This document shows, in pieces, positions 1-64,000 of a DNA stretch of 64,000 bases. The notes beneath the pieces were generated by a model. The model was not told the DNA's origin. It was given only the letters and a program-made list of their open reading frames with translations, and searched no databases. Within the stretch, counting starts at the first letter, position 1. The number at the start of each line of letters is the position of its first letter. The DNA lies in NCBI RefSeq assembly GCF_003569045.1, contig NZ_BFCB01000002.1, positions 1,159,506 through 1,223,505 on the forward strand, read 5' to 3'. The DNA comes from Aggregatilinea lenta. GTDB taxonomy: Bacteria > Chloroflexota > Anaerolineae > Aggregatilineales > Aggregatilineaceae. Made by a program: the position numbers and the translations under genes.

Positions 1-657
1 TGGGTCGCGCACACCGAACAGCTCATTGCCGCCGTGCGTGATGAGCTGCCGGACGTGCTGGTCGGGGTGACGGTCATGCCGACTGACGACTTCGATCTCG
101 CCTACTACGAGCGCGCGCTGGAGATCGACGGGCTGGACTTCATCAGCATCGAGGTGCGCCAGGAACCCTTCTTCACCTTCGTGCAGGATATGCTGGACGA
201 GCACGGACGCCCCTCCGATTACGGCAAGACGCTGTGGATCGACCAGACGTGGTACGGCTACTGCATGGCGCCGCAGCGCAGCATGGACCTGGACTCGCTC
301 TGGTTGGAAGCGGTAACCGCCTTCGCCGCCAAAGAGAACTTCGGGGCCGTGATGCCTACCAGTTTCGGCTGCTTCCTGCAGCCGGGCGGCACGCTCATCC
401 AGACCTCGGTCGATTACGAGGGTCGCACGCCCGTGTTCGATACGTGGCAGCGGCTGGTGCAGCAGTGGGGTGCCCCGCTGCCCACACACGCCGACGCGGA
501 AGCGGATGCAGCGCCGGAAGCCACCGGAGAAGCCGACGTGACCGCGCCGGAAGCGACGGAAGAAGCAGGCATGGAAGCAACGGTAGAAGCGACCGAAGCG
601 CCAACCGTCGAGGCGGCGGAAGCGGCAGCGCCGGAAGCCACCGAAGAAGCGGGATAG
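1..657 (+). CDS. C-terminal part of a secreted/TIM-barrel-like protein (partial)
   Basis: The reading frame is open to the left window edge, so the gene starts outside the window. About 150 visible residues look like the end of an alpha/beta (TIM-barrel-like) domain, with aromatic-rich stretches such as IDQTWYGYC and SFGCFLQPGG that are typical of sugar-active barrels. No catalytic motif can be named with certainty. The last 55 residues are low complexity, made of repeated Pro-Glu-Ala-Thr units (APEATEEA type), and look like an extended, acidic linker or surface tail. A secreted or surface-attached glycosidase-like protein is one possibility. The function is not recognised. Confidence 0.6.
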   Translation, partial: WVAHTEQLIAAVRDELPDVLVGVTVMPTDDFDLAYYERALEIDGLDFISIEVRQEPFFTFVQDMLDEHGRPSDYGKTLWIDQTWYGYCMAPQRSMDLDSLWLEAVTAFAAKENFGAVMPTSFGCFLQPGGTLIQTSVDYEGRTPVFDTWQRLVQQWGAPLPTHADAEADAAPEATGEADVTAPEATEEAGMEATVEATEAPTVEAAEAAAPEATEEAG

Positions 658-662
658 AGACG

Positions 663-1070
663 TCAGCCGTCTGCGCCGGGAGCGTCGCCTTCCGGCGCGG
701 GCGGCTCCTCGAAGCTCAGCAGATATTCGCGGGCTTCGGCGCGGGTGGCAAACTCGCGCGCTGCCTCGCTCCCGGCGCGCCGGTTTAGTTCTTCGATCAG
801 GGTCGCGATATCATCCCGTGTCGAGGCGATGGCAAGCCGTCCGCGATGGGGATGGGTCGGAATGGGGCTTTGGAGATAAGTGGGCAGCACGGCAGGCTGA
901 ATGGTGCGTACTTCGGTCAGATCGAGCAGTGAATGCACGGCGCGATCGGCAGCATCGAGTATGATGCCCAATTCCTCGACCAGAACTTGCATATCGGCTG
1001 GACCGACGTCATCCGTCCAGCGCGACAGCAGGATCTGGTCCGGGATCAGCCACATCAATTCGATAGGCAT
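663..1070 (-). CDS. Hypothetical protein, STAS/SpoIIAA-like
   Basis: This gene encodes about 135 residues, with the start placed at MPIELMW because a purine-rich AAGGGCGTAGG lies directly upstream; an in-frame ATG ten codons earlier is less likely. The order of predicted strands and helices (IELMWLIPDQILLSRW, then VHSLLDLTEVRTI, then RLAIASTRDDIATLIEELNRR) resembles the small SpoIIAA-like/STAS-type fold found in many uncharacterised bacterial proteins. The C-terminus is Pro/Glu/Gly rich. It converges with the preceding gene, leaving only a few bases between the stops. No catalytic residues are evident and the role is unknown. Confidence 0.6.
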   Translation of the reverse strand: MPIELMWLIPDQILLSRWTDDVGPADMQVLVEELGIILDAADRAVHSLLDLTEVRTIQPAVLPTYLQSPIPTHPHRGRLAIASTRDDIATLIEELNRRAGSEAAREFATRAEAREYLLSFEEPPAPEGDAPGADG

Positions 1071-1262
1071 CCTACGCCCTTTAACCAGCCGCCCCATCAA
1101 TTAAAGCAGCGCCATAATCATTACTTTAAGTAGGATCGGACTGACAAAACTCCGATCAGGAACTCTACATGTTGTTATACGCCTGCCTCGCGATACGTGT
1201 CAAATGGGTCGATGATGCCCGTGCGCTGTGCATGCGTATCATCAAGAAACTGAGGGGATGCA

Positions 1263-1673
1263 ATGATCAAGCAAATTAATCACGTGGCGATTCTCGTGGA
1301 AAATCTCGACCAGTCGCTGACCTTCTGGCGCGACGCGCTGGGCCTGCCAGTCGGCAAGACGGAAAACAACCCCGGCGAAAACGTGAATATCGCCTTTTTG
1401 CCGGTAGGCGACAGCGAGATCGAACTGCTGGAGCCAATCAGCACGGACAGCGCGCTCGGCAAGTTTCTGGCTAAACGCGGCCAGGGCATGCATCACATCT
1501 GCGTGGAGGTGGACGACATCGAGGCGACCATGCAGCAGATGGTGGCGCACGACATCCAGATGATCAACGACACGCCCAAGGCGCGCGAGGACGGCACGCG
1601 CTACGCGTTCGTGCACCCCAAGAGCACGTCCGGCGTGCTGGTGGAACTGTACGAACTACCGAACGACGCGTAA
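1263..1673 (+). CDS. mce: Methylmalonyl-CoA epimerase
   Basis: This 136-residue protein has the vicinal-oxygen-chelate fold: two beta-alpha-beta-beta-beta halves, beginning NHVAILVENLDQSLTFW and HHICVEVDDIEATM. It carries the metal ligands expected of the family: His near residue 7, His in GMHHICVEV, and Glu near the C-terminal LVELYEL. Length and sequence match methylmalonyl-CoA epimerase, which interconverts (2S)- and (2R)-methylmalonyl-CoA ahead of the B12-dependent mutase. A GAGGGG ribosome site lies just before the ATG. The mutase large subunit follows 0.5 kb downstream on the same strand, separated by a terminator and a small opposite-strand gene, which supports the assignment. Confidence 0.9.
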   Translation: MIKQINHVAILVENLDQSLTFWRDALGLPVGKTENNPGENVNIAFLPVGDSEIELLEPISTDSALGKFLAKRGQGMHHICVEVDDIEATMQQMVAHDIQMINDTPKAREDGTRYAFVHPKSTSGVLVELYELPNDA

Positions 1674-1720
1674 AGGGCAAGCGTCGCGCGGAATTAAGCC
1701 ATGGCACTCAAACAGCAAAA

Positions 1721-1747
1721 ACGGGCAGCGTGCGCTGCCCGTTTTTT
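1721..1747 (+). terminator. Intrinsic terminator after mce
   Basis: A perfect 10-bp GC-rich stem (acgggcagcg paired with cgctgcccgt, loop tg) is followed by a run of six T. It lies about 50 bases beyond the epimerase stop and fits a rho-independent terminator on the plus strand. Confidence 0.9.
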
Positions 1748-1784
1748 GGTTAAGGTTCCTGTTTCGATTCAGGCGGGACTACCG

Positions 1785-1949
1785 CTAGACCGCTGCGCGA
1801 CGACCAAACAGCAGCGACACCACGAACAGAACCAGGAAGACGAAGAACGCAATTTTCGCCAGTGTCGCGGCGGCTCCAGCGATCACACCAAAGCCCAAAA
1901 TCGCCGCGATGATAGCTACCACCAGAAACAACAGTGCCATGTTCAACAT
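1785..1949 (-). CDS. DUF1328-family small membrane protein
   Basis: This 54-residue gene starts [11 protein letters not shown] and ends LLFGRRAAV. It is preceded by a good AAGGAG ribosome site 9-10 bases upstream of the ATG. The product is almost entirely hydrophobic, with two membrane helices (roughly residues 3-28 and 31-48) around a Gly-Phe-Gly / Gly-Ala-Ala-Ala turn. Length and pattern ([19 protein letters not shown]...[17 protein letters not shown]) match the DUF1328 (YtjA-like) inner-membrane family. No biochemical role is established for that family, and the gene stands alone between mce and the mutase gene. Confidence 0.85.
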
Positions 1950-2183
1950 TTCTCATTACTCCTTAGTCATCAGCTTGTGTGCAGTGCTCACGGTTCAATC
2001 AAGAATGCACCCATCATACGCCATCTTCCGGCCTGTCTCATGTGCTGTGCGGCTTATTTCACAGTAGGCCACCCGGCGCACCTCCGACCTACCATCTGGC
2101 CTGCCCTCTACTAGGCGTTTCCGCCACGCACTCTTAAAATCGCGGTAACTAAATCACGCATTGAAGCCCAAAGGACGTCCCTT

Positions 2184-3863
<1,680 letters not shown>

Positions 3864-3945
3864 GCAAGGGCAGCGGCTAGCGAAAAGGTAGTTTTTAATC
3901 GTTAGTGTTAGTGGAAAGTCAAAATCACCATTCCGAGGATTCTCC

Positions 3946-3974
3946 GTAGGGGCAGGGCGGAGCAAGCCCTGCCC
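3946..3974. repeat. Palindromic intergenic repeat (GTAGGGGC family)
   Basis: The sequence gtaggggcagggc-ggagcaa-gccctgcccactcc is an imperfect palindrome that shares its GTAGGGGC end with many other intergenic elements in the window (see 7980, 15299, 43798, 57113, 59266, 61865). It lies between two converging genes and could also help end transcription. Confidence 0.75.
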
Positions 3975-4027
3975 ACTCCAGCCCGATCGTCACGTATCAG
4001 TACCCCCGCAAACGCGCATGAATCGCC

Positions 4028-4810
4028 TTAGTCCAGCAGGTGTGCGCGGACCGTCGCCACCGCCTCGGCGGGATACTCCGCCAGACGACCACGCAGCAGC
4101 CGGTCGGACAGATCGAGCAGACCCAGCGCCGCGCGGTCGAGATCCAGCCGCAGCAGCGCGTTGATCTCCGCGCCCAAGTCGGGGTAGGCCAGCTCAACGC
4201 GGCGCAGCGGATCGAGGTTGTCCAGCGCGTCGGGATGATCGGTCGGGACGTGGCGGGGAATAATCTGCAGCAGCGAAAACAGTGACGACACCGTGATCAA
4301 CTGGCGCGCGCTGAGCTGCTCGCCACGCCGCAAGCGCCATATGCCCACCAGCAGATTGGTGAGGAACTGCCCTAACAGAGACACCTCGTTCTGCGCGATG
4401 GTTTGAGCTTCCTCGACTGTCGCGCGGTGCATACGAGCCAGATCCGCCGCCAGATCGATCCGGTCGATCAGCAGGCGGTAATCGTTCACCCTGGCGTGCA
4501 GCAGCCCGGCGCGATCCGAAACGGCGTATTCGAGCAGGTGGCCGTCGCGGTACATCGCCTTGAAGCCGCCGTGCGGCTCGCGGAACCACAGCACGATCTG
4601 CGCGGGGTCCGGCAGCCAGTCGGGGCATCCCTGGTAATCGGGCTGCGCATCCGTCGCCACGACCAGCCAGAAGTCATGATCGGACCACTGATCGGGCGGG
4701 TGCGACTGCGCCGCCATCGATCCGGCGGCCATCAGCCCTACCACGCGCGGATCGCGCTCCAGGCCGCCCACCAACACGCAGGTAAATGCTTCGTACTGCT
4801 GCGGATTCAT
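4028..4810 (-). CDS. Nucleotidyltransferase-domain protein
   Basis: The start is set at MNPQQYEAF (position 4810), giving 260 residues; the upstream extension of the open frame has no protein-like character. Near residue 28 is the pol-beta nucleotidyltransferase signature GLMAAGSMAAQS...WSDHDFWLVV, with Gly-Ser followed by Asp-x-Asp (DHD), which normally binds Mg-NTP. The remaining two thirds are mostly helical, as in aminoglycoside adenylyltransferase-like proteins. The substrate cannot be told from sequence, and an antibiotic-modifying role is only one option. It is divergent from an AraC-type regulator about 200 bases away, which could regulate it. Confidence 0.65.
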   Translation of the reverse strand: MNPQQYEAFTCVLVGGLERDPRVVGLMAAGSMAAQSHPPDQWSDHDFWLVVATDAQPDYQGCPDWLPDPAQIVLWFREPHGGFKAMYRDGHLLEYAVSDRAGLLHARVNDYRLLIDRIDLAADLARMHRATVEEAQTIAQNEVSLLGQFLTNLLVGIWRLRRGEQLSARQLITVSSLFSLLQIIPRHVPTDHPDALDNLDPLRRVELAYPDLGAEINALLRLDLDRAALGLLDLSDRLLRGRLAEYPAEAVATVRAHLLD

Positions 4811-4954
4811 GACAAAATCCCCTGTCCGGTGCGCCCTTCGCAACGCGGGGAAGACCAGGCAGCGCCCCGCGCCAGCGCACGCCCGGCTATTGTCCGCTGC
4901 TAGAGCACGCGCCGTCAAGCTGCACATCGACTTTCGCTGGAATAAAACAGAACA

Positions 4955-4980
4955 AATGTATAAAAATTATGCTATAATAC
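4955..4980 (+). promoter_or_regulatory. Putative promoter of the AraC-type gene
   Basis: In an unusually AT-rich pocket, a perfect TATAAT (4973-4978) lies 38 bases before the start of the regulator gene. The -35 box is weak, as often seen for activated promoters. The same gap also holds the upstream region of the divergent nucleotidyltransferase gene. Confidence 0.55.
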
Positions 4981-5015
4981 GATGGTGTTTCCGTCCTAAC
5001 AGGAGCGCGCGCATC

Positions 5016-5792
5016 ATGGCCGTGACGCTTACGCCAAACGTTAACTTCGACGCGGATCTTCGCCTTCCAGACGGCGATATCAGTCTACCCGGCGAGGAGC
5101 GGCAGTCGGACTCGCCGTTGATCGAGCGCGTCTGGTACAGCCGCAGTGAGGGCGGCGGCTTGTTTACCTCGATGGCCGAAAGCCACTGGGAAATCGTCGT
5201 CACCAAACACCGGCGCAGCACGATTTTGACCGTGCGTGGACCGGAGACACAGGCAACGCCCGCCTACTGTCCGCCAGACGCGGAGTTTATGGGCATTGTC
5301 TTTAAACTGGGTACCTTCATGCCAAAATTCCCCGCGAGAATGGTCATGGATCGGCGCGATGTGAACCTGCCGCAGGCGGGAAGCAATTCCTTCTGGCTGA
5401 ACAGCGCTGCCTGGGAATTCCCCACGTTTGATAACGCCGATACCTTTATCGAGCGCCTTGTGCGCGAGGAGCTGCTCGTCCAGGACCCTGTCGTCGATGT
5501 GGCCCTGCGAGAGGAGCCGTCGGTGATATCTCGCCGTACGATCCAGCGCCGATTCTTGCAGGCGACCGGATTAACCTACGCCAACGTGGTCCAAATTCAG
5601 CGGGCGCGTTTGGCGACCAACCTGTTGAAGCAAGGGGTTTCGATTCTCGACACGGTGGACCGGGCGGGGTATGCCGACCAACCCCATATGACCCGCGCGC
5701 TCAGGCGGCTCATGGGACAAACGCCCGGACAAATCTTCAGCCGGACGCTCGATAAGCCCCTGTCGTTTTTATTCAAGACGTCACCCTTTTGA
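5016..5792 (+). CDS. AraC-family transcriptional regulator
   Basis: The ATG at 5016 is preferred over an in-frame start 207 bases upstream because it has AGGAG ten bases before it and lies downstream of a TATAAT box. The 258-residue product has an N-terminal sensing domain of unknown ligand (residues 1 to about 150) and a C-terminal double helix-turn-helix. The first helix pair is SRRTIQRRFLQATG. The second region reads ILDTVDRAGYADQPHMTRALRRLMGQTPGQI, the classic AraC signature. The next gene, a reductase-domain protein, begins 48 bases downstream on the same strand and is the likeliest target or operon partner. Confidence 0.85.
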   Translation: MAVTLTPNVNFDADLRLPDGDISLPGEERQSDSPLIERVWYSRSEGGGLFTSMAESHWEIVVTKHRRSTILTVRGPETQATPAYCPPDAEFMGIVFKLGTFMPKFPARMVMDRRDVNLPQAGSNSFWLNSAAWEFPTFDNADTFIERLVREELLVQDPVVDVALREEPSVISRRTIQRRFLQATGLTYANVVQIQRARLATNLLKQGVSILDTVDRAGYADQPHMTRALRRLMGQTPGQIFSRTLDKPLSFLFKTSPF

Positions 5793-5839
5793 TGGTTTAT
5801 GCTCATAGAAGTTGAGAAAACCACACAGGAGACATCCCC

Positions 5840-6421
5840 ATGAGGAACATCAACGCCGCATTGTTCATTACCCTCGACGGCGTCGTGGAAGCGCCGGGGG
5901 GCGAAAGCACGCTTCCACCTGAGCGGCGCGCCTGGTCTATGCCCTACACGACCGACGAGGTCGGGCAGGTGATCGGCGATGCCATGGCGAACAGCGATGC
6001 CATGCTGTTGGGCCGCATAACCTACCAGGATTTTGCTGCCTACTGGCCCAACGCCCCTGAGGACGACCCCTTCGGCCAGTTCATGAATAACCAGCCCAAG
6101 TACGTGGTGTCTACCACGCTCGACAATGCTGAATGGAAAAACTCGCACCTGATCACGGACAACGTTGTCGCTGAGTTGACGAAACTGAAGCAGCAGCCCG
6201 GCAAAGACATCACCATCGTGGGCAGCGGCACGCTCACTCGCTCGCTGATCGAAGCCGACCTCGTGGACGAGCTGCGACTGATGCTGTGCCCGGTCGTGCT
6301 AGGCGTTGGCAAGCGGCTGTTCGAGGACGCCCACTCCATGAAGTCGATGAAGGTGCTTGAGGTTCGATCGTTCGATTCCGGCATGATTTATCTGCGGCTG
6401 CAGCCCGAAAAGCAAGCGTAA
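5840..6421 (+). CDS. Dihydrofolate reductase-like (RibD C-terminal domain) protein
   Basis: This 193-residue protein consists of one RibD C-terminal/DHFR-like domain. It begins MRNINAALFITLDGVVEAPGG, continues with DAMLLGRITYQDFAAYWP and has the nucleotide-binding segment DITIVGSGTLTRSLIEADLVDELRLMLCPVVLG, all typical of the YwjB/YyaP group of NADPH-dependent reductase-like proteins. The true substrate of this group is unknown and they are usually not housekeeping folate enzymes. An AGGAG site precedes the ATG. It probably shares a transcript with the AraC-type regulator upstream and is closed by a terminator 24 bases after the stop. Confidence 0.85.
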   Translation: MRNINAALFITLDGVVEAPGGESTLPPERRAWSMPYTTDEVGQVIGDAMANSDAMLLGRITYQDFAAYWPNAPEDDPFGQFMNNQPKYVVSTTLDNAEWKNSHLITDNVVAELTKLKQQPGKDITIVGSGTLTRSLIEADLVDELRLMLCPVVLGVGKRLFEDAHSMKSMKVLEVRSFDSGMIYLRLQPEKQA

Positions 6422-6444
6422 ACGCGTCACGCGCCAGAGAACGA

Positions 6445-6480
6445 AACGGGATCGGCCCACAGGGTACCGGTCCCGTTTTT
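6445..6480 (+). terminator. Intrinsic terminator after the reductase-like gene
   Basis: Arms acggga-tcgg and ccgg-tcccgt form a stable stem around a short loop and are followed by TTTTT. It lies directly after the AraC/reductase pair. Confidence 0.85.
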
Positions 6481-6625
6481 GTTGCGCGAATGCCCCGCCC
6501 TGCTCGTTCTTCCCCGCCTCCCTCGACCGGCGGCTGCACCCAGCGTCCTATTTTCGCCCCTTTCCGGCGCGCGGTACACTTGGGGCCGGTCAGCGACCTC
6601 CTTCCACCCGCAGGAGATAAGCGCG

Positions 6626-7873
6626 ATGATGCAGCACCTCATCCGGTTCCGCGTGTTCTTGTTCGCCGCGTTGATGCTCGTCCTCACCGCCCCCGCAGCG
6701 CAAAGCCTTGCACAAATCGCGTCGCCCTACGACGTCCGGCTCGCGTACGTGTGGCAAAATACGGTCACGCTGGCAGATGGGGACGGCGTGCCGTTGGAAC
6801 AGACGGGGCCGAGCTTCGCCTTTGGGCAAGGCGCGCGGCTGGTCTGGACCGCAGACGGCAGCCGCCTGTACATCGCCCTGGACAACGGCCTGTACGAAAC
6901 AGGCGGACAGGGCGGCCCGGCGGTGCAGGTCCCCGGCATTTTCGGGCGCACGCTGACCTTCACGCACGACACGGGCGTGCTCTACTATCTGGAAACAACC
7001 GCGCCGCAGGACGAGGAGCCGGGCATCGTCTCGTTTCCGCTGCGCGAGGCCAACACGGCGCTGATGTCCGGCGGAACGGGCAAGCTGGCGGGCTACTTCG
7101 GGCGCTTCGCGTCCGGTACGACGCGCGCCAACCTGACCTTCGCGGCAGCGCTCTACGCCCGCGACGGCGGTCTGCTTGGCCCCGGACGCCCCACCCTGTG
7201 GCCGAGCTACGGCAGCAACCTGTTCGGCACGTGCTGCTTCCCCGACCCCGGCCTGGGTATTTTCACGCTGGGCACCGAGAGTTATTCCGTGTGGGACGCC
7301 ACATTCATGCCCGGCGCAGCGGCCACCAACACGACGCAGACGTACCTCGCGGGGCCGACCACCAACGGCGTGATCCGCATCATCGACCTGATCACGGGCG
7401 GCACGCGCGACTATGCGATCCAGATCGCGGGCGGCCTGGGCACGATCGAGCGCGTCGCGTGGTCGCCGGATGACACCATGCTCTATTTCATCTCGCGCTA
7501 CAACCCCACCACCCCGCTGATGCTCAACGTCGAGACGCGCTTCCCGGTGGACACCAGCAGCGCGGACGTGACGCTCTACCGCCTGAACCTCGTCACCAGC
7601 ACCATCGAGCAGCTTGCGTGGCGCGCGGACGTGTATGGCATAAGCTCACTCGCCGCGACGAACGAGTATGTCTTCGCCACCGTGGTCGATTCCAACGCCG
7701 CGCTGATCAATGCGTTCAACACACAGCAGGTCGCGGCCAGTCTGCCCAGCAGCGATGCGCTGCTCGCGCCATACATGCCGCAGACGCACCTGTGGCGCGT
7801 TGCGGTCGATGGCTCGTCCGTGGCGGATGTGCGCGACGACGTGTGGGGCCTCGCGGCGCGCCCGATCCGGTAG
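6626..7873 (+). CDS. Secreted WD40/propeller-like hypothetical protein
   Basis: The start at 6626 (MMQHLIRFRVFLF) is chosen because CAGGAG lies about 10 bases upstream and a clear signal peptide follows: basic start, then VFLFAALMLVLTAPAAQSLAQ. The mature part (about 385 residues) repeats short segments such as ARLVWTADGSRLYIALDNGLYE and RVAWSPDDTMLYFISRYN. These resemble blades of beta-propeller (WD40/TolB-like) proteins. It is probably exported and soluble or loosely attached. There is no enzymatic motif and the role is unknown. Confidence 0.65.
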   Translation: MMQHLIRFRVFLFAALMLVLTAPAAQSLAQIASPYDVRLAYVWQNTVTLADGDGVPLEQTGPSFAFGQGARLVWTADGSRLYIALDNGLYETGGQGGPAVQVPGIFGRTLTFTHDTGVLYYLETTAPQDEEPGIVSFPLREANTALMSGGTGKLAGYFGRFASGTTRANLTFAAALYARDGGLLGPGRPTLWPSYGSNLFGTCCFPDPGLGIFTLGTESYSVWDATFMPGAAATNTTQTYLAGPTTNGVIRIIDLITGGTRDYAIQIAGGLGTIERVAWSPDDTMLYFISRYNPTTPLMLNVETRFPVDTSSADVTLYRLNLVTSTIEQLAWRADVYGISSLAATNEYVFATVVDSNAALINAFNTQQVAASLPSSDALLAPYMPQTHLWRVAVDGSSVADVRDDVWGLAARPIR

Positions 7874-7916
7874 GGTATTGGGAATTGGGGACTGGGGATT
7901 AGCGAGTTATGCACTT

Positions 7917-8066
7917 ATGCCCCCCCATCCCCTGACCCCTTTCCCACGCAAGCGGAGGGAAGGGGAATAAGGCAAGAACCGGGCGGAGCAAGCCCCGCCC
8001 CTACAGAACCACCGGGCATTGTTTGTCTCCCCTCTCCAACTTGATTGGAGAGGGGCCGGGGGTGAG
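7917..8066. repeat. Composite intergenic repeat cluster
   Basis: This 303-base gap between genes (7874-8176) is mostly repeat. It holds an arm-rich segment (7921-7967), a palindrome cgggcggagcaagccccgcccctac (7980-8004) and a second palindrome of type cccctctccaa-cttga-ttggagagggg (8029-8054) followed by ccgggggtgagg. The last two, with the 25-base spacer between them, recur as a unit at 43798-43884. No gene was found in the gap. Confidence 0.75.
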
Positions 8067-8176
8067 GTCTCTCTGAGAACCAAACTACGCCGTTAATCGG
8101 CATCCACCCGCCTCCGATCCATATATTCGACCACACCAGCGGCAGCACGTCGCCCAACGAACAGGACAGCCATCCG

Positions 8177-8986
8177 ATGCAGGTTTATGAAAAACTCCTC
8201 CCGCCCGAAAAACCACCGCGCGTCGTCTTCATCACCGGAGCGTCCTCGGGCATTGGGCGCGCGGCGGCGCTGCTGTTCGCGGCAATGGGCGACCACGTGG
8301 CGATCACCGCGCGACGCGGCGACCGGTTGGCAGAGGTCGTCAAGGAAGCCGAAAAACGCAAGCTACCCGGCACGATTTTCCCTATCGAGGCCGACGTAAC
8401 CGATCCAGATGCGATGCAGACGGCGGTCGCGCTGGCGTTGGCGGAGTTCAACCGGCTGGACGTGCTGGTCGCTAACGCCGGCATCGGGCAGCGCGGGCCG
8501 CTGGTCGATGCGCCCTGGGAAGACCTGGAGGCCGTGCTTCGTACCAACATCGATGGCGTGATCCACAGCATCCGCGCGGCGGTCCCGGCGATGCGTGCCA
8601 GCGGCGGTGGGCACATTGTGATGATTTCCTCGATCCTCGGTCCGGTGCCGGGCGCGTACGCAGCGACCTACAGCGCGAGCAAGGCCGCCACGGACGCATT
8701 AGCGCGGTCCCTGCGCGGCGAGCTGAAGGCGGACCACATCGCCGTGACCGTGTTGATTGTGGGTCAAACAGATTCAGAGTTCGCGCAAAAGCGGCTCGGC
8801 CAGCCGGGTCGTGTGGCGACGCGCTGGCCGACCATGACGCCGGAGCGTGTCGCGGGCGGCATCGCGCAGGCCCTCGAACGTAAGCCGCGCACCATGACGC
8901 TGCGCTGGATCGACCGGCTGTTTGTGTGGGCCGGGCAGCGCTTCCCCGGCCTGATAGACCGTATCCTGGCGCGGGTGTACGGGTAA
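8177..8986 (+). CDS. SDR-family short-chain dehydrogenase/reductase
   Basis: This 269-residue classical short-chain dehydrogenase has the cofactor motif TGASSGIG (residues 20-27), the NAG segment (VLVANAGIG), a catalytic Ser in VMISSILG and the YSASK active-site motif. The Arg after the second strand (AITARRGDRL) suggests NADP(H). The C-terminal 40 residues (WIDRLFVWAGQRFPGLIDRIL) are amphipathic and could touch a membrane, as in dehydrogenases acting on lipid substrates. The true substrate is unknown. It stands alone, with repeats on its upstream side. Confidence 0.85.
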   Translation: MQVYEKLLPPEKPPRVVFITGASSGIGRAAALLFAAMGDHVAITARRGDRLAEVVKEAEKRKLPGTIFPIEADVTDPDAMQTAVALALAEFNRLDVLVANAGIGQRGPLVDAPWEDLEAVLRTNIDGVIHSIRAAVPAMRASGGGHIVMISSILGPVPGAYAATYSASKAATDALARSLRGELKADHIAVTVLIVGQTDSEFAQKRLGQPGRVATRWPTMTPERVAGGIAQALERKPRTMTLRWIDRLFVWAGQRFPGLIDRILARVYG

Positions 8987-9200
8987 AAGCCGAAGCTGGC
9001 AGTTTAAGAGTTTTTAGGAGTTGGCGGGACCAGGGTTAAAGGCAGTTTAAGGGGCAGACAGAAGCCACGCGCGCCGCATTCCGAAAGGGCCGCGTCAGGG
9101 ATCGCGCAGTCATGATCCCACCACGCCATCCAGATGGGCGCTTGACGGAGACTCCGAATTAGCCAATACTTAGAATGAGAGTCGTTAACAGAAAGGTTAA

Positions 9201-10202
9201 ATGATGTTCAAAAGAGTTACCCTCTATTTCTCGTTGTGTTGCATCATCGCAGGGGCGTTCATGACGCCCGCCGCCGCCCAATCTCCCCGCCCGGTCATCA
9301 TCGACAGTGACATGACCACCGACGACTTCATGGCCACCCTGCTCACGCTCAAGGACTCCAACTTCACGGTCGAGGCGATCACCGTCACCGGAACGGGCTG
9401 GGCCTACTGTGACGCGGGCGTCGAGGCGGCGCTGGGCATCGTGGCGCTGGCGGATGTCGGCGACGTGCCGGTGAGCTGCTGGCGCGATACGCCGCTGATC
9501 GGCGAGCACGCCGTGCCGGAAGATTGGCGCACCACGGCGGAATCCGTCGCGGCGCTCGGTCTGCCGGAGGGCGGCCAGCCTGCCGACCAGGACGCGGTGG
9601 CGCTGTTCACGGCTGCGGTGCAGGACTCCCCCGAAAAAGTGACCGTGCTGGCACTCGGCCCGCTGACGAACATCGCGCAGGCGCTGGACGACACGCCGTC
9701 GCTGATCGACAACATCGAGATGATCTACGTCATGGGCGGCGCGGTCGACGTGCCCGGCTCCGAAGTGAGCGAAGAGAACACGACCGCCGAGTGGAACATC
9801 TACTGCGACCCGGTCGCCGCGCGCATGGTCTTCGAGTCTGGCGCGCCGATCACGCTGGTTCCGCTGGACGCGACCAACGACGTACCGCTGACGATGGACT
9901 TCTTGCAGCAGCTCGAAGCCGAAAAGCAGACGCCGGAAGCAGAGTTCATCTATACGGCGCTGTCCAACAGCATGGACTTCATCGAGTCGGGCGGCTACTA
10001 CTTCTGGGATCCGCTTGCGGCGGGCATCATGGCCGACCCCGGTCTGGCGACCCTGACCGAGCGCGAAGTGACCGTAATCGACGTGCCCGGCCCCGACTAT
10101 GGGCGCACGGCGCCTGTCGGCAACGGCCCGCGCATCGAGGTGGCCACCGCGCCGGACAGCGCGGCCTTCCTCGACTACTTCATGAGCACGCTGAACTCGT
10201 AA
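9201..10202 (+). CDS. Exported nucleoside hydrolase
   Basis: The 333-residue product has a signal peptide (FKRVTLYFSLCCIIAGAFMTPAAAQ). It is followed by the inosine-uridine nucleoside hydrolase motif IIDSDMTTDD, the Asp-rich calcium/ribose site written DxDxxxDD in this family. Other family segments are VLALGPLTNIAQAL, IYVMGGAVDVPG, EWNIYCDPVAARMVF and the late WDPLAAGI. It would cleave the N-glycosidic bond of ribonucleosides outside the cytoplasmic membrane, giving base and ribose for uptake. Two adjacent ATGs could serve as start; AAAGG lies just upstream. An adenosine deaminase elsewhere in the window (17150) hints at nucleoside salvage. Confidence 0.85.
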   Translation: MMFKRVTLYFSLCCIIAGAFMTPAAAQSPRPVIIDSDMTTDDFMATLLTLKDSNFTVEAITVTGTGWAYCDAGVEAALGIVALADVGDVPVSCWRDTPLIGEHAVPEDWRTTAESVAALGLPEGGQPADQDAVALFTAAVQDSPEKVTVLALGPLTNIAQALDDTPSLIDNIEMIYVMGGAVDVPGSEVSEENTTAEWNIYCDPVAARMVFESGAPITLVPLDATNDVPLTMDFLQQLEAEKQTPEAEFIYTALSNSMDFIESGGYYFWDPLAAGIMADPGLATLTEREVTVIDVPGPDYGRTAPVGNGPRIEVATAPDSAAFLDYFMSTLNS

Positions 10203-10255
10203 GCGGGTCGCCCGCGTGCTGGTTTCCAGACGGATCGCGTGCAGAACGGACGCAC

Positions 10256-10284
10256 AGGGGCGGATCGCTGATCCGCCCTCCTGT
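10256..10284. repeat. Palindrome downstream of the nucleoside hydrolase
   Basis: Arms around ggggcggatc-gct-gatccgccct (10257-10279), flanked by aca/tgt, make a strong hairpin 55 bases after the stop. There is no T-run, so it may be a repeat-family member or a weak terminator. Its shape (GGGGC end, variable palindromic core) matches the other dispersed elements. Confidence 0.6.
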
Positions 10285-10424
10285 GTTCGGACGCCCCTAT
10301 GCGAGCGGCTGCCTCGCTTAAATTTGTCCGAACGCGCCGTTTTGAAGGATAATGCATGAAGCCATTCAGTTAACTATTACCTGGCCCATGTTGGCGTGGC
10401 CTATACGAGCAGGAGATTCCATCC

Positions 10425-11711
10425 ATGGCATCGCAACTCCATGAAGCCGTCAGACTCGCTCAGGAAGGACACCGTGACGACGCCCGGCTGATGCTGCGCC
10501 AGGTCGTCCAGACCGATCCCAACAACGAAATGGCCTGGTTGTGGCTGGCGTCCGTCGCCGCCGATCAGGTCGAGTACGAGCGCACGCTGAACGAAGTCCT
10601 GCGCATCAACCCGACCAACCAGCAGGCGCGCACGCTTCGGGATCAGTTCGTCCAGCAGTACGGCTCCCGCCTGAACGCCACGCCCAACCAGACGCCACCG
10701 CCCCCCACGCCTTACACGCCACTGCAATCGCCGCCGCCTTATGGCACACCGACCGGGCAGCCGCTCTACGGGGAATCGGCTTACGGGCAGCCGCCGCATT
10801 CGGCCTCGCCCCAGCAGCAGCCGCCTTCCTACATTGGCACACCCGCGGCTTACGGCGCGCTGCCCGCGCAGGAATCGGTGGTCCGGCACGAGCGCGTCGT
10901 CGAGCGCCGCCGGCGCCGGGGCTGCCTCGGCTGCGGTTGTGTGCCCTCGTGCCTGCTCGTGCTGGTGATTTTCATCGTGCTGCCTGCCGTCGTGTGCGGC
11001 GGAATCGCCTATGCCAATCGCAGCGCGAACCTGGGGCCGGGCGACTGGCTGCTAACCTACCTGCCCGGCGACCTGGGCCGCAAGGACATCGAGTTCGAAG
11101 TCGATAACCGCGCCGTGTCGGTCAGCGTGCCGCGCAGCTGGTTCCTGGCGGAAGTGGACGAGCAGTGGTGGTCCGCGATCAGTGACGCGCTCGACCAGTC
11201 GTTCCCGTTCGACGACACAACCCAGACCTGGGCCGACGAAGCGGTCGATCTCGCGGCGCAGTCGCTGCAAAACGCCAACGTGCCCATTCTGGAAACCAAC
11301 CCCATCCGGCTGTTCCAGGGCGGCGCGCCGAGCGGACTGCTGTTCCAGGGACTCGTGCAGGCGGGCGAAGCCAACGTCGACAGCTTTGCGTGCAGCGCCG
11401 TACAGGGCAGTGAATCAAACGCCATCGCGGACGCGGTCGGCGCTCAGCCCACCTTCGACGTGATCGAGCGCGGGCAGTTGTGCGGCTACCGCATGGACAG
11501 CGTCGTCTCGCTCGACGCCGCGCAGCCCATCCTGCAAAACGCCGACGCGCCGACAGCCATGCACGTGACGCAGTTCTACATCCCGCTCGACAACGCCAGC
11601 GCGTCGTCGTGGTCGGTCAGCGTGCCGGAAAACCAGTACGACCTGTACTCGGACGACATCGACCAGATCATCGACACCGCCACGATCGGAGCGGGCGGCA
11701 CGGTCGGCTGA
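10425..11711 (+). CDS. TPR / single-TM protein with extracytoplasmic domain
   Basis: The 428-residue protein begins with about 80 residues of helical repeat (LHEAVRLAQEGHRDDARLMLRQVVQTDPNNEMAWLWLASVA), a TPR-like pair that would sit in the cytoplasm. A Pro/Gln/Tyr-rich linker (about residues 85-145) and a Cys-rich basic patch (RRRRGCLGCGCVPSC) lead into one membrane helix (CLLVLVIFIVLPAVVCGGIAY). The remaining 230 residues would be outside. The same order (TPR, basic patch, helix, outer domain with VPRSWF/LPESWM near its start) is seen in the gene at 47390-48523, so they are likely paralogues. The function is unknown. Confidence 0.65.
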   Translation: MASQLHEAVRLAQEGHRDDARLMLRQVVQTDPNNEMAWLWLASVAADQVEYERTLNEVLRINPTNQQARTLRDQFVQQYGSRLNATPNQTPPPPTPYTPLQSPPPYGTPTGQPLYGESAYGQPPHSASPQQQPPSYIGTPAAYGALPAQESVVRHERVVERRRRRGCLGCGCVPSCLLVLVIFIVLPAVVCGGIAYANRSANLGPGDWLLTYLPGDLGRKDIEFEVDNRAVSVSVPRSWFLAEVDEQWWSAISDALDQSFPFDDTTQTWADEAVDLAAQSLQNANVPILETNPIRLFQGGAPSGLLFQGLVQAGEANVDSFACSAVQGSESNAIADAVGAQPTFDVIERGQLCGYRMDSVVSLDAAQPILQNADAPTAMHVTQFYIPLDNASASSWSVSVPENQYDLYSDDIDQIIDTATIGAGGTVG

Positions 11712-11718
11712 AAACCGG

Positions 11719-11744
11719 CGATTCTGGCTCCCCCGGCAGAATCG
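11719..11744 (+). terminator. Hairpin after the TPR-TM gene (possible terminator)
   Basis: Arms cgattctg and cagaatcg enclose a 10-base C/G-rich loop immediately after the stop codon. There is no T-run, so termination is not certain. Confidence 0.4.
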
Positions 11745-11757
11745 TCAGAGCCACCAA

Positions 11758-11794
11758 TTGACAGTCCCAAGCGGGCAGTGTTATAAACCCGCTT
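11758..11794 (+). promoter_or_regulatory. pfkA promoter with overlapping dyad
   Basis: A perfect TTGACA (11758-11763), 18-base spacer and TATAAA (11782-11787) form the best sigma-70-type promoter in the window. An inverted repeat aagcggg (11769-11775) / cccgctt (11788-11794) surrounds the -10 box, which makes it a candidate operator or a 5' stem. Confidence 0.75.
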
Positions 11795-11839
11795 GATGGT
11801 GACTGACAATGACGCTCGGCAAGGAGAGCTTGCAACTAC

Positions 11840-12811
11840 ATGGCCATTCGAACGATCGCGGTAATGACGAGTGGGGGCGATGCGCCGGGCATGAATCCGG
11901 CCATTCGCGCGGTGGTACGCGCTGCAACTGCCCAGGGGATTGAAGTCTATGGCATCCGCCAGGCCTTTTCCGGGCTGCTGGCGGGTGACTTTGAGCGCAT
12001 GACCAATCGTGACGTCAGCGGGATCATCGGGCGCGGCGGCACGATCCTGCAAACAGCCCGGAACGCGGAATTCCGCACCCTACCGGGCCAGAAACGCGGC
12101 CTGCGTCGCCTCAACGAGCACGGCATCGAGGGACTGGTCGTCATCGGCGGTGACGGCAGCCTGCGCGGCGCGCAATCGCTGCACCAGCTCGGCTTCCCGG
12201 TGGTGGGCGTGCCGGGCAGCATCGACAACGACATCTTCGGCACCGACATGAGTATCGGCGTGGACACCGCGCTGAATACCATCATCGACGCGCTGGACAA
12301 GCTGCGCGACACGGCCAGCAGCCACGAGCGCTGCTTCCTGATCGAAGTCATGGGCCGCAACTGCGGCTATCTAGCGACGATTGCGGGCATCCTCGGCGGC
12401 GCGGAATTCGTCATGATTCCCGAACGCTCGTTCACGCTCGAAGAAGTCTCCGACGCGCTCGAAAACGCCTACATGCGCGGCAAGAACCACGCCATCGGCG
12501 TGATCGCGGAGGGCGCGACGCCTAAGATCAACGAGGTCGCGGCCTTCCTCGAAGGCCACGAAACTGGCTTCGAGGTGCGCATGACGGTGCTGGGGCACGT
12601 GGTACGCGGCGGTTTTCCATCCGCCTTCGACCGCCTGCTGGCAACGCGCCTGGGCGTGCATGCCGTCGAGTGCCTGCTGGGCGGCGAAACGGGCGTCATG
12701 GTCGGGCTGCAAGGGCGCGATGTCGGCACGGTCAGTCTGGCCGACGCCACCGACAAAAACAAGAACGTCAGCGCCGAATACATTCAAATGGCCGATATGC
12801 TGGCGCGTTAA
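11840..12811 (+). CDS. pfkA: 6-phosphofructokinase, ATP-type signature
   Basis: The 323-residue length is that of short bacterial PfkA. Visible motifs in order are VMTSGGDAPGMN at the nucleotide loop, GIRQAFSGLL, VVIGGDGS (Gly at the position that allows ATP), GVPGSIDND with the catalytic Asp, GVDTALNTI, VMGRNCGYLA, VIAEGA and VLGHVVRGGFPSAFDR. The GGDGS / PGSIDND pair is the ATP-dependent form, phosphorylating fructose 6-phosphate in glycolysis. It has its own strong promoter and a terminator. A second phosphofructokinase with the PPi-type signature follows 278 bases downstream. Confidence 0.93.
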   Translation: MAIRTIAVMTSGGDAPGMNPAIRAVVRAATAQGIEVYGIRQAFSGLLAGDFERMTNRDVSGIIGRGGTILQTARNAEFRTLPGQKRGLRRLNEHGIEGLVVIGGDGSLRGAQSLHQLGFPVVGVPGSIDNDIFGTDMSIGVDTALNTIIDALDKLRDTASSHERCFLIEVMGRNCGYLATIAGILGGAEFVMIPERSFTLEEVSDALENAYMRGKNHAIGVIAEGATPKINEVAAFLEGHETGFEVRMTVLGHVVRGGFPSAFDRLLATRLGVHAVECLLGGETGVMVGLQGRDVGTVSLADATDKNKNVSAEYIQMADMLAR

Positions 12812-12848
12812 CCCCGCGCCGCAAGTCCGGTCACCACTTGCACCATCA

Positions 12849-12898
12849 CCGGCGTCCGTCTCCCTTTGGCACAAGGGCCGGACGCCGGATACGTTTTT
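12849..12898 (+). terminator. Intrinsic terminator after pfkA
   Basis: Arms ccggcgtccg (12849-12858) and cggacgccgg (12879-12888) form a perfect 10-bp stem with a smaller inner stem (ccctt/aaggg), followed by atacgTTTTT. This ends pfkA transcription and implies that the next gene has its own promoter. Confidence 0.85.
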
Positions 12899-12971
12899 GG
12901 CGTCCCTCCATCCCGGACACTTCCCCTGTATTTGGTGATAAAAGTCAACAGCGTCCAACGGCGCTCACTGG

Positions 12972-12995
12972 TATAATATTGGGTGAATTGTCACC
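12972..12995 (+). promoter_or_regulatory. Promoter of the PPi-type phosphofructokinase gene
   Basis: A perfect TATAAT (12972-12977) lies in the gap between the two kinase genes, and a small inverted repeat ggtga-attg-tcacc (12982-12995) lies at the expected transcription start. No good -35 box is seen. The predicted leader is about 105 bases. Confidence 0.55.
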
Positions 12996-13089
12996 ATTCT
13001 CCGGGTTTTGTCCCCAGCTAGCCTGATTGGTGCAATCCGCCAATAGACTGCTTTTTGCATTAATATCGAACACTTGAGGGAGGATCAGG

Positions 13090-14265
13090 ATGTTACGGAT
13101 CGGTGTACTTACGGGTGGCGGCGACGTTCCGGGCCTCAACCCGTGCATTAAGCAAATCGTGAATCGCGCGGTGGACGCGGGCCACGAGGTCTACGGGATT
13201 CGCCGGGGCTGGGGTGGCCTGCTCAACTACAACCCTGACTCGTCTGACGAGGAAAAGTTAAACTGGGTCATGCCGCTCACCAAGACGGTGGTGCGCACGG
13301 TGGACCGCACGGGCGGCACGTTCCTGCACACGTCGCGCACGAACCCGCAAAACGTGCTACCGGCCCAGGTCCCGGACTTTTTGCAGGGCCTGACAGTACC
13401 CAAGAAGGCCGACAAGCACGAGCGCGAGGTCGGCGACTACACCGAACACGTGCTGGGCGTGCTGGATCACCTGGGACTCGACGTGCTGATCCCCATCGGC
13501 GGCGACGATACGCTCAGCTACGGCGAGCGCATGCACCGCGAAGGCATGAAGGTCGTCGCCATCCCGAAAACGATGGACAACGACGTCTACGGCACCGACT
13601 ATTGCATCGGCTTTTCGACCGCCGTCACGCGCTCGGTGGAGTTCATCCACAACCTGCGCACCAGCGCCGGGTCGCACGAGCGCATCGCCGTGGTCGAGCT
13701 GTTCGGGCGCAACTCTGGCGAGACCGCGCTGATTGCCGCCTACCTGGCGGGCGTGGAGCGCGCGTTGATCTCCGAGGTTCCGTTCGACCCGCAGCGGCTG
13801 GCGACGCTGGTCATGGAAGACAAGGCGATCAACCCCAGCAACTACACGATGGTCACCGTGTCTGAAGGTGCGCGTTTGCTGGAAGGCGAGATCGTGCAGA
13901 GCGGCGAGGCGGACGCCTACGGCCACCAGAAGCTGGGTGGTATTGGCGCGGTTGTCGGGGAGATGCTCAAGGAATACACCGGCGAGAATATCATCTACCA
14001 GCAGGTTGCATATCTGATGCGCTCCGGCGCGCCGGACTCGCTCGACCTGATGGTCGCCGCGAACTACGCGCAGATGGCGATGAGCCTCGTCGAACAGGGG
14101 CGCTTTGGCCGGATGGTCGCGCTCCAGCGCGGGCTGTACACGGACATCAACATCAGCACGCTCATGCAGGGCGTCAAGCGCGTCAACGTGGCCGAGCTGT
14201 ACGACGTAGAGACCTACCGCCCGAAGGTGCGCCACGTCTTCGGCATGCCGATGTTCCTGATGTAG
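13090..14265 (+). CDS. Phosphofructokinase, PPi-type signature
   Basis: The 391-residue protein begins [17 protein letters not shown]. It carries the two diagnostic changes of the pyrophosphate-using group: GGDDT (Asp where ATP enzymes have Gly) and PKTMDND (Lys where ATP enzymes have Gly). An insertion around residues 45-115 makes it longer than PfkA. The other active-site segments, [20 protein letters not shown] and VSEGA, are intact. By family knowledge it should use PPi reversibly, serving glycolysis or gluconeogenesis. GGGAGG precedes the ATG. It is transcribed separately from pfkA and ends at a T-tailed palindrome. Confidence 0.85.
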
Positions 14266-14352
14266 CAGCGAAAAGCAGCCGCTAGCGATTAGCGGTTAGC
14301 AAGGGCAAAAGCAAAAGCAAAACAGAAGCAACCTGCGGGTGCATGAGGGTTT

Positions 14353-14402
14353 GCAAAGCACCTCACCCCCGGCCTCTCTCCAATCGGATTGGAGAGGGGA
14401 GA
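14353..14402. repeat. Palindromic repeat in a 322-base gap
   Basis: The gap 14266-14587 carries no gene. It holds a short simple-sequence stretch (gcaaaagcaaaagcaaaac, about 14303-14321), this repeat (cctcacccccggcctctctccaatcggattggagaggggag), and a terminator at 14428. The arms cctctctccaat / attggagagggg match the second palindrome at 8029 and 43847. Confidence 0.7.
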
Positions 14403-14427
14403 CAAACTAAATGAAACATGATCTTGT

Positions 14428-14458
14428 CGGGGCGGGTTTATAACCCGCCCCGTTTTTT
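14428..14458 (+). terminator. Intrinsic terminator built from a palindromic repeat
   Basis: The sequence cggggcgggtt-tat-aacccgccccg has perfect 11-bp arms and is followed by TTTTTT. The core GGGCGGGTTnnnAACCCGCCC is the same as in the repeats at 15299 and 43798, so a repeat copy seems to serve as the terminator of the phosphofructokinase gene. Confidence 0.85.
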
Positions 14459-14587
14459 GCCCCGGCAGATCGTTGGGCTACATCCCCACTCCCCCAACCA
14501 TTAGGGATGCCGTTCGCAGCCTGCGCGCGTAAACTCGTTCCCGTGTACAATTACAACACTGGATGAATGCGCAAGGAGAGACACTCT

Positions 14588-15268
14588 ATGGAGCACAAAA
14601 TTCTCGGCACCGTCATGCAAGCGCTCGAAGTCACGCTGGTGCGCGGCGAAGCGCTGTATACCGAATCCGGCGGCATGGCGTGGATGACCGACGGCATCGA
14701 CATGAAGACCAGCGGGCGCGGCGGCCTGGGCAGCATGATCGGGCGCAAGCTCGCGGGTGAAAGCATGTTCATGACCACCTACACCTGCCAGGCCGATCAG
14801 GCGATGATCACGTTCACGCCCGAAAGCCCCGGCAAGGTGATCCCGCTCAACCTCAAGTCCGGCTACAGCATGATCTGCCAAAAGGACGCCTTCATGTGCG
14901 CCGAGGAATCGGTGCAGTTGGAGATGCACTTCCGGCGGAAGCTCGGTTCCGGCCTGTTCGGCGGCGAGGGCTTCATCCTACAGAAGCTGACCGGTCCCGG
15001 CACCGCGTTTGTGGAGATCGCGGGCGAGGTGCAGATGGTCGAGCTACAACCGGGCCAGCGCCTGAAGATCGACCCCGGCCACATCGCCATGTACGAGCCG
15101 ACGTGCAGCTATGACATCGAGATGGTCAAGGGCGCGATGAACATGTTCCTGGGCGGTGAGGGGCTGTTCCTGGCGACGATCACAGGGCCGGGCCGCGTGT
15201 GGCTGCAGACTATGCCGCTGAGCAACCTCGCGGGCGCGCTCAAGCATTACATTTCGCCGTCGTCGTAG
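14588..15268 (+). CDS. AIM24 / TIGR00266-family protein
   Basis: The start at 14588 (MEHKILGTVMQALEVTL) has AGGAG about 10 bases upstream; an in-frame start 21 bases earlier has none. The 226-residue product is rich in beta strands, with repeated Gly-containing turns (GGMAWMTDGIDMKTSGRGGLG, LGSGLFGGEGFILQKLTGPGTAFVEIAG, GGEGLFLATITGPGRVWLQTMP). This is the signature of the TIGR00266/AIM24 family, whose trimeric TRAP-like fold is known but whose bacterial role is not. It stands alone with repeats on both sides. Confidence 0.85.
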   Translation: MEHKILGTVMQALEVTLVRGEALYTESGGMAWMTDGIDMKTSGRGGLGSMIGRKLAGESMFMTTYTCQADQAMITFTPESPGKVIPLNLKSGYSMICQKDAFMCAEESVQLEMHFRRKLGSGLFGGEGFILQKLTGPGTAFVEIAGEVQMVELQPGQRLKIDPGHIAMYEPTCSYDIEMVKGAMNMFLGGEGLFLATITGPGRVWLQTMPLSNLAGALKHYISPSS

Positions 15269-15298
15269 GGTACCGGGACTCGGGGTAATTTGAGGAAA

Positions 15299-15324
15299 AG
15301 GGCGGGTTAGAAACCCGCCCCTAC
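15299..15324. repeat. Palindromic intergenic repeat (GTAGGGGC family)
   Basis: The sequence ggggcgggttagaaacccgcccctac (minus-strand end GTAGGGGC) lies between converging genes. It shares its core with 14428 and 43798. Confidence 0.75.
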
Positions 15325-15378
15325 CGATCCGCTATTTCGAGCAATTCCCTATACTGGGGGCACCCTGCTCTTTTGCTT

Positions 15379-15906
15379 TTAATCCTCGCCTACAACGTCC
15401 TCTTCACCCTCCGCGCCATCCATCGGCTTGGAGACGTCCACCACTTTGGCGCTCAGGACGCGCACAAGGTCATCGACCTTGATCTTCAGGTTGACGCCGC
15501 GCTGCCCGCCGTTGACGAAAATCGCCTCGTGCTGGCTGGCCTGCTCGTCGAGGTAGACGCCCCAGCGCTTCATGGTCAGCGCCAGCGCGCCGATGCCGCC
15601 CGTCTTCAGGCCGGTGACGGCTTCCGCGCCGCGCTTGGTGGTCATGGTCGCCTTCTTCTGCCCGATGGCGCGCGCGAATTGCTTGAGATCGAGCGTGCGG
15701 TCGGACGCGATCATCACCAGTGCGTGCTCGCCCTTGCCGAGCTGCACGACCAGCGTCTTGTACACCTCCGACGGCGACGCACCCATCGCCTCCGCCGCGT
15801 GAATGCCGTCTACGATATCCGATGCGTAGGTGAAGGCTTCATAGTCCACTTTCTGGCTTTCCAGAAAGCGCATCGAGTTTAACTTCTTCGTCTCTTGACT
15901 CATCAT
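15379..15906 (-). CDS. ybaK: YbaK/EbsC-type aminoacyl-tRNA deacylase
   Basis: The start is placed at the paired ATGs (15906/15903, MMSQETKKLNSMRFL); the longer open frame upstream is Arg-rich and not protein-like. About 175 residues form one YbaK domain. It begins NSMRFLESQKVDYEAFTY, has the family's HAAEAMGASPSEVYKTLVV (helix before the substrate pocket), the conserved Lys in that segment, and GGIGALAL near the active-site Gly loop. The family hydrolyses mischarged Cys-tRNA(Pro) in trans. The last 20 residues are acidic. It may share a transcript with the small gene 41 bases upstream (15948-16184). Confidence 0.85.
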   Translation of the reverse strand: MMSQETKKLNSMRFLESQKVDYEAFTYASDIVDGIHAAEAMGASPSEVYKTLVVQLGKGEHALVMIASDRTLDLKQFARAIGQKKATMTTKRGAEAVTGLKTGGIGALALTMKRWGVYLDEQASQHEAIFVNGGQRGVNLKIKVDDLVRVLSAKVVDVSKPMDGAEGEEDVVGED

Positions 15907-15947
15907 GTCCCTGCTTACCAGCGTGGCAGCGCCGTGCGCCGCACCCA

Positions 15948-16184
15948 TTACAGCAGATCCCGGCCCTCTTCGTCCGCCACCGGTGCGCCGAGATAGCCGA
16001 TCACGTTCCCTTTCAGATCGGTCAGTGCGTCTCCGTCGAGCAGCCACTGGCGGCCCCCGTCGAGATCGTAGACCACGCGCCCGTCGAGCACGCCGGTCTT
16101 CTCCCCCTGAAGATCATAGACCTGCTTCCCCGCGAGATAGCCAAATACTTCCCCATCGCGGTTAGAGATGCCACGTGTGGACAT
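15948..16184 (-). CDS. Small beta-repeat protein (4-fold beta-flower-like)
   Basis: The 78-residue product starts MSTRGISN, with AAAGGAG 7 bases before the ATG. It consists of four or five short repeats of the form G-x-V/x-x-Y/W-D/L-x-G: GEVFGYLAGKQVYDLQG, EKTGVLDGRVVYDLDG, GRQWLLDGDALTDLKG, NVIGYLGAPV. Such regular Gly/Asp/Tyr spacing predicts a small closed beta structure, as described for the four-fold beta-flower type of bacterial protein. It has no membrane segment or enzyme motif. Its role is unknown; it lies just upstream of ybaK. Confidence 0.7.
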   Translation of the reverse strand: MSTRGISNRDGEVFGYLAGKQVYDLQGEKTGVLDGRVVYDLDGGRQWLLDGDALTDLKGNVIGYLGAPVADEEGRDLL

Positions 16185-16302
16185 TCCTGGCTCCTTTCTC
16201 CGGTAGAGTTTGACGATCTGTACCTCAATTTTTAGCCAAAATGGGTGTCCGTGTCCAGTGCCAACGGCACCACTCATGGTCCACTTATTATAGCGCTACC
16301 TG

Positions 16303-16338
16303 TTGCATTGGCCGCTGATTGGGGCTATAATCGAACGT
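16303..16338 (+). promoter_or_regulatory. Promoter giving a probably leaderless mRNA
   Basis: TTGCAT (16303-16308), a 17-base spacer and TATAAT (16326-16331) precede the ATG at 16339 by only seven bases. The usual start distance (6-8 bases after the -10) puts transcription start on or next to the A of the ATG, and there is no ribosome site. Confidence 0.7.
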
Positions 16339-17022
16339 ATGTGCGGACGATTCACACTCACTATTCCCGATCCCGAGACGCTGGCCCAGGCGTTCATGCT
16401 GCCTGGGATGCCGCCGGACCTGCCGCCGCGCTTCAATATCGCGCCGACGCAGCCGGTGCTGGCCGTCGTGCGTGACGGCGATAGCGGCGACAACGAGCTA
16501 AAGGTGATGCGCTGGGGCCTGATTCCGTCGTGGTCCAAGGACGCGACCATCGCCAGCCGCCTGATCAACGCGCGCAGCGAAACCCTGGCCGAAAAGCCCA
16601 CGTTCCGTACCGCGTTTGCCCGCCGCCGCTGCCTGATCGTCGCGGACGGCTTCTACGAGTGGCAGAAGCAGGCGAGCGGTCCCAAAGTGCCCATGTATAT
16701 CACCCTGGCCGATCACGACGTGTTCGGCTTCGCGGGACTGTGGGAGCACTGGACCGAGCCGGACAGCGGCGAGGCGATCACCACCTGCACGATCATCACC
16801 GGCCCGCCGAACGAGCTGATCGCGCCCATCCACAACCGGATGCCGGTCATTCTGCCGCGTGAGGCGCACGACACCTGGCTCGATCCCGACAACAACGATA
16901 CGTCCGCGCTGCAATCGCTGCTGCGGCCCTATCCGGCGGACGCCATGACCGCCTACCCCGTGTCGCGCAGGGTCAACACCGCGACCCACGACAGCCCGGA
17001 TCTGATCGAGCGCGTGGAGTAA
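16339..17022 (+). CDS. HMCES/YedK-type abasic-site DNA-protein crosslinker (SRAP)
   Basis: The start at MCGRFTL is fixed by the catalytic Cys2, which must become the N-terminus; an in-frame start 36 bases upstream would destroy it. The 227-residue protein has all SRAP family landmarks: PRFNIAPTQP (conserved Asn), MRWGLIPSWSKD, INARSETLAEKPTFR, RCLIVADGFYEWQ (active-site Glu) and the late IHNRMPVIL with the catalytic His. Family members form a stable thiazolidine crosslink with abasic sites in single-stranded DNA. The mRNA appears to be leaderless. Confidence 0.93.
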   Translation: MCGRFTLTIPDPETLAQAFMLPGMPPDLPPRFNIAPTQPVLAVVRDGDSGDNELKVMRWGLIPSWSKDATIASRLINARSETLAEKPTFRTAFARRRCLIVADGFYEWQKQASGPKVPMYITLADHDVFGFAGLWEHWTEPDSGEAITTCTIITGPPNELIAPIHNRMPVILPREAHDTWLDPDNNDTSALQSLLRPYPADAMTAYPVSRRVNTATHDSPDLIERVE

Positions 17023-17149
17023 GTCCCGTTCTCATCAAGTGCCTATAAACACGTGGGGGCGTCTGCGACTCGCCCCCCATGCGCCAAGTTAACGGGGAGC
17101 TGGCCTGTTTGGCGCGTTTCGCCCCATCCACGCCGCTGCCCTTCTGCCT

Positions 17150-18205
17150 CTACACAGTGCACAGCGCCGTGTCGAACTGCTCGACCAGCGCCGCGCGCTC
17201 GGCGTCGGGCAAAAAAGCCGCCTGCGCCGCATTGCGCGTGACGGTTTTCAGCGTCTCCATCGACAGGCCCAGCGCAGTATACGCCAGCGTCAGCTCGTCG
17301 GTGAGCGTGATGCCGCTCAGCGACGGATCGTCGGTGTTGATCGTGGCGCAGATGCCTTCGGCCACCAGCACTGCCAGCGGATATTCCTCCAGGCGATGCA
17401 CTGCACCGGTTTGCAGGTTGCTGGTGGGGCAGATCTCCAGCGGCACGCCGCGCTCGCGCACGAGATCCAGCACGCGCCGGCTTTCCACAATGCGCACGCC
17501 GTGCCCGATGCGGTCCGCACCCATACGGGTCACGGCGTCGTGGATGTTCTTCGGTCCATCCCACTCCCCGGCGTGGATCGTCACGCCCAGCCCGGCGGCG
17601 TGCGCCTGCCGGAACAGGGACTGAAACGGATCGGCGCTGTGGCCCACTTCCAGCCCGGCCAGATCGATGCCCGCAATCGTGTCGCAGCCCATGTCGAGCG
17701 CAGCGGCCAGCGTGCGTTCGGCGATGGCGAGGCTTTCGTGACGGTTGACCGACACGATCAGCCGGACGTGCGTGCCCAGCTTCGACTGCGCCTGCGCCGT
17801 CGCGTCACAGACCCACTCGATCACCTGATCGAAGCTGTAGCCGTTGTAGCGGGCCAGGGCGTTGGGCGTGAAGCGCAGCTCCAGGTACTTCACGTTGTCG
17901 GCGGCGGCGTCCTCGATGGCTTCCATCGTGACGCGGCGAACGATCTCGCGCGAGCGGAAAAACTGGCGTAGCGCGCCGAACTTGCTGAGGAACACGCCAA
18001 AGTTTGCCTCGTCGGTGTCCACCATCTGCACATGCGGGCGCAGCGCCTCAAGGGAGTTGGCGGGCAGCGGAATCTGGTATTCGCGCGCGATCTCGGCCAG
18101 CGTAGACAGGCGCAGCGCACCTTCGAGGTGGCGGTGCAAATCGATCTTCGGCCAGGCGTGTATTTGCCGCCAGGCCGCGCCGCTGCGGTCGATCGCTTGA
18201 CCCAT
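17150..18205 (-). CDS. add: Adenosine deaminase
   Basis: The start at 18205 (MGQAIDRSGAAW) lies one base after the upstream kinase stop, with GAGG inside the kinase end as the ribosome site. The 351-residue TIM barrel has the zinc ligands IDLHRHLEG (HxH), VTIHAGEWDG (His and the catalytic Glu), RIGHGVRI (His) and NTDDPSLSG (Asp pair). This is the full adenosine/adenine deaminase set. It converts adenosine to inosine in the cytoplasm. It is the last gene of a five-gene minus-strand operon that otherwise encodes signalling and membrane proteins. Confidence 0.9.
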   Translation of the reverse strand: MGQAIDRSGAAWRQIHAWPKIDLHRHLEGALRLSTLAEIAREYQIPLPANSLEALRPHVQMVDTDEANFGVFLSKFGALRQFFRSREIVRRVTMEAIEDAAADNVKYLELRFTPNALARYNGYSFDQVIEWVCDATAQAQSKLGTHVRLIVSVNRHESLAIAERTLAAALDMGCDTIAGIDLAGLEVGHSADPFQSLFRQAHAAGLGVTIHAGEWDGPKNIHDAVTRMGADRIGHGVRIVESRRVLDLVRERGVPLEICPTSNLQTGAVHRLEEYPLAVLVAEGICATINTDDPSLSGITLTDELTLAYTALGLSMETLKTVTRNAAQAAFLPDAERAALVEQFDTALCTV

Positions 18206-18206
18206 A

Positions 18207-21200
18207 CTAAACATCCTCATGCGGGCGCTCCGGTTCCAGCGGCAGCACAACCGTGAACGTGCTCCCCTTGCCTTCCTGACTTTCGACGTGGACGCGACCC
18301 CCGTGCGCCTCGATGATGCGCTGCACGATCGACAGACCCAGCCCCGCGCCGCCGTAGCGGTGCTTGATCATGCGGTCACCCTGGAAAAAGCGCTCGAAGA
18401 TGCGCTCCAGCTTGTCGGCAGGAATGCCAATCCCGTGGTCGATGATGGAGATGGCGAAGCGCGTGCCGGGCGGATCGACGCTGGTGCGCAGCGTGATCGT
18501 CTCGCTGTCGGGCGAGAACTTGGCCGCGTTGCCCAGCAGGTTGTCCAGCACCTGATTCAACCGGACCCGGTCGCCATTGATGGTGTATGTGCCCGGCACC
18601 AACTGCGTTTCAAAGTGCAGATCGCGCCCGCTGTGAATCAGCGCAGTCCCGGTACAGGCGCGCTCGCACAGTTCGTTCAATTCAATCGGACTCAGCTCTA
18701 GCGCGTCGTGCCGGATGCGCTCCAGGGCCAGGATGTCGTCGATCAGGCGGCCTATCGAGCTTGCCTTGTCCTCGACCACGTCCAGCGCCTCGGCCTGATC
18801 GGACGTGATCGGCCCCAACTCCTCGGCGCGCAGCAGCCCGGCATACCCGCGCACCAGCGACAGCGGGCTGCGCAGCTCGTGGCTGACGTTGGCGATCAGC
18901 TCGTCGCGCAGCGCATCCAGCTCTTGCAGGTTGACGTTGGCCTCGGCCAGTTGAGCCGCGCGCTCGCGCGATTCATTCAGCAGGTGCATGGTCTGGATCG
19001 CGGCGGCGATCTGGCCCCCGGCGATGGTCAGCATGCGCTCATGGTCGGACGTGAACGCGTACGGCTGCTCGCTGTCGACGCTCAGCGCGCCGATGGCGCG
19101 GTCCTGCACGGTCAGCGGCACGCACAGCAGCGCCCGGATCGCCGGATCGATCACGCGGAAGTCGCGGTTGGCGCGCGTATCGGGCACGTAGATCACACTG
19201 CCGGTGGACACCACCCGCCCCGCAACCGGCTCGCCCAGCTTGAAGCGCGCTTTGGGCAGCAGGCGCGCGTCGATGCCGATGGACGCACGCACGACGACCA
19301 TGCTCGCGTCCTCGTCCAGCAGGCCGATCGACACCGAGCGGCACTCGAAGACCTGCTGCACGGTGCGCACGACGATGCGCAAAATGTCGTCCAGGGACTG
19401 GCTGCTGCTGACACGCTGCGCCAGCTCATACAGCGCACTGACCTCGTCCAGGCGACGGCGCAGGCTGATGTGGTAGCGCACGTTGTCGAAGGCGGTGGCG
19501 GCCTGCATGGCGATCAGGTCCAGCCCGCGCAGCGTATCGCTCGTCATGGGATACGGCAGGTCATAGAGCAGCAGCAGCGCGCCAAGCGCCTGCCCGCCGA
19601 AGCGAATCGGGCACAAGGCCGCCATGTGCACCGGCCAGCCGGTCGCAAACTGATCCAGCCCGTCGGCGCTCTCGGTTGAGAGGATCGCCGGATGGGTGCT
19701 GCGCAGCACATGCTCCAGCTCGCCCATCGGGAAAACCGACTCCCCGCGCAGCACGCGTACGTCGCGGGTTCCGTCGCTTCCGGCGGTGTGCCGTTCCAGC
19801 AGGTAAGCCGGCCCCCAGGACGGGTCCTCGGCCAGATAGATCCACACCTCGCGCGGCAGGAACAGGTCCTGCGTCGCGGAGAGGATCAGGTCCGCCACGC
19901 CTTGCAGGTCGTGCCCGGCGGCCAGCGCCAATCCGAGCCGGTGAATCGCTTCCAGCATCGCCAGCCGGTTGGACGTCTCTTCGAACAACTGCACGTTCTG
20001 GATCGCGCTGGCGACCGGCCCGGCGAGTGTTTCCAGCAGGGCGATATCTTCCGGCGTGTAGGCGTTGGGCTGGTAACTCTGCACGCTGATCACGCCAACC
20101 AGCTCGTCCTGCGCGATGAGCGGCATCATGAGGATACTGCGCGGCACTTCGCCGTCGATGATGGCTTCCTGGGGCAGCGAGCCGTCCGCCGTGTCCAGGA
20201 TGATGACCGGCTCGCGTGACTTCAGCACGCGCCCCGCCAACCCTTCGCCGGCCCGCTGCAGCTCGTCGTCGCGGTAGTAGTCGTGGTCATATGCGCCGGT
20301 GATGCGCAGCATTTCCGTTTCGGGGTTATACAGCCCGATGTAAAACGTGGTCGCGTCCATCAGGCGATTGATCTTGCGGTAGACCACTTCGAGCAGCTCG
20401 CTCAAATCGACGTGGCCGAGCGCCAGGCTCACGTCGCTGATGGCTTCGAACTGCCGCGCGCGGCGCTGCTTCTCGTCGTACATGAAGATGTTATACAGCG
20501 CCGAGGCCACCTGGCTGGCCAGCGCCAGGAGCAGATCCGCGTCTTCCGGCCCAAAGCGGTTGGGCCGCGTGCTGTTGAGCGCCAGAAGGCCAAGGTAGTC
20601 GCCCTGATGATTCAGGGGCGCGCCAAGCCAGCTGCGAATATGTTTGCTGCCTTCGAGCCTGACCCAGTTCGGATCGGTCGTGCAGTCGGCAATCAGCAGC
20701 GCGCGGCCCGTCTCCCTGACGATCTGCGTCGTCTTGAAGGTCCCCACCGCCTCGATCTCGTCGGGCGACAGGCGTTCCGGGTGCGGGCCGCTGCTGCGCA
20801 TCACCTGGAGGTGCCCGTCCCGGTCTTCGAGGAATGCGGTCACGCTGTCCGCCGGGATCAAATGCAGCGTCTCGCCCAGCACCGTATCGATCAGCGCGTC
20901 GAGATCCAGCGTGCCTGATGTCGCCAACAGGATCGAGTACAACGTCGCCAGCCGCTCGCGCGTGATGTCTTCGACGTGATGCTTCAGCAGGTAGTGAGGC
21001 CCGTCATCCGGTAGCCGCATCGCGACGACGTGCACCTGCGCGGGCTGTTCGTCAGGGCGCAACGCCCCAAGCCGGAGATCCACGTCGGGCGCGTCCGACT
21101 CGCACAGGGCCGCCCACCAGTCACGGGCACGCGCCCGATCATCGGGCACAATCAGGTCGAACATCGAGCGACCGCCGAGGTCATGCGCCGCCTCCACGCC

Positions 21201-21323
21201 GTAAAATCGGGCGGCGTCGGGCGACGCAAAGCCAATCGTGCCCTCCGCGTCGACGATCAGGCTGATGTCAAGCGGAGCGTCGAGCGCAGGTCTAAAAGCG
21301 GATAGGTTCTCGTTCACAATCAT
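18207..21323 (-). CDS. Soluble hybrid sensor: PAS + four GAF + histidine kinase
   Basis: The start is ATG 21323 (MIVNENLSAF), overlapping the upstream stop as ATGA; the open frame extends 717 bases further, but that part is out-of-frame translation of the two upstream genes. In 1038 residues there is a PAS domain (about 12-120), four GAF-type domains in a row (about 130-780, third most divergent), a HisKA dimerisation helix with phospho-acceptor in NVSHELRSP (about 820) and an HATPase with LLGNAAKFS, DHGIGIP and GGAGLGLSIV. No membrane helix is seen, so it is cytoplasmic unless it pairs with the small membrane proteins encoded upstream. No response regulator lies nearby. Confidence 0.9.
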   Translation of the reverse strand: MIVNENLSAFRPALDAPLDISLIVDAEGTIGFASPDAARFYGVEAAHDLGGRSMFDLIVPDDRARARDWWAALCESDAPDVDLRLGALRPDEQPAQVHVVAMRLPDDGPHYLLKHHVEDITRERLATLYSILLATSGTLDLDALIDTVLGETLHLIPADSVTAFLEDRDGHLQVMRSSGPHPERLSPDEIEAVGTFKTTQIVRETGRALLIADCTTDPNWVRLEGSKHIRSWLGAPLNHQGDYLGLLALNSTRPNRFGPEDADLLLALASQVASALYNIFMYDEKQRRARQFEAISDVSLALGHVDLSELLEVVYRKINRLMDATTFYIGLYNPETEMLRITGAYDHDYYRDDELQRAGEGLAGRVLKSREPVIILDTADGSLPQEAIIDGEVPRSILMMPLIAQDELVGVISVQSYQPNAYTPEDIALLETLAGPVASAIQNVQLFEETSNRLAMLEAIHRLGLALAAGHDLQGVADLILSATQDLFLPREVWIYLAEDPSWGPAYLLERHTAGSDGTRDVRVLRGESVFPMGELEHVLRSTHPAILSTESADGLDQFATGWPVHMAALCPIRFGGQALGALLLLYDLPYPMTSDTLRGLDLIAMQAATAFDNVRYHISLRRRLDEVSALYELAQRVSSSQSLDDILRIVVRTVQQVFECRSVSIGLLDEDASMVVVRASIGIDARLLPKARFKLGEPVAGRVVSTGSVIYVPDTRANRDFRVIDPAIRALLCVPLTVQDRAIGALSVDSEQPYAFTSDHERMLTIAGGQIAAAIQTMHLLNESRERAAQLAEANVNLQELDALRDELIANVSHELRSPLSLVRGYAGLLRAEELGPITSDQAEALDVVEDKASSIGRLIDDILALERIRHDALELSPIELNELCERACTGTALIHSGRDLHFETQLVPGTYTINGDRVRLNQVLDNLLGNAAKFSPDSETITLRTSVDPPGTRFAISIIDHGIGIPADKLERIFERFFQGDRMIKHRYGGAGLGLSIVQRIIEAHGGRVHVESQEGKGSTFTVVLPLEPERPHEDV

Positions 21324-21682
21324 CTTCTGCGCTGGGGTGTTCTGGCTGCCGGACCGCCTGCTTCCTCCTGGGAATGGATCAGCCAGTCCCAATAGCGCCA
21401 GGCCGTCCCCAGCGCCAATGCCAGGCTGAGCACGAGCGGAATCGTAACTAAAAACGCGTCGATCGAGTCGTCGTAAATGACGCCGTCGTCGCCCATGCCG
21501 GGAGCCAGCAGCCGCATCACCACCGGCAGCAGCATGAGCGCCATCGATACGTAGAACCAGCGGTAATACGGCGGGCGCTTGGTTACCGCGCCGAAGCGCT
21601 GGCTGATTTGGGCCATGACGTACAGGCCGTAGATCAAAGCCAGGGGCGCTGCGACGCTGAGCAAAGCCAGGACATTCTCCAC
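21320..21682 (-). CDS. Small membrane protein upstream of the kinase
   Basis: This 120-residue product has three predicted membrane helices: NVLALLSVAAPLALIYGLYVMA (residues 3-24), WFYVSMALMLLPVVMRLLA (about 42-60) and FLVTIPLVLSLALALGTAWRYW (about 77-98). A charged loop (GMGDDGVIYDDSID) lies before the third helix, and the C-terminal tail is basic. Its stop overlaps the kinase start by four bases (ATGA), so the two are translationally coupled. It is not recognised as a known family. The position suggests it provides membrane attachment or input to the kinase. Confidence 0.65.
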   Translation of the reverse strand: MENVLALLSVAAPLALIYGLYVMAQISQRFGAVTKRPPYYRWFYVSMALMLLPVVMRLLAPGMGDDGVIYDDSIDAFLVTIPLVLSLALALGTAWRYWDWLIHSQEEAGGPAARTPQRRR

Positions 21683-21709
21683 CGGCAGTTCTCCGATCTC
21701 CTGGCGCGC

Positions 21710-22003
21710 TTAGCGCCCGCTGGTCATCAAGCGATACGTATGGTGCGCAAGCACCGCAAAACACACCCCGCCGACCAGCAGCAGCAGGTCCAGCCACCCA
21801 TCCCCGGCCACTTTGCCGTCGACGATCGTGCGCAGCGCCGCCGCGCCAAACACGACCAGCGGCACGGCGAACAACTGGTAATAGGTGCGCTGGGAAGCCA
21901 TCTGTTCGTAGAAGCGGGCAATGAGCGACAGAATAAAAATGAACGCGGCGACAAGGAGCCAGCTCACGAGGGTTAAGATTTGGTGTACGTCGCTCCAGTT
22001 CAT
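21710..22003 (-). CDS. Small membrane protein in the kinase operon
   Basis: The start at 22003 (MNWSDVHQIL) has AGGAG nine bases upstream; an earlier in-frame start lacks one. The 97-residue product has three hydrophobic helices: ILTLVSWLLVAAFIFILSLIARF, YQLFAVPLVVFGAAALRTI and WLDLLLLVGGVCFAVLAHHTY. The loop between helices 1 and 2 is short and charged. It lies 27 bases before the other small membrane gene, and the two have similar size and three-helix layout. The function is unknown. Confidence 0.65.
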   Translation of the reverse strand: MNWSDVHQILTLVSWLLVAAFIFILSLIARFYEQMASQRTYYQLFAVPLVVFGAAALRTIVDGKVAGDGWLDLLLLVGGVCFAVLAHHTYRLMTSGR

Positions 22004-22052
22004 GAATCGCACTCTCCTGGTCGCACGGCGGCGTGGCCAAAGCACCACCATG

Positions 22053-22427
22053 TTAACGCAAGCTGCGGATCACGTGGTAAATTGCCTTCACCCGGAACTG
22101 GCGGTCACTGCACGCCGTCAAAAAGGTGTCGATCAGCGAGCGCGACTGGGCGTCGTCGGTCAGGGTGAAGATCCGCAGCCCGCCCAGGTTATCCATCTCG
22201 ACCAGCCCGTCGCGGACGAGCTGCATCAGCTCCGGCTCCAGCGTGCGCACGTCGCGGCCCATCGTACGGGCGATCGTCTCTACCGTCTCGCTCGTGTGTG
22301 GATGATCGTAAAAAAAGCGGACCAGATCCCACTTGATAAAAGTGTTGATCCGGCCCTGGATAAACTCAAGCAAAAAAGGGTCCATGTCGTCCATTGGACT
22401 GGCCGCCAGCTTGTTTGCGTCTGCCAT
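22053..22427 (-). CDS. Winged-helix-like protein, first gene of the kinase operon
   Basis: The 124-residue soluble product contains a winged-helix-like arrangement: FIKWDLVRFFYDHPHTSETVETIARTMGRDVRTLEPELMQLVRDGLVEMDNLGGLRIFTLTDD. That is helix, helix, recognition helix, then a beta wing. This is how many small transcription regulators or adaptor wHTH proteins look. AGAGG precedes the ATG. It is the first gene of a minus-strand operon leading to two small membrane proteins, a large sensor kinase and adenosine deaminase. The DNA target and signal are unknown. Confidence 0.65.
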   Translation of the reverse strand: MADANKLAASPMDDMDPFLLEFIQGRINTFIKWDLVRFFYDHPHTSETVETIARTMGRDVRTLEPELMQLVRDGLVEMDNLGGLRIFTLTDDAQSRSLIDTFLTACSDRQFRVKAIYHVIRSLR

Positions 22428-22464
22428 GAGGCGTATTCCTCTTTGCTCGCTCGGTCGGTAGGTA

Positions 22465-22507
22465 ACCGGCGCGGCCCACCCCAGGACGACGCGCCGGTCT
22501 GTTTTTT
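22465..22507 (+). terminator. T-tailed hairpin on the plus strand between secA and the kinase operon
   Basis: Arms accggcgc (22465-22472) and gcgccggt (22491-22498) are followed by tctgTTTTTT on the plus strand. No plus-strand gene precedes it, and both neighbours are on the minus strand. It may stop antisense transcription entering secA. A second hairpin (accggccc-cagc-gggccggt, 22523-22542) lies directly after the secA stop and may end secA. Confidence 0.5.
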
Positions 22508-22545
22508 GTCTGGACTGAATGAACCGGCCCCAGCGGGCCGGTCCG

Positions 22546-25458
<2,913 letters not shown>

Positions 25459-25545
25459 CGTTCCTCACACCCGTAGGACGACGGCAGGCGCTGCCGCCCC
25501 ACCTCGTTCGTCGATGGTTAGTTTGAATTAAGAATACCGGAGGTG

Positions 25546-25574
25546 ATTATAACATATCGCCGGGGTGCGATGAA
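25546..25574 (-). promoter_or_regulatory. secA promoter
   Basis: On the minus strand a perfect TATAAT (25551-25546) follows a weak TTCATC (25574-25569) with 17 bases between. The predicted leader is about 80 bases. Confidence 0.55.
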
Positions 25575-25579
25575 GCATT

Positions 25580-25621
25580 CCGGCCCACTCTAGCACATCT
25601 CTAATGTGCCGCGTGGGCCGG
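25580..25621 (-). terminator. Double-stem hairpin after the tail-anchored protein gene
   Basis: An outer stem ccggcccac/gtgggccgg (9 bp) encloses an inner stem gcacat/atgtgc. It lies between the stop of 25643-26101 and the secA promoter, so it most likely separates those two transcripts, although no T-run follows. Confidence 0.5.
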
Positions 25622-25642
25622 ATGAAGTCAAGTTAAAACAAG

Positions 25643-26101
25643 TTAAAGCATGGACGCCACGAACGCAATCGCCAGCGCGCTCGCCAGCGCGGCGAACAAC
25701 GCCAGGATCACCAGTAGCAGGATTGCCCACAGCGGGATGTTGCTGCCCGCCTGCGACTTCGGCACGGCGTGGCGCGGCTGCGAAGGCACTCGCCGTGGCG
25801 AATGCTGGTTTTCGAGCTGCGGATTCCACGGCTCAACTTCCCAATGCCTCTGTTCGTGCAGCGGCCTGGGTATCCGGTCCTGCTCGATCGACTCCCGCCG
25901 TGACAGGTGCGGCATGTGCGCACGGGCGACTGACCGCGTCGAGCGCGGCAGAGGCGGCAGCCCCTCGTCCACATAGCCCGCCGCAAAATCTTCCAGGTCG
26001 AGGCCGGGATCGGCGAGGGCGTCTTCGTTCGCCAAAGCCCACTGATCGTCGGTCATCGTGTCGCGCAGACTGCTGCGCCGGTTGGGAGCATACTCATTCA
26101 T
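25643..26101 (-). CDS. Tail-anchored membrane protein with WxxxxWN..NIPLW module
   Basis: This 152-residue product has a hydrophilic N-terminal part rich in Arg, Asp and Pro and one membrane helix at its very end (NIPLWAILLLVILALFAALASALAIAFVASML), so it would be anchored with the bulk in the cytoplasm. Its last 60 residues match the end of the protein from 26314-27060: W-E-x3-W-N-x3-E-x-Q-H-S-x-R-R, then a short basic spacer, then NIPLW and the helix. The N-terminal parts are not alike. No enzyme motif is present and the role is unknown. The gene itself is GC-rich, unlike its neighbour. Confidence 0.65.
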   Translation of the reverse strand: MNEYAPNRRSSLRDTMTDDQWALANEDALADPGLDLEDFAAGYVDEGLPPLPRSTRSVARAHMPHLSRRESIEQDRIPRPLHEQRHWEVEPWNPQLENQHSPRRVPSQPRHAVPKSQAGSNIPLWAILLLVILALFAALASALAIAFVASML

Positions 26102-26313
26102 CGCAAACCCCCGATCGGTTTAAGTGTCAGCTTTAGTGTACCCCAAATTTTAGGGGGTTACCGGGCTGGCGCCTGACAGCCGCATGACTACCGGCTGACG
26201 CTCACCGACAGCAGAGGCGAAAAGTTTCTCTAAGGATCCATCTACTTATGAAATACGAAAGAAAACATTATATCGTAGAGAAAACAGAAGTTCTCAACAT
26301 ACAGCACCAGAAC

Positions 26314-27060
26314 TTAAAGAAGATAGAGGATTGTCGCAATACTTATTATCATTGTAAACACAACAAGTAGTATAAATATTACAAATATCGCAATCACCCA
26401 CAGCGGAATATTATTATCTACCACTGACCTTTTCATAACGTGGCGCCGCGACGAATGCTGACGCTCCTGATGTTCGTTCCACGCCACAAGCTCCCACTGA
26501 TCTTGCTGATCTGGCGAAGCTCCGGTGCGACCGTATCTGTTTGAGTCTAACTCTACATGGTACACCCTACGAAATGTAGGATCTAATCGCAGGATTTTGT
26601 CATCCACGTGGTCTGCCGTGTGTTCCTCCACTTCGACGTTCATGCCATTATTGTCACTTGTAGTTGCCTTCGAATGCTCATCCTTTAGACGTAGACGAGT
26701 AGTATAAATGCGACGTGCGTCTGCCGTGATTGTTCTTTCCTTAGTATGCTCAATGCGGGCAGAACTGGAAGCATAAAGATCTTTAATGCCTACTAAATTA
26801 GCCTCAATAAACTGAACTGCATTCTCAGTATCACCCACTTCACTTTTTTTCGTCACTTTTCCGCGCTGATGTAATGCGCTAGTTATTGATGAAAATATCG
26901 TAGTGACTGTGGCCAATATAACAGCAAGTACAAGAAAAGAATCGCCGTAGTTTCTGACGGAAACGCCAATCAGGGCCAAGCTCAACATACAAAAAGTACC
27001 AATGACTTTAACAGCCACATTCACATAGCTACCAGGTTGCTCAAAATGCATGTTATTCAT
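26314..27060 (-). CDS. Three-helix membrane protein with NIPLW C-terminal module (AT-rich)
   Basis: The 248-residue product has two N-terminal membrane helices (VAVKVIGTFCMLSLALIGVSV and SFLVLAVILATVTTIFSSITSAL) and a soluble middle of about 130 residues. That middle has a helical stretch beginning AVQFIEANLVGIKDLYASSSARIEHT. The end is a tail helix NIPLWVIAIFVIFILLVVFTMIISIATILYLL. The segment before the tail (WELVAWNEHQERQHSSRR) is clearly related to that of the adjacent GC-rich gene. Its start overlaps the previous stop by eight bases (ATGAATAA), so the two AT-rich genes are coupled. No homologous family is recognised. Confidence 0.6.
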   Translation of the reverse strand: MNNMHFEQPGSYVNVAVKVIGTFCMLSLALIGVSVRNYGDSFLVLAVILATVTTIFSSITSALHQRGKVTKKSEVGDTENAVQFIEANLVGIKDLYASSSARIEHTKERTITADARRIYTTRLRLKDEHSKATTSDNNGMNVEVEEHTADHVDDKILRLDPTFRRVYHVELDSNRYGRTGASPDQQDQWELVAWNEHQERQHSSRRHVMKRSVVDNNIPLWVIAIFVIFILLVVFTMIISIATILYLL

Positions 27061-27541
27061 TGCTCATTCCTTCAGTTTCACCTTTTTTAAACTCATCTTC
27101 ATCTCTCAAATACTCCGGAAGAAACGGATCGCATGGCCGATCAAGTGTCGCTAGACCATGGCTGCTAAGGTCTGTATTTGTATGAGCATGAGGTTGAGAA
27201 TTTGTAATTCCAGTTTCATCTGAAGTTGAACGATGATGTGTCCCCTGAATCATCAGACGGATTTTCAAGTAGAACGAAGTCACTATTTTAGCAACAGACC
27301 ATCCACTTACTTGCACAACCAATTGATCAAAAGCTCTCCACATTCGAGATGCAAGTCCAATAATTAGAGTAGCATCGCTTAAAAATAGTACCAAGTTCGC
27401 GGATAATGGAATTCCTTCAGCACCAAACTGCGGGCGCAGAAATTCTTCCACAAAATATACACCAGCCACGTAGGCGATATTGATCAATGCGTCAGCTAAT
27501 ACAACAAGAAACTCACTCAGAGGACCTTCAGCATCTAACAT
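27053..27541 (-). CDS. Membrane protein, first gene of the AT-rich pair
   Basis: The start at ATG 27541 (MLDAEGPLSEFLVV) is preferred to a TTG 27 bases upstream because GGGGTGG lies about nine bases before it. The 162-residue product has two clear membrane segments (FLVVLADALINIAYVAGVYFV and ANLVLFLSDATLIIGLASRMW) and a weaker third (WSVAKIVTSFYLKIRLMI). A polar, His/Ser/Thr-rich C-terminal tail of about 60 residues follows. It is coupled to the next gene by an eight-base overlap. Codon use is AT-rich and foreign to the surroundings. The function is unknown. Confidence 0.6.
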   Translation of the reverse strand: MLDAEGPLSEFLVVLADALINIAYVAGVYFVEEFLRPQFGAEGIPLSANLVLFLSDATLIIGLASRMWRAFDQLVVQVSGWSVAKIVTSFYLKIRLMIQGTHHRSTSDETGITNSQPHAHTNTDLSSHGLATLDRPCDPFLPEYLRDEDEFKKGETEGMSNE

Positions 27542-27782
27542 GAACAAACCACCCCAAGATCTAAGCAATTTGGACTCTTAAGATCATCGGAATGATAAAC
27601 AAAATTCTATACATGCGCAAATATATTTCTAATACAAATTTATGTTATATCTGAAGTACAGACTACAACTTCATTTCAAAACTGGCTCAATTTCAGATAA
27701 GAACATACGGGCCTCTTAATCTGGCCGAGCTTCTGTGTAAACTTTTCTCTTACCTCCTAGTCACTTGTGTTTGAGCTAATCG

Positions 27783-28808
27783 CTATCCATGCAGCAGCTC
27801 CGCGACGGCGCTGCCGGGATCGAGTTCGCGCGCGGCCATGCGATCGACTACGTCTGCCAGCACACCGGGTGAATGCGCCGCCAGCAGACGGGCCAGCAGC
27901 GCCTCGCGCAGCCGGTCGATCAGTTCCGCCTCGACGCGCTGCCGCTCGCGTTCCTGGCGCTGGCCGCTCTCGCGCAGGTGCTCGCCGTGGCTCACGATCG
28001 CGTCCGCGACCGCGTCCAGGCCCTGATTCTCCGCCGCGACCGTTTTGAGGATCGGTATGCTCCAGAAGTCGTAGGCGGGCGGCGGGCGGCCGTCGTCCTG
28101 CACGAGGCGCTGGCCGTGATGCGGCACGGCACGCATGCGGTGCCCCAGGTCAAGCATGGCCCGCAGCGCGCGGACCGTGTTCTCCACGCCGGGCCGATCG
28201 GCCTTGTTCACGACCAGAATATCGGCAATTTCGAGGATGCCCGCTTTGATCGCCTGCACGTCGTCGCCCATGCCGGGCGCGTCCACCACGATGGTGGTAT
28301 ACGCCGTGCGCGCGATATCCACTTCGCTCTGCCCCGCGCCGACCGTCTCGATCAACACGACGTCGAAGCCCGCCGCGTCGAGGATACGCGTGACATCGTT
28401 GGTCGTCGCCGAGAGGCCGCCCAAACTGCCTCGGGTCGCCATGCTGCGGATGAACACCCCCGCATCCCCGGCGTGATCGCTCATGCGGATGCGGTCGCCC
28501 AGGACTGCGCCGCCGCTGAACGGGCTGGTGGGGTCCACGGCGACGATGCCGACCGTCTGCCCGCGCGCGCGGAAGACGCGGGTCAGCGCGTTGACCACGG
28601 TCGATTTACCCGTGCCGGGCGCGCCGGTGATCCCGACGATAGCCGCGCGGCCCGTGTGCGGATACAGCGCAGCAATGGCCGCATCCGCGCCGGGCACGCG
28701 GTTTTCGACGCGCGTGATCAGGCGGGCCAGCGCGCGGCGGTTGCCCGCCAGCACGCCCTCTACCAACGCGCCGAAGTCGGGCGGCAAGGCGGCGTGCGGA
28801 GCCGTCAT
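27783..28808 (-). CDS. meaB: MeaB/ArgK-type GTPase, methylmalonyl-CoA mutase chaperone
   Basis: The 341-residue G3E-family GTPase has the P-loop GAPGTGKST, the switch segments [19 protein letters not shown] and [11 protein letters not shown], and the base-recognition motif NKAD. The segment [15 protein letters not shown] is typical of MeaB/ArgK. This protein gates delivery of adenosylcobalamin to methylmalonyl-CoA mutase and protects it from inactivation. Its start overlaps the B12-binding mutase subunit stop by four bases (ATGA), so the pair is one operon. The C-terminal helix (residues 285-340) would form the dimerisation arm. Confidence 0.92.
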
Positions 28809-29215
28809 GCCGCGAACACGCCGTTGATGTGCTCCACGATGGCTTCGGTATTCGTGCCAGGGCCAAACACGGCGCTGACGCCCATCTCCGCCAGGGCGGA
28901 CATGTCCTCGTCGGGGATGATCCCGCCGATCACGACCATCACGTCGTCCAGCCCTTCCGCGCGCAGCAGCTCGATCACGCGCGGCACGAGCGCCATATGT
29001 GCCCCGCTGAGGATCGACAGGCCAACCACATCCACGTCTTCTTGCAGCGCGGCCTCCGCGATCATTTCGGGCGTCTGGCGCAAGCCGGTATAAATCACTT
29101 CCATGCCCGCATCACGCAGCGCGCGGGCGATGACTTTCGCGCCCCGGTCGTGCCCATCCAGGCCGGGCTTGGCGATCAGTACGCGGATCTTTTGTTCGCT
29201 CATGGGTGCTTGCAT
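28805..29215 (-). CDS. mcmA2: Methylmalonyl-CoA mutase, B12-binding small subunit
   Basis: This 136-residue protein is a single Rossmann-like cobalamin-binding domain. It has the His-on motif DGHDRGAK (DxHxxG), the SxL motif in [12 protein letters not shown], and GGIIPDED as the third B12-contact segment. It is the C-terminal domain of the mutase encoded as its own polypeptide, partner of the 559-residue subunit at 2184-3863. The start at 29215 ([12 protein letters not shown]) has GGAG close by; the ATG at 29203 is an alternative. It lies directly before meaB with a four-base overlap. Confidence 0.92.
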
Positions 29216-29370
29216 CAGCTCCAAATCTAGTGCTTGCTCGACGCGGCGCATTATACCGTACAGGCCGCTTACTGGACATAACAGCCGAGCGCGGCAAAAG
29301 TGACGCGCCCCGCGACGAAATACAGGCCCGGCCCTGCCAAAGCTCACGTCTGGCGGCGCGACGCATCTTC

Positions 29371-29376
29371 TATAAT
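29371..29376 (+). promoter_or_regulatory. -10 box upstream of the first esterase-like gene
   Basis: A perfect TATAAT lies 35 bases before the start codon. The -35 region is not obvious. Confidence 0.5.
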
Positions 29377-29410
29377 GATCTTATCGCCTTCTTACTGAGT
29401 GGAGTGAACC

Positions 29411-30781
29411 ATGCGAATGTGGTACAAGGCCCGGTTGGGGCTGCTCGTGCTGGCGCTGGTTGGGCTGCCGGCGATGGTCGCACGCGGGCAGGGGCCCGAC
29501 GAGACGGTCGATCCGGCGATCACGGCGTGGCTGCAAGCGAACGCGATCCCGTTCGACACGGCGGAGCCGGGCGGCAGTGACGCGGACCTGATGCCAATCA
29601 GAGAGATCGTCGGGGATGCGCGCATCGTCGCGCTGGGCGAAGCAACGCACGGCACGCACGAGTTCTTCGCCATGAAGCACCGCCTGATCGAATTCCTGAT
29701 CGAGGAAATGGGCTTCACCGTGTTCGCCATGGAGGCCAACTGGCTGCCGATGGAGCGCATCAATGACTACGTCCAGACGGGTGACGGCGACCCGGTGGAG
29801 CTGCTCGCCGCTCAGGGGTTTTGGGTCTGGAACACCCAGGAAGTGCTCGACCTGATCGAGTGGCTGCGGGCCTTCAACGTCGCGCACCCAGACAACCCCG
29901 TGCAAGTCACTGGATTCGACGCGCAAGACCCGCTCAACCCGCAAGAAGCCGTGCTGGCCTATTTGCGCGAGGTCGATCCCGACGCCGCTGCCCTGGCCGA
30001 GGAACGCTACACCTGTCTGCCGGAGATACCCCAGGCGTTTACCTCACCGCAGGAATTCGATGCGTACCTCGAGAGCATGCCCAGTTGCACTGTAGACACA
30101 GAGGCTGTCCATAATGACATCGTCCAGTTCCGGGCAGGCTACGAGCCGACGCTAGGTACGGACGCCTACGAACGCGCGCTGCACAGCGCCGATCTGGTCG
30201 TGCAGGCGTATCGCATCTTCGCGCCCGGCAGCACGCTGAGTACGCGCGACCGCTATATGGCCGAAAACGTGGAATGGCTTATCGAGCGTAATCCAGACGC
30301 CAAGATCATCCTGTGGGCGCACAACTACCACGTCTTTCGCAGCCCCGACATTTACGGGCGAACCATGGCGGGCCGGTTGGAAGAGAATCACGGCGACGAA
30401 ATGGTCGTCTTCGGCTTCACGTTCTACCAGGGTGTGGCTAATTCGCGGAAACTCAGCATGGTCGATGACCAGGTAGTTTGGGGGTCGATCGAGGCGTTCG
30501 AACTGCCACCTGCCATCGCCGGAAGTTACGAGGCCGCGTTTCACAGCACCGGGCTGCCGCGTTTCATCCTGAGCTTCAAGGGGCTGGAGCTAAGCGGCGA
30601 CGCGCGCTGGCTGCGCAACGTCCACTTGATGCGCCAATTTGGAGCCGGATACTATCCCGACAATGCGGAGAATTATTTTGGCAAAACGACGCTGCCGATC
30701 ATCTTCGACGCGGTAATCTACTTCGATGACACCACGGCTTCGCAGTTGATCCCCATGCCGGGGGTGGAGTACGCAAATTGA
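29411..30781 (+). CDS. Erythromycin esterase-like protein, active site intact
   Basis: The 456-residue product begins with a signal-like segment (ARLGLLVLALVGLPAMVARGQ) and so may be exported. The core matches the erythromycin-esterase/succinoglycan-synthesis family. GEATHGTHEFF carries the catalytic Glu/His cluster, HRLIEFLIEEMGFTVFAMEAN follows with its Glu, and ILWAHNYHVFRS carries later conserved histidines. Macrolide hydrolysis is known only for a few members (EreA/EreB); most have unknown substrates, so resistance should not be assumed. The gene has its own TATAAT and is followed by a tandem paralogue. Confidence 0.85.
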   Translation: MRMWYKARLGLLVLALVGLPAMVARGQGPDETVDPAITAWLQANAIPFDTAEPGGSDADLMPIREIVGDARIVALGEATHGTHEFFAMKHRLIEFLIEEMGFTVFAMEANWLPMERINDYVQTGDGDPVELLAAQGFWVWNTQEVLDLIEWLRAFNVAHPDNPVQVTGFDAQDPLNPQEAVLAYLREVDPDAAALAEERYTCLPEIPQAFTSPQEFDAYLESMPSCTVDTEAVHNDIVQFRAGYEPTLGTDAYERALHSADLVVQAYRIFAPGSTLSTRDRYMAENVEWLIERNPDAKIILWAHNYHVFRSPDIYGRTMAGRLEENHGDEMVVFGFTFYQGVANSRKLSMVDDQVVWGSIEAFELPPAIAGSYEAAFHSTGLPRFILSFKGLELSGDARWLRNVHLMRQFGAGYYPDNAENYFGKTTLPIIFDAVIYFDDTTASQLIPMPGVEYAN

Positions 30782-30821
30782 GGCGCAACGCAGGCACGGA
30801 TGCGGACTTCAAACAAGGCTC

Positions 30822-30827
30822 TATAAT
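30822..30827 (+). promoter_or_regulatory. -10 box upstream of the second esterase-like gene
   Basis: A perfect TATAAT lies 35 bases before the GTG start, the same distance as for the first paralogue, so the promoter was probably duplicated with the gene. Confidence 0.5.
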
Positions 30828-30861
30828 GGGTTCGCGAGTTTGGTATGCAGCGGGATAGAGT

Positions 30862-32250
30862 GTGCACATGTCGTACAAAGCGCTAGCGGTGGTGGTCATC
30901 GTGTGCCTAGTCGGGATCGCCGGGGCAATTGTGAACGATCGCAAGCCCGAACCCAGGCGGACCGATCCGGACATCACGGCGTGGCTGCAAGCGAACGCGA
31001 TCGCGTTCGACACGGCGGAGCCGGGCGGCAGCGACGCGGACCTGCTGCCGCTCAAGGATGCCATCGGGGATGCACGCATCGTCGCGCTGGGGGAACCCAC
31101 GCCCGGCGTGCACGAGTTCTTCGCCGTGCGGCAGCGGCTGGTCGAGCTGCTGGTCGAGGACATGGGCTTCACCGTGCTCGGCCTGGAAATCGGGTTTGTT
31201 CCGGCTGAGCACCTCAACGCATATCTCCAGACCGGCGACGGCGATCCGGCGGATCTGGTCGCCGCGGTCGCCGAATGGTCGTGGTACACGCAGGAAGTGC
31301 TCGACCTGATCGCGTGGCTGCGCGCCTACAACGTCGCCCACCCGGATCAGCCGGTGCAGATCTTCGGATTCAACACGCTGGACGTCGTGGAACCGCGCGA
31401 CGCCGTGCTGGCCTACCTGCGCGAAGTCGATCCCGGCGCGGCGGCACGGGCCGAGACGCACTATAGCTGCCTGTCGAACCTGCCCGAAGGCTCCAGCACA
31501 TCCTTGATTTTTGAGCTGCTCCCCCAGGCTGTGAACCTGTCCGGCTGCGGCGACGCGCTGCAGGCCGTCTACGACGACATGGCCCGGTTCCGGGCGCGCT
31601 ACGAACCCACGCTGGGCACAGACGCCTATGAGAGCGCCCTGCACAGCGCCCGCGTGCTGGTCCAGGCGCAGGATTACCTCGACACCCGTGTCACGATGAC
31701 AACCGATCGCCTGCGCGACCGCTACATGGCCGAAAACGTCGAATGGCTGATGGCGCAGCAGCCGGACGCGAAGATCATCCTCTGGGCGCAGAACAACCGC
31801 ATCGCGCGCAGCCGGAACGGCTACGGGACCACCCTCGCCGGGCGGCTGGAAGCGGATCACGGAGACGAGTTGTACACCATCGGCTTCACGTTTTACCAGG
31901 GTGCGATCAACACGCGCACGTTCGATTTTGATTTCACCGAAATCGTTTGGAGTCCGGTAGGCCCGGTCGAACTGCCGCCCGCCCCCCTCGAAAGCCACGA
32001 GGCCACGCTCCACAGCGCCGGACTGCCGCGCTTCATCCTGAACTTCAAGGGGCTGGATCTGACCGGCGACGCGCGCTGGCTGCGCCGCCTCAGCGCGTGG
32101 CGCATGATCGGAGAAGCCTATTTCCCCGACTACGCGGATAACTACACCACCACGCTCATACTGCCCACGGCCTTCGACGCGGTGATCTTCTTCGACGAGG
32201 TCACGCCGTCGCACCTGCGCCATCTGCTGTGGGTCGAGTATGTGGACTGA
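30862..32250 (+). CDS. Erythromycin esterase-like paralogue lacking catalytic histidines
   Basis: This 462-residue product is a tandem duplicate of the preceding gene; long stretches are the same (DITAWLQANAI, FDTAEPGGSDADL, ENVEWL). The starts align (MHMSYKA with MRMWYKA), which supports the GTG at 30862; an ATG lies two codons later. GEATHGTHEFF has become GEPTPGVHEFF, losing the first active-site His. ILWAHNYHVFRS has become ILWAQNNRIARS, losing two more. The N-terminal hydrophobic stretch (ALAVVVIVCLVGIAGAIV) lacks a clear cleavage site and may be an anchor. The frame is intact over full length, so a non-catalytic role is more likely than decay. Confidence 0.85.
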   Translation: MHMSYKALAVVVIVCLVGIAGAIVNDRKPEPRRTDPDITAWLQANAIAFDTAEPGGSDADLLPLKDAIGDARIVALGEPTPGVHEFFAVRQRLVELLVEDMGFTVLGLEIGFVPAEHLNAYLQTGDGDPADLVAAVAEWSWYTQEVLDLIAWLRAYNVAHPDQPVQIFGFNTLDVVEPRDAVLAYLREVDPGAAARAETHYSCLSNLPEGSSTSLIFELLPQAVNLSGCGDALQAVYDDMARFRARYEPTLGTDAYESALHSARVLVQAQDYLDTRVTMTTDRLRDRYMAENVEWLMAQQPDAKIILWAQNNRIARSRNGYGTTLAGRLEADHGDELYTIGFTFYQGAINTRTFDFDFTEIVWSPVGPVELPPAPLESHEATLHSAGLPRFILNFKGLDLTGDARWLRRLSAWRMIGEAYFPDYADNYTTTLILPTAFDAVIFFDEVTPSHLRHLLWVEYVD

Positions 32251-32300
32251 GGGACCATACACGTAAACGACCGCAAGGGGGAGGCAGAAAGGCATAGGCT

Positions 32301-32699
32301 GTGGGAAGTGAATCCTATATTATTATCGTACTCGTGGCCCCCGCGCTGATTACCATCGCACTTGCCAGAGAACTAGTGCAAGAGCCGGGCGGCAAACCGC
32401 CTCTTTTCACCAACATGTTCTGGACGTTTGGGCTGGCGTGCCTGTTCTGGATCGGCGTTTCGGCATTTATTCTAGACAAACAACTCGCCTGCGTCGATCC
32501 CCCCGACGTCGTAGAATGGGGCTGCGGAATCGGGTGGGTCTTATGCACGGGACCTGTTTTGTTCACCGCTGCCGTTGTCCTGCTGTTTTCGGCAGGATAC
32601 ATGATCGTCCAGTACATCAAACAGCGGCGGCAAAAGGCTCTGCTCGATCCAGACGCAGAGCTACCCCCTCAGAATGGACAATCCAAAGCCGATAGTTAA
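32301..32699 (+). CDS. Small membrane protein
   Basis: This 132-residue product starts at GTG with AAAGG upstream. It has three membrane helices: SYIIIVLVAPALITIALA, FWTFGLACLFWIGVSAFIL and GPVLFTAAVVLLFSAGYMIV. A Cys-containing loop lies between helices 2 and 3 (LACVDPPDVVEWGCGIGWVLC), and there is a short charged C-terminal tail. It lies 50 bases after the second esterase-like gene and may be co-transcribed with it. No family is recognised. Confidence 0.55.
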   Translation: MGSESYIIIVLVAPALITIALARELVQEPGGKPPLFTNMFWTFGLACLFWIGVSAFILDKQLACVDPPDVVEWGCGIGWVLCTGPVLFTAAVVLLFSAGYMIVQYIKQRRQKALLDPDAELPPQNGQSKADS

Positions 32700-32705
32700 A
32701 CGCAT

Positions 32706-32731
32706 CGGGGCGGACCACATGGCCCGCCCCG
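32706..32731. terminator. Hairpin between converging genes
   Basis: Arms cggggcgg and ccgccccg around a short loop lie between the stops of two converging genes. It has the GGGGC-ended form of the dispersed palindromes and could end transcription from both sides, although T-runs are short. Confidence 0.5.
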
Positions 32732-32778
32732 GCTGTTAATTCGTGATATTGCGTTGGCTGTTGGTCGTGCGCGAGGCG

Positions 32779-34023
32779 CTACTCGGTCACCGGCACGGCG
32801 TTGATGTCGCCCTGCACGGTCGCGTACTGCGCCGAGATCCAGCCCTCGCCAGCGCCGTAATTGATCTTGTACCACGACGCGTCGGCGTTCTTGCCGGTCA
32901 GCGGGTAGACGTTCGGCGCGGACGCTACACCCAGCACGCGCGTATCCGTAGACGGCCCCTGACGGATGTTCAGGTTGATGATCGTCGGGGCAGCGCCGGG
33001 CTGACCCTCGGCCAGCGGCGGGATGGTCGAGTCCTGCGGCGCGGCCTCGCCACCCTCGGCGGGTGCGACGGGCGCTGCCGGGACGGAGCCGGTCGCCTTG
33101 TACTGGCTGATCATGTCGCGCGCCATGTCGAGGTACTGCGTGCCGAAGTTCGCGCTCGGCTCGATGTGGCTGTTCTCGAAGAACTCGTTCCAGCTCGTGA
33201 TGATGATCATGTGCGGGCTGGACGCCACCGCGCCGCTGAAGCTCGCCTGGAAGAACGAGCCATTGCCGCGATCGCGCACGACCGGCTCGGCGCGGCCCAG
33301 GTGCGACTCGTCGAAGCCCGGCATGGCCGTGGCGACGAAGATGCCGCCCGCGCCCTTGACGCGCGAGGACCACGTGGCGTTGGTGCCCGCCGGGCTGCCG
33401 CTCCACGCGATGTTGTACAGGTTCAGGCCGTCGAACACGCCGACGTAGTTCAGCGCATTGCCTTCCGCGATCCAGATCGAGTCGTGGTTCGGATCGACGG
33501 CATTGCGCACGCCCGCCCACTGCTGCGGGGTGAAGCGCTGCTGGTTCCAGAAGAAGATGACGGGCTTGCCGTCGTAGCGCAGGTAAGCCGGGTGGCTGCC
33601 CAGGTTGTGAATCGCGTGATCGACCGCGCCCTGCGCCTCTTCGATGGTGGACAGGAAGCCCTGCCCCATGTCGATATCGACCGCGACGTGGAAGCCCTGG
33701 GATGATGCCTGGTTAAGCAGCGTGCCAAACACGCCGCTGGTATATGGCTCGCCGGGGCCGAACCAGCTCATCACGAAGCCGTCGATGCCCGCTGATTGCG
33801 CCTGGCCGATCTGGCGCGACATCACGCCCGCGTCTGCCGAATCGTAGGGTTCCGCCGGGCGGTCGAGCAACTCGCCCGCGCTCCACTGCCCGCTGTTGAA
33901 CCACCCGTAAAAGTAGGCCAGCACCATCGGGCCGGATTGCGCTTCAGCCGTTTGGGTCGGCTGGGCAGGCGCGAATGGGATCACCAGGGCGGCCAGGAGA
34001 ATCATGATAAACCACTTCTTCAT
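32779..34023 (-). CDS. Secreted GH99-like protein with SH3b domain
   Basis: The 414-residue product has a signal peptide (WFIMILLAALVIPFAPAQ). Its catalytic-type domain resembles glycoside hydrolase family 99 and the WbsX group: it opens VLAYFYGWFNSGQW, continues with GIDGFVMSWFGPGE, HPAYLRYDGKPVIFFW and ends with the typical IIITSWNEFFENSHIEPS, where the Glu residues are the likely catalytic or binding acids. After a Pro/Ala/Glu linker comes an SH3b domain (NLNIRQGPSTDTRVLG...WYKINYGAGEGWISAQY), which commonly binds cell wall. It is likely an extracellular alpha-mannan-type or other glycan-acting enzyme. Confidence 0.8.
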   Translation of the reverse strand: MKKWFIMILLAALVIPFAPAQPTQTAEAQSGPMVLAYFYGWFNSGQWSAGELLDRPAEPYDSADAGVMSRQIGQAQSAGIDGFVMSWFGPGEPYTSGVFGTLLNQASSQGFHVAVDIDMGQGFLSTIEEAQGAVDHAIHNLGSHPAYLRYDGKPVIFFWNQQRFTPQQWAGVRNAVDPNHDSIWIAEGNALNYVGVFDGLNLYNIAWSGSPAGTNATWSSRVKGAGGIFVATAMPGFDESHLGRAEPVVRDRGNGSFFQASFSGAVASSPHMIIITSWNEFFENSHIEPSANFGTQYLDMARDMISQYKATGSVPAAPVAPAEGGEAAPQDSTIPPLAEGQPGAAPTIINLNIRQGPSTDTRVLGVASAPNVYPLTGKNADASWYKINYGAGEGWISAQYATVQGDINAVPVTE

Positions 34024-34274
34024 TCCGATATCCTCATCTTATAGCTAGCGATACAGATAGATATTATGGAACTAACACAACACCCAACGCGGCGGCAACC
34101 ATACAAGATGAAATAAGTAAAGGCAATAGGAACTCTGAACTAGCGTTCTGATAGGGCAGACACGACTCACATGTGGCGCGTTTTCAGGTACCATTCGGGG
34201 AGCGGTGCGGTGCGGCGTTGTGTGATAAAATGCAAGAGAAATTGAGCCACAAAGGCAGGGGCGGAGCAGGATTA

Positions 34275-37200
34275 ATGCAAGCGCACGTCACATTTCCCCG
34301 GAGCCGGGAACACCTGCCCGGTATATTGCTGGCCCTGGCCGTGCTGCTGGTCGCGGCGGTCTTGCTGATCGCGGACGCGGCGGCGGCATGGCGTTGGCGG
34401 GATCAGCCCTTCCTGGGCGTTCTGCCCGCGCGTGACCTGACGCTGGACGCCAGCCAGGGCTTGTCCGACGAGGCGTGGCCCGCGCTGGATGCCGGACTGC
34501 AGCCGGGCGACCGGGTGATCGCGCTGGACGGCGTAGATCTGGCCGCGCTGCCGATCGAGGAGCGTGTGGGCGCGTTCCGGGACGCGCTGAACGCCCGTAA
34601 TCCCGGCGACACCGTGTCTGTGGTCTTCCGCCGCGACGACGTGGACGCGCGCCTGGCGTCCGGCGTGACCTGCGATGCGCTGCCGGGCGAAGAGGCTCTG
34701 GTTTGCACCACGAACGCCACCCTGATCGCCCTGCCGGACGTGGACTTCGCCGGCTATTTCGGCATCGGCTGGCTCGCGGCGATCCTCGTATGGGGCATCG
34801 GCGCGGCGCTGTTCATCCGCCAGCCGTCCACGCTGGTGATCCGCCTCGGCGCGATGCTGGCGGCGGCGCTGGCCGTCGTGCTGGCCGGGTGGTTCGATAC
34901 GCACACCACGCACCGGCTGGTCGAGGCGTGGCTGGTGGCGTGCTGCCTGGAAGCCGCCCTGCTGATCGCCTTCGGGCTGGTGTTCCCCTACCGCTACGCG
35001 TTCTTGCAGCGCACCCCGGCCTGGGCCTGGGCGCCCATCGTCGCCGGACTGGCGCTGAGCGCGGTCGGCATCGCGCTCTACCACTCGGCGGGCAGCCCGA
35101 GCCGCCAGACGCCGCTGTTCGCGCTGGGCATGCTGCTCGTCGGGTTGCTGGCGCTGGTGGGCATGTCGCTGCTGCGCCGCGTGCGCGCCGCCTCCCCGCT
35201 GGCCCACAACCAGATTTCCATCGCGCTGCTGGGGCTGGTCCCCTGGCTGGCGGCGGCGCTGGTTGGCTTTGGCTGGCAGGCCGTCGCAGGTGAGCTGCCG
35301 CCCGCGCTGATCCTGTTGAATCAGGCGCTGCCGGTGCTGCTGCCGCTGAGCATGGTCTACGCGCTGTCGCAGTCGCGCCCCACCGAGGCCGACCGCTTCG
35401 TGACGCAGAGCGTGCTGTACAGCGTGGTGATCGGCGTGCTGGTCGTCGCGTACTGGCTGATCGTCACCGGCCTCGCGCTGCTGCTGGACCGCACGGTGCT
35501 CAGCACGGCGTCCAGTCCGCTGGTGATCGCGACGACGGTGTTCGGCATCGCGGTGCTGTTCATGCCGCTGCGGCAGGCGATGCAGCGTCTTGTGGACGCG
35601 ACCTACTTCCGGGGACGCCGCGCCTACCAGCTCCTGCTGGAACGCTTCGCGCGCGAAGTCGCCAACGCGGTGACGCTGCACGACGTGATCGCGCTGGTGC
35701 AGCAGTACATGACCGACGCGCTCGCACCGGAGCACGTCACGCTGTTCGTGCGCAACGTCAGCCTGCAAGCCTATCGCCCCGAACCGGACCCGGTCACCGG
35801 GCTGCCGCTGACCGACGTCACGTTCGGCTTCGACAGCGGGCTGGCGCGCGCCCTGCGCGACGAGGCCAGCCTGATCTATTTGCAGGAGGGCCGCCCGCTG
35901 CCGCTCGACGTGGTGAGCGACCGCGCCAAGCTGGCGCTGGTCGGCGCGCCGCTGATCGTGCGGCTGAAGGGCCAGCGCGCGCTGAACGGCTTTTTGGCGA
36001 TCGGGCAGCGCCGCAGCGGCGCGGCATACACGCAGGAAGATCTGCGCTTCATCGAGAACCTCAGCGACCAGATCGCGCTGGCCGTCGAGCGCGCGCAGGT
36101 CGTGGACGACCTGGAACGGCGTATGCGCGTGCAGGACGTGCTCAGCCAGGTCAGCCGCGCGCTGAACTTCGCCATCGACTTCGACACGCTGCTGGAGCTG
36201 ATCTACGCACAGACCAGCCGCGTGATCGACGCGCCCAACTTCTACATCGCGCTGCGCAATCCCAACGTGGACGAGCTGACCTACGTGTTCTACAACGAGG
36301 GCGACGAGCGCGTCCTGGCGAAAGAGGGCGCGCGCTGGCGTATGGGCCTGGACCTGATCAGTGAGATCGCGCGCACGCAGCAGACGCTGCGCACCGACGA
36401 CTTCGTGCGCGAAACGCTCGCGCGCGACGCCGACGCCGAGATCACCAACACGACGCTGAAGGCGTGGATGGGCGTGCCGCTGCTGGCCGACACCGGGACC
36501 GGCGTGCTGGGCGTGATGGTCGCGGCCAACACTGCGTCGGGCGTCACCTTCAGCGACGACCAGCAGGACCTGTTCTGGGACATCGCCAACCTCGCGGCGA
36601 GCGCCATCGACAAGCTGCAACTGTTCAACAAGACGCAGCAGCGCGCGCGCCAGCTCAGCGCGATCAACGAGATTTCCAGCCACCTCGCCGCCGAGCTGGG
36701 CGACGTGGACCGCCTGCTGCGCATGATTACGGAGAGCGCGGTGCAGATCCTGGGCACCGAGGCGGGCAGCCTGCTGCTGGTAGACGAGGAAACGAACGAC
36801 CTCGAATTCCGCGTGGTGGTGGGCGGCGCGGGCGACGACCGCACCGGCACACGCATCCCGGCGGGCATTGGGCTGGCCGGGGCCACCGTGCAGCGCGGCG
36901 CGCCGATCATCGTCAACGACACCCTGCGCGACTCGCGCTGGTACGGTGACCTGCACACGGCGGGTGACGTCGCCCGCACGGAACCGGGCGGCAATGGAAG
37001 CGGCAGCGCCGCCGAGGCGTTCCGCTCGCACGCGATCCTCTCCGTGCCGCTACTGGTTCAGGGCCGCGCCATCGGCGTGCTGCAAACGATCAACAAGCAG
37101 GACGGCAGCATTTTCATCAGCGAGGACGCCGACCTGCTCGAAACCTTCGCGGGACAGGCGGCCATCGCCATCGAAAACGCGCGCCTGTTCAACATGACCG

Positions 37201-38471
37201 ACCAGCAGCTTGCCCTGCGCGTGCAGGAGCTGGACACGATGCAGCGCATCGACCAGGAGCTGAATCGCACGCTGAACCTGAACAACGTGGTGGACATCAC
37301 GATGGAGTGGGCGCTGCGCAAGAGCGGCGCGACGACCGGGGCGCTGTTCATCCTCGACCGCGAGCGCAACGTGCTGCGGCTGGTAGCGTCCTACGGCTAC
37401 GCGGAGGACAGCCCGTTCAGCATGGGCGGGTCGCTGGCCTACCCCGCCGACCAGGGCATCACCGGGCGCGTGATCCGCAGCGGCCAGCCCTCGCTGATCA
37501 CTGACGTCTCGATCGATCCCGACTATCGCGCGACGCTGCCCGGCTGCGTGGCCCAGCTCATTGTGCCGCTGTTCACCGCCAATCAGGTGATCGGCATGAT
37601 CATCCTGGAGAGCAACCGCGAGGGCGTGCTGGACCTGCTCGACCTCGACTTCGTCGCGCGCCTCGCCGAGCACGCCAGCCCGGCCATCGTCAACGCGCGG
37701 CTCTACCAGGAGCTTGAGCGCGCCAACCAGTCGAAGAGCGAGTTCGTGAGCTTCGTCGCACACGAGCTAAAAAACCCCATGACCAGCATGAAGGGCTACA
37801 CCGACCTGCTGATCAAGGGTGTCGTCGGCCCGGTCAACGAGCAGCAGTCGGACTTCCTGCACACGATCTTCAGCAACGTGGCCCGTATGGAAACGCTGGT
37901 CAGCGACCTCAACGACCTGACCAAGCAGGAAACGAACAATCTGCGCCTGGAAATCGCGCCCGTCAACCTGCGGGCCATCCTGCTGGAAACGCTGCGCGCC
38001 CAGCAGCGTGCCATCGACGAGAAGGGGCAGCGCCTCGCCGTCCAGGTGCCGGAAGACCTGCCGCTGGTGCGCGGCGACCAGAACCGCCTGATCCAGGTGA
38101 TGACCAACCTTGTGTCCAACGCGCACAAGTACACGCCGCCCAACGGGCGCATCACCCTCCGCGCGGAGGTGGCGCGCAACACCTGGGAGCCGCAGGGCGC
38201 GCCCTACGTGGTGCACGTCAGCGTGCAGGACACGGGCATTGGCCTCAGCGAAGAAGACCTGCACCAGCTCTTTGTGCCCTACTTCCGCAGCGAGAATCCC
38301 AAAACGCGCGAGCAGCCGGGCACGGGCCTGGGCCTGACCATCACGCGCGGCCTGATTCAGATGCACGGCGGACGCATCTGGGTGGACAGCGAGTTGGAGG
38401 TCGGCTCAACCTTCCATTTCACCGTGCCGCTGGCGACCGAAGCGGAGCAAGCCGCCGCGCAAGGATCGTAG
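34275..38471 (+). CDS. Membrane histidine kinase: PDZ-like + multi-TM + GAF repeats
   Basis: The start at 34275 (MQAHVTFPRSREH) has a GGAGCAGGA site; the open frame begins 102 bases earlier. The 1398 residues comprise one membrane helix (about 14-34), an extracytoplasmic PDZ-like segment with AGLQPGDRVIALDGVDL, then about seven helices to residue 440. Four GAF-type domains follow (about 455-1140), then HisKA with phospho-His in FVAHELKNP and an HATPase with NLVSNAHKYT, DTGIGLSEED and GTGLGLTI. The layout suggests a signal taken outside or in the membrane and integrated by the GAF array. No response regulator lies next to it. Confidence 0.88.
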   Translation: MQAHVTFPRSREHLPGILLALAVLLVAAVLLIADAAAAWRWRDQPFLGVLPARDLTLDASQGLSDEAWPALDAGLQPGDRVIALDGVDLAALPIEERVGAFRDALNARNPGDTVSVVFRRDDVDARLASGVTCDALPGEEALVCTTNATLIALPDVDFAGYFGIGWLAAILVWGIGAALFIRQPSTLVIRLGAMLAAALAVVLAGWFDTHTTHRLVEAWLVACCLEAALLIAFGLVFPYRYAFLQRTPAWAWAPIVAGLALSAVGIALYHSAGSPSRQTPLFALGMLLVGLLALVGMSLLRRVRAASPLAHNQISIALLGLVPWLAAALVGFGWQAVAGELPPALILLNQALPVLLPLSMVYALSQSRPTEADRFVTQSVLYSVVIGVLVVAYWLIVTGLALLLDRTVLSTASSPLVIATTVFGIAVLFMPLRQAMQRLVDATYFRGRRAYQLLLERFAREVANAVTLHDVIALVQQYMTDALAPEHVTLFVRNVSLQAYRPEPDPVTGLPLTDVTFGFDSGLARALRDEASLIYLQEGRPLPLDVVSDRAKLALVGAPLIVRLKGQRALNGFLAIGQRRSGAAYTQEDLRFIENLSDQIALAVERAQVVDDLERRMRVQDVLSQVSRALNFAIDFDTLLELIYAQTSRVIDAPNFYIALRNPNVDELTYVFYNEGDERVLAKEGARWRMGLDLISEIARTQQTLRTDDFVRETLARDADAEITNTTLKAWMGVPLLADTGTGVLGVMVAANTASGVTFSDDQQDLFWDIANLAASAIDKLQLFNKTQQRARQLSAINEISSHLAAELGDVDRLLRMITESAVQILGTEAGSLLLVDEETNDLEFRVVVGGAGDDRTGTRIPAGIGLAGATVQRGAPIIVNDTLRDSRWYGDLHTAGDVARTEPGGNGSGSAAEAFRSHAILSVPLLVQGRAIGVLQTINKQDGSIFISEDADLLETFAGQAAIAIENARLFNMTDQQLALRVQELDTMQRIDQELNRTLNLNNVVDITMEWALRKSGATTGALFILDRERNVLRLVASYGYAEDSPFSMGGSLAYPADQGITGRVIRSGQPSLITDVSIDPDYRATLPGCVAQLIVPLFTANQVIGMIILESNREGVLDLLDLDFVARLAEHASPAIVNARLYQELERANQSKSEFVSFVAHELKNPMTSMKGYTDLLIKGVVGPVNEQQSDFLHTIFSNVARMETLVSDLNDLTKQETNNLRLEIAPVNLRAILLETLRAQQRAIDEKGQRLAVQVPEDLPLVRGDQNRLIQVMTNLVSNAHKYTPPNGRITLRAEVARNTWEPQGAPYVVHVSVQDTGIGLSEEDLHQLFVPYFRSENPKTREQPGTGLGLTITRGLIQMHGGRIWVDSELEVGSTFHFTVPLATEAEQAAAQGS

Positions 38472-38504
38472 ACGCGGCGGGATATTCGTAGCAACCTCAC
38501 CGCC

Positions 38505-38534
38505 TCCCGTCTCCAACGTGATTGGAGACGGGAG
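38505..38534. repeat. Palindromic repeat after the kinase gene
   Basis: The sequence tcccgtctccaa-cgtg-attggagacggga is a close variant of the cccctctccaa/ttggagagggg palindromes at 8029 and 14365, with compensated changes in both arms. Confidence 0.7.
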
Positions 38535-38634
38535 CAAAGCAGGGCGGAACGTGTTTTTTGTATCTGTAGGGGGACGTGGCGTAAAGGCCGGTTGGGCAAG
38601 CGCTACCCCTGCAAGCCGTCCGCCCGTGTTTATC

Positions 38635-39186
38635 CTACCCGGCCCAGATGCGCGTGAACAGCCCCGGATAGTCCACCACCAGCCCATCCGCATCGACGCC
38701 AATGTCCGCCTGAAAGTCGTCCGACTCGAAGCGGTAAAGGTCGTTCGCCAGGCAGGTATATACCTGCTCCTCGCGCGATACGACAAGCTCCGGCACGCTC
38801 ACATACGCGACATGGATCGCGCACGAGTCGCCGGGCAGCAAGTGCAGCCGGCGGATCGGCAGCGTGTTGGTAAACGGCGTCGCGGAAATGTCCACGTCAA
38901 GGCAGCCGTCCAACGCTGGAAGCTCGCCGACGTCCGAATCGATCCACCGCCCATGCCCGTCCGCAAACAGGGCTACCGGCGGGACCCGGCCCAGGTGATC
39001 CTGCACCTGGACCTCGCGCACCGCGCCGCCCGCATCCGTCAGCACCCAGTACCCGATGCGGAACGGAGAGCCGTCTTCCACGCCGATGATCAGCCCCGTC
39101 ACTGTCAGCCCGCCGGACTTCATGCTCACGTGCAGATGTTCCAGGCCCGGTGCGCGCAGTGCACGCCACAATACGTCACGCTCCAT
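38635..39186 (-). CDS. Putative glycolipid-binding protein (PF06475-like)
   Basis: The 183-residue product matches the predicted glycolipid-binding family of Pseudomonas-type proteins. The beginning is LWRALRAPGLEHLHV, and the C-terminal half has the family run RRLHLLPGDSCAIHVAYVSVP, QVYTCLANDLYRFES, DFQADIGVDADGLVVDYPGLFTRIW. It is predicted to be an all-beta half-barrel in the cytoplasm, with no signal or membrane segment. The family name comes from structural comparison and its ligand is not established. It is divergent from the MBL-fold hydrolase gene. Confidence 0.8.
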   Translation of the reverse strand: MERDVLWRALRAPGLEHLHVSMKSGGLTVTGLIIGVEDGSPFRIGYWVLTDAGGAVREVQVQDHLGRVPPVALFADGHGRWIDSDVGELPALDGCLDVDISATPFTNTLPIRRLHLLPGDSCAIHVAYVSVPELVVSREEQVYTCLANDLYRFESDDFQADIGVDADGLVVDYPGLFTRIWAG

Positions 39187-39273
39187 AGCCTACTCCTCGC
39201 GCAGACTTACAATTCCTGTTAAAACCGTTACCAGCTATTCTCGATTTTAGCGGCAAGAAGGGTAAAGCGCGGC

Positions 39274-40125
39274 ATGATTCACATTGGCAATATCGAAGTT
39301 CACGCGGTCAGCGCCGGGCAGGTGATGGTCGACGGCGGCGGGCCGTTCGGGCTGGTCCCGCGCGCGCTGTGGAGCCGCATCCTGGCCCCCGACGAGGCCA
39401 ACCGCGTGCCGATGTCGCTGACATGCCTGCTCGTGCGCGCCGCCAGACGCACGATCCTGATCGACACCGGGTTGGGCGATAAACTGAGCGAGAAGGAGAT
39501 TGCGCACTGGGGCCTAACGTATCCAGAGGGCACGCTGGCCGAGGGGCTGGCGCGGCTGGGCGTCACGCCGGGTGACGTGGACATGGTGATCAACACGCAC
39601 CTGCACGCCGATCACTGTGCGGGCAATACGTGCATCGGGCCGGATGGCGCGCTCCAAGCCACCTTTCCCAACGCGGAATACGTGGTCCAGGCGCGGGAAT
39701 ACGCAGACGCGATGCACCCCAACGAGCGCACCCGTGCGACGTACTTCCCGGCCAACTACGAGCCGCTGGTGCAGCGTGGGCGGATGCGCCTGCTCGATGG
39801 CGATACGGAGATCGTACCGGGCATCTGGGGTGTGGTCACGCCGGGGCACACGCCCGGACACCAGGCGATCCGGTTCGAAAGCGGCGGGCAGCAGGCCCTG
39901 TTCGTCGCGGATCTCGCCAGCTACACGGTGCACTTCGAGCGGCTGGCGTGGATGACCGCCTACGATGTCGAACCGCTGGTCACGCTCGAAACGAAGCGCC
40001 GCTGGCAGCAGTGGGCGCTGGACACGAGCGGCCTGCTGATCTTCCAGCACGATACGCAGGTGCCTGCCGGACACCTTGTCCGCACGGATCAAGGCAAGCT
40101 CAAGGTGACGCCCGCCGCGCTCTGA
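39274..40125 (+). CDS. MBL-fold metallo-hydrolase
   Basis: The 283-residue product has the complete metallo-beta-lactamase-fold metal site: INTHLHADHCAGN (HxHxDH), a distal His in TPGHTPGHQ, Asp in FVADLAS and a final His in IFQHDTQ. The LIDTGLGDKLSEKE loop is typical of the AttM/lactonase-like and related hydrolase groups. Acyl-homoserine-lactone or other ester/lactone hydrolysis is possible, but the substrate cannot be fixed. GAAGGG lies upstream of the ATG. Confidence 0.85.
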   Translation: MIHIGNIEVHAVSAGQVMVDGGGPFGLVPRALWSRILAPDEANRVPMSLTCLLVRAARRTILIDTGLGDKLSEKEIAHWGLTYPEGTLAEGLARLGVTPGDVDMVINTHLHADHCAGNTCIGPDGALQATFPNAEYVVQAREYADAMHPNERTRATYFPANYEPLVQRGRMRLLDGDTEIVPGIWGVVTPGHTPGHQAIRFESGGQQALFVADLASYTVHFERLAWMTAYDVEPLVTLETKRRWQQWALDTSGLLIFQHDTQVPAGHLVRTDQGKLKVTPAAL

Positions 40126-40133
40126 GCGCGGCG

Positions 40134-42167
40134 CTACGCGTCAGACGCGCCGTCATCCTGCAGGTCAGTCGCTGCGGCCTGTAGCGCGCCAACTCCTTTT
40201 TGCAGCGTGAAGAAAAACGTCGCACCCTGGTCGATGGCGGCGTCGGCCCATATTCGCCCCCCGTGCCGTTGCACGATGCGCTGCACGGTTGCCAGCCCAA
40301 CGCCGGTCCCCTCGTAATCCTCGACGCGGTGGAAGCGCTGGAACACGCCGAACAACTTGTCGTTGTAGCTCATATCGAAGCCCACCCCGTTATCCCGGAC
40401 ACAGTACGCGGAACCGTCGGGCGTGTCGATGCAGTCCACCTCGATGCGCGCCACGTCGCGGTCGCGCGTGAACTTCAGTGCGTTGCCCAGCAGGTTGGAG
40501 CATACCTGCCGCAGCAGGGCCGGATCGCCCCAGGCGGGCGGCAGTTCCGCGACGGAAAACTCGATCTCACGCGGTGGCTGCGTCTCCATCAGCTCGTCGA
40601 ACACCTCGCGAACGAGGGTGTCCATCGCCACGATGCGCTTTTTTAGCGCGTGGCGATTCAGGCGCGAGAACGTCAGCAGATCGTCGATGAGCTGGCCCAT
40701 GCGCTGCGCGCCGTCGCGCACACGCTGTAAATAGTGCTGGCCGTTCTCGTCCAAGCGTGCGCTGTACTCTTGCAAGAGGATATGCGAAAACCCGTCGATG
40801 CCGCGCAGCGGCGCGCGCAGGTCGTGCGACACGGAGTAACTGAATGCTTCCAATTCGTGGTTGGCGGCCTCTAGCTGGGCCGTGCGCTCCACGACACGCT
40901 GTTCGAGTTCCGCGTTGAGATCGTGAATTTCCCGTTCGATGCGTTGGCGCTCGGTGATGTCGCGCAGGATCACGGTGAAATACTTCGTGCCGTTGTGATC
41001 CGTCTGCGAAATGGACGCTTCAATGGGAAACTCCTCGCCAGTCGTGCGCAGCCCGCTGAGGGCGCTGGTCAGCCCCATGCGGCGTGTGGTGATCCCTGTG
41101 CGCCCAAAGGCGCGGATGTACTCGCGGTGCGCCTCTCGGAAACGGAGCGGGATGAAGCGATCCAGTGGGTACCCGATCGCGTCCTGCGCCGGGCATCCGA
41201 ACATCTTCTCGGCGGCATCGTTAAAGAGGGCGACGCGCTGGTCTTCGTCCACCGCGATGATCGCGTCCATCGCGGACTCAATGATTCCGGCCAGCCGCGT
41301 CTGGCTCTCTTGCAGCGCTTCGTCAGATGCGCGGCGCTCGACGTCCAGGCGGTTGAGGCGCTCCGCGTTCCACCAGATCAGGGCGGCGAACACGACCACA
41401 TTCGCGAGCGTGAACAGCGCCAGCCCGAACTCCACACCGATCACGCCGATCTGCTCACCGCCCAACCGCAGCAGACCGATCAGGAACGGGACGAGTATCG
41501 CGGCGGGCAGCAGGCGGCGCGCCATGACGCTGCCGGACCCGTCCTTCACCAGGAACTGCACCGGGTCCCGTTCCGGGCGAGCCAGGAAGGTTCCAATCCC
41601 GGCGGCAAAAAACGCCAGACTCGTATTGAGTGCAATCGAGGAATAGGGCGTGATCTCGTACAGATCCGACACGCCATAGGCGTAGCCCGTCAGCGCCAGC
41701 AGCGCGACGAACAGGACGATCACCGTAAGGCCCCGCGACAGCCACCGTCCACGCGGCGCATCGATTAGCCACAGCGCAACGCCCAGCATGAAGAAGTCGA
41801 ACGCCGTCGCGTGCGACATGCGTCCCGGCGCGGCCAGACTGGTACTGCTTTGGGCCAGATCCTTGAACAGCAGCTCGTCGATGCCCAGGTTCACGTTCAG
41901 CAGGTATTCGCCGAGGCTGGCCAGACCGATGATCGCCGCGCTTGCAGCACATAACCGCGCGAGGCGGCTGGACCGTCGCGTGGAGCCTTGCAGCAGCCAC
42001 AGCGCCCCGCCGATCAGCACAAAGCACAGTGCCGTATTCACTTTCATCGTCGCCCAACCGGGTACGACGCTTTTGAGCGTATCGACGTCGAGCGTCCATC
42101 CCGCCAGGGCGAGGACGCCTACGATCACGATACTCAAGCCAATGAGCCGGGATGCGGTTCTCAGCAA
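40134..42167 (-). CDS. Membrane PAS histidine kinase
   Basis: The 677-residue product appears to start at a TTG (42167) with GAGGT ten bases upstream. About seven hydrophobic helices fill the first 265 residues (for example IGLSIVIVGVLALAGWTL and SRGLTVIVLFVALLALTGYAYGV), forming an uncharacterised membrane sensor. A PAS domain (IIESAMDAIIAVDEDQRVALFNDAAEKMFG) and a coiled linker lead to HisKA (SYSVSHDLRAPLRGIDGFS, phospho-His) and HATPase (LLGNALKFT, DNGVGFD, GTGVGLATV). The DLRAPLRGIDGFS type is shared with phytochrome-like kinases, which often signal to small response regulators. None is next to it; it converges with the MBL-fold gene. Confidence 0.85.
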   Translation of the reverse strand: MLRTASRLIGLSIVIVGVLALAGWTLDVDTLKSVVPGWATMKVNTALCFVLIGGALWLLQGSTRRSSRLARLCAASAAIIGLASLGEYLLNVNLGIDELLFKDLAQSSTSLAAPGRMSHATAFDFFMLGVALWLIDAPRGRWLSRGLTVIVLFVALLALTGYAYGVSDLYEITPYSSIALNTSLAFFAAGIGTFLARPERDPVQFLVKDGSGSVMARRLLPAAILVPFLIGLLRLGGEQIGVIGVEFGLALFTLANVVVFAALIWWNAERLNRLDVERRASDEALQESQTRLAGIIESAMDAIIAVDEDQRVALFNDAAEKMFGCPAQDAIGYPLDRFIPLRFREAHREYIRAFGRTGITTRRMGLTSALSGLRTTGEEFPIEASISQTDHNGTKYFTVILRDITERQRIEREIHDLNAELEQRVVERTAQLEAANHELEAFSYSVSHDLRAPLRGIDGFSHILLQEYSARLDENGQHYLQRVRDGAQRMGQLIDDLLTFSRLNRHALKKRIVAMDTLVREVFDELMETQPPREIEFSVAELPPAWGDPALLRQVCSNLLGNALKFTRDRDVARIEVDCIDTPDGSAYCVRDNGVGFDMSYNDKLFGVFQRFHRVEDYEGTGVGLATVQRIVQRHGGRIWADAAIDQGATFFFTLQKGVGALQAAATDLQDDGASDA

Positions 42168-42279
42168 GGGAAAGGTACCTCTAACTTACCGTAACAGACC
42201 GTGTAGGGGTGGGCCAGCTCGATCCGCCCGCCGGAGCAGCGAGTCAAATTTGAACGCGCGGCGCACGTCGAGCGCTCGC

Positions 42280-42325
42280 TTATATTTATCACGATAATAT
42301 AATATATTCTACTATAGACATTTTA
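42280..42325. promoter_or_regulatory. AT-rich segment in the kinase / C39-protein gap
   Basis: The 291-base gap (42168-42458) between divergent genes contains a markedly AT-rich run with several TATAAT-like hexamers (gataatataatatattc, ctatagac). It is the likeliest site of promoters for both genes, but the individual boxes cannot be assigned. Confidence 0.4.
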
Positions 42326-42458
42326 TAGAGCACGAACCCGTCCTTGCGGCCCGCCTGAAGGCCGGTTAATCGTTGATCTCGTCCAGTCTGCTGCCATCTC
42401 GTTCACCCTGCCCTGTCGATTGTCCCGGTGGGGCGGCATATGCAAGGGAGCGTGCGCC

Positions 42459-43712
42459 ATGTCCCCCCAACTCAATGCCCGTTTCATCGACGACCTGACC
42501 ATCCCCGACGGCAGCGACCTGCCCAGCAGTACGAACTTCGTCAAAACCTGGCTTGTGGAGAACATCGGCGACACACCCTGGGGCCCTGGCTTTACGCTCC
42601 GGCACGTCGATGGGGCGGCAATGACCACCCTCACTCGCGTGCCCTTGCCCACCTGCGCGCCCGGCGAGCGCATGGCGGTATCCGTGGAGCTGACCGCGCC
42701 GCAGACGCCCGGCTTTTACCAGGGCGATTGGCGCTGCCACGACGCCGATGGGCTGGCCTTTGGCGACCAGCTCTGGGTGCAGATCCGCGCCATCAGGGCG
42801 CCGGGCACGAACGATGCCATTTACCTGGACGACGTGACCATCCCCGACGATGCACAGATCCCGGCGGAGATGCGCTTCGCGAAGACGTGGCGCGTGCGTA
42901 ATACCGGCACGCTGCCGTGGGGATCGGGCTACACGCTGCGCCGCCTCCAGGGCGCGCCCCTGGCGGTGGACGAGCGCAGCCCGCTGCCGCCCTGCCCTCC
43001 CGGCGGCGAAACAAACGTCTCCGTGAACGTCGTCGCACCCGCCGCGCCCGGCAAGTACTACGCCGACTGGGCCATGTACGACCCGGCCGATCAACGCTTC
43101 GGCGTGACGTTGTGGATGCGCATCGTCGTACCGGGCGCGGTCGTGCCCAACCCCAAACCGAGGCCGGACCTGGACGCCGCGACCGGCATCGCACCGCACT
43201 TTTCACAGCGTGACACGCTCTGGCGCAAGAACGTGCTGGGCGGCCCCGGTTCGCCGGTGACCATCGGCAGTTGGGGCTGCCTGCTCACGTGCTTCGCCAT
43301 GCTGGCCTGCGCCTATGACTGCGACACCGATCCCGCCCGGCTGAACCGTACCCTGTTGGAAAAGAGTGGATTCTTCCAAAACTACTTTGTGAGCTGGAAC
43401 GCGCTGCAAACCGCGTTCGATACGCTGGTCTTCGATGCGAAGTCCGATGCGTCGCCGGATCTGCTGGGCCACATCGACGCGAGCCTCGCCGCGCGCCGCC
43501 CCGTGCCGATCCAGGTCGATCGCACGCCCGCCACGCGCTATAACGACAACGATCAACACTGGGTGCTGGCCGTCGCACGGCATGGCAACGACTATATCGT
43601 CAACGATCCCATCGACCTGGACCCCGTCCCGACACTGCTGATGGAACGCTACGGGCGCGGGCAGGATCTGGCCGCCAGCGTGCTGGCCGCGATCTTCTAT
43701 CACCGGGCATGA
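42459..43712 (+). CDS. Two NBR1-type Ig domains fused to a C39-like peptidase
   Basis: The start at 42459 (MSPQLNARFIDD) has GGGAG upstream. The 417-residue product contains two related domains of about 110 residues. Each has the NBR1-Ig signature of a Lys-Thr-Trp strand and a later Trp-Gly: FVKTWLVENIGDTPWGPGFTL and FAKTWRVRNTGTLPWGSGYTL. After a linker comes a peptidase_C39-like domain: SQRDTLWRKNVLGG, Cys in GSWGCLLTC, His in DQHWVLAVARHG and Asp in YIVNDPID. No signal peptide is evident. Eukaryotic NBR1 uses this Ig domain in autophagy cargo handling; the bacterial version has no known role. Confidence 0.8.
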   Translation: MSPQLNARFIDDLTIPDGSDLPSSTNFVKTWLVENIGDTPWGPGFTLRHVDGAAMTTLTRVPLPTCAPGERMAVSVELTAPQTPGFYQGDWRCHDADGLAFGDQLWVQIRAIRAPGTNDAIYLDDVTIPDDAQIPAEMRFAKTWRVRNTGTLPWGSGYTLRRLQGAPLAVDERSPLPPCPPGGETNVSVNVVAPAAPGKYYADWAMYDPADQRFGVTLWMRIVVPGAVVPNPKPRPDLDAATGIAPHFSQRDTLWRKNVLGGPGSPVTIGSWGCLLTCFAMLACAYDCDTDPARLNRTLLEKSGFFQNYFVSWNALQTAFDTLVFDAKSDASPDLLGHIDASLAARRPVPIQVDRTPATRYNDNDQHWVLAVARHGNDYIVNDPIDLDPVPTLLMERYGRGQDLAASVLAAIFYHRA

Positions 43713-43797
43713 CCGATAGCCGTCAGTGATCAGCAAAAAGCAAAAGCGGGAATCGAGTGAAGTCGGCACAATTGCGAGGCGAAAGCGGGACAAAAAC

Positions 43798-43884
43798 CGG
43801 GCGGGTTTCTAGCCCGCCCCTACAAAATCCACCGCATTTCTGTTTGTCTCCCCTCTCCAGCGTCGACTGGAGAGAGGGGTGAGG
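43798..43884. repeat. Composite palindromic repeat
   Basis: The sequence cgggcgggtttctagcccgcccctac (43798-43822) is followed about 25 bases on by cccctctccagcgtcgactggagagagggg (43850-43878) and gtgagg. The whole arrangement, including the spacer words caccg.gcatt and tgtttgtctc, is the same as at 7980-8066. It lies between converging genes. Confidence 0.75.
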
Positions 43885-43948
43885 TTTCTACGAAAAACCG
43901 CACGGCCCACTAATCCGCATAGACTCGGCCCTGCGGGGCGGGATTTCC

Positions 43949-44938
43949 CTACTGCTGGTTCTCCCACTCGCGCACGACGTCGAGCAGCAGGGCATGAATA
44001 GCCGGATCGTCCACCTCGCCAATGCCCTCAAAGGCGCGGCCATCCACCTCGATCCGCACGCCCGCCAGCGCGGGCTTGACGTGGATCGAGCGCTCCCGGT
44101 AATCCGGCAGAGCGTCGAGGCGCGCCTGCAGCAGATCTTCGATCTGCTCCGCGATGCCGCGTTCGGGTACGGGGTCTTCAGCGGCGGGCGGCGTGCGGCC
44201 AATCGCCACGCGCGACATCTGCCGCAGCAGCGACGGCGACCGGGGTGGGAGCGGCTCGTCCTCCACTGCCGGTTGGACCAGCGGCCTCGGCGCGCCGGAC
44301 AGCGGCGGGCTGGCGAGCGTTTCCAGGTCGCGCAGGACGCCGTGAAAGCGCTGCTCCAGCTCGATGCTGCGCAGCTCGGCCAGGGAACGCGCGCGCTGCC
44401 CGGCGATCTCGACCACCAGCTCGCCGCTGGTGATGTCGCGCCAGACGCGCAGCACTTCGACCGCGTCCGAGGGCAGGGTCACTGCTTCGACGTCCGGCAT
44501 CGGGATCGGGTCAGGCGCGGCAGCCGGTTCCGCTTCCTCAACGGCGTCTTCGACCTCGACCGGAGCGGACGATTCCGGCTCTCCGTCGTCGGGCGGCGTG
44601 TCGGGCGGCGGGTTCTCGGTGACGAGCGGTTCCGGCTCGGTCAGGTCGCCCGTCAGCATGGAGAGATCCGGCAGCGGCACGTCCGGGGACAGAGCCGCAG
44701 GCCTGGCGTCGGGCTGCGCGGACGGATGCCCGGCGGTTACGCGCTGGAACCACGCCGACAGCGTCGCGCCCATGCCGGGCAGCGGCGGCTCGCCGCGAGC
44801 GGCACGGCGGCGGCGTTCGGCGCCGCGCTGCATAATCATCCCCATCAGCACCACCCACACCAGCCCCGCCGCGCACGTAAATGCCAGCAGTCCGCTGACC
44901 TGCTTTAAAAATTCCGGCAACCCGGATGACTCAGGCAT
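43949..44938 (-). CDS. Single-TM hypothetical protein
   Basis: The 329-residue product has one membrane helix near the start (LLAFTCAAGLVWVVLMGMIM, residues 17-36) and a basic stretch after it (RRRRAAR), which places the rest in the cytoplasm. A long Pro/Glu/Asp-rich linker (about residues 75-150) is followed by a helical part (SLAELRSIELEQRFHGVLRDLETL). The final domain runs from IAEQIEDLLQARLDALPDYRERSIHVKPALAGVRIEVDGRAFEGIGEV. No family is recognised. Confidence 0.55.
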   Translation of the reverse strand: MPESSGLPEFLKQVSGLLAFTCAAGLVWVVLMGMIMQRGAERRRRAARGEPPLPGMGATLSAWFQRVTAGHPSAQPDARPAALSPDVPLPDLSMLTGDLTEPEPLVTENPPPDTPPDDGEPESSAPVEVEDAVEEAEPAAAPDPIPMPDVEAVTLPSDAVEVLRVWRDITSGELVVEIAGQRARSLAELRSIELEQRFHGVLRDLETLASPPLSGAPRPLVQPAVEDEPLPPRSPSLLRQMSRVAIGRTPPAAEDPVPERGIAEQIEDLLQARLDALPDYRERSIHVKPALAGVRIEVDGRAFEGIGEVDDPAIHALLLDVVREWENQQ

Positions 44939-45007
44939 TGCGCGTCCTCCCCTTCATGGACCAGCCACGCCGTTCTAACGCTCCAGCCTACGTTCAGTAT
45001 CGCCGCC

Positions 45008-45826
45008 CTACCGCTTTTGGCAAGTCGGACATAGATGCGTCCCGCGCTGTCCCACCACGATCTTGATCACGGGCGTGCCGCAGCGCGGGCAGGGTTGCCC
45101 TGTTTGCCCGTAGGCGTTCAGCCCATTCTGCGCCGTGCCCTTCGTGCCGTCCGGCTTGCGGTACCAGTTCACGCTGGCCCCTTCGCGCTGGACGCCCAGG
45201 TCCAGCACGTGCCGGATCGCTGCGTACAGCCGGGTGATGTCGTCCTCGTCCAGCGTATCCGCACGGCGCAGCGGGTGCAGTTCGCTGGCGAACAGCGCCT
45301 CGTCCACGTAAATGTTGCCCATCCCGGCCAAAAACGTCTGGTTGAGCAGCAGCGGCTTCAGCGCGCCAGTGCGCCCGGCCAGCCGCGCCCGGAACAGGTC
45401 CAGCGTGAAGGCGTCGCTGAGCGGCTCCGGTCCCAGCGGCCCGGTGACCTCCGCCGGATCGTCCACCAGATACACGCGCCCAAATTTGCGCGAGTCCGAA
45501 AAACGAAGCTGGTGGCCGTTGTCGAGCTGAAACGTAAAGTGTACCCAGCGGTCCGCGTACTGTTCGGCGGCATCGGGCACCACGTACAGGCGACCGGTCA
45601 TCTTCAGGTGAATGATCAGCGTGTCGTGGCTGAGCGTGATCACGATGTACTTGCCGCGCCGGTCCACGCGCTGCACGGACTGCCCGGCGATGCGCGCGGC
45701 AAAGACGGTCGAATCGGGCGTGACGAGGCCCGCAGGCCAGTCGAGCGTCACGCCGGTGATGGTCCGGCCCACCAGCGCGTCGCGCACGCCGCGCACGACG
45801 GTTTCGACTTCAGGCAGTTCTGGCAT
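45008..45826 (-). CDS. mutM: Formamidopyrimidine-DNA glycosylase
   Basis: The 272-residue product begins MPELPEVETVVRG, with the catalytic Pro2 and Glu3. It contains the helix-two-turn-helix LNQTFLAGMGNIYVDEALFASELHP and ends with the zinc finger CPRCGTPVIKIVVGQRGTHLCPTCQ. This is the complete Fpg layout. It removes oxidised purines such as 8-oxoguanine and cuts the backbone by beta,delta-elimination. It is probably expressed on its own. Confidence 0.95.
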   Translation of the reverse strand: MPELPEVETVVRGVRDALVGRTITGVTLDWPAGLVTPDSTVFAARIAGQSVQRVDRRGKYIVITLSHDTLIIHLKMTGRLYVVPDAAEQYADRWVHFTFQLDNGHQLRFSDSRKFGRVYLVDDPAEVTGPLGPEPLSDAFTLDLFRARLAGRTGALKPLLLNQTFLAGMGNIYVDEALFASELHPLRRADTLDEDDITRLYAAIRHVLDLGVQREGASVNWYRKPDGTKGTAQNGLNAYGQTGQPCPRCGTPVIKIVVGQRGTHLCPTCQKR

Positions 45827-46008
45827 GAGTTTTCGACCCGTTTGGCTATCTCGACGATAGCCCTATTTTACCGCACCCGCCGCACCGGGCTGAGATTTCT
45901 GACGCCCCCCCAACCTGAATGCGTGCCATAAGGCCCGGCAGAGCCGTCCGCCCGACCTCAATACTACATTAACAGTTTATGCGATTGCGTCGCGGTTGTG
46001 GATAGTTC

Positions 46009-47286
46009 TTACTGGCTACCGTCGAGCATGGCGAGCGCCGGGTCAGGCGCGCGCAGCTCGATGCGTGCCAGGTTGCTCCACACGTACCCGATCCACAGGC
46101 CCAGGACCGGCACCACCGGCAAAAACTGGCGGTTATACGCGCTGAGCACCGACGATCCGCCGAAGGTCAGCAGGCCGAAGCCCAGCAGCAGCGCGATCTC
46201 CGGCGGGAAGCGCCGTCGCGCCGCCCAGGTGGGATAGAGGCTCAGCACCGCCGCCGCGATCAGGAGCATGTTGGGCAGAATGTAGAGATAGGTGGAGATC
46301 TTCTGCGGGGTGTACGAATAGGGATAGTTGAACACCAGCCGCCCGACGTTGGCAATCCAGTTCTGCACGAATTTGGCCGGGTGCGCCTTGATATTCTCCA
46401 CGGCCTGATTGCGGAAGGCCATGTCGCGGTCCATGTCCGACATCAGCGTCACGTCACTGAAAAACGCGCCGTGATTGATCGCCAGGGCCTCGCCGCCGTC
46501 GGTGTAGTCCGGCGAGTTGAAGTCGGCCTTCGAGTGCCAGTCGCCCAGGTCACCCTCATAGGGGCTGGACATCCAGTACAGGCTCAAGCCGCCGGAATTG
46601 CCCCAGTAGTACAACTGGTGCGTCAGCTGGAAGGTGTAGACCAGATAGGGCACGCACACCGCCAGCGCCACGCCGGACATCAGCAACACCGGCCTGTACG
46701 CAGGGTGCCGGGTCGCCGCGTACAGCGCGCCGAACACCACCAGCCCGGCCAGGATCGCGAAGCCGAAGAAGACCTTGGTCAGCGCCAGCACCGCGAGGCA
46801 CAGCCCCGCCAGCACCAGATGCAGCCCTGCCCCGGCCCGCGAGGGACGAAAGACGCGGCAGAAATGGTAGACCATGCCCGTCACGAGCAGCAGCGCCAAC
46901 ATCTCGGAATAGAGCCGGTAGGTCAGCAGCACAAACGGCGGGTAGAGGCCGAACAGAGTCGCCCCTACCAGCGCGTAGCGTTCCGGCGCATACAGCCGCA
47001 GCGTGGCGTAAAACACCAGGACTGCCGCAAACAGCATCAGCCCGTTTAGCAGGCGGGCCGCCATCCACGGCAGATCGAACGCGGCGAACGGCACCAGCAC
47101 GAGGGGATAGCCCGGTCCAAACCACAGGTCCACGCGCCCCTCCGGCGAATAGAACCCGTGCGTCAGGTTTTCCGCGTACTGTGCGTAGCGGTCTTCGTCG
47201 TCGCTCGCCAGGCTGTCCGGGGCCGCGACCAGCACGACCACAAAGTAAACGAGCAAAAGGGGTAACAGGCTCACGGTGCTTTTCAT
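46009..47286 (-). CDS. Polytopic GT-C-like (GT39/ArnT-like) membrane protein
   Basis: The 425-residue product has about ten membrane helices. Just after the first helix is a loop with acidic residues, DSLASDDEDRYAQYAENL, in the position of the Asp/Glu pair typical of GT-C glycosyltransferases that use lipid-linked sugars. It continues with GPGYPLVLVPFAAFDLPWMAARLLNGL. It is likely to act on lipid-linked donors at the outer face of the membrane. The acceptor is unknown. Confidence 0.7.
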   Translation of the reverse strand: MKSTVSLLPLLLVYFVVVLVAAPDSLASDDEDRYAQYAENLTHGFYSPEGRVDLWFGPGYPLVLVPFAAFDLPWMAARLLNGLMLFAAVLVFYATLRLYAPERYALVGATLFGLYPPFVLLTYRLYSEMLALLLVTGMVYHFCRVFRPSRAGAGLHLVLAGLCLAVLALTKVFFGFAILAGLVVFGALYAATRHPAYRPVLLMSGVALAVCVPYLVYTFQLTHQLYYWGNSGGLSLYWMSSPYEGDLGDWHSKADFNSPDYTDGGEALAINHGAFFSDVTLMSDMDRDMAFRNQAVENIKAHPAKFVQNWIANVGRLVFNYPYSYTPQKISTYLYILPNMLLIAAAVLSLYPTWAARRRFPPEIALLLGFGLLTFGGSSVLSAYNRQFLPVVPVLGLWIGYVWSNLARIELRAPDPALAMLDGSQ

Positions 47287-47389
47287 GATCTGCTCCTATG
47301 CTGACCAAGCAGTCTTTAAAAGCAAACGGTGGGTATGTGGGATCGGCGTGCTCGTCTTAAGGTATATTGGTTGATCGTCGGTTTGGAAT

Positions 47390-48523
47390 TCAGGCGTCGG
47401 GGACGTATTCCAGCGTCTCAAGAATGCCGTCGAGCGTGTCCTGGTAGGCTTCCGCCGCCTCGTCGGCATAGGTCAGCCACCACAGTGCATAACGTTCCGC
47501 CCCCACCGGCACTACGATCGCGATGGCACGCATCGCTTCGGGGGCGCGGTCGGGATCGAGCAGGAACACGTTCTGGTCGAAGCTGTCGATGGGAAAGCGC
47601 CGGTGCACAAAGAACACGCAGTCCTGCGGCAAATCGCGTTCGATCAGGCCGGACGCGATCACCTCGCTGCCATCGGTCGCGGCGTCGTCCTGCGACCGGC
47701 GCTGCAGCACGCCCAGGCGGTTGCACACGGTCGGGTCTTCGCCCGCGTCGACTTCGGGCAGGGGCAGGATCTCTTGCAGCGTCAGGGTGGCGACCATGCC
47801 TTCCGCCGCCAGCGCGACGCGGTCCGTGTTGACCAGCCGCACGTTGGGCTGCACCGCGCCGTAAACCGGGTCGCGCGTGACGGCGCTGAACGACTCGTCC
47901 ACCTGCTCCAACACGCCGCCTCCCTCGCCGGGCGCCGGGAAGTCGTCTTCCAACGCAGTGCGGGTTGACTGCCAACCGCCGCTGTCCTCGTCAGCGGCCA
48001 TCCACGATTCCGGCAGATCGACGCGGAAGCGGAAGCTCGGCGCACTGCCGACGCGGATCGTCGTCTCCGTGCCCGACAGCGCCTGATCGACCTCGTCCAC
48101 GGCGTCACTCAGCACGTCGGTCATCGTCACGACGTAAATCACACCGAGCACGGCGGCCAGGAGCAGCAGGACCATCACCGCCAGGAGGATACGGCGGCGG
48201 CGTGTGCCCCGGTACGGTAGGCTGCGCTCCGCCACCCCGATCCCCGCGCCGTTGTCCGGCGGCAGATCGACCGGGATGCCGCGCCGCGCCAGATCGTCCC
48301 GCATCTGGCGCGCGACGGCATGGGCGCGATCCAATTGCAGCGCCATCTGCACGCAGTAGCGGTATTCCTCCAGGTCGTCGGTCGCGGCGGCCAGCCATAG
48401 CCACCCCTCCGGGCCGACCGGCTCGGTGCGCGCAGCGTGGCGCAGATAGGCCAGTGCCTCGACTTTGCGACCGGACTGGACGAGGAAAATGCCCTGCATC
48501 AAGTTGGGCGGCAGGCTCACCAT
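47390..48523 (-). CDS. TPR / single-TM protein with extracytoplasmic domain (paralogue)
   Basis: The 377-residue product starts with a TPR-like region (NLMQGIFLVQSGRKVEALAYLRHAARTEPVGPEGWLWLAAATDDLEEYRYCVQMALQLD). It then has a basic patch (RGTRRRR), one membrane helix (ILLAVMVLLLLAAVLGVIYVV) and an outer domain containing FRVDLPESWMA. The same layout and several matching spots (WLWLA, the basic patch, ESWM/RSWF) occur in the protein from 10425-11711. Its start lies six bases after the stop of the M23-type gene, so the two form an operon. Confidence 0.65.
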   Translation of the reverse strand: MVSLPPNLMQGIFLVQSGRKVEALAYLRHAARTEPVGPEGWLWLAAATDDLEEYRYCVQMALQLDRAHAVARQMRDDLARRGIPVDLPPDNGAGIGVAERSLPYRGTRRRRILLAVMVLLLLAAVLGVIYVVTMTDVLSDAVDEVDQALSGTETTIRVGSAPSFRFRVDLPESWMAADEDSGGWQSTRTALEDDFPAPGEGGGVLEQVDESFSAVTRDPVYGAVQPNVRLVNTDRVALAAEGMVATLTLQEILPLPEVDAGEDPTVCNRLGVLQRRSQDDAATDGSEVIASGLIERDLPQDCVFFVHRRFPIDSFDQNVFLLDPDRAPEAMRAIAIVVPVGAERYALWWLTYADEAAEAYQDTLDGILETLEYVPDA

Positions 48524-48529
48524 GAGTTG

Positions 48530-50980
48530 TCAGTCACCCGCCTCGTCGGTGAGCGCCGCCGGAGCCTGATGCTGCGCCGGAGCGTACGGCTCAAAGGTCT
48601 TCAGCCAGTCCACCGTCTGCTCAAGCGTATAGACGCCCTCCGCAAACGGCTGGTCCGCGCTCGGCTCGTGCGACCAGAACACGGGCAGGTCGGGATCGGT
48701 GTCGAACGTGCCCACGCTGAAGAAGCCCAACCGCCCGAACGCATGCCCCTGCGTCGGATAGGGCGCGCCCTCGCCGTGCGAGGCCAGCCGGGCTTGCAGC
48801 GCGATGAGGCGCGGCGTCCAGAACAGCAGCGGATTGAGCGGGCAGCGCGTGCCAAGGGACTGCTCGCCGTCCGTCACCAGATGGACTTCGACGTGCAGGT
48901 GCGGGTTGTTCCGCTGGACCACCGTACGCTCGCCCATCGGGTAAGCAGGCCAACCGGACGTGCCGATGATCTGCCCCGCGCTCACCTCGTCACCGGGCGC
49001 GACGATCTGGCTGGTGGGATCGCCCATCAGGTGCTCGTAAATCACCAGAACGTTCGAAAGCTGGCGCGAACCGTCATCATTGCGGTAGCGTACCGGCAAA
49101 TAGGGTCGCAGCACCAACGGCGCGTCGGGCAGATCGGGTGCGGGCGCGCTCTCGATCGTGCCGTCGCACACTGCGATCAGCGGCGAGCCTTCCGGCAGGA
49201 TGAAATCGACGCCCGTGTGCAAACCGCGCGCGTCCTCATAGTACAGCTCCCAGTTCTTGAACGCGAAGCTGCTCGGCCCAAAGCCGACGAAATCGAGCGA
49301 CTCGATCAGCGCGGGCGGCGAGGTGTGCACCGGCAGCAGGTCGAACGCGTCGGGCAGGCCCAACAGCGCCTGCAACCGCCAGAAATTGCCGTATTCGGGG
49401 ATCATCGTCTGCCCGGCCAGCGACTGTTCCAACTGGACCAGCGCCTCGCCGTTCAAGCGGCTCACCTGATCCATGCGATCGGTCGCCGTCCCGCGCACGC
49501 GCAGCAGGTCGCGCAGCAGCCCGCGCCGGAAGGCCAGCACCGCGTCGGACTCGTACCATGCGCGCGACACCTGCGTGTAGCCGGTCCCGCGCGGGAAGTC
49601 GGTCTGCTCGGCGGGAATCCAGGCGGTCTTGACGTCGGGCGCATCCCACGGGATTTGCAGCCAGGTAGAGTCGCCCCAGGCCAGCGCGCGCGTCCAGCGA
49701 TGCTCGCCGCCGCGCAGATCGCCGAGCTTCTGGCTGTCGGACGTGGGTTCGCGGCGTGCAACCGCGCCGCCCCGCCGCACGGTGACCATCGTGTCGCGCA
49801 TCGACACGATATGCCGCAAAGCGGGTGCCGCATCCTGTGCGGTCGAGGACGCCAGCGACTGAGCCGCCGCCGTCACCGTCCCGCTTGTCGTGGCGGCATC
49901 CGTCTCGGCCAGCGTTCCGTCGTCCTCGTCGCCGGTGTCGTCCAGAGGCAGCACGTCTTCGTCCTGATCCGCCTCGGCGCCCTCGACGACGCTGCTGCGC
50001 CCTGGCAGTCCGGACCCAGTCGCCGCGGCGGATGCCGTGGCGGGCAGTTCGGCCAAAATGCGGCTCGCCAGCGGCGATATGGCCTTGGTGTCGCCGTCAT
50101 CCGCCGCCGAGGCCGCGTGCGCCGTCACCACGCCGCGTAGGAACTCCGGCAGCATCTGATCCAGCCGCGCATTGAATTCGTCTTCCACGGTCAGCGCGGC
50201 CAGATTGCGCACCTGCTCCGTGTCCAGGTTCGACCCCGTCCCGGCCCGCCCCAGCAGGCCCTTGCCCTGGATCAGCAGGCCGATCACCTGATGCACCCAC
50301 TCCGTGCCGAGGCCCATCAGCAGCCCGGCCAGCACGAGGTCGACGATGTCGAAGGGGCTTTCGAACCAGCCGGGCACGTCGATGCCCAGCGGCGCGAACA
50401 GGCGCAGGCCGGTCGTCGCGGCCAGTGCCACGCCGAACGACATACTCAGCCAACCCGCCGCCACGCGCTTGCGCGAGATGTAGATCGGCGAGTCCATCGC
50501 CTTTTCCAGCGCCGTCTGCCCGGCCTCGAGCTGTTCCCGCGCCTCGATCAGGCGCGCTTCCAGCGTGCCGAGCGGCCACTCGCTCGGGTCGTCGCTGTCC
50601 GGGTCGCCGCTCATAGCGGCTTCCGCGGTGCGATTTTCGTTGATCAACGCGCTGGTCAGATCGTTCCATTCGCCCCACGCCTGTCGCAGATCGACCGTCA
50701 CCAGCCCGGTAACGCGTGCTGCGAAGGCATGCAGGTAATGGCTGCAATCGAGCACCGCGCGCTCGACCCAGTTGAAAATAAATTCCAGGCCGCGCTCGAT
50801 CAGCGCTGCGCCAACCAGCAGCGGCGCCAGCCGTGCAGCCAGCTCGTCCAGGCCATCGGGCGCGACCTCCGCCGTGCTGCCATCCTGGGCGAATACCGGC
50901 CCGACTGCCAAGAGCAGCAGCACCACCCAAAAGGCCAGGATTGCAATCCGTAGTGTTAGGGTACGCCTGGTGGTGGGCAT
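48530..50980 (-). CDS. Membrane-anchored M23-type metallopeptidase
   Basis: The start at 50980 (MPTTRRTLTLRIAIL) has AAGGAGG seven bases upstream. The 816-residue product has an N-terminal signal or anchor helix, a region of further hydrophobic helices (about residues 45-70 and 170-260), a long acidic Asp/Ala/Thr-rich linker and an SH3-like part. The C-terminal M23 domain has metal ligands GLHTGVDF (HxxxD, about residue 588) and HLHVEVH (about 693). M23 enzymes cut peptidoglycan cross-links, so a wall-remodelling role is likely. The TPR-membrane gene follows in the same operon. Confidence 0.75.
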   Translation of the reverse strand: MPTTRRTLTLRIAILAFWVVLLLLAVGPVFAQDGSTAEVAPDGLDELAARLAPLLVGAALIERGLEFIFNWVERAVLDCSHYLHAFAARVTGLVTVDLRQAWGEWNDLTSALINENRTAEAAMSGDPDSDDPSEWPLGTLEARLIEAREQLEAGQTALEKAMDSPIYISRKRVAAGWLSMSFGVALAATTGLRLFAPLGIDVPGWFESPFDIVDLVLAGLLMGLGTEWVHQVIGLLIQGKGLLGRAGTGSNLDTEQVRNLAALTVEDEFNARLDQMLPEFLRGVVTAHAASAADDGDTKAISPLASRILAELPATASAAATGSGLPGRSSVVEGAEADQDEDVLPLDDTGDEDDGTLAETDAATTSGTVTAAAQSLASSTAQDAAPALRHIVSMRDTMVTVRRGGAVARREPTSDSQKLGDLRGGEHRWTRALAWGDSTWLQIPWDAPDVKTAWIPAEQTDFPRGTGYTQVSRAWYESDAVLAFRRGLLRDLLRVRGTATDRMDQVSRLNGEALVQLEQSLAGQTMIPEYGNFWRLQALLGLPDAFDLLPVHTSPPALIESLDFVGFGPSSFAFKNWELYYEDARGLHTGVDFILPEGSPLIAVCDGTIESAPAPDLPDAPLVLRPYLPVRYRNDDGSRQLSNVLVIYEHLMGDPTSQIVAPGDEVSAGQIIGTSGWPAYPMGERTVVQRNNPHLHVEVHLVTDGEQSLGTRCPLNPLLFWTPRLIALQARLASHGEGAPYPTQGHAFGRLGFFSVGTFDTDPDLPVFWSHEPSADQPFAEGVYTLEQTVDWLKTFEPYAPAQHQAPAALTDEAGD

Positions 50981-51382
50981 CCAGCGTCCTCCTTCGGCTC
51001 CACTTCCCATCCCGTGCAACCGTTAGTATATCCCCCGATTATCGACAGGGAAACCGGGGCGCTCCAAGAAAGTAAGCCAGCATACACTGGGTTTCCTGCA
51101 GCGCACCTTACAAACCCGACACAAACTAGAAACAATACAAAAAAGGCGGGCGGAGCAAAGCATCTTTACAGCTTGATCCGTTCACGAGCAGACCTCGCCG
51201 CCTGCCCCACAAGGAGGGAAGGGAGAAAACCAGATTTTTAAGCCCCTTCCTCCTCACGGGGGAAGGGTTGGAGGTGGGGCCATAACGCGGATCGCCCAGC
51301 GGATTTAAACGTTAAGGTGCATAGCTCCGCCCTCGACGAGATCGATTCCTGGTAGGCACGCCTACGCTCCGCCCAGCGTCAC
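50981..51382. other. 402-base gap with repeat remnants
   Basis: No gene is supported here. The segment 51198-51282 contains palindrome-like words (ccccttcctcctcacgggggaagggttggaggtgggg) related to those at 7921 and 59108, preceded by ggcgggcggagcaaagc at about 51145. A short plus-strand open frame (51014-51241) runs through it but is repeat-derived. Confidence 0.55.
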
Positions 51383-52900
51383 TCACTGCACGGTGTAAAG
51401 GAGATATTCCCAGCTCAGATCCCGCGCCCAGCTCTGATCGGTACTTACCAGTGCCAGCTCCACCTTGAGCGGGTAGTCGCCCGGCCTCGTCAGCCCGAAG
51501 ACGGTATAGGGCACGAACAGCGTGGCGTCGTAATCAGACGGATCGCAACACGGCGTGATGAACTGTGTGGCGACCACGCCGTTCGACGCGTCCCGAAAGT
51601 CTGCGGGCGCGGCAGGATTGGTCAGCGGCGGTGACTGGACGTCGTCGTGATAGAATCGGGCGAGCAGCACCGCGTCCTGGCCCGGCCAGACGTCGACCGC
51701 GAACGAGACGTTCAGACGCAGGCCCGTTTGGCCCGCCTGCACGGCGCCGTGGTCCAGCGTCACCGCGTTCACGTGGATCTGGATCGGATCGGTCGAGGGG
51801 GTCACCGTCGCGTCGGGCGTGGACGAGGAATTGAACGCCGTCGAGAGGTCGGCTTCGTCCAGCGCGACCGCCAGCGCGACCTCTGCCGGACGAATCCCGG
51901 CCAGCCGTCCGCCAGTTTCCGCCTCGGACGTGACAAACGTGGGGATGCCGACGAACTCACCGTTGGTATCGACCACCAGCCCGCCGCTGTTCCCCGGCGC
52001 GATCTCGGCATCGGTGCGGTACCAGAGCGGCAGCCGCTCGCCGTTGAGGTCGCCGTTTTCGACCGAGACAATCGTGCCGGTGGTGACGACCAGATAATCG
52101 TCGCCGATGCCCGGATAGCCGAAGATGGTCACCGCGTCACCCCGGAAAACGTCGTGCGGCGAGAGCGTCGCAGGCATATACGGCAGATTGAGGTCGGCGG
52201 CGCGGACGGGGTTGCCGTCGGTGTCACTGTGAATGGCGATCAGGGCCACGTCGGTGAAGTCGTCGTAGCCGATCACGTCGCCATAATATTCGTAGACAGG
52301 TGTTTCGTTGATGTCTTCGAGCAGCGCAATCGCCACCTGTTCCGCGCCCTCGATGACGTGCGCGTTGGTGATGATCAGGCCGTCCGGCGTGATGATCGTG
52401 CCGGTCCCGGTGCCCTCGATCCAGTCGTCCTGAATGTTGGCAATCAGCACTACGGCGCGCGCGATGGCCGCGATCTCGTAGCGGTCGAGAATGCCGTCCT
52501 GGTTGACGCTGTCCAGCACCATCTCGCCCGCTGCCACGTCGACACTCTCATCGTTGTAGCCGGTTACGCAGGGGGTGAGCCGCGCCGTCACCGCCCAGCC
52601 TTCACCGTCGGGCAGGCGCAGCGGGACCCAGGTGTACATGCCTTCGGTAGTGGCGCGGGAAAAATCGGCTTGCAACTGCGCGCCGGGCGAGAGCAGCGTC
52701 AGCACGCCGTAACTCAAGCCGGGGCCGCTGCGGGCGTTTAGCTCGGTCTCGCCGTTCACCTCGACGCAGCGCCAATCCTCACCCGCCTGGCGAAGAGCCG
52801 CATTGCGTTCCGGCGCGACCGCTGCCTGGGCACTCGCCCCGGCCACCAGCCATAACATCACCAGCCCAACCACCGCCATCCACTGCCATACCCGCCGCAT
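51383..52900 (-). CDS. Secreted trypsin-like serine protease with SH3b domain
   Basis: The start at 52900 (MRRVWQWMAVVGLVM) has AGGAG about nine bases upstream and begins a signal peptide ending at ASAQA. The 505-residue product has an SH3b domain (NARSGPGLSYGVLTLLSPG...WAVTARL) followed by a trypsin-like protease with all three catalytic residues: His in IITNAHVI (about 180), Asp in DFTDVALI (about 216) and Ser in APGNSGGL (about 304). After a Thr/Pro linker there is a beta-rich C-terminal domain. It would act outside the cell membrane as a DegP/HtrA-like protease, but it lacks a visible PDZ domain. Confidence 0.85.
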   Translation of the reverse strand: MRRVWQWMAVVGLVMLWLVAGASAQAAVAPERNAALRQAGEDWRCVEVNGETELNARSGPGLSYGVLTLLSPGAQLQADFSRATTEGMYTWVPLRLPDGEGWAVTARLTPCVTGYNDESVDVAAGEMVLDSVNQDGILDRYEIAAIARAVVLIANIQDDWIEGTGTGTIITPDGLIITNAHVIEGAEQVAIALLEDINETPVYEYYGDVIGYDDFTDVALIAIHSDTDGNPVRAADLNLPYMPATLSPHDVFRGDAVTIFGYPGIGDDYLVVTTGTIVSVENGDLNGERLPLWYRTDAEIAPGNSGGLVVDTNGEFVGIPTFVTSEAETGGRLAGIRPAEVALAVALDEADLSTAFNSSSTPDATVTPSTDPIQIHVNAVTLDHGAVQAGQTGLRLNVSFAVDVWPGQDAVLLARFYHDDVQSPPLTNPAAPADFRDASNGVVATQFITPCCDPSDYDATLFVPYTVFGLTRPGDYPLKVELALVSTDQSWARDLSWEYLLYTVQ

Positions 52901-52967
52901 ACCGATCACTCCTGCGTCACCTATCTCCCCCGCCATCGTGCCAGTGGTTTTGACTATACCATTGCTT

Positions 52968-53537
52968 TTAATTATGCCATAGTCGGGCGTGCGGCGGCCT
53001 TACAGAAAGCCTACAGAAATGCGAGGTCGGTCTGTAGGGGTTATCCGTCTGGGGCGGAATCACGGTGTGGTCGCCACGCAGCACGCGCTGCGCCAACCAG
53101 TTACAAAATGGATCGATGGGGTCAGTAAGGGTGCTCAGGTCGTGCAGGGAGAAAAATGCGGGGGCATCCGTTTCGTGGCCGTCGGGAACCGGATCGCCTG
53201 CCAGTGCGCGGCAGAGGAACAGGGTATACAGGCGCGGCTCGCCGTGAGGTCCGGCGTGATTTTGCAGGCCGAGCAGCCCCACCACCTCCGCCGGGATGCC
53301 GCCCTCCTCTAACACCTCGCGCAGCACGGCGCGATCGGGTGGGTCCGGCTGGCCCTGCGCATCGACGCCTTCGACGTAGCCCCACGGCAGCGTCCAGACA
53401 CCCGTCAGCCCATCGCCATAGGTCTGGCGCACGAACAGCGCCCGATCGTCCCGCAGCACGACCGCGCCAACGCAGACCGTGATCGCGGGTGGAATCGTCT
53501 CATAGTGTCGATCTGTTCGATCTTCATCGCCGAACAT
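52968..53537 (-). CDS. NUDIX hydrolase
   Basis: The 189-residue product has the Nudix fold (VCVGAVVLRDDRALFVRQTYGDGLTGVWTLPWGYVEG). The catalytic helix is VLREVLEEGGI, with the REVxEExG core intact. The loop between the conserved Gly and that helix (GVDAQGQPDPPDRA) is about seven residues longer than the usual Nudix box. It should hydrolyse a nucleoside-diphosphate-linked compound; the substrate cannot be told. Confidence 0.8.
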   Translation of the reverse strand: MFGDEDRTDRHYETIPPAITVCVGAVVLRDDRALFVRQTYGDGLTGVWTLPWGYVEGVDAQGQPDPPDRAVLREVLEEGGIPAEVVGLLGLQNHAGPHGEPRLYTLFLCRALAGDPVPDGHETDAPAFFSLHDLSTLTDPIDPFCNWLAQRVLRGDHTVIPPQTDNPYRPTSHFCRLSVRPPHARLWHN

Positions 53538-53608
53538 AACAGCAGCTTACAAACACAGCGGCATGAGGGTATCGCCGTCATACGACGCCTGAAATCACCA
53601 ATCCAATT

Positions 53609-53983
53609 CTAGAAAAACGTCTGTATCAGCGCGCCCAGCACCATCGTCGCCACGCCCAGCAGCATCGACGGCAGCACCAGACTCGCATCGCGCGCGACTT
53701 CCTGCGCGTCCTGCCGCCGCCGGAAATCCGCGTGGTTATCTTCCATTGTGCGCACGTACTGGTACTGGAAGGTGCGCGTGGACCCCCACCCGCCGATCAG
53801 ACTGAACGGCCCGATCGCAAAAATAAAAACGCCCACCATCGTGAGGACGAGCGAAATTTCGTTGGAGCTGTGCCACCCTAATAGCAGCGCCAACGCGAGC
53901 GCCGCCGCGATCACCATGACTTCAACCACTATCAGACGCCTTACGGCGCGACCTGCCCGGTGCAGCCAACTCCCCTTGTCCAT
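53609..53983 (-). CDS. Three-helix membrane protein
   Basis: The 124-residue product has membrane helices at LIVVEVMVIAAALALALLLGW, ISLVLTMVGVFIFAIGPFSLIGG and LVLPSMLLGVATMVLGALIQTF. A hydrophilic stretch between the second and third (YVRTMEDNHADFRRRQDAQEVA) may be helical. GGAGG precedes the ATG and a TATAAT lies 26 bases upstream. It is not recognised as a known family. Confidence 0.6.
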   Translation of the reverse strand: MDKGSWLHRAGRAVRRLIVVEVMVIAAALALALLLGWHSSNEISLVLTMVGVFIFAIGPFSLIGGWGSTRTFQYQYVRTMEDNHADFRRRQDAQEVARDASLVLPSMLLGVATMVLGALIQTFF

Positions 53984-54008
53984 ACCTGTACCCTCCTCTT
54001 ATCAGTTC

Positions 54009-54126
54009 ATTATACAACAAAACCGAACACGGAACCGGCAAAGTTACAAGATCGCTATATGCTGCGTCAAAACCGCATTTTGCCGTGGAAAATTTAAGCT
54101 CCTGCCAGACCAGGGCGTGTTATAAT
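54009..54126. promoter_or_regulatory. Divergent promoters of the membrane-protein gene and dnaE
   Basis: A TATAAT on the minus strand (54014-54009) serves the gene ending at 53609. An extended -10 TGT-TATAAT on the plus strand (54118-54126) serves dnaE, 45 bases before its ATG. Confidence 0.6.
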
Positions 54127-54170
54127 TGCGCCACAGCCCTTAGCTTAAATGTTCTACGAGTGATAGCCCC

Positions 54171-57100
54171 ATGCCTGACGAAAAACCATTCGTACATCTG
54201 CATGTGCATACCGAATACAGCCTGCTCGACGGCCTGAGCCACATCAAGCGACTGGTCAAGCGCGCGCAAGAAACCGGCATGAAGTCGCTGGCGATCACCG
54301 ATCACGGCACGATGTTCGGCGTGATCGACTTCTACCGGGCGAGCAAAGCGGCGGGCATCAAGCCGATCATCGGCATGGAAGCCTACCTCGCGCCGCGCGG
54401 CATGGAAGACCGCGATCCGCAAAAGGACACCAAGCCGTACCACATGCTGCTGCTGGCGAAGAACCAGACCGGCTACCAGAACCTGCTCCAGCTCGCCTCA
54501 GCGGCGCAGCTCAAAGGCTATTACTACCGCCCGCGCATCGACCACGACTTCCTGGCCGCGCACGCAGACGGGCTGATCGCCACCAGCGGCTGCCTCGCCG
54601 CCGAGATCCCGCGCCTGGTCGAGCGGGGGCAGGACGACGACGCGCTGGCAAAAATCGGCTGGTATCAGGACGTATTCGGCGCGGAGAACTTCTTCCTGGA
54701 GCTTCAGGAGCACGACATCCCGCTGCTGCGGACGCTCAACCGCTGGCTGCTCGAAAACCGGGGATACGCCAATCCGCCGCTCATCGCTACCAACGACGTG
54801 CACTACATCCTCGAAGAGGATTTCGACGCGCACGACACGCTGCTGTGCATCCAGACCGGCAACCTGAAGACCGAGCAGAACCGCCTGCACATGAGCGATC
54901 CGAGCTATCACCTGCGCACGCCGGACGAGATGTGGCGGCTGTTCGCGGACGTGCCGGACGCGCTGATGAATACGCTGCACATCGCGGATATGTGCGACGT
55001 GAACCTGGACTCGGAAGGCTATCACCTGCCCGTCTTCCCCGTGCCGGACGGCTACACCGCCGATACGTATCTGCGCAACCTGTGCGAACGCGGCCTGCAG
55101 TGGCGTTATGGCAGCCGCGCCGACACCGACGAGGCCCTCAAAGAACGGCTGGACTATGAGCTGGGCATCATTCATAACATGGGCTTCGACACGTATTTCC
55201 TGATCGTGTGGGACCTGTGCGAGTTCGCGCGGCACGCGGACATCTGGTGGAACGTGCGCGGGTCCGGCGCGGGCAGCGTGGCAGCCTATACGCTGGGCAT
55301 CACCAGCATCGACCCGCTGCGTAACGGCCTGCTGTTCGAGCGCTTCCTGAATCCGGGCCGCGTCTCCATGCCTGACATCGACATGGACTTCCCTGAAGAC
55401 CGCCGCGCGGAGATGATCCAGTACTGCGCGCAGAAGTACGGCGAGGACAAGGTCGCGGCGATCATCACCTTCGGGACGATGGGCAGTAAGGCTGCCATCC
55501 GCGACGTGGGCCGCGCGCTCGACATGCCGATCGAGGAAGTGAACCGCATCGCGCGCCTGATCCCGACCGCTGCCAAAGCAATCAAGTTCGACGACGCGCT
55601 GAGCGACGATCCCGAACGCGCCCTGCCCGACCTGAAAGCGGTCTACGCGCAGGACGGCGCGGCACGCAAGGTGATCGATGTGGCGCGCCAGCTCGAAGGC
55701 GTCACGCGGCACGCCAGCACGCACGCAGCGGGCATCATCATCGCGGACCGACCGCTGGTCGAGTACATTCCGCTGCACCGCCCCACCAGCGGATCGGACG
55801 ACGACGCGCCGGTCAAGCAGGTGACACAGTTCCCGATGGAAACGTGCGAATCGATCGGCCTGCTGAAGGTCGACTTCCTGGGCCTCTCGACGCTGACCAT
55901 CGTGCGCCTGGCCTGCGACCTGATCGAAGAGCAGCACGGCGTGCGCTACGACCTCTCGAACATCCCCTACCGCCCCGACCCGGACAAGCCGGACGAGGTG
56001 CGCATGATCGCGGAAACGTTCGAGATGCTCAGCCGGGGCGAGACGATCGGCGTGTTCCAGCTCGAATCGCAGGGCATGCGGCGCATGCTGACCGACATGC
56101 GCCCGCGCAAGTTCGAGAACATTGTCGCGGCGGTGGCACTTTACCGCCCCGGCCCAATGGACTACATCCCGACCTATAACCGCCGCCTGCACGGCGACGA
56201 GGACGTCACCTACCTGCACCCCAAGCTGGAGCCGATCCTGGAAGAGACCTACGGAATTTGCGTCTTCCAGGAACAAATTATGCAGATCGGCGCGCAGTTG
56301 TTCGGCTATTCGCTCGGCGAAGCGGACCTGATGCGCAAGGCCGTCTCCAAGAAGAAAAAAGAAGATCTGTTCAAACACCGCGAAACATTTATCCAGCGCG
56401 GGCCGGATCACGGCGTCGATCCCGACTCGGCCAATCGAATCTTCGACGACATCGAGTTCTTCGCGCGGTATGGATTCAACAAGTGTTTGCCGGAAGATGT
56501 CGAGGTCATCGACGCAGCCACCGGACGCCTCGTGCGGATTGGGGACCTGGCGTCCGGCGCGGCCAGCATCGAGCACACGCTCACCTGTAATACGGAGCGG
56601 CTGCGGCTTCAGCCAGGCGTCGTGACACACGTGCACGCGAACGGCGTCAAGCCGGTGTATCGCCTCACCACGCAGTCGGGGCGGCAGATCGAAGCGACGG
56701 CCAACCACCCGTTCTACACCTTCGACGGCTGGCGGCTGCTGGGAGATCTGAGCATCGGGGAGCCGGTCGCCGTGCCGCGCTGCATCCCGGTCGAGGGCCG
56801 CCGCAAATGGCCGGAAGAACGATTACAGGGACTCGCCGAAGAAATTGCTACAAAGCGGTTTGAAGTCAATGTCGAGCTACCCGCTGAGTTTTTCGAGCTA
56901 ACGAACCAGCAGTTGAGCGCCTTCATCACGCAACTGTGGCGCACGGTAGAAGCTAATCCATTCCAGACCGCATCCGCGCGTCTGGCACACCAACTACAGC
57001 ATATACTCTCGCGCCTCATCGTATGGAGTGACATTACCCACGCACGGAGCGGTTACACACTGATCATCTCCGAAGCAATCGCTGAATACAGTCTGGCAGA

Positions 57101-59042
57101 TCAGGCGCTTCCCGTAGGGGCAATTCATGAATTGCCCCTACGCAGAACGTCCGCTTCCTCCCCATTAAAGAATTTCCGACCGCCCAAAGTTGATGGCGAC
57201 ATCTACTGGGACAAGGTCGTGTCGGTCGAGTATGTGGCCGACAAACCGACCTACGATCTGACCGTAGCCGACACGCACAACTTTGTCGCCAACGACTTCA
57301 TCGTGCACAACTCGCACGCCGCCGACTACGCCGTGTTGACATGCCAGACCGCGTTCCTCAAGTGCCACTACCCGCACGAGTACATGACCGCGCTCATGAC
57401 CGTGCACCGCGACGACTCGGCCAAGGTCAGTCTGTTCGCCGCCGACTGCAGCCGCATGGGGATCGAGGTGCTGCCGCCCAACGTCAACGCCAGCAAACTC
57501 AACTTCAGCATCGAAACCCTGGAAGACGGCAAGCGCGCGATCCGCTTTGGGCTGGCGGCGATCAAAAACGTGGGCGTCACGCCGCTGGAGCACATCATCG
57601 CGCAGCGCGAAGAGGATGGCCCCTTCCGCGACCTGGAGGATTTCTGCCGCCGGGCCGATCTGCGCATCGTGCAGAAGCGGGCGCTGGAATCGCTGATCCG
57701 TGTGGGCGCGCTGGACCAGTTCGGCACGCGCCCGACCCTGCTCGCCGCGATGGACCGCATGGTCCGGTTCTCGGCGGATTACCACAAAGCGCAGGATGTC
57801 GGCCAGATCAGCTTGTTCGGCGACGCGACTGGCGTCACGTTCGATGTTGAACAGAGCCTGCTCAGCAATCTGCCTGACATCGAGCAGGCCAGCCGCCGCG
57901 ACATGCTGCGCTGGGAAAAGGAACTGGTCGGTTTATACGTCACCGATCACCCGCTGCGTACGCTCGAAGCACAGTTCGCCAGCGCCAACATCAAGTCCAG
58001 CGCAGACCTGATTGAGGAGGGCGATGCCGCGCACGATAGGGCCGTTCAGGTGGCCGGACTGGTGACGGACATCCGCAACATCGTCACCAAGAAGGGTGCG
58101 GCGATGGCGATTCTCACGCTGGAAGACATCACTGGCACGCTGAGCGTGGTCATGTTCCCGCGCACGTGGGAGAAATACCGCGACGTGGTCAGCGAAGACG
58201 CGGTGATCGTGGTACGCGGCAAGGCCGATACGGGTCGCGGCGACGTCCAGGTGATCGCGGATGAGATCCGCCAGGAGATCGAAACGGTCGAGGCGGTGGA
58301 AGAAATGCGCAAGCTGGATAGCATGCGCCTATCGTGGATGGACGACGCGCCGCCCGGCGACGAAACCTCGTACGACGACGAAACCGGGGAGCCGGAAGCG
58401 CCGGAGCCTGCCCCCGCGCGCCGCGCCGCCGGGCCGGTTATGCCCGCCACGGCGGGCGCAACCGTCGCGCCCATTCCGCCTGTGGAGCCGCCCTCTGCGC
58501 CGCGCACGGTTGAAGAACCCCCGGCGCACGTCGGCCCGATGGTCAGCGACCGCGAGATGCCCGGCTGGCTGGAAGCGGACATGGACAACGGCTGGACGCC
58601 GCCCCCGGCGCTGGCTTACCAGGACGACACCGGCCACGTGATCGGCGTGATGGAGCCGGAGAACGGCAACGGGCATGTGCAGGAATCGACGCCGGACTTG
58701 GCGGAGTCCGGCGAGCGTCCCGGTCTATCGCTTCACCCGCGAAAGCGCCGCCCCAAGCCGGAACCCAAACCTGCCGCGCCGCCGCAGCCGAGCCGCCTGC
58801 TGAAGCTGACCATTCCGCGCTCCGGGGATTCCTCGCGTGACCGGGCCAAGCTGCGCCGCCTGCACGGCATCCTGACGCAATATCCCGGCCCCGATCGCTT
58901 CTGCTTCCTGGTGCCGGGACCCAACCAGAAGCCGACGCGCATGGACTTCCCGAAGTATCCGATCGCCATTAACGACGACGTGCTGAACCTCATGCGCCAG
59001 ATGGTAGGATCGGAGAACGTAATCATCGAGTCGTTGGAGTGA
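54171..59042 (+). CDS. dnaE: DNA polymerase III alpha subunit with intein
   Basis: The 1623-residue frame is replicative DnaE plus one in-frame intein (residues 772-1047); the spliced protein would be 1347 residues. The PHP domain starts FVHLHVHTEYSLLDG with ITDHGTMFG. The palm active-site Asp pair is in PDIDMDFPEDRR, and a further polymerase segment is TFGTMGSKAAIRDVGR. The intein lies after ARYGFNK, before SHAADYAVLTCQTAFLK. Towards the end come the helix-hairpin-helix region, an OB-fold (VQVAGLVTDIRNIVTKKGAAMAILTLEDITG) and a Pro/Glu-rich tail of about 200 residues before a final domain. A terminator follows. Confidence 0.95.
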   Translation: MPDEKPFVHLHVHTEYSLLDGLSHIKRLVKRAQETGMKSLAITDHGTMFGVIDFYRASKAAGIKPIIGMEAYLAPRGMEDRDPQKDTKPYHMLLLAKNQTGYQNLLQLASAAQLKGYYYRPRIDHDFLAAHADGLIATSGCLAAEIPRLVERGQDDDALAKIGWYQDVFGAENFFLELQEHDIPLLRTLNRWLLENRGYANPPLIATNDVHYILEEDFDAHDTLLCIQTGNLKTEQNRLHMSDPSYHLRTPDEMWRLFADVPDALMNTLHIADMCDVNLDSEGYHLPVFPVPDGYTADTYLRNLCERGLQWRYGSRADTDEALKERLDYELGIIHNMGFDTYFLIVWDLCEFARHADIWWNVRGSGAGSVAAYTLGITSIDPLRNGLLFERFLNPGRVSMPDIDMDFPEDRRAEMIQYCAQKYGEDKVAAIITFGTMGSKAAIRDVGRALDMPIEEVNRIARLIPTAAKAIKFDDALSDDPERALPDLKAVYAQDGAARKVIDVARQLEGVTRHASTHAAGIIIADRPLVEYIPLHRPTSGSDDDAPVKQVTQFPMETCESIGLLKVDFLGLSTLTIVRLACDLIEEQHGVRYDLSNIPYRPDPDKPDEVRMIAETFEMLSRGETIGVFQLESQGMRRMLTDMRPRKFENIVAAVALYRPGPMDYIPTYNRRLHGDEDVTYLHPKLEPILEETYGICVFQEQIMQIGAQLFGYSLGEADLMRKAVSKKKKEDLFKHRETFIQRGPDHGVDPDSANRIFDDIEFFARYGFNKCLPEDVEVIDAATGRLVRIGDLASGAASIEHTLTCNTERLRLQPGVVTHVHANGVKPVYRLTTQSGRQIEATANHPFYTFDGWRLLGDLSIGEPVAVPRCIPVEGRRKWPEERLQGLAEEIATKRFEVNVELPAEFFELTNQQLSAFITQLWRTVEANPFQTASARLAHQLQHILSRLIVWSDITHARSGYTLIISEAIAEYSLADQALPVGAIHELPLRRTSASSPLKNFRPPKVDGDIYWDKVVSVEYVADKPTYDLTVADTHNFVANDFIVHNSHAADYAVLTCQTAFLKCHYPHEYMTALMTVHRDDSAKVSLFAADCSRMGIEVLPPNVNASKLNFSIETLEDGKRAIRFGLAAIKNVGVTPLEHIIAQREEDGPFRDLEDFCRRADLRIVQKRALESLIRVGALDQFGTRPTLLAAMDRMVRFSADYHKAQDVGQISLFGDATGVTFDVEQSLLSNLPDIEQASRRDMLRWEKELVGLYVTDHPLRTLEAQFASANIKSSADLIEEGDAAHDRAVQVAGLVTDIRNIVTKKGAAMAILTLEDITGTLSVVMFPRTWEKYRDVVSEDAVIVVRGKADTGRGDVQVIADEIRQEIETVEAVEEMRKLDSMRLSWMDDAPPGDETSYDDETGEPEAPEPAPARRAAGPVMPATAGATVAPIPPVEPPSAPRTVEEPPAHVGPMVSDREMPGWLEADMDNGWTPPPALAYQDDTGHVIGVMEPENGNGHVQESTPDLAESGERPGLSLHPRKRRPKPEPKPAAPPQPSRLLKLTIPRSGDSSRDRAKLRRLHGILTQYPGPDRFCFLVPGPNQKPTRMDFPKYPIAINDDVLNLMRQMVGSENVIIESLE
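56484..57311 (+). other. DnaE intein with degenerate endonuclease region
   Basis: The intein runs from Cys1 (CLPEDVEVIDAATG) to the terminal His-Asn (FIVHN) followed by Ser as the +1 residue, in all 276 residues. Splicing motifs look intact: block B has TANHPFYTFDGW (TxxH), and block F/G has TYDLTVADTHNFVANDFIVHN. At 276 residues it is shorter than inteins with a full homing endonuclease. The middle still has recognisable endonuclease-like wording (VELPAEFFELTNQQLSAFITQLWRT...ARLAHQLQHILSRL), but the acidic DG-type catalytic motif is absent (LWRTVEA). The insertion point GFNK/SHA is only a few residues from the site of the cyanobacterial split DnaE intein. Confidence 0.92.
57113..57142. repeat. 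GTAGGGGC-type palindrome inside the intein coding sequence
   Basis: The 30-base perfect palindrome (cgtaggggcaatt-catg-aattgcccctacg) is exactly ten codons long and in frame. It encodes most of LPVGAIHELPLRRT, a peptide unlike the rest of the intein. It has the same GTAGGGGC ends as the intergenic elements and lies in the dispensable segment between the endonuclease remnant and the C-terminal splicing block. Confidence 0.9.
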
Positions 59043-59107
59043 GAGCGAACCATAGAAAAAGACGGGCGAGTTTGAGAAGGTGTTTAATAAGTCCCCTCAA
59101 CCTCCGG

Positions 59108-59143
59108 CCCCTTCTCCCTCAGAGGGGAGAAGGGGCGATTTTT
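59108..59143 (+). terminator. Intrinsic terminator after dnaE
   Basis: Arms ccccttctccc (59108-59118) and gggagaagggg (59125-59135) are followed by cgaTTTTT. It lies 65 bases after the dnaE stop. The 310-base gap 59043-59352 holds this hairpin, further stems (ccctcgcccttgaggg, ggcac-gca-gtgcc) and the repeat at 59266, and no gene. Confidence 0.8.
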
Positions 59144-59265
59144 CCCTCGCCCTTGAGGGAGAGGGGTGGCACGCAGTGCCGGGGTGAGGGTTTTTCAACA
59201 CTCTCTGACACTCACCCCTACAATCATGATGTTTGGGACTATCCGATTGTCAATAGATCGGCTTT

Positions 59266-59290
59266 GTAGGGGCAGGTTTGCAACCTGCCC
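59266..59290. repeat. Palindromic repeat (GTAGGGGC family) near the prmA stop
   Basis: The sequence gtaggggcaggtt-tgc-aacctgccc repeats the family's end with another core (CAGGTT/AACCTG). A related partial copy (aagccctgcccctat) follows at 59326-59340. Confidence 0.75.
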
Positions 59291-59352
59291 TTGCCTTTTG
59301 CTTCGGCCCGCGCTCCGGGTGGAACAAGCCCTGCCCCTATGAGCATCGTTGC

Positions 59353-60273
59353 TTATGCGACTGGCTTGACGGCCTCGATCGCCACCCAGTCGGTGATGGT
59401 GCGGCGGCGGGTCGGTTCCAGGCCGGTGCGGCGCAGCGCCGCCTCGACGTCATCTGCCTGGTCGAGGATGATGCCGCTGAAGACCGCCTTACCGCCCGCG
59501 CGGACCAAGTCGCCCAGACCCTCGTCGCACATATCGATGATCACACGCGCCAGGATGTTCGCCAGCAGCAGGTCGAAGTGCCGCGCCGATCCGCGCAGCG
59601 TCTCCAGGCTGCCCTGCTGCGCGGTGATCGCGTCCGTCACGCCATTGTAGGCCGCGTTCTCCAGCGTGCTCTTGACCGCCAGCTCGTCGATGTCTACCGC
59701 CAGCACGTGCCGCGCGCCGAGCTTGATCGCCGCGATGCCCAAAATACCCGATCCGCAGCCCAGGTCCAGCACCTCGACCTGCGGCCAGTCCGCGAGCAAG
59801 TCCTCGATGGCGATCAGGCACAACTGCGTCGTGGGATGTGTGCCTGTGCCGAACGCCATGCCGGGGTCCATCACCAGCACGACGTCGTCCGGCTGCATGT
59901 CGGTGGGGTGCGTCCATTCCGGGCGGATGTACAGGCGCTTGCCCAGGCGCAGCGGATGATAGTGCGCCTTCCACGCGTTGGCCCAGTCCTCGTCGTCCAC
60001 CGTGCGGAAGCTCGGTTCCGGTATGGGGTACAGGCGGCTCATGTGCCACAGGGCCTCGCGCAGCCGCTGTTGGGCGGCATCAGCCTCGTGGTTGTCGGGG
60101 AAATAGGCCCGCACGATCAGCTTGTCGGCAGGCGGGATCTCGTCCGGCCACACCTCAATCGGGAACCCGGCCTGCTCGATCGCCACACCCTGATGCCCGT
60201 AGCGCTGCAGCACGTCCGCGACCGCTTCCGCCGCCTCGCCGTCCACCTCAATCGACACTTCAATCCAGTTCAT
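59353..60273 (-). CDS. prmA: Ribosomal protein L11 methyltransferase
   Basis: The 306-residue product has an N-terminal substrate-recognition domain (MNWIEVSIEVDGEAAEAVADVLQRYGHQGVAIEQ) and a C-terminal Rossmann methyltransferase. The AdoMet motif VLDLGCGSGILGIAAIKLGA comes after the family's DDVVLVMDPGMAFGTGTHPTTQLC, and the segment LLLANILARVI follows. Both the PGMAFGTGxHxTT and ANILA motifs identify PrmA, which trimethylates L11. Its position downstream of dnaJ is the common dnaK-dnaJ-prmA order. Confidence 0.95.
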   Translation of the reverse strand: MNWIEVSIEVDGEAAEAVADVLQRYGHQGVAIEQAGFPIEVWPDEIPPADKLIVRAYFPDNHEADAAQQRLREALWHMSRLYPIPEPSFRTVDDEDWANAWKAHYHPLRLGKRLYIRPEWTHPTDMQPDDVVLVMDPGMAFGTGTHPTTQLCLIAIEDLLADWPQVEVLDLGCGSGILGIAAIKLGARHVLAVDIDELAVKSTLENAAYNGVTDAITAQQGSLETLRGSARHFDLLLANILARVIIDMCDEGLGDLVRAGGKAVFSGIILDQADDVEAALRRTGLEPTRRRTITDWVAIEAVKPVA

Positions 60274-60495
60274 CTGCGCGCCTTTCCACTGTCGGATTCA
60301 TCGCTACAAGCGTGAGAGCGTCCACAACACCATGCGAAATAATAAAATTTTGTAAATATTTATCTTTGTAATGTTTTTTGTAACAAATATCTGGTAATAT
60401 AACAGATGACGGGGTCTCAATGACGCGTGCTGAACCAGTCATCGTAGCCCCATCGTGACCAGGACCCCGTCCTCCTCCTCAAAGTGATACGCGCA

Positions 60496-60528
60496 AGAGA
60501 AATGGGCAACGTTGTTGCCCATTTCTCT
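60496..60528. terminator. Perfect 15-bp palindrome between dnaJ and prmA
   Basis: Arms agagaaatgggcaac (60496-60510) and gttgcccatttctct (60514-60528) enclose GTT and are followed by TTT on the plus strand and by CTT on the minus strand. It lies about 40 bases after the dnaJ stop and is probably its terminator. The rest of the gap (60274-60495) includes a very AT-rich part (60335-60410) that may carry the prmA promoter. Confidence 0.65.
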
Positions 60529-60566
60529 TTTAAACCCCGGCTGCATTGCGTTGCAATCACCGGCGG

Positions 60567-61727
60567 TCACACGCCGCCGAAAAAGTCAGAAACCCGATCT
60601 AGAAAACCCCGCCCCTGCTTCTGCGGGATGACCTCCTTGCCCAGCGTACGCCCCAGCTCCTCGAACAGATCGCGCTGCTCTTTGGTGAGCTTGCTCGGCA
60701 CTTCGACCGTCAGCACCAGCAGTTGATCGCCACGCCCCGCCGCGCTGCCATCGCGGCGCAGCTTCGGCACGCCCTTGCCGCGCAGCCGGATCACCTTGCC
60801 GGACTGCGTGCCTGCCGGGACAACTACCTCTTCGTCGCCGTCGACCGTCGGCACGGCAATCGTATCGCCCAGCGCAGCCTGAGCCACGTTGATCGACACC
60901 TCAAGGATGATGTCGCTGTCGCGCCGTTTGAAGAACTCGTGCTGGGTGACGCGCAGTACCACGTACAGGTCACCGGGCGGCCCGCCGCGCTGGCCTGGCT
61001 CGCCTTCGCCGCTGAGCCGGATCTGCGTGCCATCGTCCACTCCCGCGGGAATGGTCACCGTCAGCGTGCGGACCTTCTGCACCGTGCGCTGGCCGTTGCA
61101 CTCCGAGCAGGGCGTATCGACGATCTCGCCCGTGCCGTGGCAGCGCGGGCAGTCGGTGACGTTGACCATGCTGCCCAGGAACGACTGGCGCACCTGCCGG
61201 ATCTGGCCCGTGCCGTTGCAGTCGGGACAGCGGCGCGGCGTGGTGCCAGGCGCGGCTCCGCTGCCGTTACACACGTCGCACGTCTCGCGGCGTGGCACGT
61301 CGATATCCACCTCCGCGCCAAACACCGACTGGTTGAAATCGATCGTCAGGTCATAGCGCAGGTCGCGGCCCTGCGTCGGCCCGTTCCGGCGACGGCGTGA
61401 CGTACCCGCAAAGCCGCCGAAGAACTCCTCGAAGATCTCCTCGAAGCCGGGGAAGCCGCCTGAAAAGCCGCCACTGAAGCCGCCCGCCCCACCACCGTTG
61501 ACGCCTGCGTGACCGAAGCGATCGTATGCCGCGCGCTTATTCTCGTCGGAGAGCACGGTGTAGGCTTCGTTGATCTCTTTGAAGCGCGCCTCAGCATCCG
61601 CTTCGCTGCTCACATCGGGATGATAGCGCCGCGCCAGACCACGAAACGCCTTCTTGAGGTCGTCTTTGCTTGCGTTCCGGGCGACGCCCAGGATTTCATA
61701 GTAATCGCGTGGCATTGTGCCGTCCAT
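60567..61727 (-). CDS. dnaJ: Molecular chaperone DnaJ
   Basis: The 386-residue product is a full type-I DnaJ. The J-domain has YHPDVS (HPD). A Gly/Phe region (GAGGFSGGFSGGFPGFEEIFEEFFGG) follows, then four zinc-binding repeats: CDVCNGSG, CPDCNGTG, CPRCHGTG and CSECNGQR, the last with Arg in place of Gly. The C-terminal substrate domains follow (QIRLSGEGEPGQRGGPPGDLYVVLRV). It stimulates DnaK ATPase and delivers substrates. GAGGAAG about eight bases upstream supports the start at 61727; MPRDYYE four codons later is the alternative. It lies 250 bases downstream of dnaK. Confidence 0.96.
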   Translation of the reverse strand: MDGTMPRDYYEILGVARNASKDDLKKAFRGLARRYHPDVSSEADAEARFKEINEAYTVLSDENKRAAYDRFGHAGVNGGGAGGFSGGFSGGFPGFEEIFEEFFGGFAGTSRRRRNGPTQGRDLRYDLTIDFNQSVFGAEVDIDVPRRETCDVCNGSGAAPGTTPRRCPDCNGTGQIRQVRQSFLGSMVNVTDCPRCHGTGEIVDTPCSECNGQRTVQKVRTLTVTIPAGVDDGTQIRLSGEGEPGQRGGPPGDLYVVLRVTQHEFFKRRDSDIILEVSINVAQAALGDTIAVPTVDGDEEVVVPAGTQSGKVIRLRGKGVPKLRRDGSAAGRGDQLLVLTVEVPSKLTKEQRDLFEELGRTLGKEVIPQKQGRGFLDRVSDFFGGV

Positions 61728-61864
61728 ACCTTGTGCTTCCTCGTACCGGCCTCATTCTAACGTACCGCGGCCCGGGCTGAAAGGGGCGATTCTTCAACCC
61801 GGCTCGATGCGTCCCCATGTATTGTGCGCTAGGGACATGTAGGGTATTGGCTAAATGGTAACCC

Positions 61865-61892
61865 GTAGGGGCGTATAGCCATACGCCCCTAC
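61865..61892. repeat. Palindromic repeat between dnaK and dnaJ
   Basis: The sequence gtaggggcgtat-agcc-atacgcccctac has perfect 12-base arms with GTAGGGGC ends, the clearest intergenic copy. It sits in the gap of 254 bases between dnaK and dnaJ, which has no gene. Confidence 0.85.
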
Positions 61893-61981
61893 AAGAAGAA
61901 TACGTTCCGTTGCGTCCCAGGTAGCAAAAGACAGCGCAGGAGCAAACCTCGCTCACCGCGCTGTCAGCGTGTCTAATCAGG

Positions 61982-63883
<1,902 letters not shown>

Positions 63884-64000
63884 GTTCTTATCACCTCATG
63901 TGTGTCAGTTTGGTTGTGAATTGACTGAATAATACCCGCTGGACGACTCTAACCAGCCACGCGCACCATCGCCGGACGCAGCACACGCTCGCCGGACGCA
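63884..64000 (-). promoter_or_regulatory. dnaK upstream region
   Basis: On the minus strand a TATTAT (63934-63929) lies about 45 bases before the ATG, with no clear -35. No CIRCE-type inverted repeat (TTAGCACTC/GAGTGCTAA) is seen in the 117 bases available. A short direct repeat (tcgccggacgca at 63970 and 63989) lies at the very edge. Confidence 0.35.

Follow-up and report, generated by a model that had tools for sequence, protein, structure and literature searches.

The window (the whole 64,000-nt stretch of DNA analysed here) belongs to the 6.2 Mb genome of Aggregatilinea lenta (five contigs) and contains a dnaE gene that is interrupted by an intein placed between the extein residues FNK and SHA (Table 1). 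The N- and C-terminal splicing motifs, Cys1, the terminal His-Asn and the nucleophile at position +1 are all present, and the intact end motifs together with the essential host gene suggest that this intein still splices. Both of the LAGLIDADG motifs that mark a homing intein have been lost. Residues 34-99 and 237-276 can be aligned with the solved mini-intein 4o1r, in which only two residues stand in for residues 100-236; the residues encoded by the palindrome described below therefore lie outside what a mini-intein fold needs. An AlphaFold2 model built from the single intein sequence, with no alignment, reached a pLDDT of 41 and was unusable.

Table 1. Features of the dnaE intein, related hairpins in the window and palindromes in related inteins
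Feature	Position in window	Strand	Basis or remark
dnaE, DNA polymerase III alpha subunit, intein host	54171..59042	+	Family context and sequence reading
dnaE intein, 276 aa, Cys1 to His-Asn	56484..57311	+	Pfam Intein_splicing 5.5e-24; NCBIfam intein_Nterm, intein_Cterm
N-terminal splicing domain, residues 1-99	56484..56780	+	Alignment to solved mini-inteins and relatives
LAGLIDADG endonuclease remnant, both motifs lost	56781..57113	+	Alignment to full-length relatives
28-nt GTAG-type REP GTAGGGGCAATTCATGAATTGCCCCTAC	57114..57141	.	In frame, VGAIHELPL; within the 30-nt palindrome 57113-57142
Non-conserved linker 3' of palindrome	57144..57191	+	Alignment
C-terminal splicing domain, residues 237-276, DIYWD...VHN	57192..57311	+	Mini-intein alignment, profiles
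Related intergenic hairpin, end CCCCTAC	15300..15324	.	
Related intergenic hairpin GTAGGGGCAGGTTTGCAACCTGCCC, GTAG end unpaired	59266..59290	.	
Intergenic member of main subfamily, GTAGGGGCGTATAGCCATACGCCCCTAC	61865..61892	.	
G232 intein			In-frame palindrome GTAGGGGCGCTGCTCTGCTGCGCCCTGTGGGAGCGTATTGCAATACGCCCCTAC
G309 intein, 187 aa			Two GTAG palindromes in place of endonuclease
G353 intein			In-frame palindrome GTAGGGGCTTGGCGGCGCCAAGCCCCTAC
G333 intein			Two GTAGGGACG hairpins
G304 intein			Two CCCCTCTCC...GGAGAGGGG elements and one GTAG hairpin
G331 intein			Two other hairpins
G313 intein			Diverged palindrome copies

Within the intein, positions 57113-57142 form a perfect 30-base palindrome, CGTAGGGGCAATTCATGAATTGCCCCTACG, whose arms CGTAGGGGCAATTCA (57113-57127) and TGAATTGCCCCTACG (57128-57142) are 100% complementary with a gap of 0. 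The dnaE reading frame stays open across it, and codons 57114-57143 encode VGAIHELPLR, which are intein residues 211-220. The original prediction of a perfect palindrome coding for this peptide was therefore accurate, and alignment with relatives bears out the site that it gave, downstream of the endonuclease remnant and upstream of the C-terminal splicing block.

The palindrome is one member of a large family, as had been claimed. The exact 28-mer GTAGGGGCAATTCATGAATTGCCCCTAC occurs 15 times in the genome and at 53 sites when up to three mismatches are allowed (reversed control, 0), and palindromes of the form GTAGGGGC-N4..30-GCCCCTAC number 99 (reversed control pattern, 0), with GTAGGGGCGTATNGCNATACGCCCCTAC and the intein type as the two main ones. 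In the window the octamer GTAGGGGC is found 10 times against 1.5 expected, a count reached by 0 of 100 shuffles. With a length of 28 nt, inside the 20-40 nt range of the class, a GTAG end and many dispersed, mostly intergenic copies, the element resembles GTAG-type repetitive extragenic palindromic (REP) sequences in form and in dispersal. A second dispersed family in the window, CCCCTCTCC...GGAGAGGGG followed by GGGGGTGAGG, lies at 8029-8055, 14376-14396 and 43853-43874, and has 174 copies in this genome, 640 in G311 and 120 in G304.

It might be supposed that the intein codons merely happen to be palindromic, through protein conservation or by chance, since the peptides at several of these places begin with a conserved V-G-A. 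However, V-G-A is a mere reading of GTAGGGGC, 14 further genomic sites carry the identical 28-mer, only one of them within a similar protein, and a 15-bp stem with zero loop is expected about 6e-5 times per 64 kb window (4^-15 estimate). This supposition is scarcely credible, and the 15 identical copies refute it. Among 29 further genome copies, only one, in a RAYT-like gene, has clearly coding flanks in the shared frame, although short flanks make this a weak test.

The flanks of the 15 exact copies are unrelated beyond GTAG...CTAC, and the outer C/G pair of the intein copy is only partly shared, so the repeated unit is 28 nt and not 30. Because it is palindromic, the 28-mer encodes the same peptide, VGAIHELPL, in both orientations, and only one of its three phases lacks a stop, which is the one used in the intein. 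Two details of the original prediction had to be given up at this point. The element cannot be said to add ten codons, as the unit is 28 nt and an empty site in a close relative was not found among the class, family and order genomes searched; nor is its length a multiple of three, as two more bases or a small indel would be needed. On its own, a 28-nt insertion would break the frame, and another two bases, perhaps the outer C and G, must derive from the target or the element. The need for these bases and the failure to find an empty site both count against the insertion explanation. As for the claim that these elements demonstrably move, identical copies amid unrelated flanks argue for movement, although they record its presumed outcome and not an observed event.

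Searches for dnaE inteins across the class (298 genomes), the order (154) and the family (18) yielded 59 distinct inteins at the same site. Forty of these are full-length (411-454 aa), most with clear LAGLIDADG motifs, and 19 are endonuclease-less. GTAG palindromes occur in 6 of the 19 endonuclease-less inteins and in 0 of the 40 endonuclease-bearing ones. Overall, about 8 of the 19 have palindromes of dispersed families in frame past the endonuclease remnant and upstream of the C-terminal D(I/V)YWD block, while 11 of the 19 are without such a hairpin, which counts against the insertion explanation. The intein of G310 (L063), whose palindrome has an in-frame stop but which runs into the contig end, was left uncounted. 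The GTAGGGACG type is dispersed in the G333, G331 and G353 genomes and not in the window's family; as the dispersal of this type and of CCCCTCTCC shows, the inteins checked carry repeat types dispersed in their own genomes. The palindromes at this place, and thus the peptides, differ among relatives and are missing from endonuclease-bearing ones, so the match is DNA-driven, and the finding that the original prediction had named as its refutation, the same segment without the palindrome at the DNA level, was seen in no relative.

The contrast between the two intein classes extends to hairpins in general. Of stems of at least 8 bp with loops of up to 8, the endonuclease-less linkers (6,594 nt) contain 12, where shuffles average 1.0 and never exceed 4, and the endonuclease-bearing middles (35,265 nt) contain 4, where shuffles average 5.7; the rates are 1.8 and 0.11 hairpins per kb. 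In the window, the corresponding values are 1.5 for intergenic and 0.26 for genic DNA, and the hairpin density of endonuclease-less linkers is that of intergenic DNA. With shared ancestry ignored throughout, the difference of 6/19 versus 0/40 in GTAG palindromes gives p=6e-4; two narrower comparisons within the order, which count against the explanation, give p=0.019 for GTAG palindromes (6/18 versus 0/17) and p=0.06 for any stem (8/18 versus 2/17). In a maximum-likelihood tree of the splicing domains, endonuclease presence changes 12 times, at least 6 of them forced by supported branches, and palindrome-bearing shortened inteins require 7 changes, at least 3 of them forced. The G232 intein pairs with the full-length intein of G311, and that of G353 with the full-length intein of G355. 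Thus palindromes were gained several times independently, and the endonuclease was likewise lost on several separate occasions. The splicing domains of the G311 (L068) and G232 (L019) inteins are nearly identical, one with a full endonuclease and the other with a palindrome-bearing remnant; the endonuclease of this pair may have been regained by homing.

A different order of events is conceivable, in which palindromes first invaded the endonuclease region and their copies then recombined or slipped against each other, so that the domain was removed and a repeat stayed near the junction; repeats would then drive intein shrinkage. The palindromes do lie where the endonuclease went missing, and in G309 and G353 they make up nearly all of what replaced it. 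Such a history needs palindrome-bearing intermediates, yet none of the 40 endonuclease-bearing inteins has a GTAG palindrome; furthermore, in the window intein and that of G232 about 13-15 codons separate the palindrome from the point at which homology resumes, and many shortened inteins have no palindrome. We regard a deletion scar as improbable. Still less probable is a palindrome kept for a function in dnaE, whether as an RNA hairpin that slows translation or as a useful peptide loop of the intein: the predicted hairpin is strong (-20.9 kcal/mol, z -7.2 versus shuffles), but the palindromes, their numbers and their positions differ among lineages or none is present, and the solved mini-intein dispenses with the segment.

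The reading that we favor, with a probability of roughly 0.8, is that a GTAG-type REP inserted into the linker of an endonuclease-less dnaE intein. The intein would first have lost its homing endonuclease, leaving a linker, and a small REP copy would then have inserted into this linker in its only stop-free phase. Being outside the splicing fold and hardly constrained in sequence, the linker would tolerate repeats much as intergenic DNA does, and selection would retain only those insertions that neither close the frame nor damage the splicing blocks. The REP itself was probably mobilised by a RAYT-type HUH tyrosine transposase.

A candidate for such an enzyme is encoded in the same genome, on the minus strand at about 627.1-627.9 kb of contig G000:C2 (L053 1166-1948). 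This 261-codon frame gives a split match to NF047646 and reads ...MPNHVHGIIMIEDGERP[VGAIHELPLP]NTRYRRR...WQRNYYEHIIR, with an exact 28-mer in frame directly after the HUH motif; no GTAG palindrome lies within 400 nt outside the frame. Its score of 60 bits is under the NCBI cut-off of 80, which counts against the favored reading, and the low value perhaps results partly from the insertion splitting the match. The sole results of a PF01797 search had been an IS200/IS605 TnpA-TnpB element and, in a receiver-domain protein, a weak match, and the reading drawn from it, that the genome has no RAYT, was overturned by the NF047646 match. A 1175-aa protein (L228 846-4373; G000:C2 about 864.8-868.4 kb) combines a response-regulator receiver domain with a weak Y1_Tnp-like domain at its C-terminus that lacks an evident HUH motif. 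Long ORFs of this kind, with a similar match, are found across the order, and the domain is perhaps that of a domesticated transposase.

The 28-mer also occupies the same loop of RAYT-like proteins in Brocadia (L138), Gracilimonas amylolytica (L145) and a proteobacterial MAG (L172), so that the arrangement is found in the window's genome and three other phyla. These are 3 of the 118 exact 28-mers listed in other genomes, against about 0.1 expected on a generous estimate. In Zixibacteria (L095), a palindrome of the other type sits in this loop. Perfect palindromes also lie at both ends of, or just outside, other RAYT genes in the order and in plasmids; plasmids gave four weak RAYT homologues, two of which were examined and have palindromes just outside and no internal copy. 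These arrangements fit a role of REPs as non-autonomous RAYT substrates, with transposition as the presumed route. RAYT homologues were not found in viral contigs, and palindrome counts across the order show no link with Y1_Tnp genes that is evident by eye. In another RAYT group (L242 in G312 and L248 in G311), the perfect palindrome AGACTTCGGAAGTCTTCGAAGACTTCCGAAGTCT lies on both sides of the gene, and in L248 a short related stem is also present inside it, after HUH. A further RAYT-like protein (L247, about 3019-3682, and L249; also in other genomes of the family) has LPDAVRLIVGP in place of HUH and is perhaps a catalytically dead, domesticated RAYT.

The exact 28-mer is present in at least 115 stretches of public genomes from more than ten phyla. 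Record titles among the matches listed name Cyanobacteria, Nitrospirae, Omnitrophica, Planctomycetes, Zixibacteria, Deltaproteobacteria, Spirochaetota, Bacteroidetes, Balneolaceae, Ignavibacteria, Binatia, Terriglobia and Chloroflexi. Such conservation across phyla is unusual for so short a mobile repeat and may reflect horizontal spread or convergence. A search for the peptide in other genomes, proposed as a check and made with VGAIHELPL, did uncover further in-frame coding copies: as judged from reading the translations, without a family search, they lie in a restriction-modification protein (twice), a P-type ATPase, an arginyl-tRNA synthetase, a FabF-type synthase, a YchF-type GTPase and a SelA-type protein. 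One might imagine the 28-mer as a protein-compatible mobile element, a translatable module that rides in frame within the gene of its transposase, as seen in at least four phyla, and that repeatedly enters genes, with decayed inteins as one sink; we consider this doubtful.

If the insertion reading is correct, the locus holds three nested layers of selfish DNA: an essential polymerase gene houses an intein, and the decayed portion of that intein houses a REP. Small mobile repeats seem to meet a natural trap in endonuclease-less inteins, since the linker accumulates them in the manner of intergenic DNA, with the frame preserved by the splicing blocks on either side. In addition, the RAYT-like genes with an in-frame 28-mer offer a concrete candidate enzyme/substrate pair for an element whose exact sequence spans more than ten phyla.

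The peptide VGAIHELPLR was not found in the literature searched, and the octamer GTAGGGGC appeared only in unrelated papers; papers joining inteins and repetitive extragenic palindromic sequences were, by title, only unrelated ones (the search lay outside most subscription journals). The class itself is already known: GTAG REPs are short palindromes with a GTAG end, dispersed, mostly intergenic, RAYT-linked and present in Chloroflexi, and they sometimes lie in frame in genes, including dnaE of Rickettsia conorii and dnaE2 genes (Di Nocera, De Gregorio and Rocco, 2013; PMC3733652). The main text of that study makes no mention of inteins. Decayed inteins as a repeated REP landing place, and REPs inside RAYT frames, appear to be undescribed in the literature searched.

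The intein palindrome shares with published GTAG REPs its size, GTAG end, dispersal and in-frame placement in a replication gene. It differs in that the host is an intein linker, which several families enter at the same place in independent lineages, and in that GTAG, unpaired in the published elements (PMC3733652), is here paired and present at both ends, the palindrome being perfect. Rickettsia palindromic elements are likewise short palindromic repeats in frame in protein genes, but their ends are CGTC (PMC3733652) and their sequences and hosts are others. The RAYT-like gene resembles known RAYTs in its HUH motif, tyrosine region and similarity to NF047646, and its relatives in the order and on plasmids have palindromes at their ends; the RAYT descriptions consulted place repeats so that they flank or overlap gene ends (Nunvar, 2010; PMC2817692), whereas the gene of the window's genome and the three in other phyla hold the palindrome inside the frame, after HUH. 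Finally, like other endonuclease-less mini-inteins, the dnaE intein has retained its splicing blocks and lost its LAGLIDADG motifs, but, unlike them, it has a linker made partly of a dispersed genomic palindrome.
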